Shown here piece by piece: positions 1 through 48,839 of a stretch of DNA of 48,839 nucleotides. The translations under genes and the position numbers were made by a program. The stretch lies in contig NSHR01000010.1 of assembly GCA_002737115.1 (NCBI GenBank), positions 20,906-69,744 of the forward strand, read 5' to 3'. The stretch's first letter is position 1; each line of letters begins with the position of its first letter. The notes below the pieces were generated by a model. It was not told the DNA's origin. It made no database searches and was given only the letters and a program-made list of their open reading frames with translations. Source of the stretch: Gemmatimonadota bacterium (GTDB lineage Bacteria; Gemmatimonadota; Gemmatimonadetes; Gemmatimonadales; Gemmatimonadaceae).

Positions 1-963
1 GCTGAACGACAGCAGCTGCTTGGTCAACTCGGTCGCGCGATCACCAGCGTCAAGAATGCCATCAACCAGCCGCTGCCGTTCATCGTCGGGAGCGATCTCG
101 TCTCGCAGGCCCTCGCCGCACCCCAGGATCACCGTGAGCAAATTGTTGAAGTCATGCGCCACGCCGGCGGCGAGGCGCCCGAGGGCATCGATCTTTTGCG
201 CATGTCGCAACTGGTCTTCGGTGACGCGGTGCTCCGTGATGTCGAGCCCGTAGCCCAGGATATGCTGAATCACCCCGTCGGTGTCGTACACCGGCGACAG
301 GAAGCGTCGGAAGTACCGTCGTTCGCCAGCACGGGTGAGGAATGATTCTTCAAACGTTTTCGATTGTCCGTTCTCGACGAGGTCGCGAATCAACTGCGTG
401 CGCTGCCGCGACACCTCCGTTGGCAACCCACGAAACGCGCCGTACTGCTCGTCGGTCTTACCGACGATCCATGCGCGCACATCGGGGTCGGCAATAGCAC
501 TGGGCGTGACGAATTCATACGCGCCACTCGGCGAGAAGACGGCCAGCTGCGCCGGAAGGGCATCGAGGATGCGCCGATAGAAGTCGGTGACGCGGGCGAC
601 GGCACCAACGGCCTCCTGTTCTTCCGTGACGTCAGTGCACGACCACACCCAACCCGTCAGGACATCGGCATCGTAGAGCGCCCGCACCTTCCGGTCGATC
701 GTACGTCCGCTGCGCTGACGCAGTCGATCATCGCGTCGGACCGCTTCCGACGACCGCCCATCCATAAACGCGTCAGGCTCATGAAACGTCGCCGCGGCGG
801 TACCTAACGGATTATCGAGGTCGGTCTCCGCGAGGTTGAACAAGACACGAAAACCATCGTTGATCAGGACCACCTCGCCACCCACCCGTTCGATCAAGAT
901 CGCCCCCGGCAGTCCACTCTCGAGGGCAAGCGCGTACATTGAGGTGGTCGTGCGGTGGGGCAT
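1..963 (-). CDS. PAS-domain sensor histidine kinase (partial, 3' end off window)
   Basis: Translating the reverse strand from the ATG at 963 gives 321 residues with no stop before the left edge, so the C-terminal part is missing. The N-terminal ~240 residues look like two PAS-type sensor modules; the second ends in a PAC-like segment (LSPVYDTDGVIQHILGYGLD, then ITEHR). The HisKA dimerisation box follows, GRLAAGVAHDFNNLLTVILG, with the phospho-accepting His at residue 270. No membrane segment is visible, so it is probably a soluble sensor. The HATPase domain, and possibly a receiver, would lie outside the window; the 'HDFNN' variant of the H-box is common in hybrid kinases. An in-frame ATG at 939 is an alternative start; neither has a clear ribosome binding site. 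The signal sensed cannot be told. It is divergent from the VIT1-type transporter across a 156-bp intergenic region in which I see no convincing operator. Confidence 0.88.
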   Translation of the reverse strand, partial: MPHRTTTSMYALALESGLPGAILIERVGGEVVLINDGFRVLFNLAETDLDNPLGTAAATFHEPDAFMDGRSSEAVRRDDRLRQRSGRTIDRKVRALYDADVLTGWVWSCTDVTEEQEAVGAVARVTDFYRRILDALPAQLAVFSPSGAYEFVTPSAIADPDVRAWIVGKTDEQYGAFRGLPTEVSRQRTQLIRDLVENGQSKTFEESFLTRAGERRYFRRFLSPVYDTDGVIQHILGYGLDITEHRVTEDQLRHAQKIDALGRLAAGVAHDFNNLLTVILGCGEGLRDEIAPDDERQRLVDGILDAGDRATELTKQLLSFS

Positions 964-1119
964 CGTCTGGTCGGCAATGAGCTACGGGTCTGTTTCGTTA
1001 CGCAATAGGCAGGTTATCGGAGTATTCGCCGATTCGCGAGCGAACTCGACCGTGGGTGACGCACCTCGTGATCGGAGGACACACGACCGATTCGACGCTC
1101 CTCTCACTTCGAGGTGTTC

Positions 1120-1815
1120 ATGTCCGCCATCCATTTAGAAACTCACCAGAGCCGCAACATCGGCTGGCTGCGCGCGGCCGTGCTGGGCGCGAATGATGGA
1201 CTGATCTCGACCAGCAGTCTCGTGGTCGGCGTCGCGGCGGCACAGGCCGATCGCGCTTCGGTGGTGGTGGCGGCACTGGCGGGCTTGGTGGCCGGCGCGT
1301 TGTCGATGGCCGCCGGCGAGTATGTGTCGGTGAGTTCGCAGTCCGACACTGAGGCGGCCGACCTCGCACGCGAACAGATGGAGCTGGCCACCCAGCCCGA
1401 GCACGAACTCGCGGAGCTGGCCAGCATTTATGTGTCGCGCGGACTGAGCCCAGCGCTGGCCACGCAGGTGGCCGTGGAGCTCACCGCGCACGACGCACTT
1501 GGCGCGCACGCGCGCGATGAGCTGGGCATCCACGACCTCACGCGCGCGCGTCCGGTGCAAGCGGCCCTCGCCTCCGCCGCAGCCTTTGCCGTCGGCGCCG
1601 GCCTGCCCGTGCTATTCGTGTTCGTCGCCTCCGCGGAAATTCTCACACCAGTCGTGTTCGGCTCCACGATGGTGGCGCTGGGCGGACTGGGCATGCTGGC
1701 GGCGCACCTCGGCGGCGCGCCGCTGTGGCGCGGGGCGGCCCGCGTCACGTTCTGGGGCGCGATCGCCATGGTGTCGACGGCGCTGATCGGCAAACTCGTT
1801 GGCTCGCCGGTGTAG
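1120..1815 (+). CDS. VIT1/CCC1-family metal ion transporter
   Basis: A 231-residue membrane protein of the VIT/CCC1 family, which moves Fe2+ or Mn2+ across membranes. The N-terminal segment RAAVLGANDGLISTSSLVVG is the hallmark first helix of the family, followed by a second helix ending AAGEYVSVSSQSD, also diagnostic. A short acidic and polar cytoplasmic region (about residues 85-140) links to three further C-terminal helices, giving the usual five. The ATG at 1120 is preferred over an upstream in-frame GTG at 1114 because GAGG at 1111-1114 sits at good spacing before it. The rhomboid gene follows 6 bp after the stop, so the two are probably co-transcribed. Metal choice (Fe versus Mn) cannot be settled from sequence. 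No ferritin-like domain is fused. Confidence 0.92.
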   Translation: MSAIHLETHQSRNIGWLRAAVLGANDGLISTSSLVVGVAAAQADRASVVVAALAGLVAGALSMAAGEYVSVSSQSDTEAADLAREQMELATQPEHELAELASIYVSRGLSPALATQVAVELTAHDALGAHARDELGIHDLTRARPVQAALASAAAFAVGAGLPVLFVFVASAEILTPVVFGSTMVALGGLGMLAAHLGGAPLWRGAARVTFWGAIAMVSTALIGKLVGSPV

Positions 1816-1821
1816 TACGCG

Positions 1822-2406
1822 ATGGCCAAGTCACCCGTCGTGCAGAGCGCCAAGCGCGCGACACGCACCTTCAAGCAGCAAGTCAGCACACTCAGTGCCA
1901 CGGCGGGCGCCACGTGGACCGCCTTCGTGGTGAACGGCATCGCCGGTGGAGCGCTCATGCAGTATGGCGTGATTCCGCGCACACGCACCGGGCTGCGCGG
2001 CATTCTCTTTGCGCCATTCCTGCACGCCAACATGCAGCACCTCATCGCCAACACCATTCCGTTTCTGGCGATGGGCTGGCTGGTCATGCTGCGCGATGCG
2101 CGACACTTTTTGCCGGTTACCCTGTTCGCGATGCTCGGCTCGGGACTCATGGCGTGGCTGCTCGGCGCGCCCGGCTCCGTCCACATCGGCGCCAGCGGCG
2201 TCGTGTTCGGTTACTTCGGCTTTCTGCTACTTGGCGGCTGGTACGCGCGCAGCTTCATGAGCATCACGCTCAGTATGCTTGTGGCCGTCCTCTGGGGCGG
2301 CCTCGTGCTCGGTATCGCACCGGGTCAGGCGGGCATCAGTTGGCAGTCGCACCTCGGTGGCTTCATCGCGGGTGTGCTGGCAGCGCGGCGGTATCGCAGG
2401 GCGTAG
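1822..2406 (+). CDS. Rhomboid-family intramembrane serine protease
   Basis: A 194-residue polytopic protein with the rhomboid catalytic signature. The conserved first-loop/TM2 motif HANMQHLIANT is at residues 68-78, the nucleophile lies in GASGVVFGY (Ser125), and the catalytic His is in SWQSHLGGFIAG (His177). Rhomboids cleave transmembrane helices of client proteins within the inner membrane. The length is short but normal for a minimal six-helix bacterial rhomboid, with no extra cytoplasmic domain beyond about 25 N-terminal residues. It lies 6 bp after the VIT-type transporter, suggesting one transcript; no substrate is evident nearby. The stop codon falls inside a small tandem repeat (see 2401-2433). 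Confidence 0.93.
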   Translation: MAKSPVVQSAKRATRTFKQQVSTLSATAGATWTAFVVNGIAGGALMQYGVIPRTRTGLRGILFAPFLHANMQHLIANTIPFLAMGWLVMLRDARHFLPVTLFAMLGSGLMAWLLGAPGSVHIGASGVVFGYFGFLLLGGWYARSFMSITLSMLVAVLWGGLVLGIAPGQAGISWQSHLGGFIAGVLAARRYRRA

Positions 2407-2433
2407 GCCAGGCGTAGGCCGGGCGTAGGCGGG
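2401..2433 (+). repeat. Three 11-bp tandem repeats across a stop codon
   Basis: Three direct copies of an 11-bp unit (GCGTAGGCCAG, GCGTAGGCCGG, GCGTAGGCGGG) run head to tail. The first contains the TAG stop of the rhomboid gene. The copies differ at one or two bases. This looks like replication slippage; no function is implied. Confidence 0.8.
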
Positions 2434-2487
2434 CATCACCCCACGTATCGGCCGACCGTCGACCGGTCTTGCGCCCCGCCGTACAAT

Positions 2488-2511
2488 CGTCGATACCATC
2501 TGTGATCGACG
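2488..2511. repeat. Inverted repeat upstream of ridA
   Basis: CGTCGAT at 2488-2494 and ATCGACG at 2505-2511 form perfect 7-bp arms around a 10-base loop, 30 bp before the ridA start. It could be a weak operator or a hairpin ending the rhomboid transcript; there is no T-tract. It may also be chance in GC-rich DNA. Confidence 0.4.
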
Positions 2512-2541
2512 CGTCACCGACCTCCCACTCTCCCGCATCCC

Positions 2542-2925
2542 ATGCCCCGTTCTGCTGCCTTCAGCCCGCGCGGTCCCGCCGCCATCGGCCCGTACTCACA
2601 CGCCGTCTGGGCGGGTGACCTGCTGTACTGCTCCGGTCAGACGCCCATCGACCCGGCCACCACGAAACTCATCGATGGCGATGTCACCGCACAGACGCAC
2701 CGTGTGTTCGACAACCTGCAGGCCGTGGTGGAAGATGCCGGTCTGACCATGGACGACGTGATCAAGTGCAACGTGTACCTCACCGACATGGCGAATTTTG
2801 CCGCCATGAACACCGCCTACACCACGCGCTTCTCAGCGCCGTTCCCGGCCCGTACCACGGTGGCAGTGGCCGGGCTGCCGCTCAACGCGTCGGTCGAGAT
2901 CGAACTGGTGGCCAAGCGCCCGTAA
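2542..2925 (+). CDS. ridA: RidA family imine/enamine deaminase
   Basis: A 127-residue protein of the Rid/YjgF superfamily. RidA hydrolyses reactive 2-aminoacrylate-type enamines released by PLP enzymes and forms a cytosolic trimer. Visible signatures are the N-terminal GPAAIGPYSHAV segment, the LLYCSGQTPIDP strand, and the C-terminal PARTTVAVAGLPLNASVEIE block with the catalytic Arg at residue 104, the residue that separates deaminating RidA from inactive Rid subgroups. Length matches the family (about 125-130). The ATG at 2542 gives the standard N terminus. It stands alone: 135 bp separate it from the rhomboid gene and a strong hairpin follows it. Confidence 0.93.
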   Translation: MPRSAAFSPRGPAAIGPYSHAVWAGDLLYCSGQTPIDPATTKLIDGDVTAQTHRVFDNLQAVVEDAGLTMDDVIKCNVYLTDMANFAAMNTAYTTRFSAPFPARTTVAVAGLPLNASVEIELVAKRP

Positions 2926-2950
2926 CGCGGTGGCTGGACGTCCGGTACGC

Positions 2951-2987
2951 CACGAGGGGCCGGTCCATGGCGGACCGGCCCCTCGTG
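2951..2987. terminator. Bidirectional hairpin terminator between convergent genes
   Basis: CACGAGGGGCCGGTCC (2951-2966) and its exact reverse complement (2972-2987) form a 16-bp perfect stem with a 5-base loop, placed between the convergent ridA and the propeller gene ending at 3043. No T-tract follows on either strand, so this is a hairpin-only terminator candidate. Confidence 0.8.
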
Positions 2988-3042
2988 TATGCACGGGCGC
3001 GGGGAGAAAAACGGCCCCCGCGGCCGATTCGGTAGCTACCGG

Positions 3043-6000
3043 TTAAATGGCCGGCACCGCCATCGTGATGCCGTTGGCCGCCAGCAGCGCACGCAGGCTG
3101 CGAGCCCTCGCCATGAGCGTCTTCGCCTCAGCCACCGCCGCTTCCACCGCCGCCTTGGCCGACGTGGCTTGGCTTTGCACCGACGCGCTCGGCGTCTCCC
3201 ACACGCCCAACATGCCGCTCTTCACCGCACCCAAGCGCGCCAGCACATTGGCATCGTTCGAGCCGAAGCCCGCGCCACCGCCACCGCCACCGCCGGGGCC
3301 GAAGGCGACCACCGGCGCACCCGCACCGAGCTTAGCCCGAACGGCGTCGAAGTCCTTCCGGAACGCCGCGAACTGCGTCTTCACACTATCGGCCAGCGTC
3401 GGCGTGGAATCCATCTTGGCTGCCGCCTTCCGCACTTCCGCCAAGAGCGCCGTCATCGGCGCCGCCGCTGCCGCGCCCGCCTGCTGTGCGGTGTGCAGCT
3501 CCGTGGCGAGCGCATTGTAGGCCACGCGCTCCGCTGCTGTGAGCTGCACCTCGGGGTCCATCACGATGGTGAGCGGCTTCGATGCTACCGTTTTGCCGTC
3601 GACCACCAGCGCCACCGTGTACGTGCCCGGCAACACCAGCGGACCCTGATTGGCGCCACCGCCGCCACGGCCGAATCCACCGCCACCCGCGCCGGCACCG
3701 CCCGCCGCCGCGCACGGGTTCTCCGGCAGATAACCGATCGTCGGCAACGGCGTGGGCAAGCCCGCGATCGGGCCGCGACCACCGCCACCAAATCCACCGC
3801 CACCACCACCAGGACCCCCAGCCGGCGGACCACCGGCCGGCGCGGCATCAGGGATCGGCTCCACGCGCTGATCCCAGCACACGGTCTGGATGCCCGCCAC
3901 GTTCTTGGCCGTCGGCACCGCGAGCTCACGCACCGCCGCACCGTTGGCATCGCTGATGCGCAGCATCGGATTGGTGACCGCCTTCTTCAGGTGCATCTGC
4001 AGCACCGTTTCCGTGGGCGGGTTTTCACCGGTGAAGAATTGATGTCCCCAGAACTCATCGTTCCGGTCGTCCTTGGCCTTCCACTGCAACGACGAGCCCG
4101 GCGTGAACAACGTCGCATCCGCCTTCTGCGCCGCGCTGAACTCTTGGATCGGTTCGAGGTGATCGAGAATCCAGAGCGCGCGACCATGCGTGGCCACCAG
4201 CAAGGCGTTGTCACGCGGATGAATCGCGAGCTCGTCCACGCGCACCGTGGGGAAGTTCGCCTTCAACCGCTTCCACGACTTGCCGCGATCGAGTGTGAGG
4301 AAGATGCCCGTTTCGGTGCCCACGTATAGCACGTCGGGATTGCGCGTGTCTTCGGTGAGCGTGCGCACGACTTCGCCGTTCAGTCCCGACGTGATTGCAC
4401 GGAACGTCGCGCCGAAATCGGTGCTCATCCACACATACGGCGCGTAGTCGTTCTGCCGGTAGTTCGCGACGGTGATGTACACCGTGCCCGACTCGAAGCG
4501 CGACGGCACCACTTCCGACACGAACGCGTGACCGGCCGGGAAACCCGGCAGGTTCTTCGTGATGTTCTGCCACGTGGCGCCGTTGTCCTTCGACATGCTC
4601 ACCGTGCCATCGTCGGTGCCGGTGTAGAACACGCCCTTCTGCTTCGGCGACTCCGACAGCGCCACAATCGTGGGCCACTGTGAAATACCGTCGTTACGCG
4701 AGATCGCGATGTCGCTGCCTTTCAGGCCCATCGTCACGATGTCGTCGCGCTTCTCGTTCTTCGTGAGGTCGGGGCTGATCGCTGTCCACGAGTCACCGCG
4801 ATCGGTGCTGCGGAACACGCGATTAGCCGCCGCCAGCAGCACGCTGGGATCATTCGGCGACAGCATGAGCGGCGTGTCCCAATGAAAGCGATACGCTTCG
4901 CCGGCCGTGGCGTTCACCACGTTCTGCGGCGTGGGGCGAATCGCCTTCGACTCACCGGTCACCTTGTTGCGACGCACCATGTTGCCGTCCTGCGACTCGG
5001 TATAAATGATGCGCGAGTCACGCAGATCGGGAATGGCCACGAAGCCGTCGCCGCCAAGAATCTGGAACCAGTCGTAATTGAAGATGCCGCGGTTCATGCG
5101 CGACGCACTCGGCCCACACCAGTCGTAGTTATCCTGCATGCCGCCACACACGTTGTACGGCGTCTCCATGTCGAAGCTCACATGGTAGAACAGGCCGACC
5201 GGCACATTGGGAAGGAACGACCACGTGCGGCTCATATCGTACGACGTGGAGAGACCACCGTCACTGCCGATGATCACGTGATCCGGGTTCTTCGGATTGA
5301 TCCAGATGCCATGCACGTCGTCGTGCGTCACCAGGGCCACATCGGTTTCGAAGGTGCGGCCGCCATCGAGCGACAGGTGCAGGCCAACGCCACCCATGTA
5401 AATGCGATCGGGATTCACCGGATCGATGCGCAACTGGCTGAAATACATCGGGCGTGCATTCGTGTTGCTCTGCTTGGTCCACGTCGCGCCGCCATCGTTC
5501 GACTTGTACAGTCCGGACACGCCCGCGACGACGCCGCGCGCGGCCGGCGCCGCCGGTGCCGGGTTCATGTTTTCCGTGGCCGCTCCAGCGCGCTGCGCTG
5601 ACGGGGCGGGGCCTTCCACCGTGGCATACACGATGTTCGGGCTCTGCCGGAACACGTCCACCGAAATGCGTCCCAACGGACCCGTTGGGAATCCGGTGCC
5701 AGTCACCTTGACCCACGTCTCGCCGCCGTCGGTCGACTTCCACAACGCGCTGCCGGGGCCACCGCCGTTCATGCAGCAGGCCGTGCGACGACGCTGATAC
5801 GTGGAGGCAAACAGGATGTTCGGATCGGTCGCCGACATCACGAGTTCATTTGCGCCCGTCTCGTCGTCCACCGTGAGCACCTGCTTCCAGCTCTTGCCAC
5901 CATCGGTGGTCTTGTACACGCCACGGTCACCGCCGGGGCCAAACAACGGACCGGTCGCCGCCACCAACACCACATCGTTGTTGGTGGGATGCATGACGAT

Positions 6001-6435
6001 ACGATTGATGTGCTTCGACTGCGGCAACCCCATCATCGCGAACGTCTTGCCACCATCAGTCGACTTGTAGATCCCGCCGCCCCATGACGTGCTCTGGCGG
6101 TTGTTCGACTCGCCGGTGCCCACCCACACGAGATCGGGGTTGATCTGCGACACGGCCACATCACCGATCGCGATCAGCCCCTGATCCTGAAAGAGCGGCG
6201 TGAACAGCGCGCCGTTACTGGTGGTCTTCCACACGCCGCCGTGGGCCGAACCGACATACCAAATGGCCGGATTGGCTTCGTAAATGGCGAGGTCGGAAAT
6301 ACGCCCCGACATCGTGGCGGGCCCGATGGAGCGGAAGTGCAGCTTATCAAACTCCTGCGCGTGCACCGCGAGGGGTGCACACAGGAGCGAGAGCGCCGCC
6401 AACAAGGCGGCACGACTGTGCAATGTCCTGGACAT
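3043..6435 (-). CDS. Secreted VPS10/BNR-repeat beta-propeller protein
   Basis: A 1130-residue exported protein of the sortilin/VPS10-like, BNR/Asp-box propeller type, often annotated 'glycosyl hydrolase' or 'WD40/YVTN repeat' without proof of activity. The chosen ATG at 6435 begins a classical signal peptide (MSRTLHSRAALLAALSLLCA, cleavage after VHAQ); an in-frame ATG 51 bp upstream only adds a proline-rich tail. From about residue 30 to 740, recurring Asp-box motifs of the form S-x-D-x-G-x-x-W (STDGGKSW-like; e.g. KTTDGGKSWKQV, KSNDGGATWTKQ, RSTDRGDSWTAI) mark propeller blades. A glycine-rich linker (G-runs near residues 870-920 and 1050-1070) separates a small beta domain from a C-terminal helical region. 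Probably periplasmic or surface-located; substrate unknown. It could bind peptides like sortilin, but nothing in the sequence proves that. Confidence 0.88.
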   Translation of the reverse strand: MSRTLHSRAALLAALSLLCAPLAVHAQEFDKLHFRSIGPATMSGRISDLAIYEANPAIWYVGSAHGGVWKTTSNGALFTPLFQDQGLIAIGDVAVSQINPDLVWVGTGESNNRQSTSWGGGIYKSTDGGKTFAMMGLPQSKHINRIVMHPTNNDVVLVAATGPLFGPGGDRGVYKTTDGGKSWKQVLTVDDETGANELVMSATDPNILFASTYQRRRTACCMNGGGPGSALWKSTDGGETWVKVTGTGFPTGPLGRISVDVFRQSPNIVYATVEGPAPSAQRAGAATENMNPAPAAPAARGVVAGVSGLYKSNDGGATWTKQSNTNARPMYFSQLRIDPVNPDRIYMGGVGLHLSLDGGRTFETDVALVTHDDVHGIWINPKNPDHVIIGSDGGLSTSYDMSRTWSFLPNVPVGLFYHVSFDMETPYNVCGGMQDNYDWCGPSASRMNRGIFNYDWFQILGGDGFVAIPDLRDSRIIYTESQDGNMVRRNKVTGESKAIRPTPQNVVNATAGEAYRFHWDTPLMLSPNDPSVLLAAANRVFRSTDRGDSWTAISPDLTKNEKRDDIVTMGLKGSDIAISRNDGISQWPTIVALSESPKQKGVFYTGTDDGTVSMSKDNGATWQNITKNLPGFPAGHAFVSEVVPSRFESGTVYITVANYRQNDYAPYVWMSTDFGATFRAITSGLNGEVVRTLTEDTRNPDVLYVGTETGIFLTLDRGKSWKRLKANFPTVRVDELAIHPRDNALLVATHGRALWILDHLEPIQEFSAAQKADATLFTPGSSLQWKAKDDRNDEFWGHQFFTGENPPTETVLQMHLKKAVTNPMLRISDANGAAVRELAVPTAKNVAGIQTVCWDQRVEPIPDAAPAGGPPAGGPGGGGGGFGGGGRGPIAGLPTPLPTIGYLPENPCAAAGGAGAGGGGFGRGGGGANQGPLVLPGTYTVALVVDGKTVASKPLTIVMDPEVQLTAAERVAYNALATELHTAQQAGAAAAAPMTALLAEVRKAAAKMDSTPTLADSVKTQFAAFRKDFDAVRAKLGAGAPVVAFGPGGGGGGGAGFGSNDANVLARLGAVKSGMLGVWETPSASVQSQATSAKAAVEAAVAEAKTLMARARSLRALLAANGITMAVPAI

Positions 6436-6614
6436 GGAAGGATTCAGCGGGAGGAGGGGAGCGGGTCGCCGCGGGGGCTCAATCAATCAACGGTGCGCTA
6501 ATCTGGCGAGTCCGCCTCGTGCCGTCCATGCCCTGCGGCCACAGCGATCGGCCGATGACGGCTGGAGCACACACCTCGGGTAGCTGGCGGTGGTGCTGAA
6601 TGGCGAGATCGCGA

Positions 6615-7112
6615 CTACCGCATGTAATGGCAGTTATACCCGTACGGATTCTTCTGCAGGAAATCCTGATGCTCGCCCTCGGCCGTCCACCAGGTGGCTT
6701 CCGGCGCGATCTCGGTCGTAATCGGTCGCTTCCACAGCCCCGACTGCGCCACGCGCGCCTTCACGAGCTCCGCCGTCTCGCGCTGCTCAAGCGTCGTGTA
6801 GAAAATCGACGAGCGATACTGCGTGCCCACGTCGTTGACCTGACGGTTCAACGTGGTGGGATCGTGCAACCGGAAGAACCAGTTTTCCAGCAGCGACTCG
6901 AAACTCAGCACCGTGGGATCGAACACAACGCGCACCGCTTCGGCATGCCCCGAGGCACTCTCGTGCGTGTCGTCATACACCGGGTGCTCGAGCCAGCCGC
7001 CCGTGTACCCCACGTCGGTGTCGAGCACGCCCGGCACGGCGCGCAGAATCTCTTCCACGCCCCAGAAGCAGCCACCGGCCAGAATCGCGACCTCGGTCTG
7101 CAGCGTGCTCAT
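6615..7112 (-). CDS. msrA: Peptide methionine-S-sulfoxide reductase MsrA
   Basis: A 165-residue MsrA, reducing the S-epimer of methionine sulfoxide in proteins and free Met(O). The catalytic motif GGCFWGVEE places the nucleophilic Cys at residue 15; the family blocks VGYTGG and a [12 protein letters not shown] segment follow. A C-terminal Cys (GYNCHYMR, Cys161) can act as resolving cysteine for thioredoxin recycling. No signal peptide, so cytoplasmic. The start ATG overlaps the msrB stop by 4 bp, so translation is probably coupled. Length is typical. Confidence 0.96.
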
Positions 7113-7552
7113 ACGAACAACCGCCGGAATTCGCCATACCCTTCCGCGTCGAGCTGCTCGAGCGGAATGAAACGCAATGACGCGGAGTTGATGCAGTAGC
7201 GAAGCCCACCGGCTTCGCGCGGGCCGTCGTCGAACACGTGACCCAAATGTGAGTCGGCGTCTTTCGACCGCACTTCCACCCGGCGCATGCCGTGCGTGCG
7301 GTCTTCCTTCTCCAACACTTGCGGCGCCACCGGCTTGGTAAAGCTCGGCCAGCCGCAGCCGGAGTCGAATTTGTCGAGCGATGAAAACAGCGGCTCACCA
7401 CTCACGATATCGACATATAAGCCGGCTTCGTGGTGATCCCAGAAGGCATTGCGGAACGGCGGCTCGGTACCCGACTGCTGGGTGACGGTGAACTGCTCGC
7501 GCGTGAGCGTCCGAGCCAGTTCGTCAACAGAGGGCTTTTTGAAGTCAGACAT
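7109..7552 (-). CDS. msrB: Peptide methionine-R-sulfoxide reductase MsrB (zinc-less form)
   Basis: A 147-residue MsrB that reduces the R-epimer of methionine sulfoxide. The signatures [10 protein letters not shown] and [13 protein letters not shown] are present, the latter carrying the catalytic Cys. The two CxxC pairs that bind structural zinc in many MsrBs are absent: the corresponding places read [13 protein letters not shown] and [12 protein letters not shown]. This is therefore the metal-free form. The ATG at 7552 (MSDFKKPS) is preferred over an in-frame upstream ATG at 7570, which adds only six residues. No Shine-Dalgarno is visible. First gene of an msrB-msrA couplet, divergent from selO, so both oxidative-damage functions may share one control region. 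Confidence 0.95.
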
Positions 7553-7571
7553 AGTGGAGGATATACACAAA

Positions 7572-7633
7572 ACGGGTGCCCGGAGTGCCCGCCACGGGTG
7601 CCCGGAGTGCCCGCCACGGAGTGCCCGTGGCGG
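7572..7633 (+). repeat. 22-bp tandem repeat plus hairpin in the msrB/selO intergenic region
   Basis: Two exact 22-bp direct copies lie at 7572-7593 and 7594-7615 (each starting ACGGGTGCCC and ending GTGCCCGCC), followed by a degenerate third start. The end also forms a hairpin: CCGCCACGG (7611-7619) with CCGTGGCGG (7625-7633), loop of 5. It fills most of the divergent promoter region, so it may influence both transcripts, or be a slippage product. Confidence 0.8.
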
Positions 7634-7656
7634 GTGCCTTTCCGTATCTTACGCTG

Positions 7657-9231
7657 GTGCACAATCTCCGCTTCGACAATCGCTTCGTAAACGAACTGCC
7701 GGGAGACCCCGACCGGTCGACTCGACGCCGACAGGTGCTCGGCGCCGCCTGGAGCGCGGCCGCTCCCACCCCCGTGGCCGACCCCGCGCTGGTGGCCCAC
7801 GCCCACGAGGTCGCCGCCCTCGTCGGCATCGCCGAACAGGACGTGCACTCGCCCACGTTTGCCCGCCTGTTCGGGGGGAACGAGCTACTCCCAGGCATGG
7901 ATCCGTACGCCGCCTGCTACGGCGGGCATCAGTTCGGGAACTGGGCCGGTCAGCTGGGCGACGGACGGGCCATGTCGCTGGGCGAAGTGGTGAACGCCGC
8001 CGGCGAGCGCTGGGAGCTGCAGCTCAAGGGGGCCGGTCCCACGCCGTACTCGCGCACCGCCGACGGCCGCGCGGTGCTGCGTTCGTCGATTCGCGAGTTT
8101 CTGTGCAGCGAAGCGATGCATCATCTGGGGGTGCCGACCACCCGCGCCCTGTCGCTCGTGTCCACTGGCGATCGCGTGGTGCGTGACATGTTCTACAACG
8201 GCAACGCCGCGCCGGAACCGGGTGCCATTGTGTGCCGCGTCGCGCCGTCGTTCATCCGCTTCGGCAACTTCGAGATTCTCGCCGCGCGCGATGACCTCGC
8301 GTTGCTCGCCCAGCTCGTTGACTTCACCATCGCGCGCGACTTTCCCGCGTTGGCCGGCATCGCTGAGCCCACCGAACGCCGTGTCGCGTGGTTTGCCGAA
8401 GTGTGCGAGCGCACCGCCCACATGATCGTGCACTGGATGCGCGTGGGCTTCGTGCACGGCGTGATGAACACCGACAATATGTCGATTCTTGGTCTCACGA
8501 TCGATTACGGTCCGTACGGCTGGCTCGACAACTTCGATCCCACCTGGACGCCCAACACCACCGATGCCAGCACGCGCCGGTATCGCTTCGGACAGCAGCC
8601 GGCCATCGCGCAGTGGAACCTCGTGCGCCTCGCCGAATCCATCGCGCCACTCTTTGAGACGGGCGACGCCGTGCAGAGCGCTCTCGAGCGATTCGGCGAC
8701 GTGTATATGGCCGAGTACGAAGCGATGAATGCGGCCAAGTTCGGCTTTGTAGCGCGTGGTGAGGCCGAGCAGCTGTTGGTACGCGAAGGATTCGCGCTGT
8801 TGTTCGAAGCCGAGGTCGACTACACGCTGTTCTTCCGCGCGCTGGGAAACATCGGCGACACACTGCCGGCGGACCATCCTATCAGCGTACTGGGCGACGT
8901 GTTCTACGACGACGCCAAGCGCGAGGCTAAGGCCGATGCGCTCAATGCGTGGCTACGCCGCTGGCACGCACTGGTGCAGCAGCATGGCCGGAGCGCCGCC
9001 GATCGTCGTGCCGCGATGCACGCCGTGAATCCGCGCTATGTACTGCGCAACTATCTCGCGCAACAGGCCATCGACGCCGCCACGGACGGTGATGCGTCGC
9101 TGGTGCACACGCTGCTCGAGGTCATGCGCCGGCCGTACGACGACCAGCCGGAATTCGCGCACTTCGCCGCGCGCCGGCCCGAGTGGGCGAGGGTCAAGGC
9201 CGGGTGTTCGATGTTGAGCTGCAGTTCGTAA
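7657..9231 (+). CDS. selO: Protein adenylyltransferase SelO (YdiU family)
   Basis: A 524-residue SelO/YdiU pseudokinase-fold enzyme. The family transfers AMP from ATP to Ser/Thr/Tyr of client proteins, with reported links to redox proteins. The start at GTG 7657 is chosen because the resulting N terminus [17 protein letters not shown] matches the conserved family beginning; the open frame continues upstream to 7576 only through a tandem repeat. Key blocks: [33 protein letters not shown] with the nucleotide-binding Lys, [13 protein letters not shown], and [20 protein letters not shown] with the metal-binding Asn and Asp. It ends GCSMLSCSS, matching the C-terminal Cys-Ser-Ser tail of bacterial homologues (selenocysteine in animals). 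Divergent from msrB-msrA, which fits a shared oxidative-stress role (inference). Confidence 0.95.
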
Positions 9232-9246
9232 CCCAACTGGCCGCGC

Positions 9247-9648
9247 TTACTTTCGCACCTGCTCCTGCTTCGCCTGATTGCGCGTGACGCCGGAGATGAA
9301 CAGCAGCGCCTCTTGCTGGCTGATCGCCGCGCCCTGCTCCGTGCCATCGCTCACTTCAAAAATCCGCACCCCAAGCCCGCGAATATCGAAGCGCAGCCGG
9401 CCGTCACTGTACTTGAGATTCTCGATGTACGTGGACGGCACGCTCACCCGGCTTCCTGGCATGTACACGTGCACGGAGTCACCGATCAGCTCCAGCGCAA
9501 AGCTGTTGTCCGCCGACACGAGCTGCATATCGTTCGGGCCAAGCGTTTGCGCCTCGGCGAGCTTCGCGGGCTTCTCACCGCACGCAAGGGAGCCGAACGT
9601 GGTCAGCAGCAGCAACGCGCGGAACACCGGTATCATGGACGAACGCAT
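9247..9648 (-). CDS. Small secreted lipoprotein, unknown function
   Basis: A 133-residue protein starting at ATG 9648 (alternative ATG at 9636). The N terminus is a lipoprotein signal: MRSSMIPVFRALLLLTTFGS followed by LAC, so lipidation of the Cys is likely after cleavage. The mature part is short, polar and beta-rich (DMQLVSADNSFALELIGDSV; a strand-rich region to about residue 105), with a C-terminal helix rich in Gln and Lys (RNQAKQEQVRK). I do not recognise a family. Its stop lies 16 bp beyond the convergent selO stop. The open frame reaches upstream to 9960, but that part overlaps the oxidoreductase gene and has no coding character. Confidence 0.7.
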   Translation of the reverse strand: MRSSMIPVFRALLLLTTFGSLACGEKPAKLAEAQTLGPNDMQLVSADNSFALELIGDSVHVYMPGSRVSVPSTYIENLKYSDGRLRFDIRGLGVRIFEVSDGTEQGAAISQQEALLFISGVTRNQAKQEQVRK

Positions 9649-9747
9649 CAGCCATCTGGCGTAGAAAGGCGGGGAGTAGTCAGCGGGGGCGTCACGCCGC
9701 ATCTTTAGCATGAGCAGAGAACAATATGACGCCGAGCCGATGAGAAT

Positions 9748-12054
9748 ATGAAACGCCGCACTTTTCTGCTGGCTGGGTTGGGTACCGGAGGTGCGCTGTT
9801 TTTGGGCTGGGCGCTGCTCCCCCCGCGCCAGCGGCTCGTCGGGGGCACGCGTCCCGATACCGGCGGCACGGCCGTCGCGCTCAACGGCTGGCTTACCATC
9901 GCCCCCGACGACACGATCACCGTGGTGGTGCCCAAAGCCGAGATGGGACAGGGCACGCACACCGCGTTGGCGATGCTCCTGGCGGAAGAGCTCGAGTGCG
10001 ATTGGGCGCGCGTGCGGGTGGAGTACAGCCCGATCGATAAGATCTACGGCAATGTGTCGGCACTGGTGGAGGGGCTGCCGTTCGCCCCCGAAGCCGACGG
10101 CACGCTGGTGCGCGGGATTCGCTGGATGATGGCCAAGACCGCGCGTGAGCTGGGCGTCATGATGACCGGTGGATCGTCGAGTGTGCGCGACTGCTGGATG
10201 CCGATGCGCGAAGCCGGTGCATCGGCGCGGGCGTCACTCATCGCAGCGGCCGCCGCCACCTGGGGCGTGACCGCATCGACCTGTCGCGCTGAACAAGGCA
10301 CGGTGATCAGTGCCGACGGTCGTCGATTGCGCTTCGGCGAACTCGCCGCGCTTGCGGTGTCGCATCGGCCATCCGAGATCACACTCAAGGCGGCCGCCGC
10401 CTTTACCGTCGTCGGTACACCGAGGCCGCGTCTCGATTCCGCGGCCAAATCAAACGGTACCGCGACGTACGGCATCGACGTGTCGTTGCCCAACATGCTC
10501 TATGCGGCCGTGGTCATGAGTCCGTTCGGTGCCACCACTCCACCGTCGGTGACGGCGGCGCAGATGACCCAGAGCCGCGCGATGCCCGGTGTGCGCGCGG
10601 TGCTATCGCTGCCAGGCAGCAGATACGGCGACCCGCCAGCGTTGGCGGTAGTCGCCGAATCGTGGTGGCAGGCGCACAAGGCAGCGCGTGCTCTGGCCAC
10701 GGCAACCGCCGCTGGGGCAAGCGCCGCTGGGGCAAGCGCCGTGTCGACAGTGACCGTGCTGCAGGACATTCGCCGTACGCTGCGCAACGACGACGGCTTG
10801 CCGCTGCGCTTTTTCGGTGGTGCGAAGAAGGTGCTCGCGGCGGCGTCACGTACCGTCGACGCTACGTACGAAGCGCCGTACCTCGCGCACGCCACGATGG
10901 AACCGATGAATGCCACCGTGCGTGTGTCGAACGATGGGGCCGAGCTGTGGACCGGCACGCAGGTGCCCGGCTATGCGCGCGCGGCGGTGGCACACGTGCT
11001 TGGCCTCGACGAAGACAACGTCACGGTGCATCAACACATCCTTGGCGGTGGGTTCGGTCGACGGCTCGATGTGGACTACATCGCACAGGCGGCGGCGATC
11101 GCGAAGACGGTGCCCAATGTTCCCGTGCAGCTGATCTGGTCGCGCGAAGATGACATGCAACATGATTTCTATCGTCCGGCCACGGTGTCCCGACTACGCG
11201 CGGCGCTCGACGCCGATGGACGCGTCACGGCATTCGTCGCGCACTCGGCGGGACAGGCGCCATTCAAGGCGTACAGCAAACGCGTAGGGTTCCTGCTCAC
11301 CCAGTCGGGGCCCGATCGCACATCGAGCGAAGGGACGTGGGATCAACCCTACGCCTTTCCCGCGCTACACACGTCGCACAGTGAAACCGACAGTGCAATT
11401 CCGGTGGGCTCGTGGCGCAGCGTCGGGCATTCACATCAGGCGTTCTTCGTCGAGAGCTTTATCGACGAACTCGCGGCCGCCGCCAAGCAGGACCCGGCGG
11501 CGTATCGCGCCGCGCTGCTGCAGTCGCATCCGCGCGCGCTACGCGTGCTGCAACTGGCCGCCGCCAAGAGTGGATGGGGCGCACCGCTGGAACCAACCGC
11601 CGACGGTCGCCCGCGTGCTCGCGGCATGGCTCTGCACGCCGCCTTCGGCTCGATCGTGGCCGAAGTGGCCGAGGTGTCGGTGGCACGCGACGGACGCATT
11701 CGCGTGCATCGCGTGGTCGCCGCCATCGACTGCGGACTCGCCGTGAATCCGAACATCATCGCGCAACAGATCGAGAGCGGCATCATCGACGGACTCTCGG
11801 TGGCCCTCAACGGCGAGCTGGTGATCGAGGACGGCGCGCCGCGCCAGTCAAATTTTTACGAGTATCGCCTGCTGCGCATCGACGAGTGTCCCGTGATCGA
11901 AACACACATTGTGCCCAGTCTCGACGTGCCGTCTGGTGTTGGCGAGCCGGGACTCCCGCCCATCGCACCCGCCGTGGCGAACGCCCTGTTCACACTCACC
12001 GGCACGCGCCTGCGCGCACTGCCGTTGCGGATGCCGAGCGAGGCCGCATCATGA
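9748..12054 (+). CDS. Molybdopterin hydroxylase large subunit (IorB-like, xanthine oxidase family)
   Basis: A 768-residue molybdenum-binding subunit of the xanthine oxidase/aldehyde oxidoreductase family, closest in style to the beta subunit of isoquinoline 1-oxidoreductase. It begins with an N-terminal anchor or Tat-like leader ([20 protein letters not shown]), implying a periplasm-facing enzyme. Family blocks include [33 protein letters not shown], the glycine-rich [15 protein letters not shown], and the C-terminal [20 protein letters not shown] loop carrying the conserved active-site Glu. It would hydroxylate an aldehyde or N-heterocycle; substrate unknown. The downstream 2Fe-2S subunit overlaps by 4 bp. 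The usual iorA-iorB order is reversed here. No FAD subunit or XdhC-like chaperone is nearby, so electrons probably go to a cytochrome. Confidence 0.9.
10708..10737 (+). repeat. In-frame 15-bp duplication in the large-subunit gene
   Basis: GCCGCTGGGGCAAGC occurs twice head to tail (10708-10722 and 10723-10737), in frame, encoding [10 protein letters not shown] in a linker-like stretch. It looks like a recent slippage duplication. Confidence 0.85.
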
Positions 12055-12548
12055 ATACGCCGAACAGTGATCCGATCACGCTGGTGGTGAACGGCGCACC
12101 CGCCACAGTCGGTGTGGACGCCGACACGCCCTTGCTCTGGGTGCTGCGGCAAACGCTCGGACTACCCGGCACGAAGTTCGGCTGCGGCATTGCCGCATGC
12201 GGTGCCTGCACGGTGCATCTGGATGGAGTGCCAGTGCCCGCCTGTGTCACGCCGGTGTCGGCCGCCGTTGGCAAGGCGATCACCACGATCGAAGGCCTTC
12301 ACGGAGCGGTGGCCGAGGCGGTGCAAAGCAGCTGGGCCGCCCTCGACGTGCCGCAGTGCGGGTACTGTCAGTCGGGCCAAGTCATGTCGGCCGTGGCGCT
12401 GCTGAGCGCGAACGCGACACCATCGGATGCCGACATCAATACAGCGATGCAAGGCAATCTCTGTCGGTGCGGCGCCTATCCCCGCATTCGCGCGGCCATT
12501 CATCGCGCCGCGGAAGCGCTGCCCACCCGTCAACAACGATCGACCTGA
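12051..12548 (+). CDS. 2Fe-2S small subunit of molybdenum hydroxylase (IorA-like)
   Basis: A 165-residue protein with the two [2Fe-2S] domains typical of this family. The plant-ferredoxin-type cluster is bound by Cys45, Cys50, Cys53 and Cys65 (CGIAACGAC ... PAC). The helical second-cluster domain uses Cys103, Cys106, Cys138 and Cys140 (QCGYCQSGQ ... [11 protein letters not shown]). It transfers electrons from the Mo centre of the preceding subunit. The ATG at 12051 overlaps the large-subunit stop (ATGA), so translation is coupled; the open frame upstream of it is only a shadow. Length is normal. No signal peptide, so it would have to be co-exported with the large subunit if that is truly Tat-exported. 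Confidence 0.95.
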
Positions 12549-12624
12549 TGGGCGGCATCATGCGCCGCGTGGTGCATGGTGCCGTGCTGTTCCGCCCACA
12601 ACCCCTTCACACTACTCTGCTGCC

Positions 12625-13158
12625 ATGCGGTTTTTCGGATGGCTCTTCCTGGCGACGCTGTCGCTGGTGCTCATGGTGCAGCTCCGTCTCATCGACGGCG
12701 CGCTCGCGTCGCCCGACACCCCATGGGGCATCGTGGGCTTCGAGCTGGCGTTCACGCGCGACCGCGCCGCCGCCATCATCGCGGTGTGGCGCAGCATGGG
12801 CGTCACGGACAGCGCACTCGTCAGTCTTGGAGTCGACGTCGCGTTCCTGCTGGTCTATCCGTTCATGTTCCGGAGCCTCGTACAGCTCCTGCGACGCGAC
12901 GACGGCTCGACCTTCCAGCAGCTCGGCGTGCGCCTGTCCGCCGCCGTGCTCGTCTGCGTCCCACTCGACGCGATCGAGAACGCCCTGCTCTGGTGGATGC
13001 TCGACGCCGGCGCGTCGACCCCGCTGGCGGTGGCCGCCGGTGTGGCGGCCAGCCTCAAGTTCCTGCTAGTCGTCGTGACAGCCGCATGGTGCGGAGCGGC
13101 ACTGATACGACGGTTCGCTCAGGGCGGTTGGCGTAAAGCGGTGGGTACGGACTCGTAA
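12625..13158 (+). CDS. Four-helix membrane protein, unknown function
   Basis: A 177-residue integral membrane protein from ATG 12625; the frame is open further upstream, but that part overlaps the 2Fe-2S subunit. Four hydrophobic segments are visible: MRFFGWLFLATLSLVLMVQL at the N terminus, about 73-90 (SLGVDVAFLLVYPFMF), about 105-125 (LSAAVLVCVPLDAIENALLW) and about 138-160 (AAGVAASLKFLLVVVTAAWC). The LDAIENALLW segment in the third helix places two acidic residues in the membrane and is the most family-like feature, but I do not recognise a named family. It lies 76 bp after the hydroxylase and 43 bp before the photolyase. Confidence 0.7.
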   Translation: MRFFGWLFLATLSLVLMVQLRLIDGALASPDTPWGIVGFELAFTRDRAAAIIAVWRSMGVTDSALVSLGVDVAFLLVYPFMFRSLVQLLRRDDGSTFQQLGVRLSAAVLVCVPLDAIENALLWWMLDAGASTPLAVAAGVAASLKFLLVVVTAAWCGAALIRRFAQGGWRKAVGTDS

Positions 13159-13201
13159 AACGGGAACCTCCTTCCTCCTCCCTCCCGTTCGCTCCCCAGC
13201 A

Positions 13202-14779
13202 ATGCCAACTACCCTCGCCTTCGTCGCCCCCTGGGAATCCTCGCGCGCCGTCGCGAACATCCCCCGTGAACCCCGCGACGACGTCGTCGTGCTGCTGCTG
13301 GAATCGGTCGCCAAGGGTTCCTCCCTGCCGTGGCACCGCCAAAAGCTCGTCCTGCTGCTGTCGTCCATGCAGCACTTCGCCGCCTCCCTCGAAGCGGCTG
13401 GGTACCGGGTGGCCTACCGCGCGGCGGAGAGCTACGCCGAGGGGATCGCCGCCGCCGCCGCCGAGTTTGATGCCGCCAAGGTCGTCGCCACCGAGGGGCG
13501 TGAGCAGGACATGGTCGATGAACTCGATCGTGCCCGCACGCTGCTGGCATCCGATGGCCGCCGCCTGACCCTGCGCGAAGACCGCGGCTTTCTCGCCACC
13601 CGCGAGGAATTCGCCACCTGGGCCCGCGGGCGCAAAGAGCACCGGATGGAGTTCTTTTACCGGGAAATGCGCCGCAAACATGGCATCCTCATGGAGGCCG
13701 ACGGCACGCCATCGGGCGGTCAGTGGAATTTCGACGCCGACAACCGGAAGCCGTGGCCCAAAGGCCGCGCGGCGCCCGAGGTGTGGCGCGCGGAACCCGA
13801 CGCCATCACGCGCGCCCAGATGGATCGCGTGCGCACGTGGCGGAACCGCTGGGGCAGCGTGGACGCCTTTGCCCTCCCGGTCACCCGTAGCGATGCCAAA
13901 GCCTGGCTCGATCGGTTCATTGCCGAACGACTACCCGAGTTCGGGCCCTACGAAGACGCGCTCGTGCACGGCGCCCCCGACCTGCTGCATTCCACGCTGT
14001 CGTCGATCCTCAACGTCGGGTTGCTGCATCCGCTGGAATGCGTGCGCAAAGCCGAAGCCGCGTGGCGCGCCGGGCTCGTCCCCATCGCCTCGGCCGAAGG
14101 CTTCATAAGGCAGATCCTGGGCTGGCGCGAGTACATCCGCGGCATGTACTGGCACCTCATGCCCGGCCTCCGCACCGCCAACGCGCTGAACGCCACGCGC
14201 GAGTTGCCGCGCTGGTTCTGGGCACCCGACGGCGAAGCGTACGACGACTCAGCGGCCACCGGCGCGCCGTGCGAGATGCGCTGCCTGGCCGACAGCATCC
14301 GGCAGGTGCGCGATCACGGGCGCGTGCACCACATCGCCCGCCTCATGGTGCAGTGCAACATCGCCACCCTCATCGGCGTCGAACCAGCCGCGCTGTCACG
14401 CTGGTACTGGAGCGCCTTTACCGACGCGTATGAGTGGGTGGAGCTGCCCAACGTGGTCGGCATGGGCACCTGGGGTGACGGCGGCGCACTCGCCTCCAAG
14501 CCGTACGTGGCATCGGGGGCGTACATCAACCGCATGAGCAACTACTGCGCGAGCTGCCGCTACGACGTGAAGCAGCGCACCGGTCCCGATGCCTGTCCGG
14601 TGAATGTGCTGTATTGGGATTTTCTGGCGTCGCATCAGGCGCGCTTCGCCAATCATCCGCGCATGCGCATGATGTTCGTGCACGTGAAGAACATCGCCGA
14701 GCCGGAGCTGGTGCAGATCCGCACGCAGGCGGCGGCGTTTCGCGAGGGGCTGGCGTACGACAACGCTTTCGCGCCGTAG
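13202..14779 (+). CDS. FeS-type bacterial (6-4) photolyase / cryptochrome
   Basis: A 525-residue member of the iron-sulfur bacterial cryptochrome/photolyase group (PhrB type), which repairs (6-4) UV photoproducts using FAD, light and an antenna chromophore. The N-terminal Rossmann antenna domain runs to about residue 130 and the helical FAD domain follows (RQILGWREYIRGMYWHLMPG; ARLMVQCNIATLIGVEP). The four [4Fe-4S] ligands are visible as Cys361, Cys449, Cys452 and Cys465; the spacings of 88, 3 and 13 match those I recall for the Agrobacterium PhrB enzyme. Length is typical. The ATG at 13202 gives the expected N terminus (MPTTLAFVAPWE). It is followed 58 bp later by a GIY-YIG repair nuclease, forming a small UV-repair pair. 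Confidence 0.93.
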   Translation: MPTTLAFVAPWESSRAVANIPREPRDDVVVLLLESVAKGSSLPWHRQKLVLLLSSMQHFAASLEAAGYRVAYRAAESYAEGIAAAAAEFDAAKVVATEGREQDMVDELDRARTLLASDGRRLTLREDRGFLATREEFATWARGRKEHRMEFFYREMRRKHGILMEADGTPSGGQWNFDADNRKPWPKGRAAPEVWRAEPDAITRAQMDRVRTWRNRWGSVDAFALPVTRSDAKAWLDRFIAERLPEFGPYEDALVHGAPDLLHSTLSSILNVGLLHPLECVRKAEAAWRAGLVPIASAEGFIRQILGWREYIRGMYWHLMPGLRTANALNATRELPRWFWAPDGEAYDDSAATGAPCEMRCLADSIRQVRDHGRVHHIARLMVQCNIATLIGVEPAALSRWYWSAFTDAYEWVELPNVVGMGTWGDGGALASKPYVASGAYINRMSNYCASCRYDVKQRTGPDACPVNVLYWDFLASHQARFANHPRMRMMFVHVKNIAEPELVQIRTQAAAFREGLAYDNAFAP

Positions 14780-14837
14780 CCACGTTCGCAGCGGTGGCGC
14801 GTTGCTGAACGGGCCTCGCGTACTCTAGCTTCCACGG

Positions 14838-16040
14838 GTGGACACGCCCGCCCCGCAGCGCACCCGCCTGCACGCTCGACCGCCGCAATCGACCCCGACG
14901 CATCGCAAGCAGTTGCGCGCGTTGGTGCGGGAAGGCTGCGAGAACCGGCCCGGCGTGTATCGCATGCTCGGCCCTACCGGCACGGTGATTTACGTGGGGC
15001 AGTCGCGCGTGCTGCGCACCCGACTGATGTCATACTTCCGGGCGAAGGGGCGCGACAAGGGCGCCCGGATTCTGCGCCACGCGTTTCAGATCGAGTGGGA
15101 GTACACCAACACCGAGTTCGGCGCGCTGCTGCGCGAACTGCGGCTCATCAAGCAGTATCGTCCGCACTTCAACTCGATGATGGTGCAGGACGAGTGGCCA
15201 CGCGCCTATGTCGCGCTCACCGGTGGCACGGTGCCGGGACTGCGCGTGGTAGCCCGTTCCGACGATCCCGGCGCGATCGCGCTGTTCGGGCCGTTCCGTC
15301 GGGTGGCGCAGCTGCGCGAGGCGGTGCGGGCGCTGGCCGAAGGCACCGGCCTGCGCGACTGCGTGCACGATGACGTGGTGCGTATCACCGGCAGCGCCGC
15401 GAGCCGCGGCAGCACGCTCTGGTTCGACGACGATCCCACCTCGCGTCCAAAGCGCGGCGCCAGCCGTACCCGCGCCCCCGGCTGTTTGCGACACGAGCTC
15501 GGCACCTGCGCCGGTCCGTGCATCGGTGCGGGCGCCTCGCAGCCGTATCGCGACGCGGCGGTGGCCGTGCGCGCCTTTCTCGACGGCCGGAGCGACGCGC
15601 CGGTGCGCACGCTCGAAGCGGCCATGCACGCCGCGGCTGAGCAGCTCGCGTTCGAGCGCGCGGCAGTCATCCGCGATCGGCTGGCGCTGGTGAGCTGGCT
15701 GCACGAACGGGTCCAGAACTTTCACGCCAACGTGGATCGCCTCACCTTCCGCTACCACGCTGTGGGACCCGGTGAGCAGGAGTGGGTCTACTTCGTACGG
15801 CGTGGCACCGTGCGCGCCGAAGTGCCCGCCCCGAAAACGCCGGAGGAGCGCGCGGCCTTTCGCGAGCTCGCGACGAAGGTGTTCACAGGACCCGATCCCT
15901 CGGGGGCTGACATCCCGACCCACGACCTCGACGAGTTCTATCTCGTGGCCAGCTGGTTCCGTCGGCGACCGAACGAAAAAGCCCGCACCCGCGTGGCCGT
16001 ACGCACGGCCACGCGGCGCGAAACGCCGTCCCCAACGTAA
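14838..16040 (+). CDS. UvrC N-terminal-like / Cho-type GIY-YIG excision nuclease
   Basis: A 400-residue protein starting at GTG 14838. Residues ~35-115 form a GIY-YIG domain (PGVYRMLGPTGTVIYVGQS, conserved Arg in the LRTRL segment, Glu in the LLRELRLIKQYRPHFN block). A Cys-containing UvrC-type region follows (CLRHELGTCAGPC), then a UVR-like helical hairpin (AAEQLAFERAAVIRDRLALV, about 265-285). UvrC's RNase H-like and HhH domains, needed for the 5' incision, are missing, so this resembles Cho, which makes only the 3' incision in nucleotide excision repair. The C terminus is longer than Cho and ends in an Arg/Thr-rich tail. Co-directional with the photolyase. A full-length uvrC presumably exists elsewhere (inference). 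Confidence 0.88.
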   Translation: MDTPAPQRTRLHARPPQSTPTHRKQLRALVREGCENRPGVYRMLGPTGTVIYVGQSRVLRTRLMSYFRAKGRDKGARILRHAFQIEWEYTNTEFGALLRELRLIKQYRPHFNSMMVQDEWPRAYVALTGGTVPGLRVVARSDDPGAIALFGPFRRVAQLREAVRALAEGTGLRDCVHDDVVRITGSAASRGSTLWFDDDPTSRPKRGASRTRAPGCLRHELGTCAGPCIGAGASQPYRDAAVAVRAFLDGRSDAPVRTLEAAMHAAAEQLAFERAAVIRDRLALVSWLHERVQNFHANVDRLTFRYHAVGPGEQEWVYFVRRGTVRAEVPAPKTPEERAAFRELATKVFTGPDPSGADIPTHDLDEFYLVASWFRRRPNEKARTRVAVRTATRRETPSPT

Positions 16041-16123
16041 AGCCTGCGCGCCATCATGCAGGCTATCGCGCAAGCGCACCACGGGCATATTGCCCTGCAT
16101 CCGTCCACCTCCGGAGACAGCAC

Positions 16124-17209
16124 ATGACATCACGATTCCGCAAGCGCACGTATGTCGCGCACATGACGTATGTCGCGCTCATGACGCCTGTCGCGCTGTG
16201 CATCGCGTTCGCCGGTGCCACCGTCACCCCGACCATCGCGATCGCACAGCCGCGCGCGGCCGACACCGCCGCCGTGACGGAGTGGAATGTGCCGTGGGTG
16301 GGTACGCGTCCCCGCGATCCCTCACTCGACGCGCAGGGACGCGTGTGGTTCGTGGGACAGGAAGGCAACTACGTGGCACGCCTCGATCCCAAGAGCGGCG
16401 CGTTTACGAAGCTCGAGATCGATGCGGGGACGTTCCCCCACACGGTGTCGGTCGATAAAGACGGCGACGCCTGGTACACCGGCAACCGCAACGGCATGAT
16501 CGGCAAGATCGACGGCAAGACGGGCGCGATCACGCGCTATCCGATGCCCGATCCCGACGCCAAAGATCCGCACACGATTGCCTTCGACCAACAGGGCAAC
16601 CTCTGGTTTACCCTGCAGAACAGCAACATGATCGGTCACCTCGTGAAGAAGACGGGCAAGGTGACGATCATGAAGATGTCGACGCCGCGTTCGCGTCCCT
16701 ACGGCATCGTGATCGACACCAGGGGCCGTCCGTGGTTCAATCTGTTCGGCGTGAATAAGATCGGCACGATCGATCCCACCAGCCTGCGCGTGCGCGAGTA
16801 TCTGCTCCCCGATGAACGCACCCGCGGCCGTCGTATCGCCCTCACATCCGACGGCGCGGTGTGGTACGTGGATTACTCGCGTGGCTATCTGGGCCGCCTC
16901 GATCCCGTGAGCGGCGCCGTGAAAGACTGGCCCATGCCCGGCGGCAGCACATCGCTGCCCTACGCCATGACAGTCGATGACACCGATCGCCTCTGGTTCG
17001 TGGAAACGGGTACGCAACCCAATCGACTCGTCGGCTTCGATCCGCGCACAAACACGTTCACGACGCCGACGGCCGTCGGCAAAGCCGCGCCGAATACGGT
17101 GCGTCATATGGTGTTCGACAAGAACACTCGCACCATCTGGTTCGGCAGCGACCAAGGTACCATCGGCCGCGCCGTCATTCCGCCAAACGAGCGCAAGCCG
17201 ATCGGATAA
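16124..17209 (+). CDS. Exported Vgb-like beta-propeller (streptogramin lyase/SMP-30 type)
   Basis: A 361-residue secreted protein with a virginiamycin B lyase-like propeller. GGAG at 16113-16116 lies 7 bp before the ATG. The signal peptide runs to about residue 42 (IAIAQPRA); its hydrophobic core contains a hexapeptide tandem repeat. Blades repeat at about 40-45 residues with the pattern 'D-x-x-G-x-x-W-F' (DAQGRVWFVGQ, DQQGNLWFTLQ, DTRGRPWFNLF, DDTDRLWFVET) alternating with 'G-x-I-x-x-x-D' strands. Vgb lyase linearises streptogramin antibiotics, but most exported homologues have unknown substrates and I cannot place its catalytic His and Glu with confidence. The M28 peptidase gene follows after 90 bp. 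Confidence 0.85.
   Translation: MTSRFRKRTYVAHMTYVALMTPVALCIAFAGATVTPTIAIAQPRAADTAAVTEWNVPWVGTRPRDPSLDAQGRVWFVGQEGNYVARLDPKSGAFTKLEIDAGTFPHTVSVDKDGDAWYTGNRNGMIGKIDGKTGAITRYPMPDPDAKDPHTIAFDQQGNLWFTLQNSNMIGHLVKKTGKVTIMKMSTPRSRPYGIVIDTRGRPWFNLFGVNKIGTIDPTSLRVREYLLPDERTRGRRIALTSDGAVWYVDYSRGYLGRLDPVSGAVKDWPMPGGSTSLPYAMTVDDTDRLWFVETGTQPNRLVGFDPRTNTFTTPTAVGKAAPNTVRHMVFDKNTRTIWFGSDQGTIGRAVIPPNERKPIG
16148..16201 (+). repeat. Three 18-bp in-frame repeats building a signal peptide
   Basis: Three tandem 18-bp units (16148-16165, 16166-16183, 16184-16201) encode TYVAHM, TYVALM and TPVALC, which make up much of the hydrophobic core of the Vgb-like protein's signal peptide. The first two units differ at one base; the third is diverged. 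Confidence 0.85.
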
Positions 17210-17299
17210 ACGAACAGTTTTCAGACGGACGCGATTTCTCGTGATCAGCAGGTCGAGCGAGCACTCGACAGGGCGCCGCTTTTGACCGAACATCCCTGC

Positions 17300-19081
17300 A
17301 TGCGCTATTCACCTCGCTTCGCACGACCTGCCGTCGCGGTCGTCCCGTTCATCGTCGCCCTGCTTGCCGGTTCGCTGCCCGCCACCGGTGCCATCGCTCA
17401 GGGAAAGCCAGCCACGAAGCCTCTGGCCACGAAGCCGCCAGCGCTCTCGCCCGCCATGGCCCCGATCACCCGGGCGGTATCGGGCGCCATCAGTGGCGAC
17501 CGCGCCTTCCGGACCGTGGACTACGTCCAGCGCTACTTCCGGCTCCCCGGTAATCGAGGCTTCGACCTGGCCATCGATACCGTCGCGTCGTTGCTGCGGG
17601 CGGCCGGTTACGTGGAAGAAGCCACCGCGCCGTCTTCGGCGCGCCTCGTGTACCGGATCGAGTCGCGACCCATGCGTGACCTCGCGTGGACACCGGAGGG
17701 CGCGTCGATCACGATCGTCGGGCAGGCGGCGCCGCTGCAGTCATGGCCGAAGAATCTGAATATGATCGCCATCAACTCCGTCTCCACCGCCCCCGAGGGC
17801 GTAACGGCAACAGTGATCGACGTCGGTGCGGGCGCCGAGTCTGACTTCGCGGCGGTCGATGTGAAGGGCAAGATCGTGCTGGCCGAGGGCAATGCGCGAT
17901 CAATCTTCGTGCGCGCCATGCAGAAGGGCGCCGCCGGCGTGCTCGCGGCGCAGAAGCTCCCCGAGTACAACCAACAGTCGAAGAACGTCACGTCGATCCA
18001 GTTCACCGGTATCGCCCGTGACACGCTCACCCCCGGCTGGTTGCTGTTCGTGTCGCGCTCATCGCGCGATGCGCTCAAGTCCGCGCTCGCGCGTGGTCCT
18101 GTGAGCGTGCACGTCACGGTGCGCACGATGTTCGAGATGCGTCCCGAGCGTACGCTGGTGGCCGAGATTCGCGGCGCATCGAAGCCCGCCGAGCGTTTCG
18201 TGTATTCCGCACACGTGCAGGAACCCGGTGCCAACGACAACGCCACGGGTGTCGGTACGCTGGCCGAGATGGCACGGGTAGCGGCGCAGATGGTGAAGGC
18301 CGGCACCGCGAACCCACAGCGCACCGTCACCTTCCTCTGGGGCGACGAGATCCGCTCCACCGATCGCTACCTCAAGGAAGACAGCACGCGTCGCATCGGT
18401 GTGAAGTGGGGCATGTCACTCGACATGGTCGGCGAGAACACCGCGAAAACCGGTGGCACGTTCCTGATTGAGAAGATGCCCGATCCGAGCGCCGTGTGGG
18501 TGCGCGGCGAAGACAAGCACAGTGAATGGGGTGGACGCCCACTGGCCGAGAAGGACATTCGGCCACATTGGTTCAACGACTTCGTGCGGCAACGCTGCCT
18601 CGATCGCGCGGCACAAACCGGCTGGGTGGTGAAAGCCAATCCGTTCGAAGGCGGCAGCGATCACACACCGTTCTTGAACGCGCAGATCCCCGCGGTGCTG
18701 CTCTGGCACTTCACCGACCAGCACTACCACACCGACCTCGATCGCATCGATATGGTCAGCGCCGCCTCACTCGGCAACGTGGGCGCGTGTGCCTTGACCA
18801 CGGGCCTGTTGCTCGCCGACGGCTCACGCCCGGTCGTACTGGCGGCGCTCGAAGAACTCACCCGTGCCGCCGAGAAAGAGCTCGCGACTCAGAAGGCACT
18901 CGGCCGTGACACGCTGTCGCGCGGCGGCAACGCGAAAGCGGAACGTCATATCATCGACGTGTGGCGCGATTTCTATCTTGGCGCGATCGATCGCATTCCC
19001 GATATCGCGGTGGGGCCGATCGATCTCACCGCCGCCCTCGCCGCCGCCAGACAACGGGTCACGGCGGCAGCACGGGAGTAG
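17300..19081 (+). CDS. Secreted M28-family zinc aminopeptidase with PA-like domain
   Basis: A 593-residue exported metallopeptidase. The ATG at 17300 starts a signal peptide (MRYSPRFARPAVAVVPFIVA, cleavage near AIAQ); an in-frame TTG 18 bp upstream is less likely. A protease-associated-like insert lies around residues 150-260 (VKGKIVLAEGNARSIFVRAM). The M28 zinc site is visible: His305 in VYSAHVQEPGANDNATGVG together with its Asp, the Glu in WGDEIRST, the Asp in MSLDMVGE, and the late His in LLWHFTDQHYHTDLDR. The canonical 'H-x-D' reads SAHVQE, with Gln where Asp is usual; the bridging ligand is then probably the Asp of GANDNATG. The Glu pair of the usual 'DEE' motif is replaced by DEI. Its TAG stop abuts the convergent mmsA stop with no gap. 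Confidence 0.88.
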   Translation: MRYSPRFARPAVAVVPFIVALLAGSLPATGAIAQGKPATKPLATKPPALSPAMAPITRAVSGAISGDRAFRTVDYVQRYFRLPGNRGFDLAIDTVASLLRAAGYVEEATAPSSARLVYRIESRPMRDLAWTPEGASITIVGQAAPLQSWPKNLNMIAINSVSTAPEGVTATVIDVGAGAESDFAAVDVKGKIVLAEGNARSIFVRAMQKGAAGVLAAQKLPEYNQQSKNVTSIQFTGIARDTLTPGWLLFVSRSSRDALKSALARGPVSVHVTVRTMFEMRPERTLVAEIRGASKPAERFVYSAHVQEPGANDNATGVGTLAEMARVAAQMVKAGTANPQRTVTFLWGDEIRSTDRYLKEDSTRRIGVKWGMSLDMVGENTAKTGGTFLIEKMPDPSAVWVRGEDKHSEWGGRPLAEKDIRPHWFNDFVRQRCLDRAAQTGWVVKANPFEGGSDHTPFLNAQIPAVLLWHFTDQHYHTDLDRIDMVSAASLGNVGACALTTGLLLADGSRPVVLAALEELTRAAEKELATQKALGRDTLSRGGNAKAERHIIDVWRDFYLGAIDRIPDIAVGPIDLTAALAAARQRVTAAARE

Positions 19082-20578
19082 TCAGCGCAAGACCGGCATC
19101 GTAAACGACGCCGCATCCGCGCCCGAGGGCCAGCGTGTGGTCACCGTCTTCACGCGCGTATAAAAACGCACACCGTCCATGCCGTGCTGGTTGTGATCGC
19201 CGAACGCGGAATCTTTCCAACCGCCAAATGAGTAGAACGCCAACGGCACAGGAATCGGCACATTGATGCCCACCATACCGCACTGCACACGGTGCGCGAA
19301 TTCGCGCGCGGCCCCTCCGCTGCGCGTGAAGATCGCCACGCCATTGCCGTACTGGTGCGCATTGCACAGCGCGAGCGCCTCGTCGGCGGATTCCACGCGC
19401 ACGATGCACAGCACGGGACCGAAGATCTCCTCGCGGTAGATCGACATCTCGGCCGTGACATGATCGAAGAGCGAGCCGCCAAGAAAGAATCCCGCACCCT
19501 GCGTGGCCGGGTGCGTGCGTCCATCCACCACCAGCGTCGCCCCTTCGGTCACGCCAGCGGCCACGTACCCAGCGATACGGTCGCGGTGCACCGCGGTCAC
19601 AAGCGGGCCCATGTCCATACCCTCCGCGTCCGACGCCCCCACCCGCAACGTACGCACGCGATCGGCCAACCGCGCCACGAGCGCATCGGCCGTGGCCGCG
19701 CCGACCACGACGGCCACCGAAATCGCCATGCACCGTTCGCCGGCCGAGCCGTACGCCGCGCCCATCAGCGACTCCACCGTCATGTCGAGATCCGCATCGG
19801 GCAGCACCACCAAGTGATTCTTGGCGCCGCCCATGGCCTGCACCCGCTTGCCGTGACGCGCCGACGTTTCATACACATGCCGCGCGATCGGCGTCGACCC
19901 CACAAAGCTCACCGCCTGGATGCGCGGATCAGTGCACAGCGCATTCACCGCCTCGGCGTCGCCCTGCAGCACATTTAGCACGCCCGGAGGGCCACCCGCC
20001 TCGCGAAACAGCTCGGCCAGCCGAACGGCCGTAGAGGGATCACGCTCGGACGGCTTAAGTACCACCGCGTTACCGCACGCCAGCGCCGGACCGAGCATCC
20101 ACAGCGGCACCATCGCCGGGAAGTTGAACGGCGTGATCGCCGCCGTGACCCCGAGCGGTTGGCGCATGGAGTGCATGTCGATCCCGCGCGCCACATTGTC
20201 GCTGAACTCGCCCTTGATGAGGTGCGGGATTCCCGTCGCGAACTCCACGACCTCGAGCCCACGCTGCAATTCACCACGCGCATCGGCCACGACTTTGCCG
20301 TGCTCGCGGCTGATCAGGTGCGCCAGCTCATCGGCGTGGGCGAGACACAGCTCGCGCCACCGGAGCAGCACGCGCGATCGATCGAGCGCCGAGCGGGCGC
20401 CCCACGCCGGCGCCGCCGCCGCGGCATCAGCGATGACGGTTTCGATGTCGACCGCATCAGCAAGCGGCACGTACGCCGCGATGGCGCCCGTGGAAGGATC
20501 GTAGACGGGAGCCGTGCGCGTGGAGTGTGCGTCATGGCGAGCGCCAGCGACGACATGCGGAATGCGTGGCAGAGTCAT
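19082..20578 (-). CDS. mmsA: CoA-acylating (methyl)malonate-semialdehyde dehydrogenase
   Basis: A 498-residue aldehyde dehydrogenase of the MmsA/IolA type, which oxidises malonate or methylmalonate semialdehyde with CoA and loss of CO2 to acetyl-CoA or propionyl-CoA. Diagnostic features: ITPFNFPAMVPLWMLGPALA, FVGSTPIARHVY, catalytic Cys283 in GSAGERCMA, and QAMGGAKNH where ordinary ALDHs have the general-base Glu of ELGGK; its absence marks the CoA-acylating subfamily. Last gene of a leftward operon (symporter, SDR, decarboxylating dehydrogenase, mmsA), 72 bp after the third gene. With the beta-alanine aminotransferase at 32256 it would complete beta-alanine to acetyl-CoA. It might instead oxidise a related semialdehyde such as aldopantoate (inference). 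Confidence 0.92.
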   Translation of the reverse strand: MTLPRIPHVVAGARHDAHSTRTAPVYDPSTGAIAAYVPLADAVDIETVIADAAAAAPAWGARSALDRSRVLLRWRELCLAHADELAHLISREHGKVVADARGELQRGLEVVEFATGIPHLIKGEFSDNVARGIDMHSMRQPLGVTAAITPFNFPAMVPLWMLGPALACGNAVVLKPSERDPSTAVRLAELFREAGGPPGVLNVLQGDAEAVNALCTDPRIQAVSFVGSTPIARHVYETSARHGKRVQAMGGAKNHLVVLPDADLDMTVESLMGAAYGSAGERCMAISVAVVVGAATADALVARLADRVRTLRVGASDAEGMDMGPLVTAVHRDRIAGYVAAGVTEGATLVVDGRTHPATQGAGFFLGGSLFDHVTAEMSIYREEIFGPVLCIVRVESADEALALCNAHQYGNGVAIFTRSGGAAREFAHRVQCGMVGINVPIPVPLAFYSFGGWKDSAFGDHNQHGMDGVRFYTRVKTVTTRWPSGADAASFTMPVLR

Positions 20579-20650
20579 GCGTGAGGCCGAAGAAGTGCGG
20601 AAACAAGCGCGCGGTGCGGCGCGACCGAAGTGCGCGCAGACCGCCAGAGG

Positions 20651-21727
20651 TCAGACAAGGGCGTCAATCACGGCCGTAGTCACATCCCGCGTCGTCGCGG
20701 TGCCACCCAGATCAGGTGTGCGCGGACCGCCACCACCAACCACACGCTCAATCGCTCGGACGATGCGATCGTGTGCGGCCGTGAGCCCGAGGTGATCGAG
20801 CATCATGGCACCCGCCCAGATAGCACCGATCGGATTCGCGATCCCGCGGCCGGCGATATCCGGTGCGGAGCCGTGAATCGGCTCGAACATCGAGGGATGT
20901 AGTCGCTCAGGATTGATGTTCGCCCCAGGCGCCACCCCGAGGCTACCGGAGATGGCTGCACCCAGATCAGTAAGAATATCGCCAAACAGATTCGACGCCA
21001 CGATCACGTCGAGCGTGCCCGGATGCGTCACCATACGCGCCGCCAGTGCATCCACGTGATACTTGCGAAACGCGACATCGGGGAAATCGGCCGCCACGGC
21101 ATCGAGTGTCTCGTCCCACAGCACCATCGAATGCTGCAGGGCATTGCTCTTGGTCGCACTCGCCAATCGCGGATTCGGCCGGCGGGTCGCGAGCTCGAAG
21201 GCGTACCGCGCAATGCGTTCGATACCACGCCGCGTAAAGAGGCCGGTCTGCTCGGCCACTTCATGCGGCGTACCGCGGTGCATCCGTCCACCAAGCCCGG
21301 CGTACTCCCCTTCCGAATTTTCCCGCACGCAGATCATGTCGATGTCCGCCGGTCCGCGACCAGCCAGCGGCCCCGGCACGCCGGGCAGGAGGCGCATTGG
21401 CCGCAGGTTCACGTACTGGTCGAACCGTTGGCGGATGGGCAAGATGAGCTCCCACACCGACACGTGATCGGGCACGCCGGGCGCGCCGACCGCCCCCAAA
21501 TAGATCGCGTCGAACGCCTGCAGCTGATCGAGCGCGTCCGCGCTCATCATCGCGCCCGTGCGCTGGTAGTACTCGCATCCCCACGGAAACTCCGTGAACT
21601 CGAGCACACACGGTTCGTCGCGCACGGCGCGCTGCAACACGTCGATCCCGGCCGGAATCACTTCCGTGCCGATGCCGTCGCCGGCGATCACGGCGATACG
21701 GTAGGTCGTGCGTGCAGTGGTGGTCAT
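20651..21727 (-). CDS. D-malate/tartrate/dimethylmalate-type decarboxylating dehydrogenase
   Basis: A 358-residue beta-hydroxyacid oxidative decarboxylase of the isocitrate/isopropylmalate dehydrogenase superfamily. IAVIAGDGIGTEVIPAGIDV opens the protein; LRPMRLLPG with the substrate-binding Arg, CVRENSEGEYAGLGG, the TKSNALQHSM block with its catalytic Lys, the Asp-rich VASNLFGDILTDLGAA, and the NAD-type EPIHGSAPDIAGRGIANP follow. The 'RENSEGEY' variant and length match the tartrate/D-malate dehydrogenase branch (DmlA/TtuC) better than LeuB. ATG 21727 (MTTTARTTYRIAVI) is preferred over an upstream start that would overlap the SDR gene. Enzymes of this branch act on D-malate, tartrate or 3,3-dimethylmalate; sequence alone cannot choose. 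It is 13 bp after the SDR gene. Confidence 0.9.
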   Translation of the reverse strand: MTTTARTTYRIAVIAGDGIGTEVIPAGIDVLQRAVRDEPCVLEFTEFPWGCEYYQRTGAMMSADALDQLQAFDAIYLGAVGAPGVPDHVSVWELILPIRQRFDQYVNLRPMRLLPGVPGPLAGRGPADIDMICVRENSEGEYAGLGGRMHRGTPHEVAEQTGLFTRRGIERIARYAFELATRRPNPRLASATKSNALQHSMVLWDETLDAVAADFPDVAFRKYHVDALAARMVTHPGTLDVIVASNLFGDILTDLGAAISGSLGVAPGANINPERLHPSMFEPIHGSAPDIAGRGIANPIGAIWAGAMMLDHLGLTAAHDRIVRAIERVVGGGGPRTPDLGGTATTRDVTTAVIDALV

Positions 21728-21740
21728 CGACACGCGGCCA

Positions 21741-22526
21741 TCACATGCCCGGCGGCGTGAACCGTCCGTCCTGAGCCAGCCAGCCGCCATCGGCGTAAAT
21801 GATCGTGCCGTTCACGTAGCTCGCGGCATCGGAGGCGAGGAACAGCGTGGGTCCCACCATTTCCTCGGGCTTGCCCCAGCGGTTGAATGTCGTCTTGGCC
21901 GCGTAGGCGTTGAACCAGTCTTCGTTCGCCTTGATCGGCGCGGTCAGCGGCGTTTCGATCACGCCAGGACCCACGCAGTTCACGCGCACGCCGTACGGCC
22001 CGAACTCGCTGGCCGCGCCGCGCGCCAGCTGCAGGATGCCCGCCTTGGTCGCCGAGTACACCGACTGTCCCGGCTCGACCACGAGGGAACGAATCGACGA
22101 GAACAGCACGATGCTGCCGCGCTTTTGTGCGACCATGATGCGCCCGGCCGTGCGCAGCACGTTGAAGTTGCCGGAAATGTTCACCTTGAGCACGCGATCG
22201 AGCTCTTCGTTCGTGTAGTCGAGGATCTTTTTTCGCACGTTGATGCTGGGGGTGCAGATCACGATATCGAGACGTCCGTGCTTCGCCGCGATGCCGTCCA
22301 GCGCGCGATCGACCGACGCCGCATCGGTGATGTCGATAACGCCGGATTCCGTCGTGCCGCCGGCCTGCGCAGCGACGGCCGCCGCCTTGTCCTGCGCGAC
22401 ATCGAGGCACACCACCGTGGCGCCCTGTGCGACGGCGCCGAGGGTGACGGCTTCGCCGATGCCGGATGCGCCGCCGATGATGACGGCAACCTTGCCGGTG
22501 AGATCAAAAATTCCGTGGCTGGCCAT
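21741..22526 (-). CDS. Short-chain dehydrogenase/reductase (SDR)
   Basis: A 261-residue classical SDR. The NAD(P)-binding motif GGASGIGE (near residue 15), the acidic residue in VVCLDVAQDK favouring NAD, catalytic Tyr157 and Lys161 (VYSATKAG), and the C-terminal YVNGTIIYADGGWLAQDGRF are present. The usual NNAG motif after the fourth strand reads CTPSINVRKK, an unusual variant. It oxidises an unknown alcohol. The ATG at 22526 (MASHGIFDLTGKVAVI) is the natural start; a longer frame overlaps the symporter. The gene sits 10 bp after the symporter and 13 bp before the decarboxylating dehydrogenase, so all act in one pathway. Confidence 0.93.
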   Translation of the reverse strand: MASHGIFDLTGKVAVIIGGASGIGEAVTLGAVAQGATVVCLDVAQDKAAAVAAQAGGTTESGVIDITDAASVDRALDGIAAKHGRLDIVICTPSINVRKKILDYTNEELDRVLKVNISGNFNVLRTAGRIMVAQKRGSIVLFSSIRSLVVEPGQSVYSATKAGILQLARGAASEFGPYGVRVNCVGPGVIETPLTAPIKANEDWFNAYAAKTTFNRWGKPEEMVGPTLFLASDAASYVNGTIIYADGGWLAQDGRFTPPGM

Positions 22527-22536
22527 GACGCGCTGT

Positions 22537-23970
22537 CTACTCGCTGAGAGAGGGAAGGATGGTGCGTGTCGGGCCGTCTGGTCCGCCCAGCGCGCGCCGA
22601 ATGAGTTGAACCACAAAGAAGGCCGTGATCGAACCGGCCAGTCCCGCCATGGCGGGCGTCACGCCGGCGATCGACAACGCGGTGGGCCAGAGCTTGAGCC
22701 CCCCAACGATGGCGATACCGGCCACGATCGCCGCCAGTGCATCGGCGGTCGCGGCGCGACGGCTAAACAATCCTGCCAAGATAGGCACGAACAGGCTCAC
22801 GCCCATGATGGTGTAGAAAATACTGAGGGCACTCACCACGCCGGCCGCCGTGAGCGCCACGCCAACCCCAAGCGCTCCGGCCAACACGGCCGTGATGCGA
22901 GTCACGCGCAACATCTGCACGTCGGAGGCCTCGCGATTCACGAACCGCTTGTAGAAATCCTGCGAGAGCGACGTGGTGAGCATGAAGAGCACGGCGTCGG
23001 CAGCGCTCAACTCGGCGGAGAACACGGCCGCGAGACCGAGTGTCCCGATCGCGAGAGGCACGCCCGACACCAGCAGCGTGGGCAGCGCCAGCTCGGCTTG
23101 CGCAAGATTGGGAAACTGCACGCGCGCCATCATCCCCAGCAACACGGGAATGCCGGCGTACAACATCAGTGCCAACGCATTGAGCCCGACACCGATGCGT
23201 ACCGCCCGATCGTCACGAGCGCCGTAGATTTTCTGCAGCAACCCGGGCGACACAATGAAGGCTGGTCCGAGCATGGCGAGATACACGAGCCCCGAGCCGC
23301 CGCCGCTCCACGGATTCCAGTAGTCCGCCGTAGGCTGCAGCGCGCGAACCGCCTGCCATCCACCCGACGCGGACAATGCAAACGGAATCGCGATCGCAAA
23401 GCCCACCAGCTTTACGGTGAGCTGCACCACGTTCACATACGCCGAGGTGAGCAAACCACCGGCCGCGAAGTACACGGTGATCAACAGACCGCCGAGAATG
23501 CAGCCGAGCCCCTTGGGCACCCCGGCCACAACGTTCAGAATCCACGACACCGCAATCAGCTGGCCCGCGAGAATGAACACCGCGCCGATCCAGAGCAACG
23601 CCGCAATGACCGAGCGCACCACGACGCCATAGCGGAATTCCAGATAGTCGCCAACGGTGCGCAGATCGTGCGCGGCCGCCACGCGCCGAATGGCGGGACC
23701 AATCCAGAAGCCGAGGACGATGGAACCGATGCCGGCAGAGAGCACCCACCAGATGGCGGCGAGCCCATCACGATAGCCGAGGCCCGTGGCGCCGACCGTC
23801 GAACCGGCGCCGATGTTGGCCGCCAGCAGCGTGCTGAAGAGCAGCCCGGGACCGAGCGCGCGACCCGCCACAAAGAAGTCGCCGGCGGTTTTCACGCGGC
23901 GCGAAATCCACGCCCCTAGGGCCAGCTGCGCCGCGGAATACGCGATGAGCAGCACAAGTTGCACGTTCAC
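22537..23970 (-). CDS. Sodium:solute symporter (SSS family)
   Basis: A 477-residue, very hydrophobic carrier with the SSS (solute:sodium symporter, LeuT-fold) layout: an outward N terminus, about 13 predicted helices, the early motif FFVAGRALGPGLLFSTLLAA, AANIGAGSTVGATGLGYRDG in helix 2, and AAVFSAELSAADAVLFMLTT in the helix-8 region with the conserved small and Ser residues. SSS members import sugars, amino acids, pantothenate, proline or carboxylates. The substrate cannot be read from sequence but should be whatever the three downstream dehydrogenases degrade. First gene of the leftward operon; the 124-bp region to the divergent M20 gene must hold both promoters. Confidence 0.93.
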   Translation of the reverse strand: MNVQLVLLIAYSAAQLALGAWISRRVKTAGDFFVAGRALGPGLLFSTLLAANIGAGSTVGATGLGYRDGLAAIWWVLSAGIGSIVLGFWIGPAIRRVAAAHDLRTVGDYLEFRYGVVVRSVIAALLWIGAVFILAGQLIAVSWILNVVAGVPKGLGCILGGLLITVYFAAGGLLTSAYVNVVQLTVKLVGFAIAIPFALSASGGWQAVRALQPTADYWNPWSGGGSGLVYLAMLGPAFIVSPGLLQKIYGARDDRAVRIGVGLNALALMLYAGIPVLLGMMARVQFPNLAQAELALPTLLVSGVPLAIGTLGLAAVFSAELSAADAVLFMLTTSLSQDFYKRFVNREASDVQMLRVTRITAVLAGALGVGVALTAAGVVSALSIFYTIMGVSLFVPILAGLFSRRAATADALAAIVAGIAIVGGLKLWPTALSIAGVTPAMAGLAGSITAFFVVQLIRRALGGPDGPTRTILPSLSE

Positions 23971-24094
23971 CGGCGGCGGCGCTCACACATGCAGCAAATC
24001 CCGTGGCGAGAGTATCGATAAATGGACTGTGCGCGAGAGTTACGCCACACTTTCGTGCTTGACAAGCCTCTCGACACGAGCGACGTTCGCCGAT

Positions 24095-25375
24095 ATGCCT
24101 ACCACTGCGCAACAGATCGATCGTGTCTTCGCGGCCATCGACTCGGCGACCGATGAAATGGTCGACTTCACCGCCGAGATCGTTCGCATCCCAACCGTTA
24201 ATCCGCCGGGCGATGCGTACGAGGAGTGCGCGCACTTCATCGGTCAGCGCCTCGACGACTGCGGCTTCGCGGTGGAGTACCTCACCGCTGAAGGACACGC
24301 CGACCACACCCCGTCGCATCCGCGTGTGAACGTGGTGGGGCTACGTGAAGGCATGACGAAACGTCCGCTGGTGCACCTGAACGGTCATTTCGATGTCGTG
24401 CCGGCCGGTGCCGGGTGGACGGTCGATCCGTTCGGTGGCCTGGTGCGCGACGGGCGCATTTACGGACGCGGCACCTGCGACATGAAGGCCGGTATCACCG
24501 CGGCCATCTACGCCGCCGAAGCGATCCGGCGCGCCGGCGTTCAGCTGGTCGGCTCGGTCGAGGTCAGTGGGACGGTCGATGAAGAGAGCGGCGGCTTTGC
24601 CGGCATGGCCTGGCTGGCGCAGCAAGGACGCCTCAGCGCCGACCGCACCGACGCCGTGATCATCACCGAACCCACCAACACCGATCGCATCTACACCGGG
24701 CATCGCGGCGTCTACTGGTTCGAAGTCACCACGCGTGGACGAATCGCCCACGGCTGCATGCCCTTTCTCGGGGTGAGCGCCATCGAACACATGGGTGTGA
24801 TTCTCGATCAGATCCGCCGCGAACTCATGCCCGCCCTGGGCTCACGCACCACGGCGGAGCCGGTCAAACCGGACGGCGCGCGCCATGCCACCCTCAATAT
24901 CAACGGCATCGCCGGTGGACAGCCCATCGACGGGATCCAGACGCCGTGTGTGGCCGACCTGTGCCGTGCCGTATTCGACCGGCGTTTTCTCGTGGAAGAA
25001 GGCTTCGACGCCACGCGCGGCGAAATCGTGGAGCTGCTGGAGCGCGCCGCCCGCGAGACCCCGCACCTGATCTATGAATTGCGCGACCTGATGGTGGTGC
25101 ATCCCGTGCGCACCCCCGATGGCGCCTCGGTGGTCTCGTCGCTCGAACGCTCCATCCAACAGGTGCTCGGGCGCCCCGCCCTCCTCGCGGCCAGCCCGGG
25201 TACGTACGATCATAAGCATGTCGATCGCATCGCCGGCGTGCCCAACTGCGTGGCCTACGGGCCCGGCATCCTCGACCTCGCGCATCAGCCCGATGAGTAC
25301 TGCGTCATCGATGATCTCGTGCAGTCCACGAAGGTCCTCGCGCTCTCGATCTTGGAGTTGACCGGCACGCTGTGA
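24095..25375 (+). CDS. M20-family amidohydrolase (ArgE/DapE-like deacylase)
   Basis: A 426-residue cytoplasmic zinc amidohydrolase of the ArgE/DapE/CPG2 family, cleaving amide bonds of N-acyl amino acids or small peptides. Metal and catalytic motifs: HLNGHFDVVP (His ligand and Asp), GRGTCDMKAG (bridging Asp), TVDEESGG (catalytic Glu and ligand), ITEPT, and the C-terminal AHQPDEYC with the last His ligand. No signal peptide. The ATG at 24095 is chosen because residues upstream lie in the divergent intergenic region and the symporter gene. Its divergence from the symporter/dehydrogenase operon suggests that it releases the compound those enzymes oxidise. ArgE or DapE biosynthetic roles are possible, but the catabolic surroundings argue against them. 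Confidence 0.9.
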   Translation: MPTTAQQIDRVFAAIDSATDEMVDFTAEIVRIPTVNPPGDAYEECAHFIGQRLDDCGFAVEYLTAEGHADHTPSHPRVNVVGLREGMTKRPLVHLNGHFDVVPAGAGWTVDPFGGLVRDGRIYGRGTCDMKAGITAAIYAAEAIRRAGVQLVGSVEVSGTVDEESGGFAGMAWLAQQGRLSADRTDAVIITEPTNTDRIYTGHRGVYWFEVTTRGRIAHGCMPFLGVSAIEHMGVILDQIRRELMPALGSRTTAEPVKPDGARHATLNINGIAGGQPIDGIQTPCVADLCRAVFDRRFLVEEGFDATRGEIVELLERAARETPHLIYELRDLMVVHPVRTPDGASVVSSLERSIQQVLGRPALLAASPGTYDHKHVDRIAGVPNCVAYGPGILDLAHQPDEYCVIDDLVQSTKVLALSILELTGTL

Positions 25376-25404
25376 CGTAGCCGGTACCGCGCCGAGCCTC
25401 GCCT

Positions 25405-25419
25405 CCGCTTTACAAGCGG
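25405..25419 (+). other. Small hairpin after the M20 gene
   Basis: CCGCTT, a 3-base loop TAC, then AAGCGG: a 6-bp stem 30 bp after the M20 stop. A weak terminator at best; there is no T-tract. A TGATAATG sequence at 25441-25448, resembling an extended -10 element, follows and could start the SusC transcript, but I find no matching -35. Confidence 0.35.
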
Positions 25420-25532
25420 TCGTGGGGCGGCGCACTTGGATGATAATGACTCGTGGTCACGCGACGCCCTCGGCGCCGCGCGCAATGTCCGGTCGTACCT
25501 ACTCCAGCATTCCCTGACGGCGTAGACAGTTG

Positions 25533-25545
25533 TCCTCATGAGGAG
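25533..25545 (+). promoter_or_regulatory. Strong SD within a palindrome ahead of susC
   Basis: AGGAG at 25541-25545 lies 6 bp before the SusC ATG and is the best Shine-Dalgarno in the window. It overlaps the perfect palindrome TCCTCATGAGGA (25533-25544), so the SD can pair with the TCCT just upstream. That could mask the site or simply be chance; the stem would be only 4-5 bp. Confidence 0.5.
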
Positions 25546-25551
25546 CATCAG

Positions 25552-28482
25552 ATGAATCGTGGTTCTCGCTGGCCCGTGTTCCTGCTCGGCCTTGTCGCAG
25601 CGCTGCTGCCGCTCGGACCGTTGCACGCCCAATCCACCGGTACGGTTTCCGGTCGCGTCACCGACGAACGCTCGGGCCAACCGCTGCCCGGCGCGCAAGT
25701 GTTCGTGGAGATCAGTCGCGTCGCGCGCTCCGATCAGGAGGGCCGCTACCGCCTCGCTGAAGTGCCGGCCGGCAGTCGCTCGATCACCGTGCGCATGATC
25801 GGCTATGCCACCAAGGTGGTGCCGGTCACCGTCACCGCCGGACAGACGCTCACCACTAACATCAGCCTCGCCGTGCGGCCGCTCGACCTCGATGCCGTGG
25901 TCGTCACCGGGCAGGGCGGTGAAATCTCCAAGCGACGCATCGCCACCACGGTCGATGTCGTGAGCCGTGAGAAAATCGAAGCGTCGCCGGCGCGCCGCCT
26001 CGACGAACTGCTGCAGACCAATCTGCCCAGCGCACAGATCCGCATGACGTCGGGCCAGCCCGGCACCACGTCGATCATGCGCACCCGCGGCATCACCTCG
26101 GTGAGCAACAACTCCACGCCCGTCATCTACGTGGACGGCGTGCGCATGGACAACCTCAACACCATCGCCACGCTCGGCATGAACGTGTCCGGCGTGCGCG
26201 CGCAAGGCGCGGCCACCAGCGCCATCGCCGATCTGCCGCTCGATAACATCGATCGCGTGGAGTTCATTCCCGGCGGCGCGGCCACCACGCTCTACGGCTC
26301 CGATGCCGCCAACGGCGTCATTCAGATCTTCACCAAGCGCGGTGTGTCCGGTGCCACGAAGGGCTACTTCGAATCGCGCCTGGGCTACGACACGCCGCAG
26401 ACGCAGTTCCTCTTCTTCGACCGCACCAAGGACCTGCTGTACCGCAACGGGCTCACGCAGACGTACACTGCGGGCATCGAAGGCGGCAACAACGCCATCA
26501 CCTACAGCCTCTCGGGCAACCTCCGCGCCAGCGAGAGCCAGCGCGTGTACGGCGACAACCGCTCCTTCGGCGTGCGCAATGCGATCGGCGCGAACCTTGG
26601 CTCGCGGGGACGCTATCAGGGATCGTTCGCCTACAACGAGACCGACTCGCCGCGCTTCCGCAACGGCAACGGCGGTGGCTATACGTCGCTGTGGGTGCTG
26701 GAAGACGGACGCTCGAGCGCGTTCGGCTTCAACAACAACATCGACAGCATGAACGGCGAGGAATACGCCAAGCTCAAGACGTTCGTAAACGACGCCGAGC
26801 GGCTGCAGGACAACCGGGTGTTCACGCGCTCGTTCCAGAGCTCGCAGCGGATCGACTTCGATCCGATGCCCACGCTCAAGACCCACATGACGTTCGGCCT
26901 CAACAACCGCTTCAGCAAGGAGCGCGCGATCGTCACGAATGAATATCAGGTCGCGACCAGGGCATTCCCGGCCGGCACCACCGACCGTGGCAGCATCCAG
27001 AACTTCGAACGCGCCTTCACCGGCTTCACGTTCGACCTGGGCGGGCAGCACACCAAGAACTTCGGCACCAAGCTATCCGTCATCAGCTCCGTCGGCGCCC
27101 AGCTGTTCCGCAACGACGACGTGCAGGTGTCATACACGGCCACCAACGTGCGTGACGGCGCGCAGACCGTTACCGGCGCCGGTGTGACGCAGAGTTCGGA
27201 CCTCGCCTATCGCGTGGCGAACTACGGTGTCTTTGCCCAGACCAACATCAGCTACCTGGAGAAGTACACCATGGAGCTCGGTCTGCGTGCCGACAAGAAC
27301 ACCGCGTTCGGCGCCAACACGGGGGCGCAGCTTTATCCGAAGGTCGGGCTGGTGTATGCCCTCGGCGCTGAGCCGTGGCTGCGCAAGCTTATCTCGGAAG
27401 AGCTGCTCTCGGATATCCGTCTGCGCGCCGCGTACGGGGTGGCGGGGCAGTTCCCGCAGCCGTTCGCGAACGATCGCACCGTCGCCATCAATTCGTTCAA
27501 CGGACAGCAGGCTGCGACGTTCGGCCAGCCCGGCAACGCTAATCTCAAGCCGGAACGCACCGGCACCTTCGAGATGGGCACCGACCTGAGCTTCCTGCAG
27601 AATAAGGTGTCGCTCGGACTCGGCTGGTACTCGGCCCGCACCGTCGACGCGCTCATTACCGCACCGCCGGCCCCGTCCACGGGCGAAACCAACCAGATCA
27701 CCAACTTGGGTGAAATCGCCAACAAGGGGCTGGAACTGCGCGGCTCCGTCACCCCGGTGAGCAATGCGAAGTTTCGCCTCACGCTCAACGGCGCGTTCAA
27801 CACCCTGGACAACAAGGTGGTGAAAATGGGTGGCACGGCGCCGTTTGCTATCAGTGGCTATAGCGCCAGCACCGTGCAGGGCGTGGTGCAGGAAGGCTAC
27901 CAGGTGGGCTACCTGCGCGGTCTCAAGGCCGAATTCGGTGCGGACGGCAAGATCACCGCGATCAAGCCGCTCTCGTTCCTCGGCAACCCGACCGCCGACA
28001 AGTTCGGCAGCTTCGGGGCGCAGATGGGCATCGGATCGCGCTTCAACTTCCTCATGAGCGCTGACTACCAGTTCGGGGCCCAGACGCACTCGTTCGATCA
28101 GGGCTTCCGCTACCTGTACGGCCTGGCCGGCACGGAAAACTACGTACCGGCTGCCGCGCTCGCGCAGGCCCCGTACAACGGCAACCGTGCCCTGCTCTGG
28201 TCGCAGGTGCAGAACCTGTGGATTCAGAACACGGACTACGTGGCCATCCGCAACCTCACCGCGGACTACCGGATGCCCGAAAAGCTCCTGCCGCGTGGCG
28301 CCAAGGATCTGCGCGTGGCCTTCTCCATCGCCAATCCGTGGCGCTGGACCGCGTCCACCTTCGATCCTGAGACCGACTTCTCGTCGACCTCAGTGCAGGG
28401 TGGTGCCGCGGTGGGCGGATTTAACTACGCCACCGACAGCAGCCCGCGCACCTTCCTCCTCACACTTCGCTTCGGGTTCTGA
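25552..28482 (+). CDS. SusC/RagA-type TonB-dependent outer-membrane receptor
   Basis: A 976-residue outer-membrane transporter. ATG 25552 follows a strong AGGAG and begins a signal peptide (MNRGSRWPVFLLGLVAALLP, cleavage after LHAQ). Residues ~27-110 form the carboxypeptidase-regulatory-like domain typical of SusC proteins (GTVSGRVTDERSGQPLPGAQ). A TonB plug follows from ~120 to 245 (VIYVDGVRMDN; IDRVEFIPGGAATTLYGSDA, then ANGVIQI), and the rest is the 22-strand barrel, ending in an aromatic strand (FLLTLRFGF) as expected for BAM recognition. It is followed 2 bp later by a SusD-like lipoprotein. Such pairs import oligosaccharides or oligopeptides; the P1 peptidase downstream points to peptides. 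Confidence 0.95.
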   Translation: MNRGSRWPVFLLGLVAALLPLGPLHAQSTGTVSGRVTDERSGQPLPGAQVFVEISRVARSDQEGRYRLAEVPAGSRSITVRMIGYATKVVPVTVTAGQTLTTNISLAVRPLDLDAVVVTGQGGEISKRRIATTVDVVSREKIEASPARRLDELLQTNLPSAQIRMTSGQPGTTSIMRTRGITSVSNNSTPVIYVDGVRMDNLNTIATLGMNVSGVRAQGAATSAIADLPLDNIDRVEFIPGGAATTLYGSDAANGVIQIFTKRGVSGATKGYFESRLGYDTPQTQFLFFDRTKDLLYRNGLTQTYTAGIEGGNNAITYSLSGNLRASESQRVYGDNRSFGVRNAIGANLGSRGRYQGSFAYNETDSPRFRNGNGGGYTSLWVLEDGRSSAFGFNNNIDSMNGEEYAKLKTFVNDAERLQDNRVFTRSFQSSQRIDFDPMPTLKTHMTFGLNNRFSKERAIVTNEYQVATRAFPAGTTDRGSIQNFERAFTGFTFDLGGQHTKNFGTKLSVISSVGAQLFRNDDVQVSYTATNVRDGAQTVTGAGVTQSSDLAYRVANYGVFAQTNISYLEKYTMELGLRADKNTAFGANTGAQLYPKVGLVYALGAEPWLRKLISEELLSDIRLRAAYGVAGQFPQPFANDRTVAINSFNGQQAATFGQPGNANLKPERTGTFEMGTDLSFLQNKVSLGLGWYSARTVDALITAPPAPSTGETNQITNLGEIANKGLELRGSVTPVSNAKFRLTLNGAFNTLDNKVVKMGGTAPFAISGYSASTVQGVVQEGYQVGYLRGLKAEFGADGKITAIKPLSFLGNPTADKFGSFGAQMGIGSRFNFLMSADYQFGAQTHSFDQGFRYLYGLAGTENYVPAAALAQAPYNGNRALLWSQVQNLWIQNTDYVAIRNLTADYRMPEKLLPRGAKDLRVAFSIANPWRWTASTFDPETDFSSTSVQGGAAVGGFNYATDSSPRTFLLTLRFGF

Positions 28483-28484
28483 TC

Positions 28485-29942
28485 ATGCGCCGACAGACAT
28501 TGATTCCTGCGTCGGTCCGCTTGTTCGCGCCGATGCTCGCGGCCACCGCACTTGGGGCCTGCAACGCCTTCACGCCCACTGAGGTCCGGAATCCGAACCT
28601 CACCGACCAGCAGTTCCTCAGCACCCCGGCCGCCGGCGCCTCCTGGCTGCGCGGCACCAGCCGCCAGTTTCTGCTCACGCTCAACGGCGTCGTGCAGAAC
28701 GCGGAGCTCGGGTCGGACAACTACTTCAACAACTACACGACCAACAACCAGCAGTTCGACGCGCCGAACATTTTGTACGTTGATCCCGATGTCACGTCGA
28801 TCCAGAACACCATCGCGCGACTCCGCTACATGGCGAGCTTCGGGCTGGACAGCGTATTCCCGCGAGATCCTCTCGTGACCCCGAACGACAAGGCCGAGAC
28901 TTATTACCTGCGCGGCATTGGCAACCTGTTCGCGGGGGAGATGTTCGTCGGACTGCCCGCGGTACCCAACGGCCCCGTCGTGGATGCGCAAGCGAATCTG
29001 AATGCGGCAGTCGCCGACTTCACGCAGGCGCGCACGCTCTCCACCGATGTGCCCAGCAAGAACAGCTACACGCTGGCCCTCGCGCGGGCGTACCACCGGT
29101 TGGGCAACAAGGCCAAGGCGGTCGAAGAGGCGCAGGCGCTGCTCACGGCCAATCCGACCTTCATCCGCAATGCGTCGTTTGATCCGGTCAACGGCCCGTC
29201 CAACAACATGACGGGCGTGCTGACGAGCTCCGTCAACAACTTCCAGCCGTTGCCGCGTCTCGACTTCCTGGATCCCAAGTTCCTGAACCGGGGTGCGACG
29301 ATTCAGAGCCCGATCGCCTTCCAGAAGTCGGAGGAGGCGCACCTGATCATCGCCGAAGCCAACATCGCCGACAACAACCTCACCGCGGCGAAGGACCGGC
29401 TGAAGCTGCTGCTGGCGCTGGTGCTCACGCGCACCACGGAGCCGTGGGACAGTCGCCTGCAGCTGCGCGGTCGCGCGGCCGGTAAGGTGATCTATCCGAA
29501 CACCGCGGATACGAAGGTCGCGTTCGCACCCGGACAGCCGTTGCAGGACGGCTTCGTGCTCACGCGCTCCCTACCGACCGTCCGCGTAGCGACCGTTTCC
29601 GGCACCTCGGTCACCACCGCCCGCATCGACGCCATCACCACGGCCGACGACGCGCTGTACGTGCTGTACCTCATGCGCCAGGAAATCTTCATCGCCGAAG
29701 GACGCCGCCTGGCCGACCTCGGCATCAAGCTCCCCGTGGCGCAGACGGAAATCGTCGCCAACAAGAACACCAAAGACGGTGAGCCGTACACGTTGTCCCA
29801 GGTCCCGTCCTTCATCCCGCGGGCCTTCGAGATGGACGCCTTTACCTACGATGCCGCTGCCAAGACCGTGGTCATCAAGCACGACATGAACCGGACGCTT
29901 GTGTTGAACAAGACGTCTCCGCTCGTGCTTCCCTTCCATTAA
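28485..29942 (+). CDS. SusD/RagB-like outer-membrane substrate-binding lipoprotein
   Basis: A 485-residue partner of the SusC-type receptor. The lipobox ATALGAC gives a mature N-terminal lipid-Cys at about residue 26. The RagB/SusD fold is helical with TPR-like repeats: NDKAETYYLRGIGNLFAGEM, LNAAVADFTQARTLSTDVPS, and NSYTLALARAYHRLGNKAKA; the C-terminal half contains SEEAHLIIAEANIADNNLTA and YLMRQEIFIAEGRRLADLGI, a signature where SusD proteins carry 'R-E-I-F-x-E-G-x-R'. It caps the SusC channel and binds the substrate. Only 2 bp separate it from susC. It is shorter and more diverged than Bacteroides SusD, as expected outside that phylum. Confidence 0.92.
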   Translation: MRRQTLIPASVRLFAPMLAATALGACNAFTPTEVRNPNLTDQQFLSTPAAGASWLRGTSRQFLLTLNGVVQNAELGSDNYFNNYTTNNQQFDAPNILYVDPDVTSIQNTIARLRYMASFGLDSVFPRDPLVTPNDKAETYYLRGIGNLFAGEMFVGLPAVPNGPVVDAQANLNAAVADFTQARTLSTDVPSKNSYTLALARAYHRLGNKAKAVEEAQALLTANPTFIRNASFDPVNGPSNNMTGVLTSSVNNFQPLPRLDFLDPKFLNRGATIQSPIAFQKSEEAHLIIAEANIADNNLTAAKDRLKLLLALVLTRTTEPWDSRLQLRGRAAGKVIYPNTADTKVAFAPGQPLQDGFVLTRSLPTVRVATVSGTSVTTARIDAITTADDALYVLYLMRQEIFIAEGRRLADLGIKLPVAQTEIVANKNTKDGEPYTLSQVPSFIPRAFEMDAFTYDAAAKTVVIKHDMNRTLVLNKTSPLVLPFH

Positions 29943-29958
29943 ACGGTCGGCCTCTTCC

Positions 29959-31143
29959 ATGGCTCAACGTTCCCGTTCCAACTTCACCTCCCCCGGCGCG
30001 CGATGGCGCGCCGGGGTGCTGGTGGCCACCGCGCTGCCAGCGCTGGCCCTGCCAGCCCTCGCGCTCCGCGCCCAGCCCGCGCGCCCGGCCACACAGCCAC
30101 CGCCACGCGTCACCGTGGTCGGCCCCGGCCCAACCAACTCGCTTACCGACGTGCCCGGACTCAAAGTCGGCCACTTCACCCGCTCCGACAGCGGCTACCG
30201 CTCCGGCACTACCGTTATTCGCACCGAAAAAGGGGCCACCGCCGGCTACAGCCAGATGGGTGGCGCGCCAGGCACCAAAGAAACCGATCTCCTCAAGCCG
30301 GGCGGTCAGGTCCGCACCGTGCAGGCCATCATGCTCGGTGGCGGGAGTGCCTTCGGCCTCGATGCCGCCACGGGCGTGATGCAGTGGATGGAAGAGCACA
30401 ACTTCGGCGTGCCCGTGGGCGGCGGCGTCGTACCGATTGTGCCCGCCGCGATCCTCATGGACCTCGGCCGCGGTGGCAACTTCAAGAAGCGCCCCGACGC
30501 CTCGTTCGGCTACAAAGCCACGGAGGCCGCCACCACGGCCCCCGTCCAGAGCGGCCGCATCGGCGTGGGCATGGGTGCCGGCTGGGGCATGGGCACCGCC
30601 AGTGTGAAGCTTTCTAACGGCTACACGGTGGCGGCCATCGTCGGGCTCAACCCGGCGGGGTCACCGCTCGACCCGCGCACCTGCCTCCCCTACGGCTTCT
30701 TCCTTGAGCTCGGTGACGAGTTCAACCTGGTGCAGCCCAAGGCCGAGGAATGCGCCGCAGCAGCCACCGGCCGCGGTGGTCCGAACGACGGCTCGGACGG
30801 CGCCCCGCGCAACACCACCATCGCTCTCGTGGCCACCGACGCCCCGCTGTTCGACCTCGAGGCCGAGCGCATGGCGCAGATCGCCAATGCGGGCCTTGCC
30901 CGCTCCATCCGTCCCATTCACGGCATTGGCGACGGGGACACGGTGTTCGGCATGGCCACGACACTGCCCTCCACGCAAATGAGCAACGGCGATCTGCAAG
31001 CCATCTTCAACGCCGGGGCCGATGTCCTCGGGCGGGCGGTCGTGCATGCGGTGCTGATGTCCAAGCAGGTCGGCACCAGCCGCGTGGGATATTGTCAGCA
31101 GTATCCGAGTGCCTGTGTAAAGCGTACGGGCGCCGGTAAGTAA
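29959..31143 (+). CDS. Exported P1/S58-family aminopeptidase (DmpA/BapA type)
   Basis: A 394-residue Ntn-hydrolase-like peptidase, self-cleaving into two chains. A signal peptide with an alanine/leucine repeat (PALALPALALRAQ) ends near residue 38. Family blocks: SLTDVPGLKVGHFT, GYRSGTTVI, MLGGGSAFGLDAATGVMQWM, GRIGVGMGAGWGMGTASVKL, and the presumed autocleavage and nucleophile region RNTTIALVATDAPL, where the first Thr of 'NTT' should become the new N-terminal nucleophile (DmpA has Ser). Known members are L-aminopeptidase/D-amidases and beta-peptidyl aminopeptidases that release N-terminal beta-amino acids such as beta-alanine. Located 16 bp after susD and upstream of a beta-alanine aminotransferase, which supports the beta-aminopeptidase reading. 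Its long insert (about 255-280, Cys- and Gly-rich) is seen in secreted members. Confidence 0.9.
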   Translation: MAQRSRSNFTSPGARWRAGVLVATALPALALPALALRAQPARPATQPPPRVTVVGPGPTNSLTDVPGLKVGHFTRSDSGYRSGTTVIRTEKGATAGYSQMGGAPGTKETDLLKPGGQVRTVQAIMLGGGSAFGLDAATGVMQWMEEHNFGVPVGGGVVPIVPAAILMDLGRGGNFKKRPDASFGYKATEAATTAPVQSGRIGVGMGAGWGMGTASVKLSNGYTVAAIVGLNPAGSPLDPRTCLPYGFFLELGDEFNLVQPKAEECAAAATGRGGPNDGSDGAPRNTTIALVATDAPLFDLEAERMAQIANAGLARSIRPIHGIGDGDTVFGMATTLPSTQMSNGDLQAIFNAGADVLGRAVVHAVLMSKQVGTSRVGYCQQYPSACVKRTGAGK

Positions 31144-31173
31144 CGCCGCACCACCTCCTTTAAAAACAGATAC

Positions 31174-32223
31174 ATGAAGCGACTCGCCGGCGGGCTGCTG
31201 GCCATGCTCATGCTCACCGGGGCCGCCAGTCCCGCCGCCAGCACCCTCGACATCTACTTCATCGATGTCGAGGGAGGACAAGCGACCCTCATGGTCACGC
31301 CGGCCGGTGAGTCGTTCCTGATCGATGCGGGATTTCCCGGTGACGGCACGTTCGCGTCGAAACCGGGCGACCCGGCGAAGGCCCGCGATGCCCAACGCAT
31401 TCTGGCCGCCGCGCGCGATGCGGGAGTGCGCCAAATCGATCACCTCATGCTCACCCACTACCATGCCGATCACATGGGTGGGGTCATCGAGCTGGCGCAA
31501 CTGCTCCCGATCCGTCATTTCATCGATCACGCCGCACCGAGCGCCGAGGCGGAGGTGATCGTGCCGGGCACAATGGCGCTGTACGACGCCTACGTGGCAC
31601 TGCGGGCCAGCGGCACGCACACCGAGCCGAAGCCGGGTGACCGACTCCCCCTTGGTGGCGTGGACGTGGTGGTGCTGGCCTCCGCCGGCGACATTCTCAC
31701 GACACCGCTCACGGGCGCCGGGCAGCCGAACGCGACCTGCACCGGCAGTGGCGAACCGGCGCAGGAAAAAACGGAGAACCCGCGCTCGACCGCCATTCGC
31801 GTACAATTCGGAGCGTTCCGATTTCTCAACGTGGGGGACCTGAGCGGCGCACCGCTCTTTGCGCTCACCTGCCCCACCAATCTGATCGGCACGGCGGAGC
31901 TGTACCTCATTGCCCACCATGGTGGCAACGATGGCGCGGATCCGTCGCTGTTCGCCGCCGTGAAGCCTCGCGTGGCCATCATGAACAACGGCCCGCGCAA
32001 AGGCGCGCAGGCGCGCACCTTCGCGACCATCCGCGGGATCCGTACCATCGACGGCTGGCAGCTGCACCGCAGTGAGAACGCCAACATCGAAAATTTTTCC
32101 GATGCCCGTATCGCTAATCTCGACGAGAACACCAGCGCCTGGCTCAAAGTGTCCGCCAGCCTCGACGGCAGCTTCACTGTCACCAACGGACGCACTGGGC
32201 ACTCTACCGCGTATCCGCGGTAA
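31174..32223 (+). CDS. Secreted metallo-beta-lactamase-fold hydrolase (ComEC-like MBL)
   Basis: A 349-residue protein with a signal peptide (MKRLAGGLLAMLMLTGAASP). The MBL metal-binding motif is THYHADHMGG, preceded by the IYFIDVEGGQATLM strand typical of the ComEC/Rec2-associated MBL group. Further ligands are probably the Asp in LNVGDLSG and the His pair of LIAHHGGNDG. No ComEC membrane part is present. Members may be nucleases or phosphodiesterases, but most exported stand-alone copies are uncharacterised. It lies 30 bp after the P1 peptidase and 32 bp before the aminotransferase, in an apparent operon, so it may act on an amide or ester in the same pathway (inference). Confidence 0.87.
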   Translation: MKRLAGGLLAMLMLTGAASPAASTLDIYFIDVEGGQATLMVTPAGESFLIDAGFPGDGTFASKPGDPAKARDAQRILAAARDAGVRQIDHLMLTHYHADHMGGVIELAQLLPIRHFIDHAAPSAEAEVIVPGTMALYDAYVALRASGTHTEPKPGDRLPLGGVDVVVLASAGDILTTPLTGAGQPNATCTGSGEPAQEKTENPRSTAIRVQFGAFRFLNVGDLSGAPLFALTCPTNLIGTAELYLIAHHGGNDGADPSLFAAVKPRVAIMNNGPRKGAQARTFATIRGIRTIDGWQLHRSENANIENFSDARIANLDENTSAWLKVSASLDGSFTVTNGRTGHSTAYPR

Positions 32224-32255
32224 CCGCGCGCACTCATCACCACACGAGTTCTGAG

Positions 32256-33587
32256 ATGACCGCTCCGACCACGCTCTCCCCGACCCTCGATTCGCAGTGG
32301 ATGCCGTTCACCGCCAACAAGGCGTTCAAGGCACGACCGCGACTGCTCGTCAGCGCCAAGGACATGCATTATCAGTCCGATGACGGCCGCGAGATTCTCG
32401 ACGGGACCGCTGGGCTCTGGTGCGTGAACGCGGGACACTGCCGCACCCCCATCATCGACGCGATCAGTCGGACGGCAACGACGCTGGATTTCGCGCCGAG
32501 CTTTCAGATGGGGCATCCGCTCTCCTTCGCGTTGGCCGACAAGCTGGTGCAGCTGCTCCCCACCGGCATGAGCAAGGTGTTCTTCTCGAACTCCGGCAGC
32601 GAAGCGGTGGACAGCGCACTCAAAATCGCCATGGCCTATCATCTGGCCCGCGGCGAACCGGAGCGCAACATGTTCATCGGGCGCACGCGCGGCTATCATG
32701 GCGTGGGCTTCGGTGGCATTTCTGTGGGCGGCATCGAAACGAATCGCAAAACATTTGCGGCACAGCTCATGCCGCACATCGATCATCTGCCGCACACCCA
32801 CGATCTCGCCCACAACGCGTTCTCGAAGGGACAGCCGCAGTGGGGGGCGCATCTCGCCGATGCCCTCGAGACCATGGTGGCCACGCATGGCGCCGGCCGC
32901 ATCGCCGCCGTGATCGTCGAACCGCTGGCCGGATCCACCGGTGTGCTGGTGCCACCGGTCGGCTATCTGGAACGGCTGCGCGCCCTGTGCACCGCCCACG
33001 GTATTCTGCTGATCTTCGACGAAGTGATCAGCGGATTCGGACGACTCGGTACCCCGTTCGCCGCCCAGCACTTCGGTGTAACCCCCGACATCATGGCGCT
33101 GGCCAAGGGACTCACCAACGCGGCCGTGCCGATGGGCGCCACCGCCGTGCAGAGCGCGATTTATGACACCGTGGTCAACGCCTCCGAGCGCGGCATCGAG
33201 TTATTTCATGGCTACACCTACAGCGGACACCCGCTCGCCGCGGCCGCCGGTCTCGCCACCATGCAGATTTACGAAGACGAGGGCTTGTTCGAGCGGGCCC
33301 GCACCCTCGCCCCCGAGTGGGAAGCCGTCATGCACGCGATGCGCGATGCGCCGTACGTGATCGACGTGCGCAACCTCGGTCTGGTGGCCGGCATCGAACT
33401 CGAACCGCGCGCCGGCCTGCCGGGAGCCCGCGCCTACGACGCCTTCGTGAACTGCTTCCACGATCAGGACGCGCTGATTCGCGTAACCGGCGACATCATT
33501 GCCCTGTCGCCGCCGCTCATCATTAGCGTCGAGCAGATCCACGAGCTGGCCGGCAAGGTCCGCCGGGCCCTTCACTCCATCACCTAA
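32256..33587 (+). CDS. Class III aminotransferase, beta-alanine:pyruvate type
   Basis: A 443-residue PLP-dependent omega-aminotransferase. The N-terminal LDSQWMPFTANKAFKARPRL and 'DGTAGLWCVNAGHCR' blocks are characteristic of beta-alanine--pyruvate transaminases. The PLP Lys is Lys284 in ALAKGLTNAAVPMGA; the phosphate cup is NSGSEAVDSALKIA, and FDEVISGFGRLG carries the cofactor-pyridine Asp. It would convert beta-alanine and pyruvate into malonate semialdehyde and alanine, feeding the mmsA gene product at 19082. It is in tight rightward order behind SusCD, the P1 peptidase and the MBL protein, a location that favours degradation of imported beta-amino compounds. Other omega-amino donors remain possible. 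Confidence 0.92.
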   Translation: MTAPTTLSPTLDSQWMPFTANKAFKARPRLLVSAKDMHYQSDDGREILDGTAGLWCVNAGHCRTPIIDAISRTATTLDFAPSFQMGHPLSFALADKLVQLLPTGMSKVFFSNSGSEAVDSALKIAMAYHLARGEPERNMFIGRTRGYHGVGFGGISVGGIETNRKTFAAQLMPHIDHLPHTHDLAHNAFSKGQPQWGAHLADALETMVATHGAGRIAAVIVEPLAGSTGVLVPPVGYLERLRALCTAHGILLIFDEVISGFGRLGTPFAAQHFGVTPDIMALAKGLTNAAVPMGATAVQSAIYDTVVNASERGIELFHGYTYSGHPLAAAAGLATMQIYEDEGLFERARTLAPEWEAVMHAMRDAPYVIDVRNLGLVAGIELEPRAGLPGARAYDAFVNCFHDQDALIRVTGDIIALSPPLIISVEQIHELAGKVRRALHSIT

Positions 33588-33607
33588 CGCTACGGAAACG
33601 GGGCTTT

Positions 33608-34048
33608 GTGAACGGCACCAGCTACCTCTGGATCAAGGCGCTACACGTCATTGCTGTCATCGCCTGGTACGCCGGGCTGTTCTACATTTTCCGCCTGTAC
33701 GTGTACCACGTGCAGAAGCGGAGCGAGCCCGCGGTTACGGCCACGCTCGAGGTCATGGAGCGGCGCCTGCTACGCGCCATCATGACACCGGCCATGGTCG
33801 TGGCCGTCGGCGCCGGCACAGCCATGCTGGTGATGAATCCGTCGCTGCTGAAAATGCCATGGATGCACGCCAAGCTCGGCGCCGTGTTTTTCCTGCTCGG
33901 CTATCACGGCCTCGCCTCGTGGACGCGCAAAAAGTTTCTGCAGGGCGAGTATGTGTTCAGCGAAACCGCCTGCCGATGGCTCAATGAAGTGCCCACGATC
34001 CTGCTGCTGATCATCGTGATCGGCGTGATCGTGCGACCTGGCGCGTGA
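33608..34048 (+). CDS. hemJ: HemJ-type protoporphyrinogen IX oxidase
   Basis: A 146-residue, four-helix inner-membrane protein of the HemJ (UPF0093) family, which oxidises protoporphyrinogen IX to protoporphyrin IX in haem synthesis. The invariant His near the start (KALHVIAVIAWYAGLFYIFR) and the WMHAKLG motif with its conserved His and Lys are present. The start is GTG 33608; length is exactly family-typical. It sits 20 bp after the aminotransferase, an apparent operon end, though the functional link to beta-amino acids is not obvious. No other haem gene is in the window. Confidence 0.92.
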   Translation: MNGTSYLWIKALHVIAVIAWYAGLFYIFRLYVYHVQKRSEPAVTATLEVMERRLLRAIMTPAMVVAVGAGTAMLVMNPSLLKMPWMHAKLGAVFFLLGYHGLASWTRKKFLQGEYVFSETACRWLNEVPTILLLIIVIGVIVRPGA

Positions 34049-34058
34049 TGTGAACGCC

Positions 34059-34075
34059 GGCGGCCGTGAGCCGCC
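34059..34075. terminator. Hairpin between convergent hemJ and esterase
   Basis: GGCGGC (34059-34064), loop CGTGA, GCCGCC (34070-34075) lies exactly in the 27-bp gap between the convergent stops. Six G:C pairs, no T-tract; a probable bidirectional terminator. Confidence 0.5.
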
Positions 34076-34810
34076 CTACAGCAGCTTGCGGAGCACGTCG
34101 TCGTCGAGACGGTGCCCGCCACCGAACGTGAACTCTTCCACCTCGATGCCCATCGCGTCGATGCGCTTGCGCAGGGTTCGGCGGAAGGAGTCAGTGGCGA
34201 ATTTGTCCTTGTCGCCCACCACCACCTGCACCGTGGTGCCGGTCCACGCCGCACGCATGGCGTCATCCGACACATCGTGCGCGAGTCCGCCCGCCCACAG
34301 CACGTGCGTGGCCACGTCGGCCCCTTCTTCCGGCACGCCGCGGTCGGCCACATCGGCCACCCACCGCATGCTCATCGCGACGCCCTGCGAGAAACCCAGC
34401 ACCTTGATGGCTGGCACGTCACCACGCGCTTCGAGAATCGCGTCGACCTCTTGGCCGACCACCGCGTGCAGCATGCCGAGCGCGTCGCGCAGGTCGTCCT
34501 CGCGGTCGTCGCGCGTGAGCCACGTGGCACCGGTCCGCGCCAGATGCTTACCATCGGCCCGCGGCAACTCCAGGTAGAAGCGCGAAAGCCCCTCGGGGGC
34601 CACGATTCGCGTTGCTTTGGGCGCCTGCCGCGCGAACGTGGTCAGGAACTCGCTGGCCAGCTGGCCGTAACCGTGAAACACCACCCACAGCGTGGTGGTA
34701 TCGGCCGGCTCGGCGCCAGCGGTGGCGTACCGGGCCGTGCGCTCCACGGCGATCTTGTGCATGGTGATCGCCGCAACGGCGTCACGAGTGGCGTCTTGGA
34801 ATTCAGTCAT
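34076..34810 (-). CDS. Alpha/beta-hydrolase, phospholipase/carboxylesterase family
   Basis: A 244-residue serine hydrolase. The oxyanion motif WVVFHGYGQ (His46-Gly47) and the nucleophile elbow KVLGFSQGVAMSMRW (Ser141) fit the EstB/lysophospholipase-carboxylesterase family; the acid is probably in VVVGDKDKF and the catalytic His in FGGGHRLDDDVL near the C terminus. No signal peptide, so cytoplasmic. ATG 34810 is taken; an internal ATG 48 bp later (MHKIAVER) is possible. Natural substrate unknown: short-chain esters, lysophospholipids or acyl-thioesters are usual for the family. Next on the same strand, across a 109-bp gap with two hairpins, is a secreted protein of unknown role. Confidence 0.85.
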   Translation of the reverse strand: MTEFQDATRDAVAAITMHKIAVERTARYATAGAEPADTTTLWVVFHGYGQLASEFLTTFARQAPKATRIVAPEGLSRFYLELPRADGKHLARTGATWLTRDDREDDLRDALGMLHAVVGQEVDAILEARGDVPAIKVLGFSQGVAMSMRWVADVADRGVPEEGADVATHVLWAGGLAHDVSDDAMRAAWTGTTVQVVVGDKDKFATDSFRRTLRKRIDAMGIEVEEFTFGGGHRLDDDVLRKLL

Positions 34811-34852
34811 CGTACCGTAAGTCTAGTCACTTATTCCTCACTTGTTGGCATC

Positions 34853-34910
34853 GAGCAGTTTTTTCTGCTCCAACCAGCTCTGTACACGCCGAGGCCACCT
34901 CGACCTCGGC
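34853..34910 (-). terminator. Two hairpins downstream of the secreted unknown gene
   Basis: GAGCAG-TTTTTT-CTGCTC at 34853-34870 and GCCGAGG-9 bases-CCTCGGC at 34888-34910 lie just past the stop of the leftward gene at 34920. Either could end its transcript. The T-run is a loop, not a tail. Confidence 0.4.
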
Positions 34911-34919
34911 CGCGCGATC

Positions 34920-35681
34920 CTACCGCCTCTGTCGCTCCTGTCGCAGCATCGTATTCGCGTCGATCATCGTCTCCACCTGCAGCAATCGTCGCGACTCCTT
35001 GCCGATCCACACCACCGATTCGCGCTTCGGCGCCAGCGTGAAGATCACCACGTGTGCCTCTTCGCCGAGCACGGTGGCACTGCCGGTAACGTCAATGCGA
35101 TACTCGCGCAGTCCACTGTCGGTGTCATACACGCGAAAGCGCGCTGCATAGCCTTTCTCGAGAGGCAACGAGCGCACGATCAGATCCCAGTTCCCCGAAT
35201 CGAACGGCGCAATCGCCAGCGTAGTATCGATCGGCAGTGACGGCACATCGACCGGCCCAATCGATCCCTTCACGCGCCTGCCGTTGAACTCCAGCGCGAT
35301 CAGCCGCGACGGCGACACGTTGCGATGACGACGCGGCGCCAACGTACGCGCGTCCGTCACGGTGGAGTCGATCAACGGCGCGCGTCCCGGCGATACCGTG
35401 AGCACGCGATGAATCACCGGCACGTCGCCGCGCATCTCGAGCCTCACCACATCGATCGCCGTTCCAATCGTCTGCTGCTGTGCCCCGCGATAGGCCACAA
35501 GCGAATACTGCACCGAATCCGCCGCAATGCGGCTACCGCGCAACGTGGTATCACCCGGCGCAACCAAAACCGCCGGTGAGGCCGGTGCCTGCTGCGCGCC
35601 AAGCGCCCCACGCATCCCCACCAAAAGCAGCGCCAACACGCGCACGAAACTAGCCGCACAACAAATCGCAGAACGAGACAT
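34920..35681 (-). CDS. Secreted protein of unknown function
   Basis: A 253-residue protein from ATG 35681 (an ATG at 35696 adds five residues). The signal peptide is MSRSAICCAASFVRVLALLL with cleavage near ALGAQ. The mature part is beta-rich and polar. A central stretch (DTTLAIAPFDSGNWDLIVRS; KGYAARFRVYDTDSGLREYR; HVVIFTLAPKRESVVWIGKE) resembles the 'outer-membrane lipoprotein sorting/DUF3108-like' layout, in which the protein measures a converted value and ends with SRRLLQVETMID, but this is only a resemblance in pattern. Periplasmic, role unknown. Upstream lies a 150-bp gap to the ahcY stop with nothing recognisable. Confidence 0.7.
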   Translation of the reverse strand: MSRSAICCAASFVRVLALLLVGMRGALGAQQAPASPAVLVAPGDTTLRGSRIAADSVQYSLVAYRGAQQQTIGTAIDVVRLEMRGDVPVIHRVLTVSPGRAPLIDSTVTDARTLAPRRHRNVSPSRLIALEFNGRRVKGSIGPVDVPSLPIDTTLAIAPFDSGNWDLIVRSLPLEKGYAARFRVYDTDSGLREYRIDVTGSATVLGEEAHVVIFTLAPKRESVVWIGKESRRLLQVETMIDANTMLRQERQRR

Positions 35682-35832
35682 CCCGAAAGCTAGCATCGAC
35701 GCCCCCGCGGAACATCCGGTGACCTCGACGCAAACGGCGCCACCTCACCAGAGGTAACGCCGCTTCCGCCCGACTCACACACGTTCGCACCCAAGTGCTT
35801 CCCGTGCCGTCCACACGGTTCCCACCGCGATC

Positions 35833-37323
35833 CTAGTAGCGGTAGTGCTCCGACTTGAACGGGCCCATCAAATTCACGCCGAGATAGTCGGCCTGCTCCG
35901 TGTTCAGCGTCGTCAGCTTCACGCCCAGCTTGTCGAGGTGCAAACGCGCCACCTTCTCGTCGAGATGCTTCGGCAGCACGAACACCGTCTTGCCGTACTT
36001 CTCAGCGTTGGCGTGCAGTTCGAGCTGCGCCAGCACCTGGTTCGTGAAGCTCGCCGACATCACAAAGCTCGGGTGACCCGTCGCGCAGCCAAGGTTCATC
36101 AAGCGACCTTCGGCCAGGATCAGGATCGAACGGCCATTCGGCAGCACGAACTCGTCGTACTGCGGCTTGATGTTGATGCGCTTCATCCCTTCGACCTTCT
36201 TGAGACCGGCCATGTCGATCTCGTTGTCGAAGTGGCCGATGTTCGCCACGATCGCCTTGTCCTTCATGCGACCCATGTGCTCGACGGTGATGACGTTCTT
36301 GTTGCCCGTGGCCGAGATGAAGAGGTCGGCCGTGTCCACGACGTCTTCGAGCGTCGTCACCTGATAGCCTTCGAGCGCCGCCTGCAACGCGCAGATGGGA
36401 TCGATCTCGGTGATGATCACGCGCGCGCCCTGTCCCTTGAGCGCCTGTGCACAGCCCTTGCCCACGTCACCGTAGCCCATCACGACGGCGATCTTGCCGG
36501 CGAGCATGACGTCGGTGGCGCGATTGAGCCCGTCGATGATGCTGTGACGGCAGCCGTACAGGTTGTCGAACTTCGACTTGGTCACAGCGTCGTTGACGTT
36601 GATGGCCGGGAAGGCCAGCGTGCCGGCGCGCTCCATTTCGTACAAGCGATGCACGCCCGTCGTGGTCTCTTCGCTCACGCCACGGATGCCGGCCAGTACC
36701 TTCGTCCAACGGCCCGGGTTCTTCGCCTGTTCGGCGCGCAGCAGGTCGAGAATCACACCCCACTCTTCCGGCTCGTTGTCGCTGTCGAAGCCCGGGATCA
36801 CACCGCTCTTCTCGTACTCGGTACCCTTGTGCACGAGCAGCGTGGCGTCGCCACCATCATCAAGCAACAGGTTCGGACCCGTGCCGTCGCTCCACATCAG
36901 CGCCTGCTCGGTGCACCACCAGTATTCCTCGAGCGTCTCACCTTTCCACGCAAACACCGGCGTGCCCTTGGGCTGCTCCACCGTGCCGTGCGGCCCAACG
37001 GCCACCGCGGCCGCAGCGTGATCCTGCGTGCTGAAAATGTTGCACGACACCCAACGCACATCGGCGCCGAGTTCGACCAGCGTTTCGATGAGCACGGCCG
37101 TCTGCACTGTCATGTGCAACGAGCCCATGATCTTCGCACCCTTGAGCGGATGCGTGCCGGCATACTCGGCGCGCAACGCCATGAGCCCCGGCATCTCAAA
37201 CTCGGCGAGACGGATTTCCTTGCGGCCCCACTCGGCGAGCGCGAGATCACGCACGGCGAAGGCGGGACGAGCGAGCGACGCCAAAGGCGCGGCGCCCTTT
37301 TCAGTGACGACGACGGTAGACAT
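35833..37323 (-). CDS. ahcY: Adenosylhomocysteinase (SAH hydrolase)
   Basis: A 496-residue S-adenosyl-L-homocysteine hydrolase: SAH + H2O to adenosine and homocysteine, with tightly bound NAD. Blocks: [53 protein letters not shown] with catalytic Lys, the NAD fold [20 protein letters not shown], the [20 protein letters not shown] block and the C-terminal NAD-binding YRY. The ~40-residue insertion present in many bacterial forms is seen around residues 170-210. The start ATG (37323) abuts the stop of the ArsR-methyltransferase gene with no gap, so the two are cotranscribed and probably coupled. This links the regulator to SAM/SAH turnover. No SAH riboswitch is visible upstream; none is possible in a zero gap. 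Confidence 0.97.
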
Positions 37324-38304
37324 TTACGAGTGAATCCTGAGGGAAGAGTCGGAACGGGAACCCACGGCGCAGCGCGCCGTGGCGGAGAACAACGCAGGGC
37401 CGGTGGCATCGGGATCCACCGGTAACGGGACATAGCGCACGTTGGTAAAGCCGGCGTCATGCAGCCACGCCGTGAGTTCGAGCGGCGCGAAGCCCAGCCA
37501 GACGTGACCCATCTGCTCGCGATAGCGCTCCTGCGCATGCGGGCGCATATCGGCGATCAGCAGGCGGCCGTTTGGACGCAGTACGCGCCGCACATCGCGC
37601 AGCGCGCGCAGCGGATCGGCCACATGGTGCAGCACCAGCATCAACACGGCCGCATCCAGCGACGCATCGCCCAACGGCAGCGCTTCGAGCGTGCCCTCGG
37701 ACAACGTCACGTTACTGCAGGCCGCCAGTCGCGATGACGCGGCCGACAACATGGCCGGCGACGCGTCGATTGCGTGCACATGCGCCACGTGCGGCGCGAG
37801 TGCGGCGGCCAGCGCGCCGGTGCCGCAGCCGAGATCGCCCACCACCAACGTCTCATCCAGCAGCGCCAGCGCGGCGCTGAGGTCGGCACGCGCGCCGAAC
37901 ATGTCGTTGCGCAGCGCATCCCATTCGGCGCTGGCGGTGGCGAAGAACGCCTGCGTGCCGGCGCGACGGGCCGCGATCACGGCGTCGATACGCGCCGCGT
38001 CCTGCAACGACGCGGGCGTGCTCCCCAAGGCCGATCGCACGATCTCCCACAACGCCCGCATGTCAGCGTCGAGCTGCGGATTCCGGCGATACCAGCGGCT
38101 CGCCCCTTCGGCCCGCGAGGCGATCCAGTCTTCGTCGGCCAGAATCTTGAGGTGCCGGCTTACCGTGCTCTGCGGCAGCTGCAGCGCGGTGGCCAGTTCA
38201 CCGACGGTGAGCTCCTGTCGCTCCAACGCCGAAAGCAGCCGACACCGGGTGGCGTCGGCGAGCTCGACCATATGGTCGTGAATGGCAAGGCGTGGCGAGG
38301 TCAT
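37324..38304 (-). CDS. ArsR-type regulator fused to a SAM-dependent methyltransferase (SahR-like)
   Basis: A 326-residue fusion. Residues ~1-90 are a winged helix of the ArsR/SmtB kind (TVGELATALQLPQSTVSRHL, then KILADEDWI); the metal-binding Cys pair of arsenic sensors is absent, so it is not a metal sensor. Residues ~135-300 are a class I methyltransferase fold: VVGDLGCGTGALAAALAPHV (motif I), AIDASPAMLSAAS (motif II), LVLHHVADPLRALRDVRRVL, then a terminal substrate region. Being transcribed with ahcY, it probably senses SAM or SAH and represses the operon, as described for SahR-type regulators. A palindromic operator lies in its own promoter (38315-38338), implying autoregulation. It may retain methyltransferase activity; this cannot be judged from sequence. 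Confidence 0.9.
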   Translation of the reverse strand: MTSPRLAIHDHMVELADATRCRLLSALERQELTVGELATALQLPQSTVSRHLKILADEDWIASRAEGASRWYRRNPQLDADMRALWEIVRSALGSTPASLQDAARIDAVIAARRAGTQAFFATASAEWDALRNDMFGARADLSAALALLDETLVVGDLGCGTGALAAALAPHVAHVHAIDASPAMLSAASSRLAACSNVTLSEGTLEALPLGDASLDAAVLMLVLHHVADPLRALRDVRRVLRPNGRLLIADMRPHAQERYREQMGHVWLGFAPLELTAWLHDAGFTNVRYVPLPVDPDATGPALFSATARCAVGSRSDSSLRIHS

Positions 38305-38314
38305 AGCGGGTTAT

Positions 38315-38338
38315 ATCCGTGCATCCGGATGAATGGAT
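38315..38338. promoter_or_regulatory. Palindromic operator upstream of the ArsR-MT/ahcY operon
   Basis: A 24-bp imperfect palindrome with 20 of 24 matching positions, centred on the perfect core CATCCGGATG and flanked by ATCC at one end and GGAT at the other. It starts 11 bp before the ArsR-methyltransferase ATG and overlaps its presumed -10 region, as expected of an autorepressor site. It also lies 73 bp before the mlaE ATG on the other strand. Confidence 0.7.
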
Positions 38339-38362
38339 AGCAATATGGAGCTCCTTCGTCAA
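38334..38362 (-). promoter_or_regulatory. Putative sigma70-type promoter of the ArsR-MT/ahcY operon
   Basis: On the reverse strand TTGACG (38362-38357), a 17-bp spacer, then TATCCA (38339-38334). The -35 is near consensus; the -10 is imperfect. The palindrome at 38315-38338 covers most of the -10. Confidence 0.5.
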
Positions 38363-38411
38363 TCCCGATCGCGCGAAGTCGGGGATTCTCCCCTCCCGCC
38401 GAGCCGGAACC

Positions 38412-39218
38412 ATGCTACCATTGCCTTCAATGCTTGATCTTCCCCTCGCCGTCGGCCGGTCCACCCGATTGTTCCTCGATCAGATCGGTGCCGGCACACG
38501 ATTCGTGGTGGCGACGTGTCGTGCGATGCGCGACACGAAGGATTGGATCCCCGAGTTCAGCACGCACGCCCGGGTTCTCGGCGTGGAGTCACTGCCGATC
38601 GGCGTCTTCATTGCCCTGTTCACCGGGATCGTATTGGCGCTCCTCGCCAGCTATTCCGTGGGCGATCTCGTGCCGCCGTATTTCGTGGGCACGTTGGTCC
38701 AAAAAACGATCACCCTCGAACTCGCCCCGGTACTCACCGGTCTTGCCCTGGCCGGACGCGTTGGCGCCAATATCGCCGCCGAGTTGGGCACGATGCGCGT
38801 GACTGAACAAATCGATGCACTCGAGACGCTCACCTTCGATCCGATGAGCCATCTCGTGGTGCCGCGGGTCCTGGCCTCAACGATGATGTTTCCCGTCGTG
38901 GTAGCCGTGGCCATGCTGGCCGGACTGCTGTCGGGCTGGATGGCGTCGCTGCTGTTGCTCGACATCACCACGCCGCAATTTCTGAAGGGCGCACGCATTT
39001 TCTTCACCGACTTCGACGTACGCTATGGCCTGGTGAAGTCGGCTAGCTTCGGGGCGGCGGTAGCGCTGATCGGATGCCGGGCCGGTTTGAACACGCAAGG
39101 CGGCGCACAGGGTGTCGGACGCGGCGCCACGCGTGCCGTGGTGATCTCAGCCGTCATGATTCTCGTGCTCGATGCGTTTTGGGCGCTGGTCTGGCTCTCT
39201 GGCCGTACACTTCGGTAA
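38412..39218 (+). CDS. MlaE-family ABC transporter permease
   Basis: A 268-residue inner-membrane permease of the MlaE/YrbE family, part of MCE-type lipid transporters. Family motifs: ARVLGVESLPIGVFIALFTG, the amphipathic coupling region VQKTITLELAPVLTGLALAG, RVGANIAAELGTMRVTEQID with its conserved Glu, and LVVPRVLASTMMFPVVVAVA. Five or six helices. The ATG at 38412 is taken; an in-frame ATG at 38430 is almost as good. The MCE-domain partner follows after 32 bp, but no ATP-binding subunit (MlaF) is adjacent, so it must be encoded elsewhere. Divergent from the ArsR-methyltransferase/ahcY operon. Confidence 0.92.
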   Translation: MLPLPSMLDLPLAVGRSTRLFLDQIGAGTRFVVATCRAMRDTKDWIPEFSTHARVLGVESLPIGVFIALFTGIVLALLASYSVGDLVPPYFVGTLVQKTITLELAPVLTGLALAGRVGANIAAELGTMRVTEQIDALETLTFDPMSHLVVPRVLASTMMFPVVVAVAMLAGLLSGWMASLLLLDITTPQFLKGARIFFTDFDVRYGLVKSASFGAAVALIGCRAGLNTQGGAQGVGRGATRAVVISAVMILVLDAFWALVWLSGRTLR

Positions 39219-39250
39219 CCCATGAACGCGCTTCTCTTTCTGCACTCCCT

Positions 39251-40264
39251 ATGACCACCTCCCGACGCGCCAGCGACTTTATGGTCGGCGCCACCGTGCT
39301 GGTGGTCACGATCGTGGTCATCACCGCTGTCCTCTGGCTCAAGCAGACGGATTTCCGCGGCAAGACCCGTCATCTCGTGGTGCGCTCGCGCGACGTGGGC
39401 GGCGTGGCACTTGGCAATCCGGTCGTCATCCGCGGTGTGCGCTCGGGACAAGTCGAGTCCATCGCCCTCGGCGAGCGCGGATGGGTGGTGCTCACGCTTG
39501 GCATCGATCGCGATGTTACGCTGCCGTCTGATCCGGTCGTGCTGCTCGCCGCGTCCAGCCTGTTCGGCGAATGGCAAGCTACCATCACCGACGCGACCGG
39601 GTTGCCGGCCGACCGCGAGCTGCGCGCGGCGATCAGCGAGTCGCGTACCTCCGGCGACACGCTGGCGGGAGCGGTGCTTCCCGACATTGCCCAACTCACC
39701 ACTGTTGCCGGCCGTATCGCCGGTGATGTCGCACAAGTTGCCGACCGGGTGCAGGTCGCATTCGACGATCAGGCCGCGCGCGAACTCCGTGAATCGCTCC
39801 GCAACTTCTCGCGGCTCTCCGCGCAGTTGGCCAACACGGTGGCGCTACAGTCGAAGAACCTCGACCAGATCAGCGGCGACGTGCAGCTTGGGCTCACCAG
39901 CATCAACGCGGCGGCGGCGAAGCTGAGCGCGTTTTCATCACGCGTCGACTCGGCGACAAACCGTGGCGAACTGCAAACGATCGTCAACAACTCACAGGCG
40001 GCGGCGAAGGAGCTGCTGACGGCCACGACTCGCCTGCGTGACGTAGCGGTCGGCCTCGACCGCACAGAGGGACGGCTGGCAAGCGCGGTCTCCAAGGCCG
40101 ATTCGGTGTTCGCGAAGGTGAATGCCGGGCGCGGAACACTTGGGCTGATGGTGAACGACCCGGCACTGTATCAGCAGAGTGATTCCCTGGTGCGTGAACT
40201 GCGCGTACTCATCGCCGATGTGAAGAAGAACCCGAAGCGTTACTTCACCGTGCGGGTGTTCTAA
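39251..40264 (+). CDS. MlaD/MCE-domain lipid-binding protein
   Basis: A 337-residue membrane-anchored MCE protein. The single N-terminal helix (VGATVLVVTIVVITAVLWLK) anchors it facing the periplasm; the MCE barrel follows (~35-110: VVRSRDVGGVALGNPVVIRG and VRSGQVESIALGERGWVVL). The remainder (120-300) is a long helical, coiled-coil-like stretch (SLRNFSRLSAQLANTVALQS and so on) that would form the hydrophobic needle in the hexamer. The C-terminal FTVRVF is short. Pairs with the MlaE permease 32 bp upstream. Role: lipid transport across the envelope, direction unknown. Confidence 0.9.
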   Translation: MTTSRRASDFMVGATVLVVTIVVITAVLWLKQTDFRGKTRHLVVRSRDVGGVALGNPVVIRGVRSGQVESIALGERGWVVLTLGIDRDVTLPSDPVVLLAASSLFGEWQATITDATGLPADRELRAAISESRTSGDTLAGAVLPDIAQLTTVAGRIAGDVAQVADRVQVAFDDQAARELRESLRNFSRLSAQLANTVALQSKNLDQISGDVQLGLTSINAAAAKLSAFSSRVDSATNRGELQTIVNNSQAAAKELLTATTRLRDVAVGLDRTEGRLASAVSKADSVFAKVNAGRGTLGLMVNDPALYQQSDSLVRELRVLIADVKKNPKRYFTVRVF

Positions 40265-40342
40265 CGTGCCGCGCCCCACGGGCGATACGTGCGCGACGCG
40301 TGCGCACTTCCCGAAGCGACAGTCCCTCAGCCATGTTTCCGC

Positions 40343-40714
40343 ATGACCTTCATTCTGCGACTCCTGATCAATGCGGTCGCGCTCTGGTGCGCCGCGCGTT
40401 TCGTCGATGGCATCAGCTATACCGGAAGCTGGCAGGGACTCGTTGGGCTCGCACTCGTGTTCGGCGTCGTGAATACGTTGGTGCGACCGATCCTGTCGTT
40501 CTTCTCGTTCCCCATCCAGATCATCACGCTGGGGCTGTTCACGCTCGTGCTGAATGCGGCCATGCTGCTACTCACGGGCGCACTCGCCACGCGCCTCGGC
40601 GTCGCGTTCCACATCAGTGGATTCTCGGCCGCATTCGTGGGCGCGGTACTGGTGAGCATACTCAGTACCATCCTTAGTTGGGTCGTGATCCCGAAGGACA
40701 CCGACGCCGACTGA
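40343..40714 (+). CDS. Four-TM 'phage holin family' membrane protein
   Basis: A 123-residue protein of the widespread four-helix family annotated as 'phage holin superfamily IV / Mycobact_4_TM'. The N-terminal FILRLLINAVALWCAARFVD, the central LVFGVVNTLVRPILSFFSFP and IQIITLGLFTLVLNAAMLLL, and the C-terminal FVGAVLVSILSTILSWVV match. The ATG at 40343 is chosen from alignment with the family; the frame is open upstream. There is no phage context, so the holin label is only nominal. Confidence 0.9.
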   Translation: MTFILRLLINAVALWCAARFVDGISYTGSWQGLVGLALVFGVVNTLVRPILSFFSFPIQIITLGLFTLVLNAAMLLLTGALATRLGVAFHISGFSAAFVGAVLVSILSTILSWVVIPKDTDAD

Positions 40715-40809
40715 ACGCGCGGCTCAGGCGAAACGCTCCGGCGCGAGAATCACCGCGTCAGGGTGCAGCGCGCCGCGCGCCACTCGCCAAACGCAGTGGG
40801 GGACCGACT

Positions 40810-42054
40810 CTAGTTAATAAAGACTGGCACGATGAACTGACAAAACAGCGCACCCACGATCGTCATCGCGAAGCCCCACAGCAGCAGCTGGCGGAACAGC
40901 TGCTTGGTGTCGTGGCCGGTCGGCACGGCCGCGATGCACAGGGCACCAATCGTCGACAGCGGTGACACATCGACCAGCGCCGCGCCCACGTTGATGCTGA
41001 TCGCAATCTGGAGCGGATCGCCACCACCGAGCTTCGCGACCAGTCCCGGCACGGCCGGGAGGAAGGCGGGATACACCACGCCCGACGTGGAGCTGTACGT
41101 GGAGATCAGCCCCGTCACACCGGCAATCACCCCGTTCACCGAGCTCGGCGAGGCCAGCTTCGCCAGCATGGTGGTGAACAGGTCCATGCCGCCCGTCTTC
41201 TCCAAGACACCGATCAGCACGCTCACGCCGCACACCATCACGATCACCGGCCAGGGCACTTGCTTCAGCATAGCGCTGTCGCTGCCGATACCAATCAATA
41301 CCAGTAGCGCCGCCGCGACGAAGGCCGTGAGTCCTGGATTGACCTTAAAGAACAGCACCGCACTCACCCACAGCACGCCCACCGCGAGCGTGATCCAGTG
41401 CGCACGCGTGAACGCCGCATCCTCGGCGTCGACCACGAGCCGCGGGTTACGCAGCATCGCCGGTCCGCCGAACATCGCCCACGCCGCCATCGCCACGATC
41501 GTATGCGCCACGAAGTTCATCACCAAAACCTCCGTGGCGTGACCGCCTAATCCGGCCTTCTCCATCAGCGTCTGCACGATCGCGCCGATCGCACTGATCG
41601 GTGACAGGTTGCCGGCGTTCGCCCCGTTGCCGACCATCAACGCCATCAGCAGCATCGGTGCCTTCGCGCGGTATGCGAGCCCCATCGCGAGTGGGGCCAG
41701 CAGCGCGGTCGTCGCAATCGCCCCCGGTCCACTGGTCGAGATCAGACAGGCCAAGAGAAAAACGAAGGGTGGCAACAGCGCCGTCCGCCCGCGTAGCAAA
41801 CGCACACCATGGTGCGTCACCGCCTGCATCGTGCCGTTGGCCTGCGCGATTCCGAACAACAGCGTGACGCCCAGCAGCGTGAGAAAGAGCGACGACGGAA
41901 ACACCGCCATCAGCTGTTCGACTTTCCAGTCGGCCGCGAACGTCGCGATCCCCCACGCGAACGCGACCGCGAGCACCCCGACGTTAACACGCGACGTCAG
42001 GCTGGCCGCCACCACCAGCAGCAGGGCCAGCAGCGAGAGCAGAGCGGGACTCAT
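40810..42054 (-). CDS. MatC-like dicarboxylate (malonate) carrier
   Basis: A 414-residue polytopic permease with about 11-12 helices, resembling MatC malonate carriers and other ion transporter/DASS-type families. The N-terminal 'LSLLALLLVVAASLTSRVNV', the 'GTMQAVTHHGVRLLRGRTAL' segment, NGANAGNLSPISAIGAIVQT and NVGAALVDVSPLSTIGALCI are its recurring Asn/Ser-rich hairpins. It lies 10 bp downstream of the MatB-like ligase, arguing for malonate or a related dicarboxylate. Other dicarboxylates cannot be excluded. Confidence 0.85.
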   Translation of the reverse strand: MSPALLSLLALLLVVAASLTSRVNVGVLAVAFAWGIATFAADWKVEQLMAVFPSSLFLTLLGVTLLFGIAQANGTMQAVTHHGVRLLRGRTALLPPFVFLLACLISTSGPGAIATTALLAPLAMGLAYRAKAPMLLMALMVGNGANAGNLSPISAIGAIVQTLMEKAGLGGHATEVLVMNFVAHTIVAMAAWAMFGGPAMLRNPRLVVDAEDAAFTRAHWITLAVGVLWVSAVLFFKVNPGLTAFVAAALLVLIGIGSDSAMLKQVPWPVIVMVCGVSVLIGVLEKTGGMDLFTTMLAKLASPSSVNGVIAGVTGLISTYSSTSGVVYPAFLPAVPGLVAKLGGGDPLQIAISINVGAALVDVSPLSTIGALCIAAVPTGHDTKQLFRQLLLWGFAMTIVGALFCQFIVPVFIN

Positions 42055-42064
42055 ACGCGTCGGC

Positions 42065-43543
42065 TCATGCCACCGTCCACGGCGGCAGTAAATGCCGCTG
42101 CACTTTGCCGAGCGCCGTGCGCGGCAGCGCCTCCACCCGTACGAATCCGCGGGGCACCTTGAACGAGGCTAGCTGCGTGCGGACCTGCTGCGCGAGCGCC
42201 TCGAGATTCACCGTCGCATCGCACACGAGATACGCTACCGGCACTTCACCGCGCACTGCGTCCTTCACGCCAACCACCGCTGCCTCACGCACACCCTCCT
42301 GCTCAGCCAACAGCTCCTCGATCTCGCGCGGATAGATGTTGAAACCGCCCGAGATGATCAGATCACTGCGCCGACCGTCCAGCGTGATGTAGCCATCCGC
42401 CGCGCGCACGCCCACATCACCGGTGCGGAACCAGCCGTCCGCGAAGGCCGCCGCCGTGGCATCCGGGCGACGCCAGTAGCCGTCGCATACATTCGGCCCG
42501 CGCACCCACAACTCGCCGCTCGTGCCGTCCGGCACATCCGCACCGGCCTCGTCCACGATGCGCACCACGGTCATCGGCATCGGGAATCCTACCGTGCCCG
42601 GGCGACGCTCGCCATAAAAAGGATTGCTGACATTCATGAGCGTCTCGGTCATGCCGTAGCGCTCCAAAATGACATGGCCGAATCGCTCCCGGAACGCTTC
42701 CATCACGGGGGCCGGCAACGGCGCCGAGCCGGACACGAAGAGTCGCGCGCGCGCGCCGATCGCCGCCGCGCGCGCGGGCGCCACATCGAGCAACCGCACG
42801 AACATGGTCGGGACACCGAAGAACACCGTGGGCTGATACGCCTCGAACCAATCGGCCGCGCGCTCATGCTCGAAGCGTTCGGCCAGACGCATGTGACAGC
42901 CACTGAGCAGCCACACGTGCAGACCGTTCGCCAATCCATGCACGTGAAAGAGCGGGAGCACGGCGAGGTAGCGATCGCTGCCGGTGAATTCCCAGCTGGC
43001 CGTCAGCGCCAGTGCATTCGCCGCAAAGTTACCGTGCGTCAGCACGGCACCTTTTGATGCGCCGGTGGTCCCCGAGGTGTACACCAGCGCGGCCGGCGTA
43101 TTCGCCACACACGGCGCCGTGATCCGCACGGCCGACTGCTGCGCGGCCTCCGCACTTAAGGCTTCGAGACTCCACGACGGCACGCCGGCGGGCAGGTCGC
43201 CCTGCTGGGCAGCGGTCGTGATCACCGCGACCGGCGCCGAATCGCTCACAATGTGCGCAATCTCGCGCTCGCGATACAGCACATTCACCGGCACCACGAT
43301 AATGCCCGTCTTGATACACGCCAACCAGAGATCGATGATCTCGACTCGGTTAGTGAGATAGAACGCCAACCGATCACCAGCCTGCACGCCGCGCGCCCGC
43401 AACGCATGCGCCACGCGGTTACTCCGCTCCTCGAGCGCGCCAAAGGTCAGCGCGAGGGGCTCGCCGGACAAGCCGCTGGCGTCGAGCGCTGGCGTCGCTG
43501 CGCGTCCCAACAGCGAGCGATCATACAATCCGAGAAGTGACAT
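42065..43543 (-). CDS. MatB-like malonyl-CoA synthetase (acyl-CoA ligase)
   Basis: A 492-residue AMP-forming acyl-CoA ligase. The P-loop is YTSGTTGASKGAVLTHGNFA; the core motifs YGMTET and GWFRTGDVGVRAADGYI, the hinge in GRRSDLIISGGFNIYPREIE, and the C-terminal catalytic Lys in PRTALGKVQRH are present. The short length and the GFNIYPREIE block fit malonyl-CoA synthetases (MatB). Its start shares the A of TAATG with the stop of the upstream gene, so translation is coupled. With MatC downstream it would import and activate malonate to malonyl-CoA, for fatty-acid or polyketide building. No malonyl-CoA decarboxylase is in the operon. Other small acyl substrates are possible. Confidence 0.86.
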   Translation of the reverse strand: MSLLGLYDRSLLGRAATPALDASGLSGEPLALTFGALEERSNRVAHALRARGVQAGDRLAFYLTNRVEIIDLWLACIKTGIIVVPVNVLYREREIAHIVSDSAPVAVITTAAQQGDLPAGVPSWSLEALSAEAAQQSAVRITAPCVANTPAALVYTSGTTGASKGAVLTHGNFAANALALTASWEFTGSDRYLAVLPLFHVHGLANGLHVWLLSGCHMRLAERFEHERAADWFEAYQPTVFFGVPTMFVRLLDVAPARAAAIGARARLFVSGSAPLPAPVMEAFRERFGHVILERYGMTETLMNVSNPFYGERRPGTVGFPMPMTVVRIVDEAGADVPDGTSGELWVRGPNVCDGYWRRPDATAAAFADGWFRTGDVGVRAADGYITLDGRRSDLIISGGFNIYPREIEELLAEQEGVREAAVVGVKDAVRGEVPVAYLVCDATVNLEALAQQVRTQLASFKVPRGFVRVEALPRTALGKVQRHLLPPWTVA

Positions 43544-44013
43544 TATGACAGGCCGAATTCGCGCACGATGGCGCGGACACCAGCCGCTTGCAGTCCGTCC
43601 TCCTCAAACACGATGATCCCGAGCAGGGCGCGACCCACATCGTCGGGGAGCCGATCGGCGCGGAACACCTGAATCACCGGTCCCATGGCCATCGCCTCGC
43701 GCAGCCGCGGGTGCGACCATCCGCTGCCGAGCGTGGGCTCGCTGTCGAAGCCCTTGGCCAGCACGGTCGTCAGCGCGGACGCCGGAGCGCCGCGATAACG
43801 CACCGAAGGCAGTTCGCCGCCGAAGCTGCGCTCGAACAACGCCTGCCAGGCCATTGGACGAGCGCCCTCCGCACGCGTTCCCGACGCCAGCACGACACGC
43901 GGCGAACGCGCGAGCACGTGCATGCGTTGAACCGCATCCTGCAGATCCTCGAGAATGCGCGCCTCGCGATCGGGCGCCATTTCGGGTGGAGAATTGCCAG
44001 AATCATCGATCAT
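43543..44013 (-). CDS. Hypothetical protein heading the malonate-type operon
   Basis: A 156-residue soluble protein with no signal peptide or membrane segment, first gene of the operon and coupled to the MatB-like gene by a TAATG overlap. I do not recognise it with certainty. N-terminal 45 residues are helical and charged. Residues ~70-125 (VRYRGAPASALTTVLAKGFD, then SHPRLREAMAMGPVIQVFRA) look like the 'strand-Arg-Gly, helix, strand, helix, strand' order of ADP-ribosyltransferase-like folds, followed by a hydrophobic IIVFEED strand. That is a pattern reading only. An internal ATG at 43980 is an alternative start. Divergent from the MFS gene (48 bp). Confidence 0.6.
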   Translation of the reverse strand: MIDDSGNSPPEMAPDREARILEDLQDAVQRMHVLARSPRVVLASGTRAEGARPMAWQALFERSFGGELPSVRYRGAPASALTTVLAKGFDSEPTLGSGWSHPRLREAMAMGPVIQVFRADRLPDDVGRALLGIIVFEEDGLQAAGVRAIVREFGLS

Positions 44014-44061
44014 CCCCCAATCTTCTCTCTCGCCCGCGGCGCAGCCACCCCAATTGACCCC

Positions 44062-45225
44062 GTGTTCACACTTTTTCTCGTTGTCTTTCTCGACCTGATC
44101 GGATTCGGGATGATCATCCCGGTCTTTCCGTTCTATGCCGAGCAGGTGGGCGTCGCGCCGGCATCGGTGATCTTCTTCCTGGGGCTCTACTCCTTAGGAC
44201 AGTTGGTCGGGGCGCCCATCTGGGGCAGTCTCTCCGATCGCATCGGTCGGCGTCCGGTGTTGCTGATCACCTTGCTCGCCAATGCCGGCGCCTCGGCGAT
44301 GCTGGCCTTCAGCACCACCGGTACCATGCTGGCGATCTCACGGATCGTGGCCGGCCTGGCCGCCGGGAATATCTCGGCCGCCTACGCCTACACCACAGAC
44401 ATCACCACCGACGCCACCCGCCCCAAGGCGCTCGGTCTGCTCGGTTCCGCCTTCGGCATGGGCTTCATTCTCGGACCGGCACTCGGTGGCCTCCTGGCCG
44501 GTACCAATCCAAGCGATGGTTCAGGCTTTGCTCGCGTGGCCTACGGCGCAGCGGTGCTCTCGCTCGTGGCCTTCGTGCTCACGCTGTTCCGCCTGCCCGA
44601 GTCACTACCGCCGGAGAAGCGCCGCGCCTCGACGACCAAGCGCGCTGGGATGGGCACCTACTTCGCGCGCCCGGTGCTGCGCGATCTGCTCGTGGCCACG
44701 GTGATCGTGGTCGCGGCGGTCGCGCTCTTTCAGAGCACGCTGGCGTTATTCACGGCCGATCGCCTCGGTGTCGGTCCGCGCACGCTCGGCTGGATTTACG
44801 GCTTTGTTGGTGTGGTGTCGGTGGTCATCCAGGGCGGCGTAATCGGTCCGCTCACGCGGCGCTTCGGCGCGCAGTCGCTCACCCGCATCGGCGCCATCTT
44901 GGTTGGTGTGGGAATGGGCTGCATTCCGTTCTCGCACTCCATCGGCTGGCTGCTGTTCGCGCTCGGCATCTTCGGAGTGGGCTCAGCGCTCTTCAACCCC
45001 AGCATGAGCGGACTCGTGGCCACCGCCGCCGAACCGCATGAACGCGGCAGTGTGCTGGGCGCGTATCAGGGCGCCGCGTCGATGGGCCGAGTGATCGGTC
45101 CGTTCGCCGCCAGCGGCGTGGCCAGTGCCAGCTCGTTGTCGATCCCGTTCCTCGTCGGCGCCGTCGTCTCGCTGGGGGGCGCCCTGTTGATTCACACGCG
45201 CCCCAAGGCCAAGCCACCCGAATGA
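44062..45225 (+). CDS. MFS (DHA1) drug/metabolite exporter
   Basis: A 387-residue major facilitator, 12 helices. The TetA/Bmr-type opening FLDLIGFGMIIPVFPFYAEQ, the loop 2-3 motif GSLSDRIGRRPVLLITLLAN, and a helix-5 motif near GSAFGMGFILGPALGG place it in the proton-driven exporter group. The start is taken at GTG 44062 (VFTLFLVVF); upstream codons in frame are antisense to the hypothetical gene. A 17-bp hairpin terminator follows. Substrate unknown. Confidence 0.88.
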   Translation: MFTLFLVVFLDLIGFGMIIPVFPFYAEQVGVAPASVIFFLGLYSLGQLVGAPIWGSLSDRIGRRPVLLITLLANAGASAMLAFSTTGTMLAISRIVAGLAAGNISAAYAYTTDITTDATRPKALGLLGSAFGMGFILGPALGGLLAGTNPSDGSGFARVAYGAAVLSLVAFVLTLFRLPESLPPEKRRASTTKRAGMGTYFARPVLRDLLVATVIVVAAVALFQSTLALFTADRLGVGPRTLGWIYGFVGVVSVVIQGGVIGPLTRRFGAQSLTRIGAILVGVGMGCIPFSHSIGWLLFALGIFGVGSALFNPSMSGLVATAAEPHERGSVLGAYQGAASMGRVIGPFAASGVASASSLSIPFLVGAVVSLGGALLIHTRPKAKPPE

Positions 45226-45237
45226 TTGCCGCGGGTG

Positions 45238-45275
45238 GGGATACGAACGGAAACTAGCGTTTCCGTTCGTATCCC
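45238..45275. terminator. 17-bp perfect-stem terminator
   Basis: GGGATACGAACGGAAAC (45238-45254), loop TAGC, and its exact reverse complement (45259-45275) form an unusually long perfect stem between the convergent MFS and lipoprotein genes. No T-tract on either strand. Probably terminates both. Confidence 0.8.
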
Positions 45276-45318
45276 GGGGCCGACGCATGCACCGCCGCCG
45301 CTGCACGCCGTCCGTAGA

Positions 45319-46656
45319 TCAGGCGGGAGGGCCGAACGTCACGGTGAGTTGGTAGGCACCCGTCCCGCCCTTTTGGGAAAGCTGTCCGTTCCACCCAAAC
45401 GCTCTCAGCTCGAAAATCCCGCCGGTGGAAGAGACACAAGTACTCAATGTCAGTTGCGCATCGGTGTTCGTACCCGGCGCCACATCGTTGTTTTGAGCAA
45501 ACACCGTGTTGGCAAAAGCGGACCCTAGCTCGATGTACGGGTCGGCAATCGACCCTGCTCCGGCCACCCGTTTCATGCTGATTGTGCAGGATTGGCCAGG
45601 CGCATAGATCACAAATCGGTCAAATGGAGCTTCAGCGGTACCAAGTCGGCAGCTTTGATTGGTGATACTCTGCAACGTGACAATACTGCCCACGAGAAAA
45701 GGCGAACGACAGGCGTCCACATCCTCTGGCTGAGAGAAGACGCCGAACCGATAGCTGCCCGTCTGCGCCTGCGACAAGGGACTCACGGTCGTGGTCCCTT
45801 GAGGGACAAAGAAATCGAGTTCTAGCAACGAGTCCGACCTGGACGTGTACGTACGCCACGATCCGATATGCAGGCCAACGCCAGGAAAGCTGGCGTTGAG
45901 GACGACTTTCAGGACACTACTTGGACCCGTGATCAGGTAATGGTCGAACAAATAGTCTTTGTAGTCTCGATTCTTGCAATCGTCGACCGCGAACGTGCCG
46001 GTCACGAAGGACCCCCAGGCCAGTCCGACCGGAGTACAGGGATTGGGCGTCACGGTCACCGGAATAGACGCCGTGAGCACGGTCGTGGAATAGCCGGCGC
46101 CGACGCCTTGTGCGGTCACCGTCACGGTGCTGACGCCTGGCGCGACCGCCCTCACGAAGCCGGTCGCGCTGACCGTTGCCACCGACGAAGCGCTCGACGT
46201 ATAGGTATACGTCACGTCCACCGTCGAGGCACCGCGTGTGACGGCCGGGACCAGCGTGGCCGACTCACCAACCACAAGCGGCGCCGTGGTCGGAGCCACC
46301 GCAAGCGTCAGCAGGGCGGGCGGGAGTGGCAGCACGGTGATCGTCGATGACGCTTGTTGGCCACCGGAGCTGATGGCGGTGATGCTGGTGGTGCCCGGCG
46401 CAATCGCGGACACCTGACAACTGCCACCATTGGTTGCCGCGCTGGCAATAGAAGGATTCGCACTATTGCACTGCTGCAAGATCGGCGTGGGCTTCCCCCC
46501 CGCAATAACAACACCAAGCGTTCCTGATGTCCCGGCGGTGAGTGTCAGGCTTGGCGGCGCCATGGACATGGTGACCGGAACGACCGCCGTTACCGGATCG
46601 CCTCCGGCGCAGGCAGATACCCCGAGGGCGAGGCACACGACGAAAAAGCGCTGCAC
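45319..46656 (-). CDS. Lipoprotein with Ig-like (BIG2) and PPC-like domains
   Basis: A 445-residue secreted protein. Starting at GTG 46656 gives a neat lipoprotein signal (QRFFVVCLALGVSAC, lipid-Cys next to AGGD); TTG codons at 46680 and 46698 are alternatives. Two BIG2-type Ig-like domains follow (~residues 30-110 and ~110-205), each with the closing pattern of V-x-A-x-A-P-G-x-x-x-I/V-T (VSAIAPGTTSITAISSGGQQ; VRAVAPGVSTVTVTAQG). Then come two beta-sandwich units reminiscent of pre-peptidase C-terminal domains (DYKDYLFDHYLITGPSSVLK; APFDRFVIYAPGQSCTISMK), with several Cys. There is no catalytic motif. Probably a surface adhesive or structural protein; function unknown. Confidence 0.78.
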   Translation of the reverse strand: MQRFFVVCLALGVSACAGGDPVTAVVPVTMSMAPPSLTLTAGTSGTLGVVIAGGKPTPILQQCNSANPSIASAATNGGSCQVSAIAPGTTSITAISSGGQQASSTITVLPLPPALLTLAVAPTTAPLVVGESATLVPAVTRGASTVDVTYTYTSSASSVATVSATGFVRAVAPGVSTVTVTAQGVGAGYSTTVLTASIPVTVTPNPCTPVGLAWGSFVTGTFAVDDCKNRDYKDYLFDHYLITGPSSVLKVVLNASFPGVGLHIGSWRTYTSRSDSLLELDFFVPQGTTTVSPLSQAQTGSYRFGVFSQPEDVDACRSPFLVGSIVTLQSITNQSCRLGTAEAPFDRFVIYAPGQSCTISMKRVAGAGSIADPYIELGSAFANTVFAQNNDVAPGTNTDAQLTLSTCVSSTGGIFELRAFGWNGQLSQKGGTGAYQLTVTFGPPA

Positions 46657-46772
46657 GAATGGCGCGCACGAAACGGATATCAACGGAGATGTGGGCAAAA
46701 CATGAACCTGAGTGAAGGAGTGCGAACCGACAGCGTGCTCATCCGTGAATACGTACGAAATCCACCAACCGT

Positions 46773-48053
46773 TCACCGGCCGAACGGCTGCTCCAAACTC
46801 GGCGACTGCGGCGTAAACAGCTCGGCCCCGGTCTCGGTGATCACCATGTCGTCTTCCAACCGGATGCCGAACTCGCCCGGGATGTAGATGCCCGGTTCGT
46901 CGGAGAACACCATACCGGGGCGCAACGGCAGCGTGTTGCCGCGCACGAGATACGGCCACTCGTGTCCGTCCATGCCCATGCCGTGTCCCACCCGGTGGCT
47001 AAAGTATTTGTAGTCGGGGCCGAAGCCGGCCTCCACAATCACCTTGCGCGCCGCCGCATCCACCGCCTCGCACGGCACCCCGGGCTTGGCCGCCGCCAGC
47101 GCGGCACTCTGCGCCCGATGCTCGATCTCGAACACATCCTTCATGCGTTGCGTGGCCTTACCCAGCACGAACGTGCGCGAGATGTCGGAGGAGTAGCCCT
47201 CCACCTTGCAACCGCCGTCGATGAGCAAAATGCTCCCCTCCCGCACGACTTGCGGAGTGGCACTGCCATGCGGCAGCGCCGAGTATTTCCCAACCTGCAC
47301 GCCCGCTGAACCCGCGTAGCCCAACTGCTGGTGGGCGAGCTGCACGAGCTGCCCGAAGTCATCCTGCGTCATGCCTTCTTTCAGCGACTTGTACGCCGCT
47401 TCGTAGGCCGCCAGCGTCACCGCGCTGGCGTGACGCATGAGCGCGAGTTCGTGCGCGTCCTTCACGATCCGGCAGCCAGCAGTGATAGGGGTACCACTCA
47501 CCACCGTCACCCCCGGTACATGCGCCGCCCCGTCGGCGAACACGAAGCGCACCGTCTCCTCGGCCGCAATCGTGGCCGTGGACAGCCCCCGCGAGGCGAG
47601 TCCCTTCCGCAGCAGCTCATACGGGTTCTCGTGCTCCTCCCAGGCCATCACCTCGGCCTCGCGCCCAAGCGGCCCCAGACGCGCCTGCTCCATCGCCCGT
47701 TCTTCTTCGAACTTGGGCGTGATCAAAAACGCCGCCCCCTTCACCGGAATCACCGCCGCCAGCAGCCGCTCACTGAGCCCCCACTTGATGCCGGTGAAGT
47801 ACTCCATGCTCGTCCCACCCGTCAGCATGAGGGCATCAATCCGCTGGTCGCGCATGAGCTGTCGCGCCTTCTCGAGGCGCCCTTGGCGTTCCGCCACCGA
47901 GATGGGCACGACCCCATCGCGCATCGGGCGCAGCGCGCGGATGGCGGGGGGAAGTCCGGCGGGCGGCTGCGCGCCCGCGGTGGCCGGGACCGAGACCACG
48001 GCACCAGCCGCAAGTGCGGTGGCGGATCCGAGAAAATCGCGACGCGACGGCAT
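46773..48053 (-). CDS. Tat-exported M24-family Xaa-Pro aminopeptidase-like hydrolase
   Basis: A 426-residue M24 metallopeptidase. ATG 48053 starts a Tat leader (SRRDFLGSATALAAGAVVSV) and follows a GGAG at fair spacing. The creatinase-like N-terminal domain spans ~60-185; the pita-bread domain carries the usual five ligands: two Asp in LIDGGCKVEGYSSDISRTF, the His in HRVGHGMGMDGHEWPYL, Glu in MVFSDEPGIYI, and Glu in GIRLEDDMVIT. Being in the periplasm, it would trim peptides beginning Xaa-Pro. It is divergent from a SusC-type receptor and may share its control region. Whether it is a prolidase or an aminopeptidase P cannot be told. Confidence 0.91.
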   Translation of the reverse strand: MPSRRDFLGSATALAAGAVVSVPATAGAQPPAGLPPAIRALRPMRDGVVPISVAERQGRLEKARQLMRDQRIDALMLTGGTSMEYFTGIKWGLSERLLAAVIPVKGAAFLITPKFEEERAMEQARLGPLGREAEVMAWEEHENPYELLRKGLASRGLSTATIAAEETVRFVFADGAAHVPGVTVVSGTPITAGCRIVKDAHELALMRHASAVTLAAYEAAYKSLKEGMTQDDFGQLVQLAHQQLGYAGSAGVQVGKYSALPHGSATPQVVREGSILLIDGGCKVEGYSSDISRTFVLGKATQRMKDVFEIEHRAQSAALAAAKPGVPCEAVDAAARKVIVEAGFGPDYKYFSHRVGHGMGMDGHEWPYLVRGNTLPLRPGMVFSDEPGIYIPGEFGIRLEDDMVITETGAELFTPQSPSLEQPFGR

Positions 48054-48201
48054 GGCTGACTCCGATAGGAAGATGGTCCGAACGGTTGTACGCTTAATAG
48101 CGTTGGTACGATCGAACGTCGAGTCCCTTTGCCCCACCGGTTTTCAAGGCGGACACCTCCACCCCGGTCCGCGCCGCTTTCAACAATAATGTGAGGCTTT
48201 C

Positions 48202-48839
48202 GTGCTCCTTCCCCTCCTTCGGCGCGCTGCGCTGGTAGGACGGCGCGTCACCGCAGCCATGTTCGGGCTCGCGCTGTCGATCGCCGCCGCCACTCCGCTC
48301 GCCGCCCAGGCCACCGGTACCATCGTCGGTCGCGTGCTCGATGGCGACAACGGCCAACCGGTCGCCGCCGCCCAAGTCACCATCGCCGGCACCCAGCTCG
48401 GTCGGGCCACCGGTGACGACGGACGCTTCACGCTCGCCAACATCCCCGCCGGCGCGCTCACCGTCACCGTGCGTCGTATCGGCTTTCAGCAGCAGTCGCG
48501 CGCGATTACGCTGGCCAACGGCGCCTCCGTCACCGTCGACTTCACGATCACCAAGAGCAGCGTATCACTCGCCGGCGTGGTCGTCACCGCCACCGGTGAA
48601 GAGCGCAAGAAGGAAGTCGGCAACGCCATCACCACCGTCGGCAGCGCCGACTTCGAACGCGGTGCCGTCGCTAATACCCAGCAGATTCTGCAGGGACGCT
48701 CCACCGGCGTCACCATTCAAGCCAACGGCGGCGGCCCCGGCTCCGGCGGCACCATCCGGTTACGCGGCGTCAACTCGATCACGCAGGGCAACCGCCCGCT
48801 GATCTACATCGACGGCATCCGCATGTTCAACGGCAACTC
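48202..48839 (+). CDS. SusC/RagA-type TonB receptor (partial, 3' end off window)
   Basis: The first 212 residues of an outer-membrane receptor; the frame runs off the right edge with no stop. The start is GTG 48202 behind GAGG (48193-48196), spacer 5; an ATG at 48259 is an alternative. Signal peptide (FGLALSIAAATPLAAQ). A carboxypeptidase-regulatory-like domain follows (TGTIVGRVLDGDNGQPVAAA), then the plug start (VSLAGVVVTATGEERKKEVG; RPLIYIDGIRM). It is a second SusC-type receptor in this window. No SusD partner can be seen because of the edge. Divergent from the M24 peptidase. Confidence 0.9.
   Translation, partial: MLLPLLRRAALVGRRVTAAMFGLALSIAAATPLAAQATGTIVGRVLDGDNGQPVAAAQVTIAGTQLGRATGDDGRFTLANIPAGALTVTVRRIGFQQQSRAITLANGASVTVDFTITKSSVSLAGVVVTATGEERKKEVGNAITTVGSADFERGAVANTQQILQGRSTGVTIQANGGGPGSGGTIRLRGVNSITQGNRPLIYIDGIRMFNGN

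Follow-up and report, generated by a model that had tools for sequence, protein, structure and literature searches.

What governs the gene for adenosylhomocysteinase in Gemmatimonadota? The enzyme encoded by ahcY clears S-adenosylhomocysteine (SAH), the spent methyl donor, and in the window examined here (the whole 48,839-nucleotide stretch of Gemmatimonadota DNA that was analysed) the gene follows one for an ArsR-type DNA-binding domain fused to a methyltransferase fold. The question raised by this locus is whether the fused protein controls ahcY, through which DNA site and in response to which ligand.

An ArsR–methyltransferase fusion in one operon with ahcY

The regulator gene (37324..38304, minus strand) encodes a protein of 326 amino acids with matches to Pfam PF01022 and PF08241. 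An ArsR winged-helix domain (residues 17-58; 38131..38256, minus strand; HTH_5/ArsR profile match, 3.6e-14) contains the recognition helix PQSTVSRHLKIL (residues 44-55; 38140..38175, minus strand), which co-varies with the operator described below, and is followed by a class I methyltransferase-fold domain (residues 157-250; 37555..37836, minus strand; Methyltransf_11 match, 8.8e-25). The SAM/SAH motif of the latter, DLGCGTG, and the acidic residue D180 are nearly invariant among orthologs, C160 and T162 excepted, and the DxGxGxG pattern is kept across them; H256, H267, W128 and W269 are also conserved. A search of the regulator alignment for an ArsR-type metal site found none, the sole frequent cysteine being C160, within the SAM motif. 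With no conserved Cys/His ligands outside that motif, a metal-sensing ArsR/SmtB identity was rejected. The first-pass annotation, which described a non-metal ArsR winged helix fused to a methyltransferase fold, is borne out by the domain matches and the cysteine survey. The predicted structure of the regulator has a mean pLDDT of 64.6 (low confidence) and was left out of the evidence.

The stop codon of the regulator gene (37324-37326) directly touches the ATG of ahcY at 37323, so that the abutting arrangement originally reported is correct. ahcY itself (35833..37323, minus strand; TIGR00936, 616 bits) is the predicted regulated gene. On the other side, a divergent mlaE gene (38430-39218) and mlaD homologs occupy 38430-40264 of the window, starting about 90 bp from the operator and sharing the intergenic region. 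Further along (40810-43543), a MatC-like dicarboxylate carrier lies beside an AMP-binding acyl-CoA synthetase, possibly a pair for malonate uptake and activation.

Orthologs of the regulator are encoded by 97 of 200 Gemmatimonadota genomes, about half of the sample, at a cut-off of E ≤ 2e-75 that is separated by a sharp gap from the next ArsR or methyltransferase matches (paralogs, E ≥ 6e-39). Wherever the contig is of sufficient length, ahcY follows the regulator on the same strand (around 80 ortholog neighbourhoods were checked besides further loci; the contig in G165 ends too soon for ahcY). The genome contig collection yielded just weak matches outside Gemmatimonadota, mostly to the methyltransferase domain only. 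As for an alternative means of ahcY control, no SAH riboswitch scored above cut-off in the 200 genomes. A search of open-licence papers gave no account of an ahcY-linked regulator or of the SAM-II riboswitch in Gemmatimonadota. Across the phylum, ahcY falls into length classes (model spans of ~1400, 1310 and 1250 bases); regulator-linked genes belong to the long class, and some genomes with a long-class ahcY (f5 g53) lack the regulator.

The operator and its co-variation with the recognition helix

Read along the minus strand, the promoter region consists of a -35 hexamer, TTGACG (38357..38362), 17 bp, the 26-bp palindrome TATCCATTCATCCGGATGCACGGATA (38314..38339; consensus TATCC-N4-ATCCGGAT-N4-GGATA), 9 bp and the ATG of the regulator gene. 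The palindrome opens with TATCCA (38334..38339, minus strand), which is both the left end of the operator and the -10 hexamer of the promoter as we read it. A 24-bp palindrome with 20 of 24 matching bases had previously been placed over the -10 region; it is confirmed as the exact inner part of the operator, whose symmetry rises to 22 of 26 bases (11 of 13 pairs) once extended to 38314-38339, and is also conserved across relatives.

On the window sequence alone, the palindrome is only moderately unlikely: when the 130-bp promoter region was shuffled by mononucleotide 20,000 times, 28 of the shuffles held one as good, and the whole window holds five of such quality. It is not a chance occurrence, however, since 90 different sequences upstream of the regulator contain the same operator, ATCC-N4-ATCCGGAT-N4-GGAT, in which ATCCGGAT and the CGGAT on the right hardly vary. 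Nearly all regulator orthologs have the operator upstream, and in 48 of the 97 relatives TTGAC is found 16-18 bp before its -10 hexamer. At the ahcY loci of ten genomes that lack the regulator, operator scores are at background (L181, which begins at a contig end, is uninformative).

Helix and operator also change together. In family f5, PQPTVSRHL or a similar recognition helix replaces PQSTVSRHL, and the operator has an altered core, for example CATATTCGAATTTATG. Among about 96 tallied sequences, in which some genomes are counted twice via two collections, all operators paired with a Q-S/A helix score at least 13/16 and all ten paired with a Q-P helix score 12/16 or less. Because the P-helix proteins cluster together in the tree, we regard the co-change within family f5 as a single evolutionary event. 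Even so, it speaks for the palindrome being the target of the regulator itself, and nature here offers a set of recognition helices with their matching operators.

A second site at metF-metH and a proposed mechanism

A relaxed scan of complete genomes identified a second perfect operator in two of them (G129 and G073), upstream of metF-metH and followed by a SAM-II riboswitch (RF00521, 44.9 bits). SAM-II (SAM_alpha), described from alphaproteobacteria only in PMC4239095, exceeds the cut-off in 119 of the 200 Gemmatimonadota genomes and is widespread there upstream of methionine genes, metH and metF-metH among them (for example, L193 1534-1609). Operators scoring 15-16/16 are present at 15 of the 64 SAM-II loci inspected, all in genera g2 and g8; each of them lies upstream of metF-metH, 5-10 bp ahead of the aptamer. 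At the remaining 49 loci the score is 10/16 or less. Genus g16 has two SAM-II–metF-metH loci without an operator. The second operator links the regulator with the SAM cycle on grounds other than homology.

The first-pass annotation had proposed searching the genome for the operator core near met and SAM genes. Such a site exists in other genera, at metF-metH; in Gemmatimonas no second operator was found at a met or SAM gene. In the present genome, which is 57% complete, the core CATCCGGATG occurs eight times, but the full operator within two mismatches only at ahcY, and in the Gemmatimonas genomes G074, G039 and G172 the 26-mer matches only the ahcY operator. Beyond that operator, G074 has no site within two mismatches of the 24-mer. 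The single two-mismatch site in G039 appears to fall in coding sequence, and a one-mismatch site in G019 adjoins a response-regulator-like gene rather than a met gene. With off-ahcY sites either absent or not met-linked, a larger Gemmatimonas regulon was rejected. The SAM-II of Gemmatimonas precedes genes that we take to be metY or metX; its metF lies within a long ORF of ~640 amino acids, which may be a homocysteine methyltransferase–metF fusion like that read in G080.

We consider it probable that the protein is a SahR-like autorepressor of the regulator–ahcY operon that binds the 26-bp operator, with SAH in the methyltransferase pocket relieving repression. A regulator dimer, as we infer from the ArsR fold, would bind the palindrome, which overlaps the -10 and the start region, and, if repression is indeed the sign of its action, block RNA polymerase. 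A build-up of SAH would fill the methyltransferase-fold pocket and cause the repressor to release the DNA; ahcY would then be made and SAH cleared, and the drop in SAH would restore repression. A SAM/SAH-type sensor with autoregulation had been predicted at the outset, and ahcY synteny, the operator over the promoter, co-change and the metF-metH operator, all of them computed here along with the domain architecture, promoter geometry and intact SAM/SAH pocket, lend that prediction support, SAH being the predicted ligand. Three points favour SAH over SAM: the universal target, ahcY, removes SAH; at the second target SAM-II already reads SAM; and the SahR homologs respond to SAH, although an identity to SahR of only 31-37% makes it less than certain that the effector is shared.

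The same repressor might instead respond to SAM as a co-repressor, or to the SAM:SAH ratio, as has been suggested for SamR of Xanthomonadales. A pocket with a general SAM/SAH fold and an identity to SahR close to the level reported for SamR (~30%) would both suit this reading, but induction by SAH gives direct feedback logic to a regulator whose universal target consumes SAH, and where the regulon has two targets the riboswitch already reads SAM. We therefore think SAM, or the SAM:SAH ratio, an unlikely effector. Much less probable is that the methyltransferase domain catalyses methylation of a small molecule or protein, with the helix-turn-helix secondary. The SAM motif is intact, and the conserved H256, H267, W128 and W269 could serve catalysis; against this, the invariable operon with ahcY, the conserved operator and its co-change with the helix point to a protein that regulates by binding DNA, and no candidate substrate gene was seen travelling with it. 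Still harder to credit, despite a divergent mla operon starting only ~90 bp away, is that the palindrome serves mlaE (38430-39218) or some other factor, given that the operator recurs before metF-metH, changes with the helix of the regulator and is absent at ahcY in genomes without it.

Under SAH-relieved repression, the same repressor would act on metF-metH in genera g2 and g8, where the SAM-II riboswitch would add a second, SAM-dependent check. We rate as about evenly balanced the proposal that the metF-metH promoter there is a two-input methylation-index gate, in which a DNA-bound repressor that SAH releases and, 5-10 bp downstream, a SAM-II riboswitch in the transcript would together confine methyl recycling to times when SAH is abundant and SAM scarce. 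The one precedent found is the hom-metXC operon of Oceanicaulis alexandrii, which combines SAM_alpha with SahR (PMC4239095). With repressor site and SAM-II in tandem on metF-metH in 15 genomes, it can be tested directly whether the SAM/SAH balance is sensed.

Relationship to SahR, SamR and Leptospira

The closest point of comparison is SahR, reportedly described by Novichkov in 2014. This ArsR-family repressor of Proteobacteria responds to SAH, acts on SAM-cycle genes and has a palindrome of 20 bp, and SamR is a distant relative of it in Xanthomonadales (Leyn 2014, PMC4239095). Sensing of SAH and repression of genes of the SAM cycle are reported for SahR homologs (PMC4239095, PMC8877191), and the SahR regulon comprises sahR, ahcY, metF/metH and metK. 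The SahR-type proteins from Sinorhizobium, Rhizobium, Sphingomonas and Methylobacterium have the same two domains, an ArsR helix-turn-helix and a C-terminal class I methyltransferase domain, with metF downstream and the operator ATAAAGATATCTTTAT. Control of ahcY and metF/metH, autoregulation and a palindrome near the promoter are likewise predicted for the Gemmatimonadota regulator, and its predicted regulon is one of SAM-cycle genes (the regulator and ahcY always, metF-metH in 15 genomes).

The two differ, however, in several respects. The recognition helix is PQSTVSRHL in the Gemmatimonadota regulator and SQPRISRHL in SahR, and the operator is ATCC-N4-ATCCGGAT-N4-GGAT rather than the alpha-type ATAAAGATATCTTTAT; nor is it of the gamma/delta type, ATC-N10-GAT, which is known by description. 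The Gemmatimonadota regulator is always in one operon with ahcY, its single target in Gemmatimonas. By best match and tree the window protein is not a SahR ortholog: it is 31-37% identical to SahRs, all those compared being alphaproteobacterial, against 44-51% for a metF-linked paralog in G135 (L136 2448-3437). In the tree, whose SahR sequences are likewise alphaproteobacterial only, the ahcY-linked proteins make up one side of a branch (support 99/97) and the metF-linked paralogs fall with SahR. The metF-linked paralogs of G135 and G080 have the helix SQPRVSRHL and the same architecture, and coexist with the ahcY-linked regulator. SahR-type paralogs (that of G080 is at L135 2507-3547) are metF-linked or divergent from a homocysteine methyltransferase–metF fusion. 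Judged by sequence, a true, metF-linked SahR ortholog is also present in Gemmatimonadota.

SamR, like the Gemmatimonadota regulator, is distantly homologous to SahR; it has a palindrome of 24 bp and acts on methionine genes. By description, however, SamR is linked to metH1/metH2 and controls biosynthetic genes rather than ahcY, and its consensus, also compared by description, is ATC-N10-GAT. The Gemmatimonadota operator has two centred ATC/GAT pairs, with spacings of 2 and 18. A plasmid record of Leptospira interrogans (L153 3926-8831) has, side by side, an ArsR-methyltransferase gene, ahcY, a gene for a small 4Fe-4S protein and metH. The regulator–ahcY order and near-abutting genes are shared, but the operator before the regulator, GGATATCAAGATATCTTGATATCC, is SahR-type, identity is ~31% and placement in the tree is unsure (long branch).

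As the orthology and operator-type comparisons both separate it from SahR proper, the ahcY-linked regulator is best called a SahR-like subfamily: a known kind of regulator that would work like SahR, on a separate branch with its own operator. The original suggestion that SahR-type regulators extend to a new phylum stands in so far as a SahR-like regulator is present, and needs revising in that it forms a separate subfamily with a different operator, alongside an apparent true SahR ortholog. Two SahR-type subfamilies with distinct DNA targets can thus be separated inside one phylum, and a regulator, operator and regulon of the SAM cycle are assigned for a largely uncultured phylum of soil and water.
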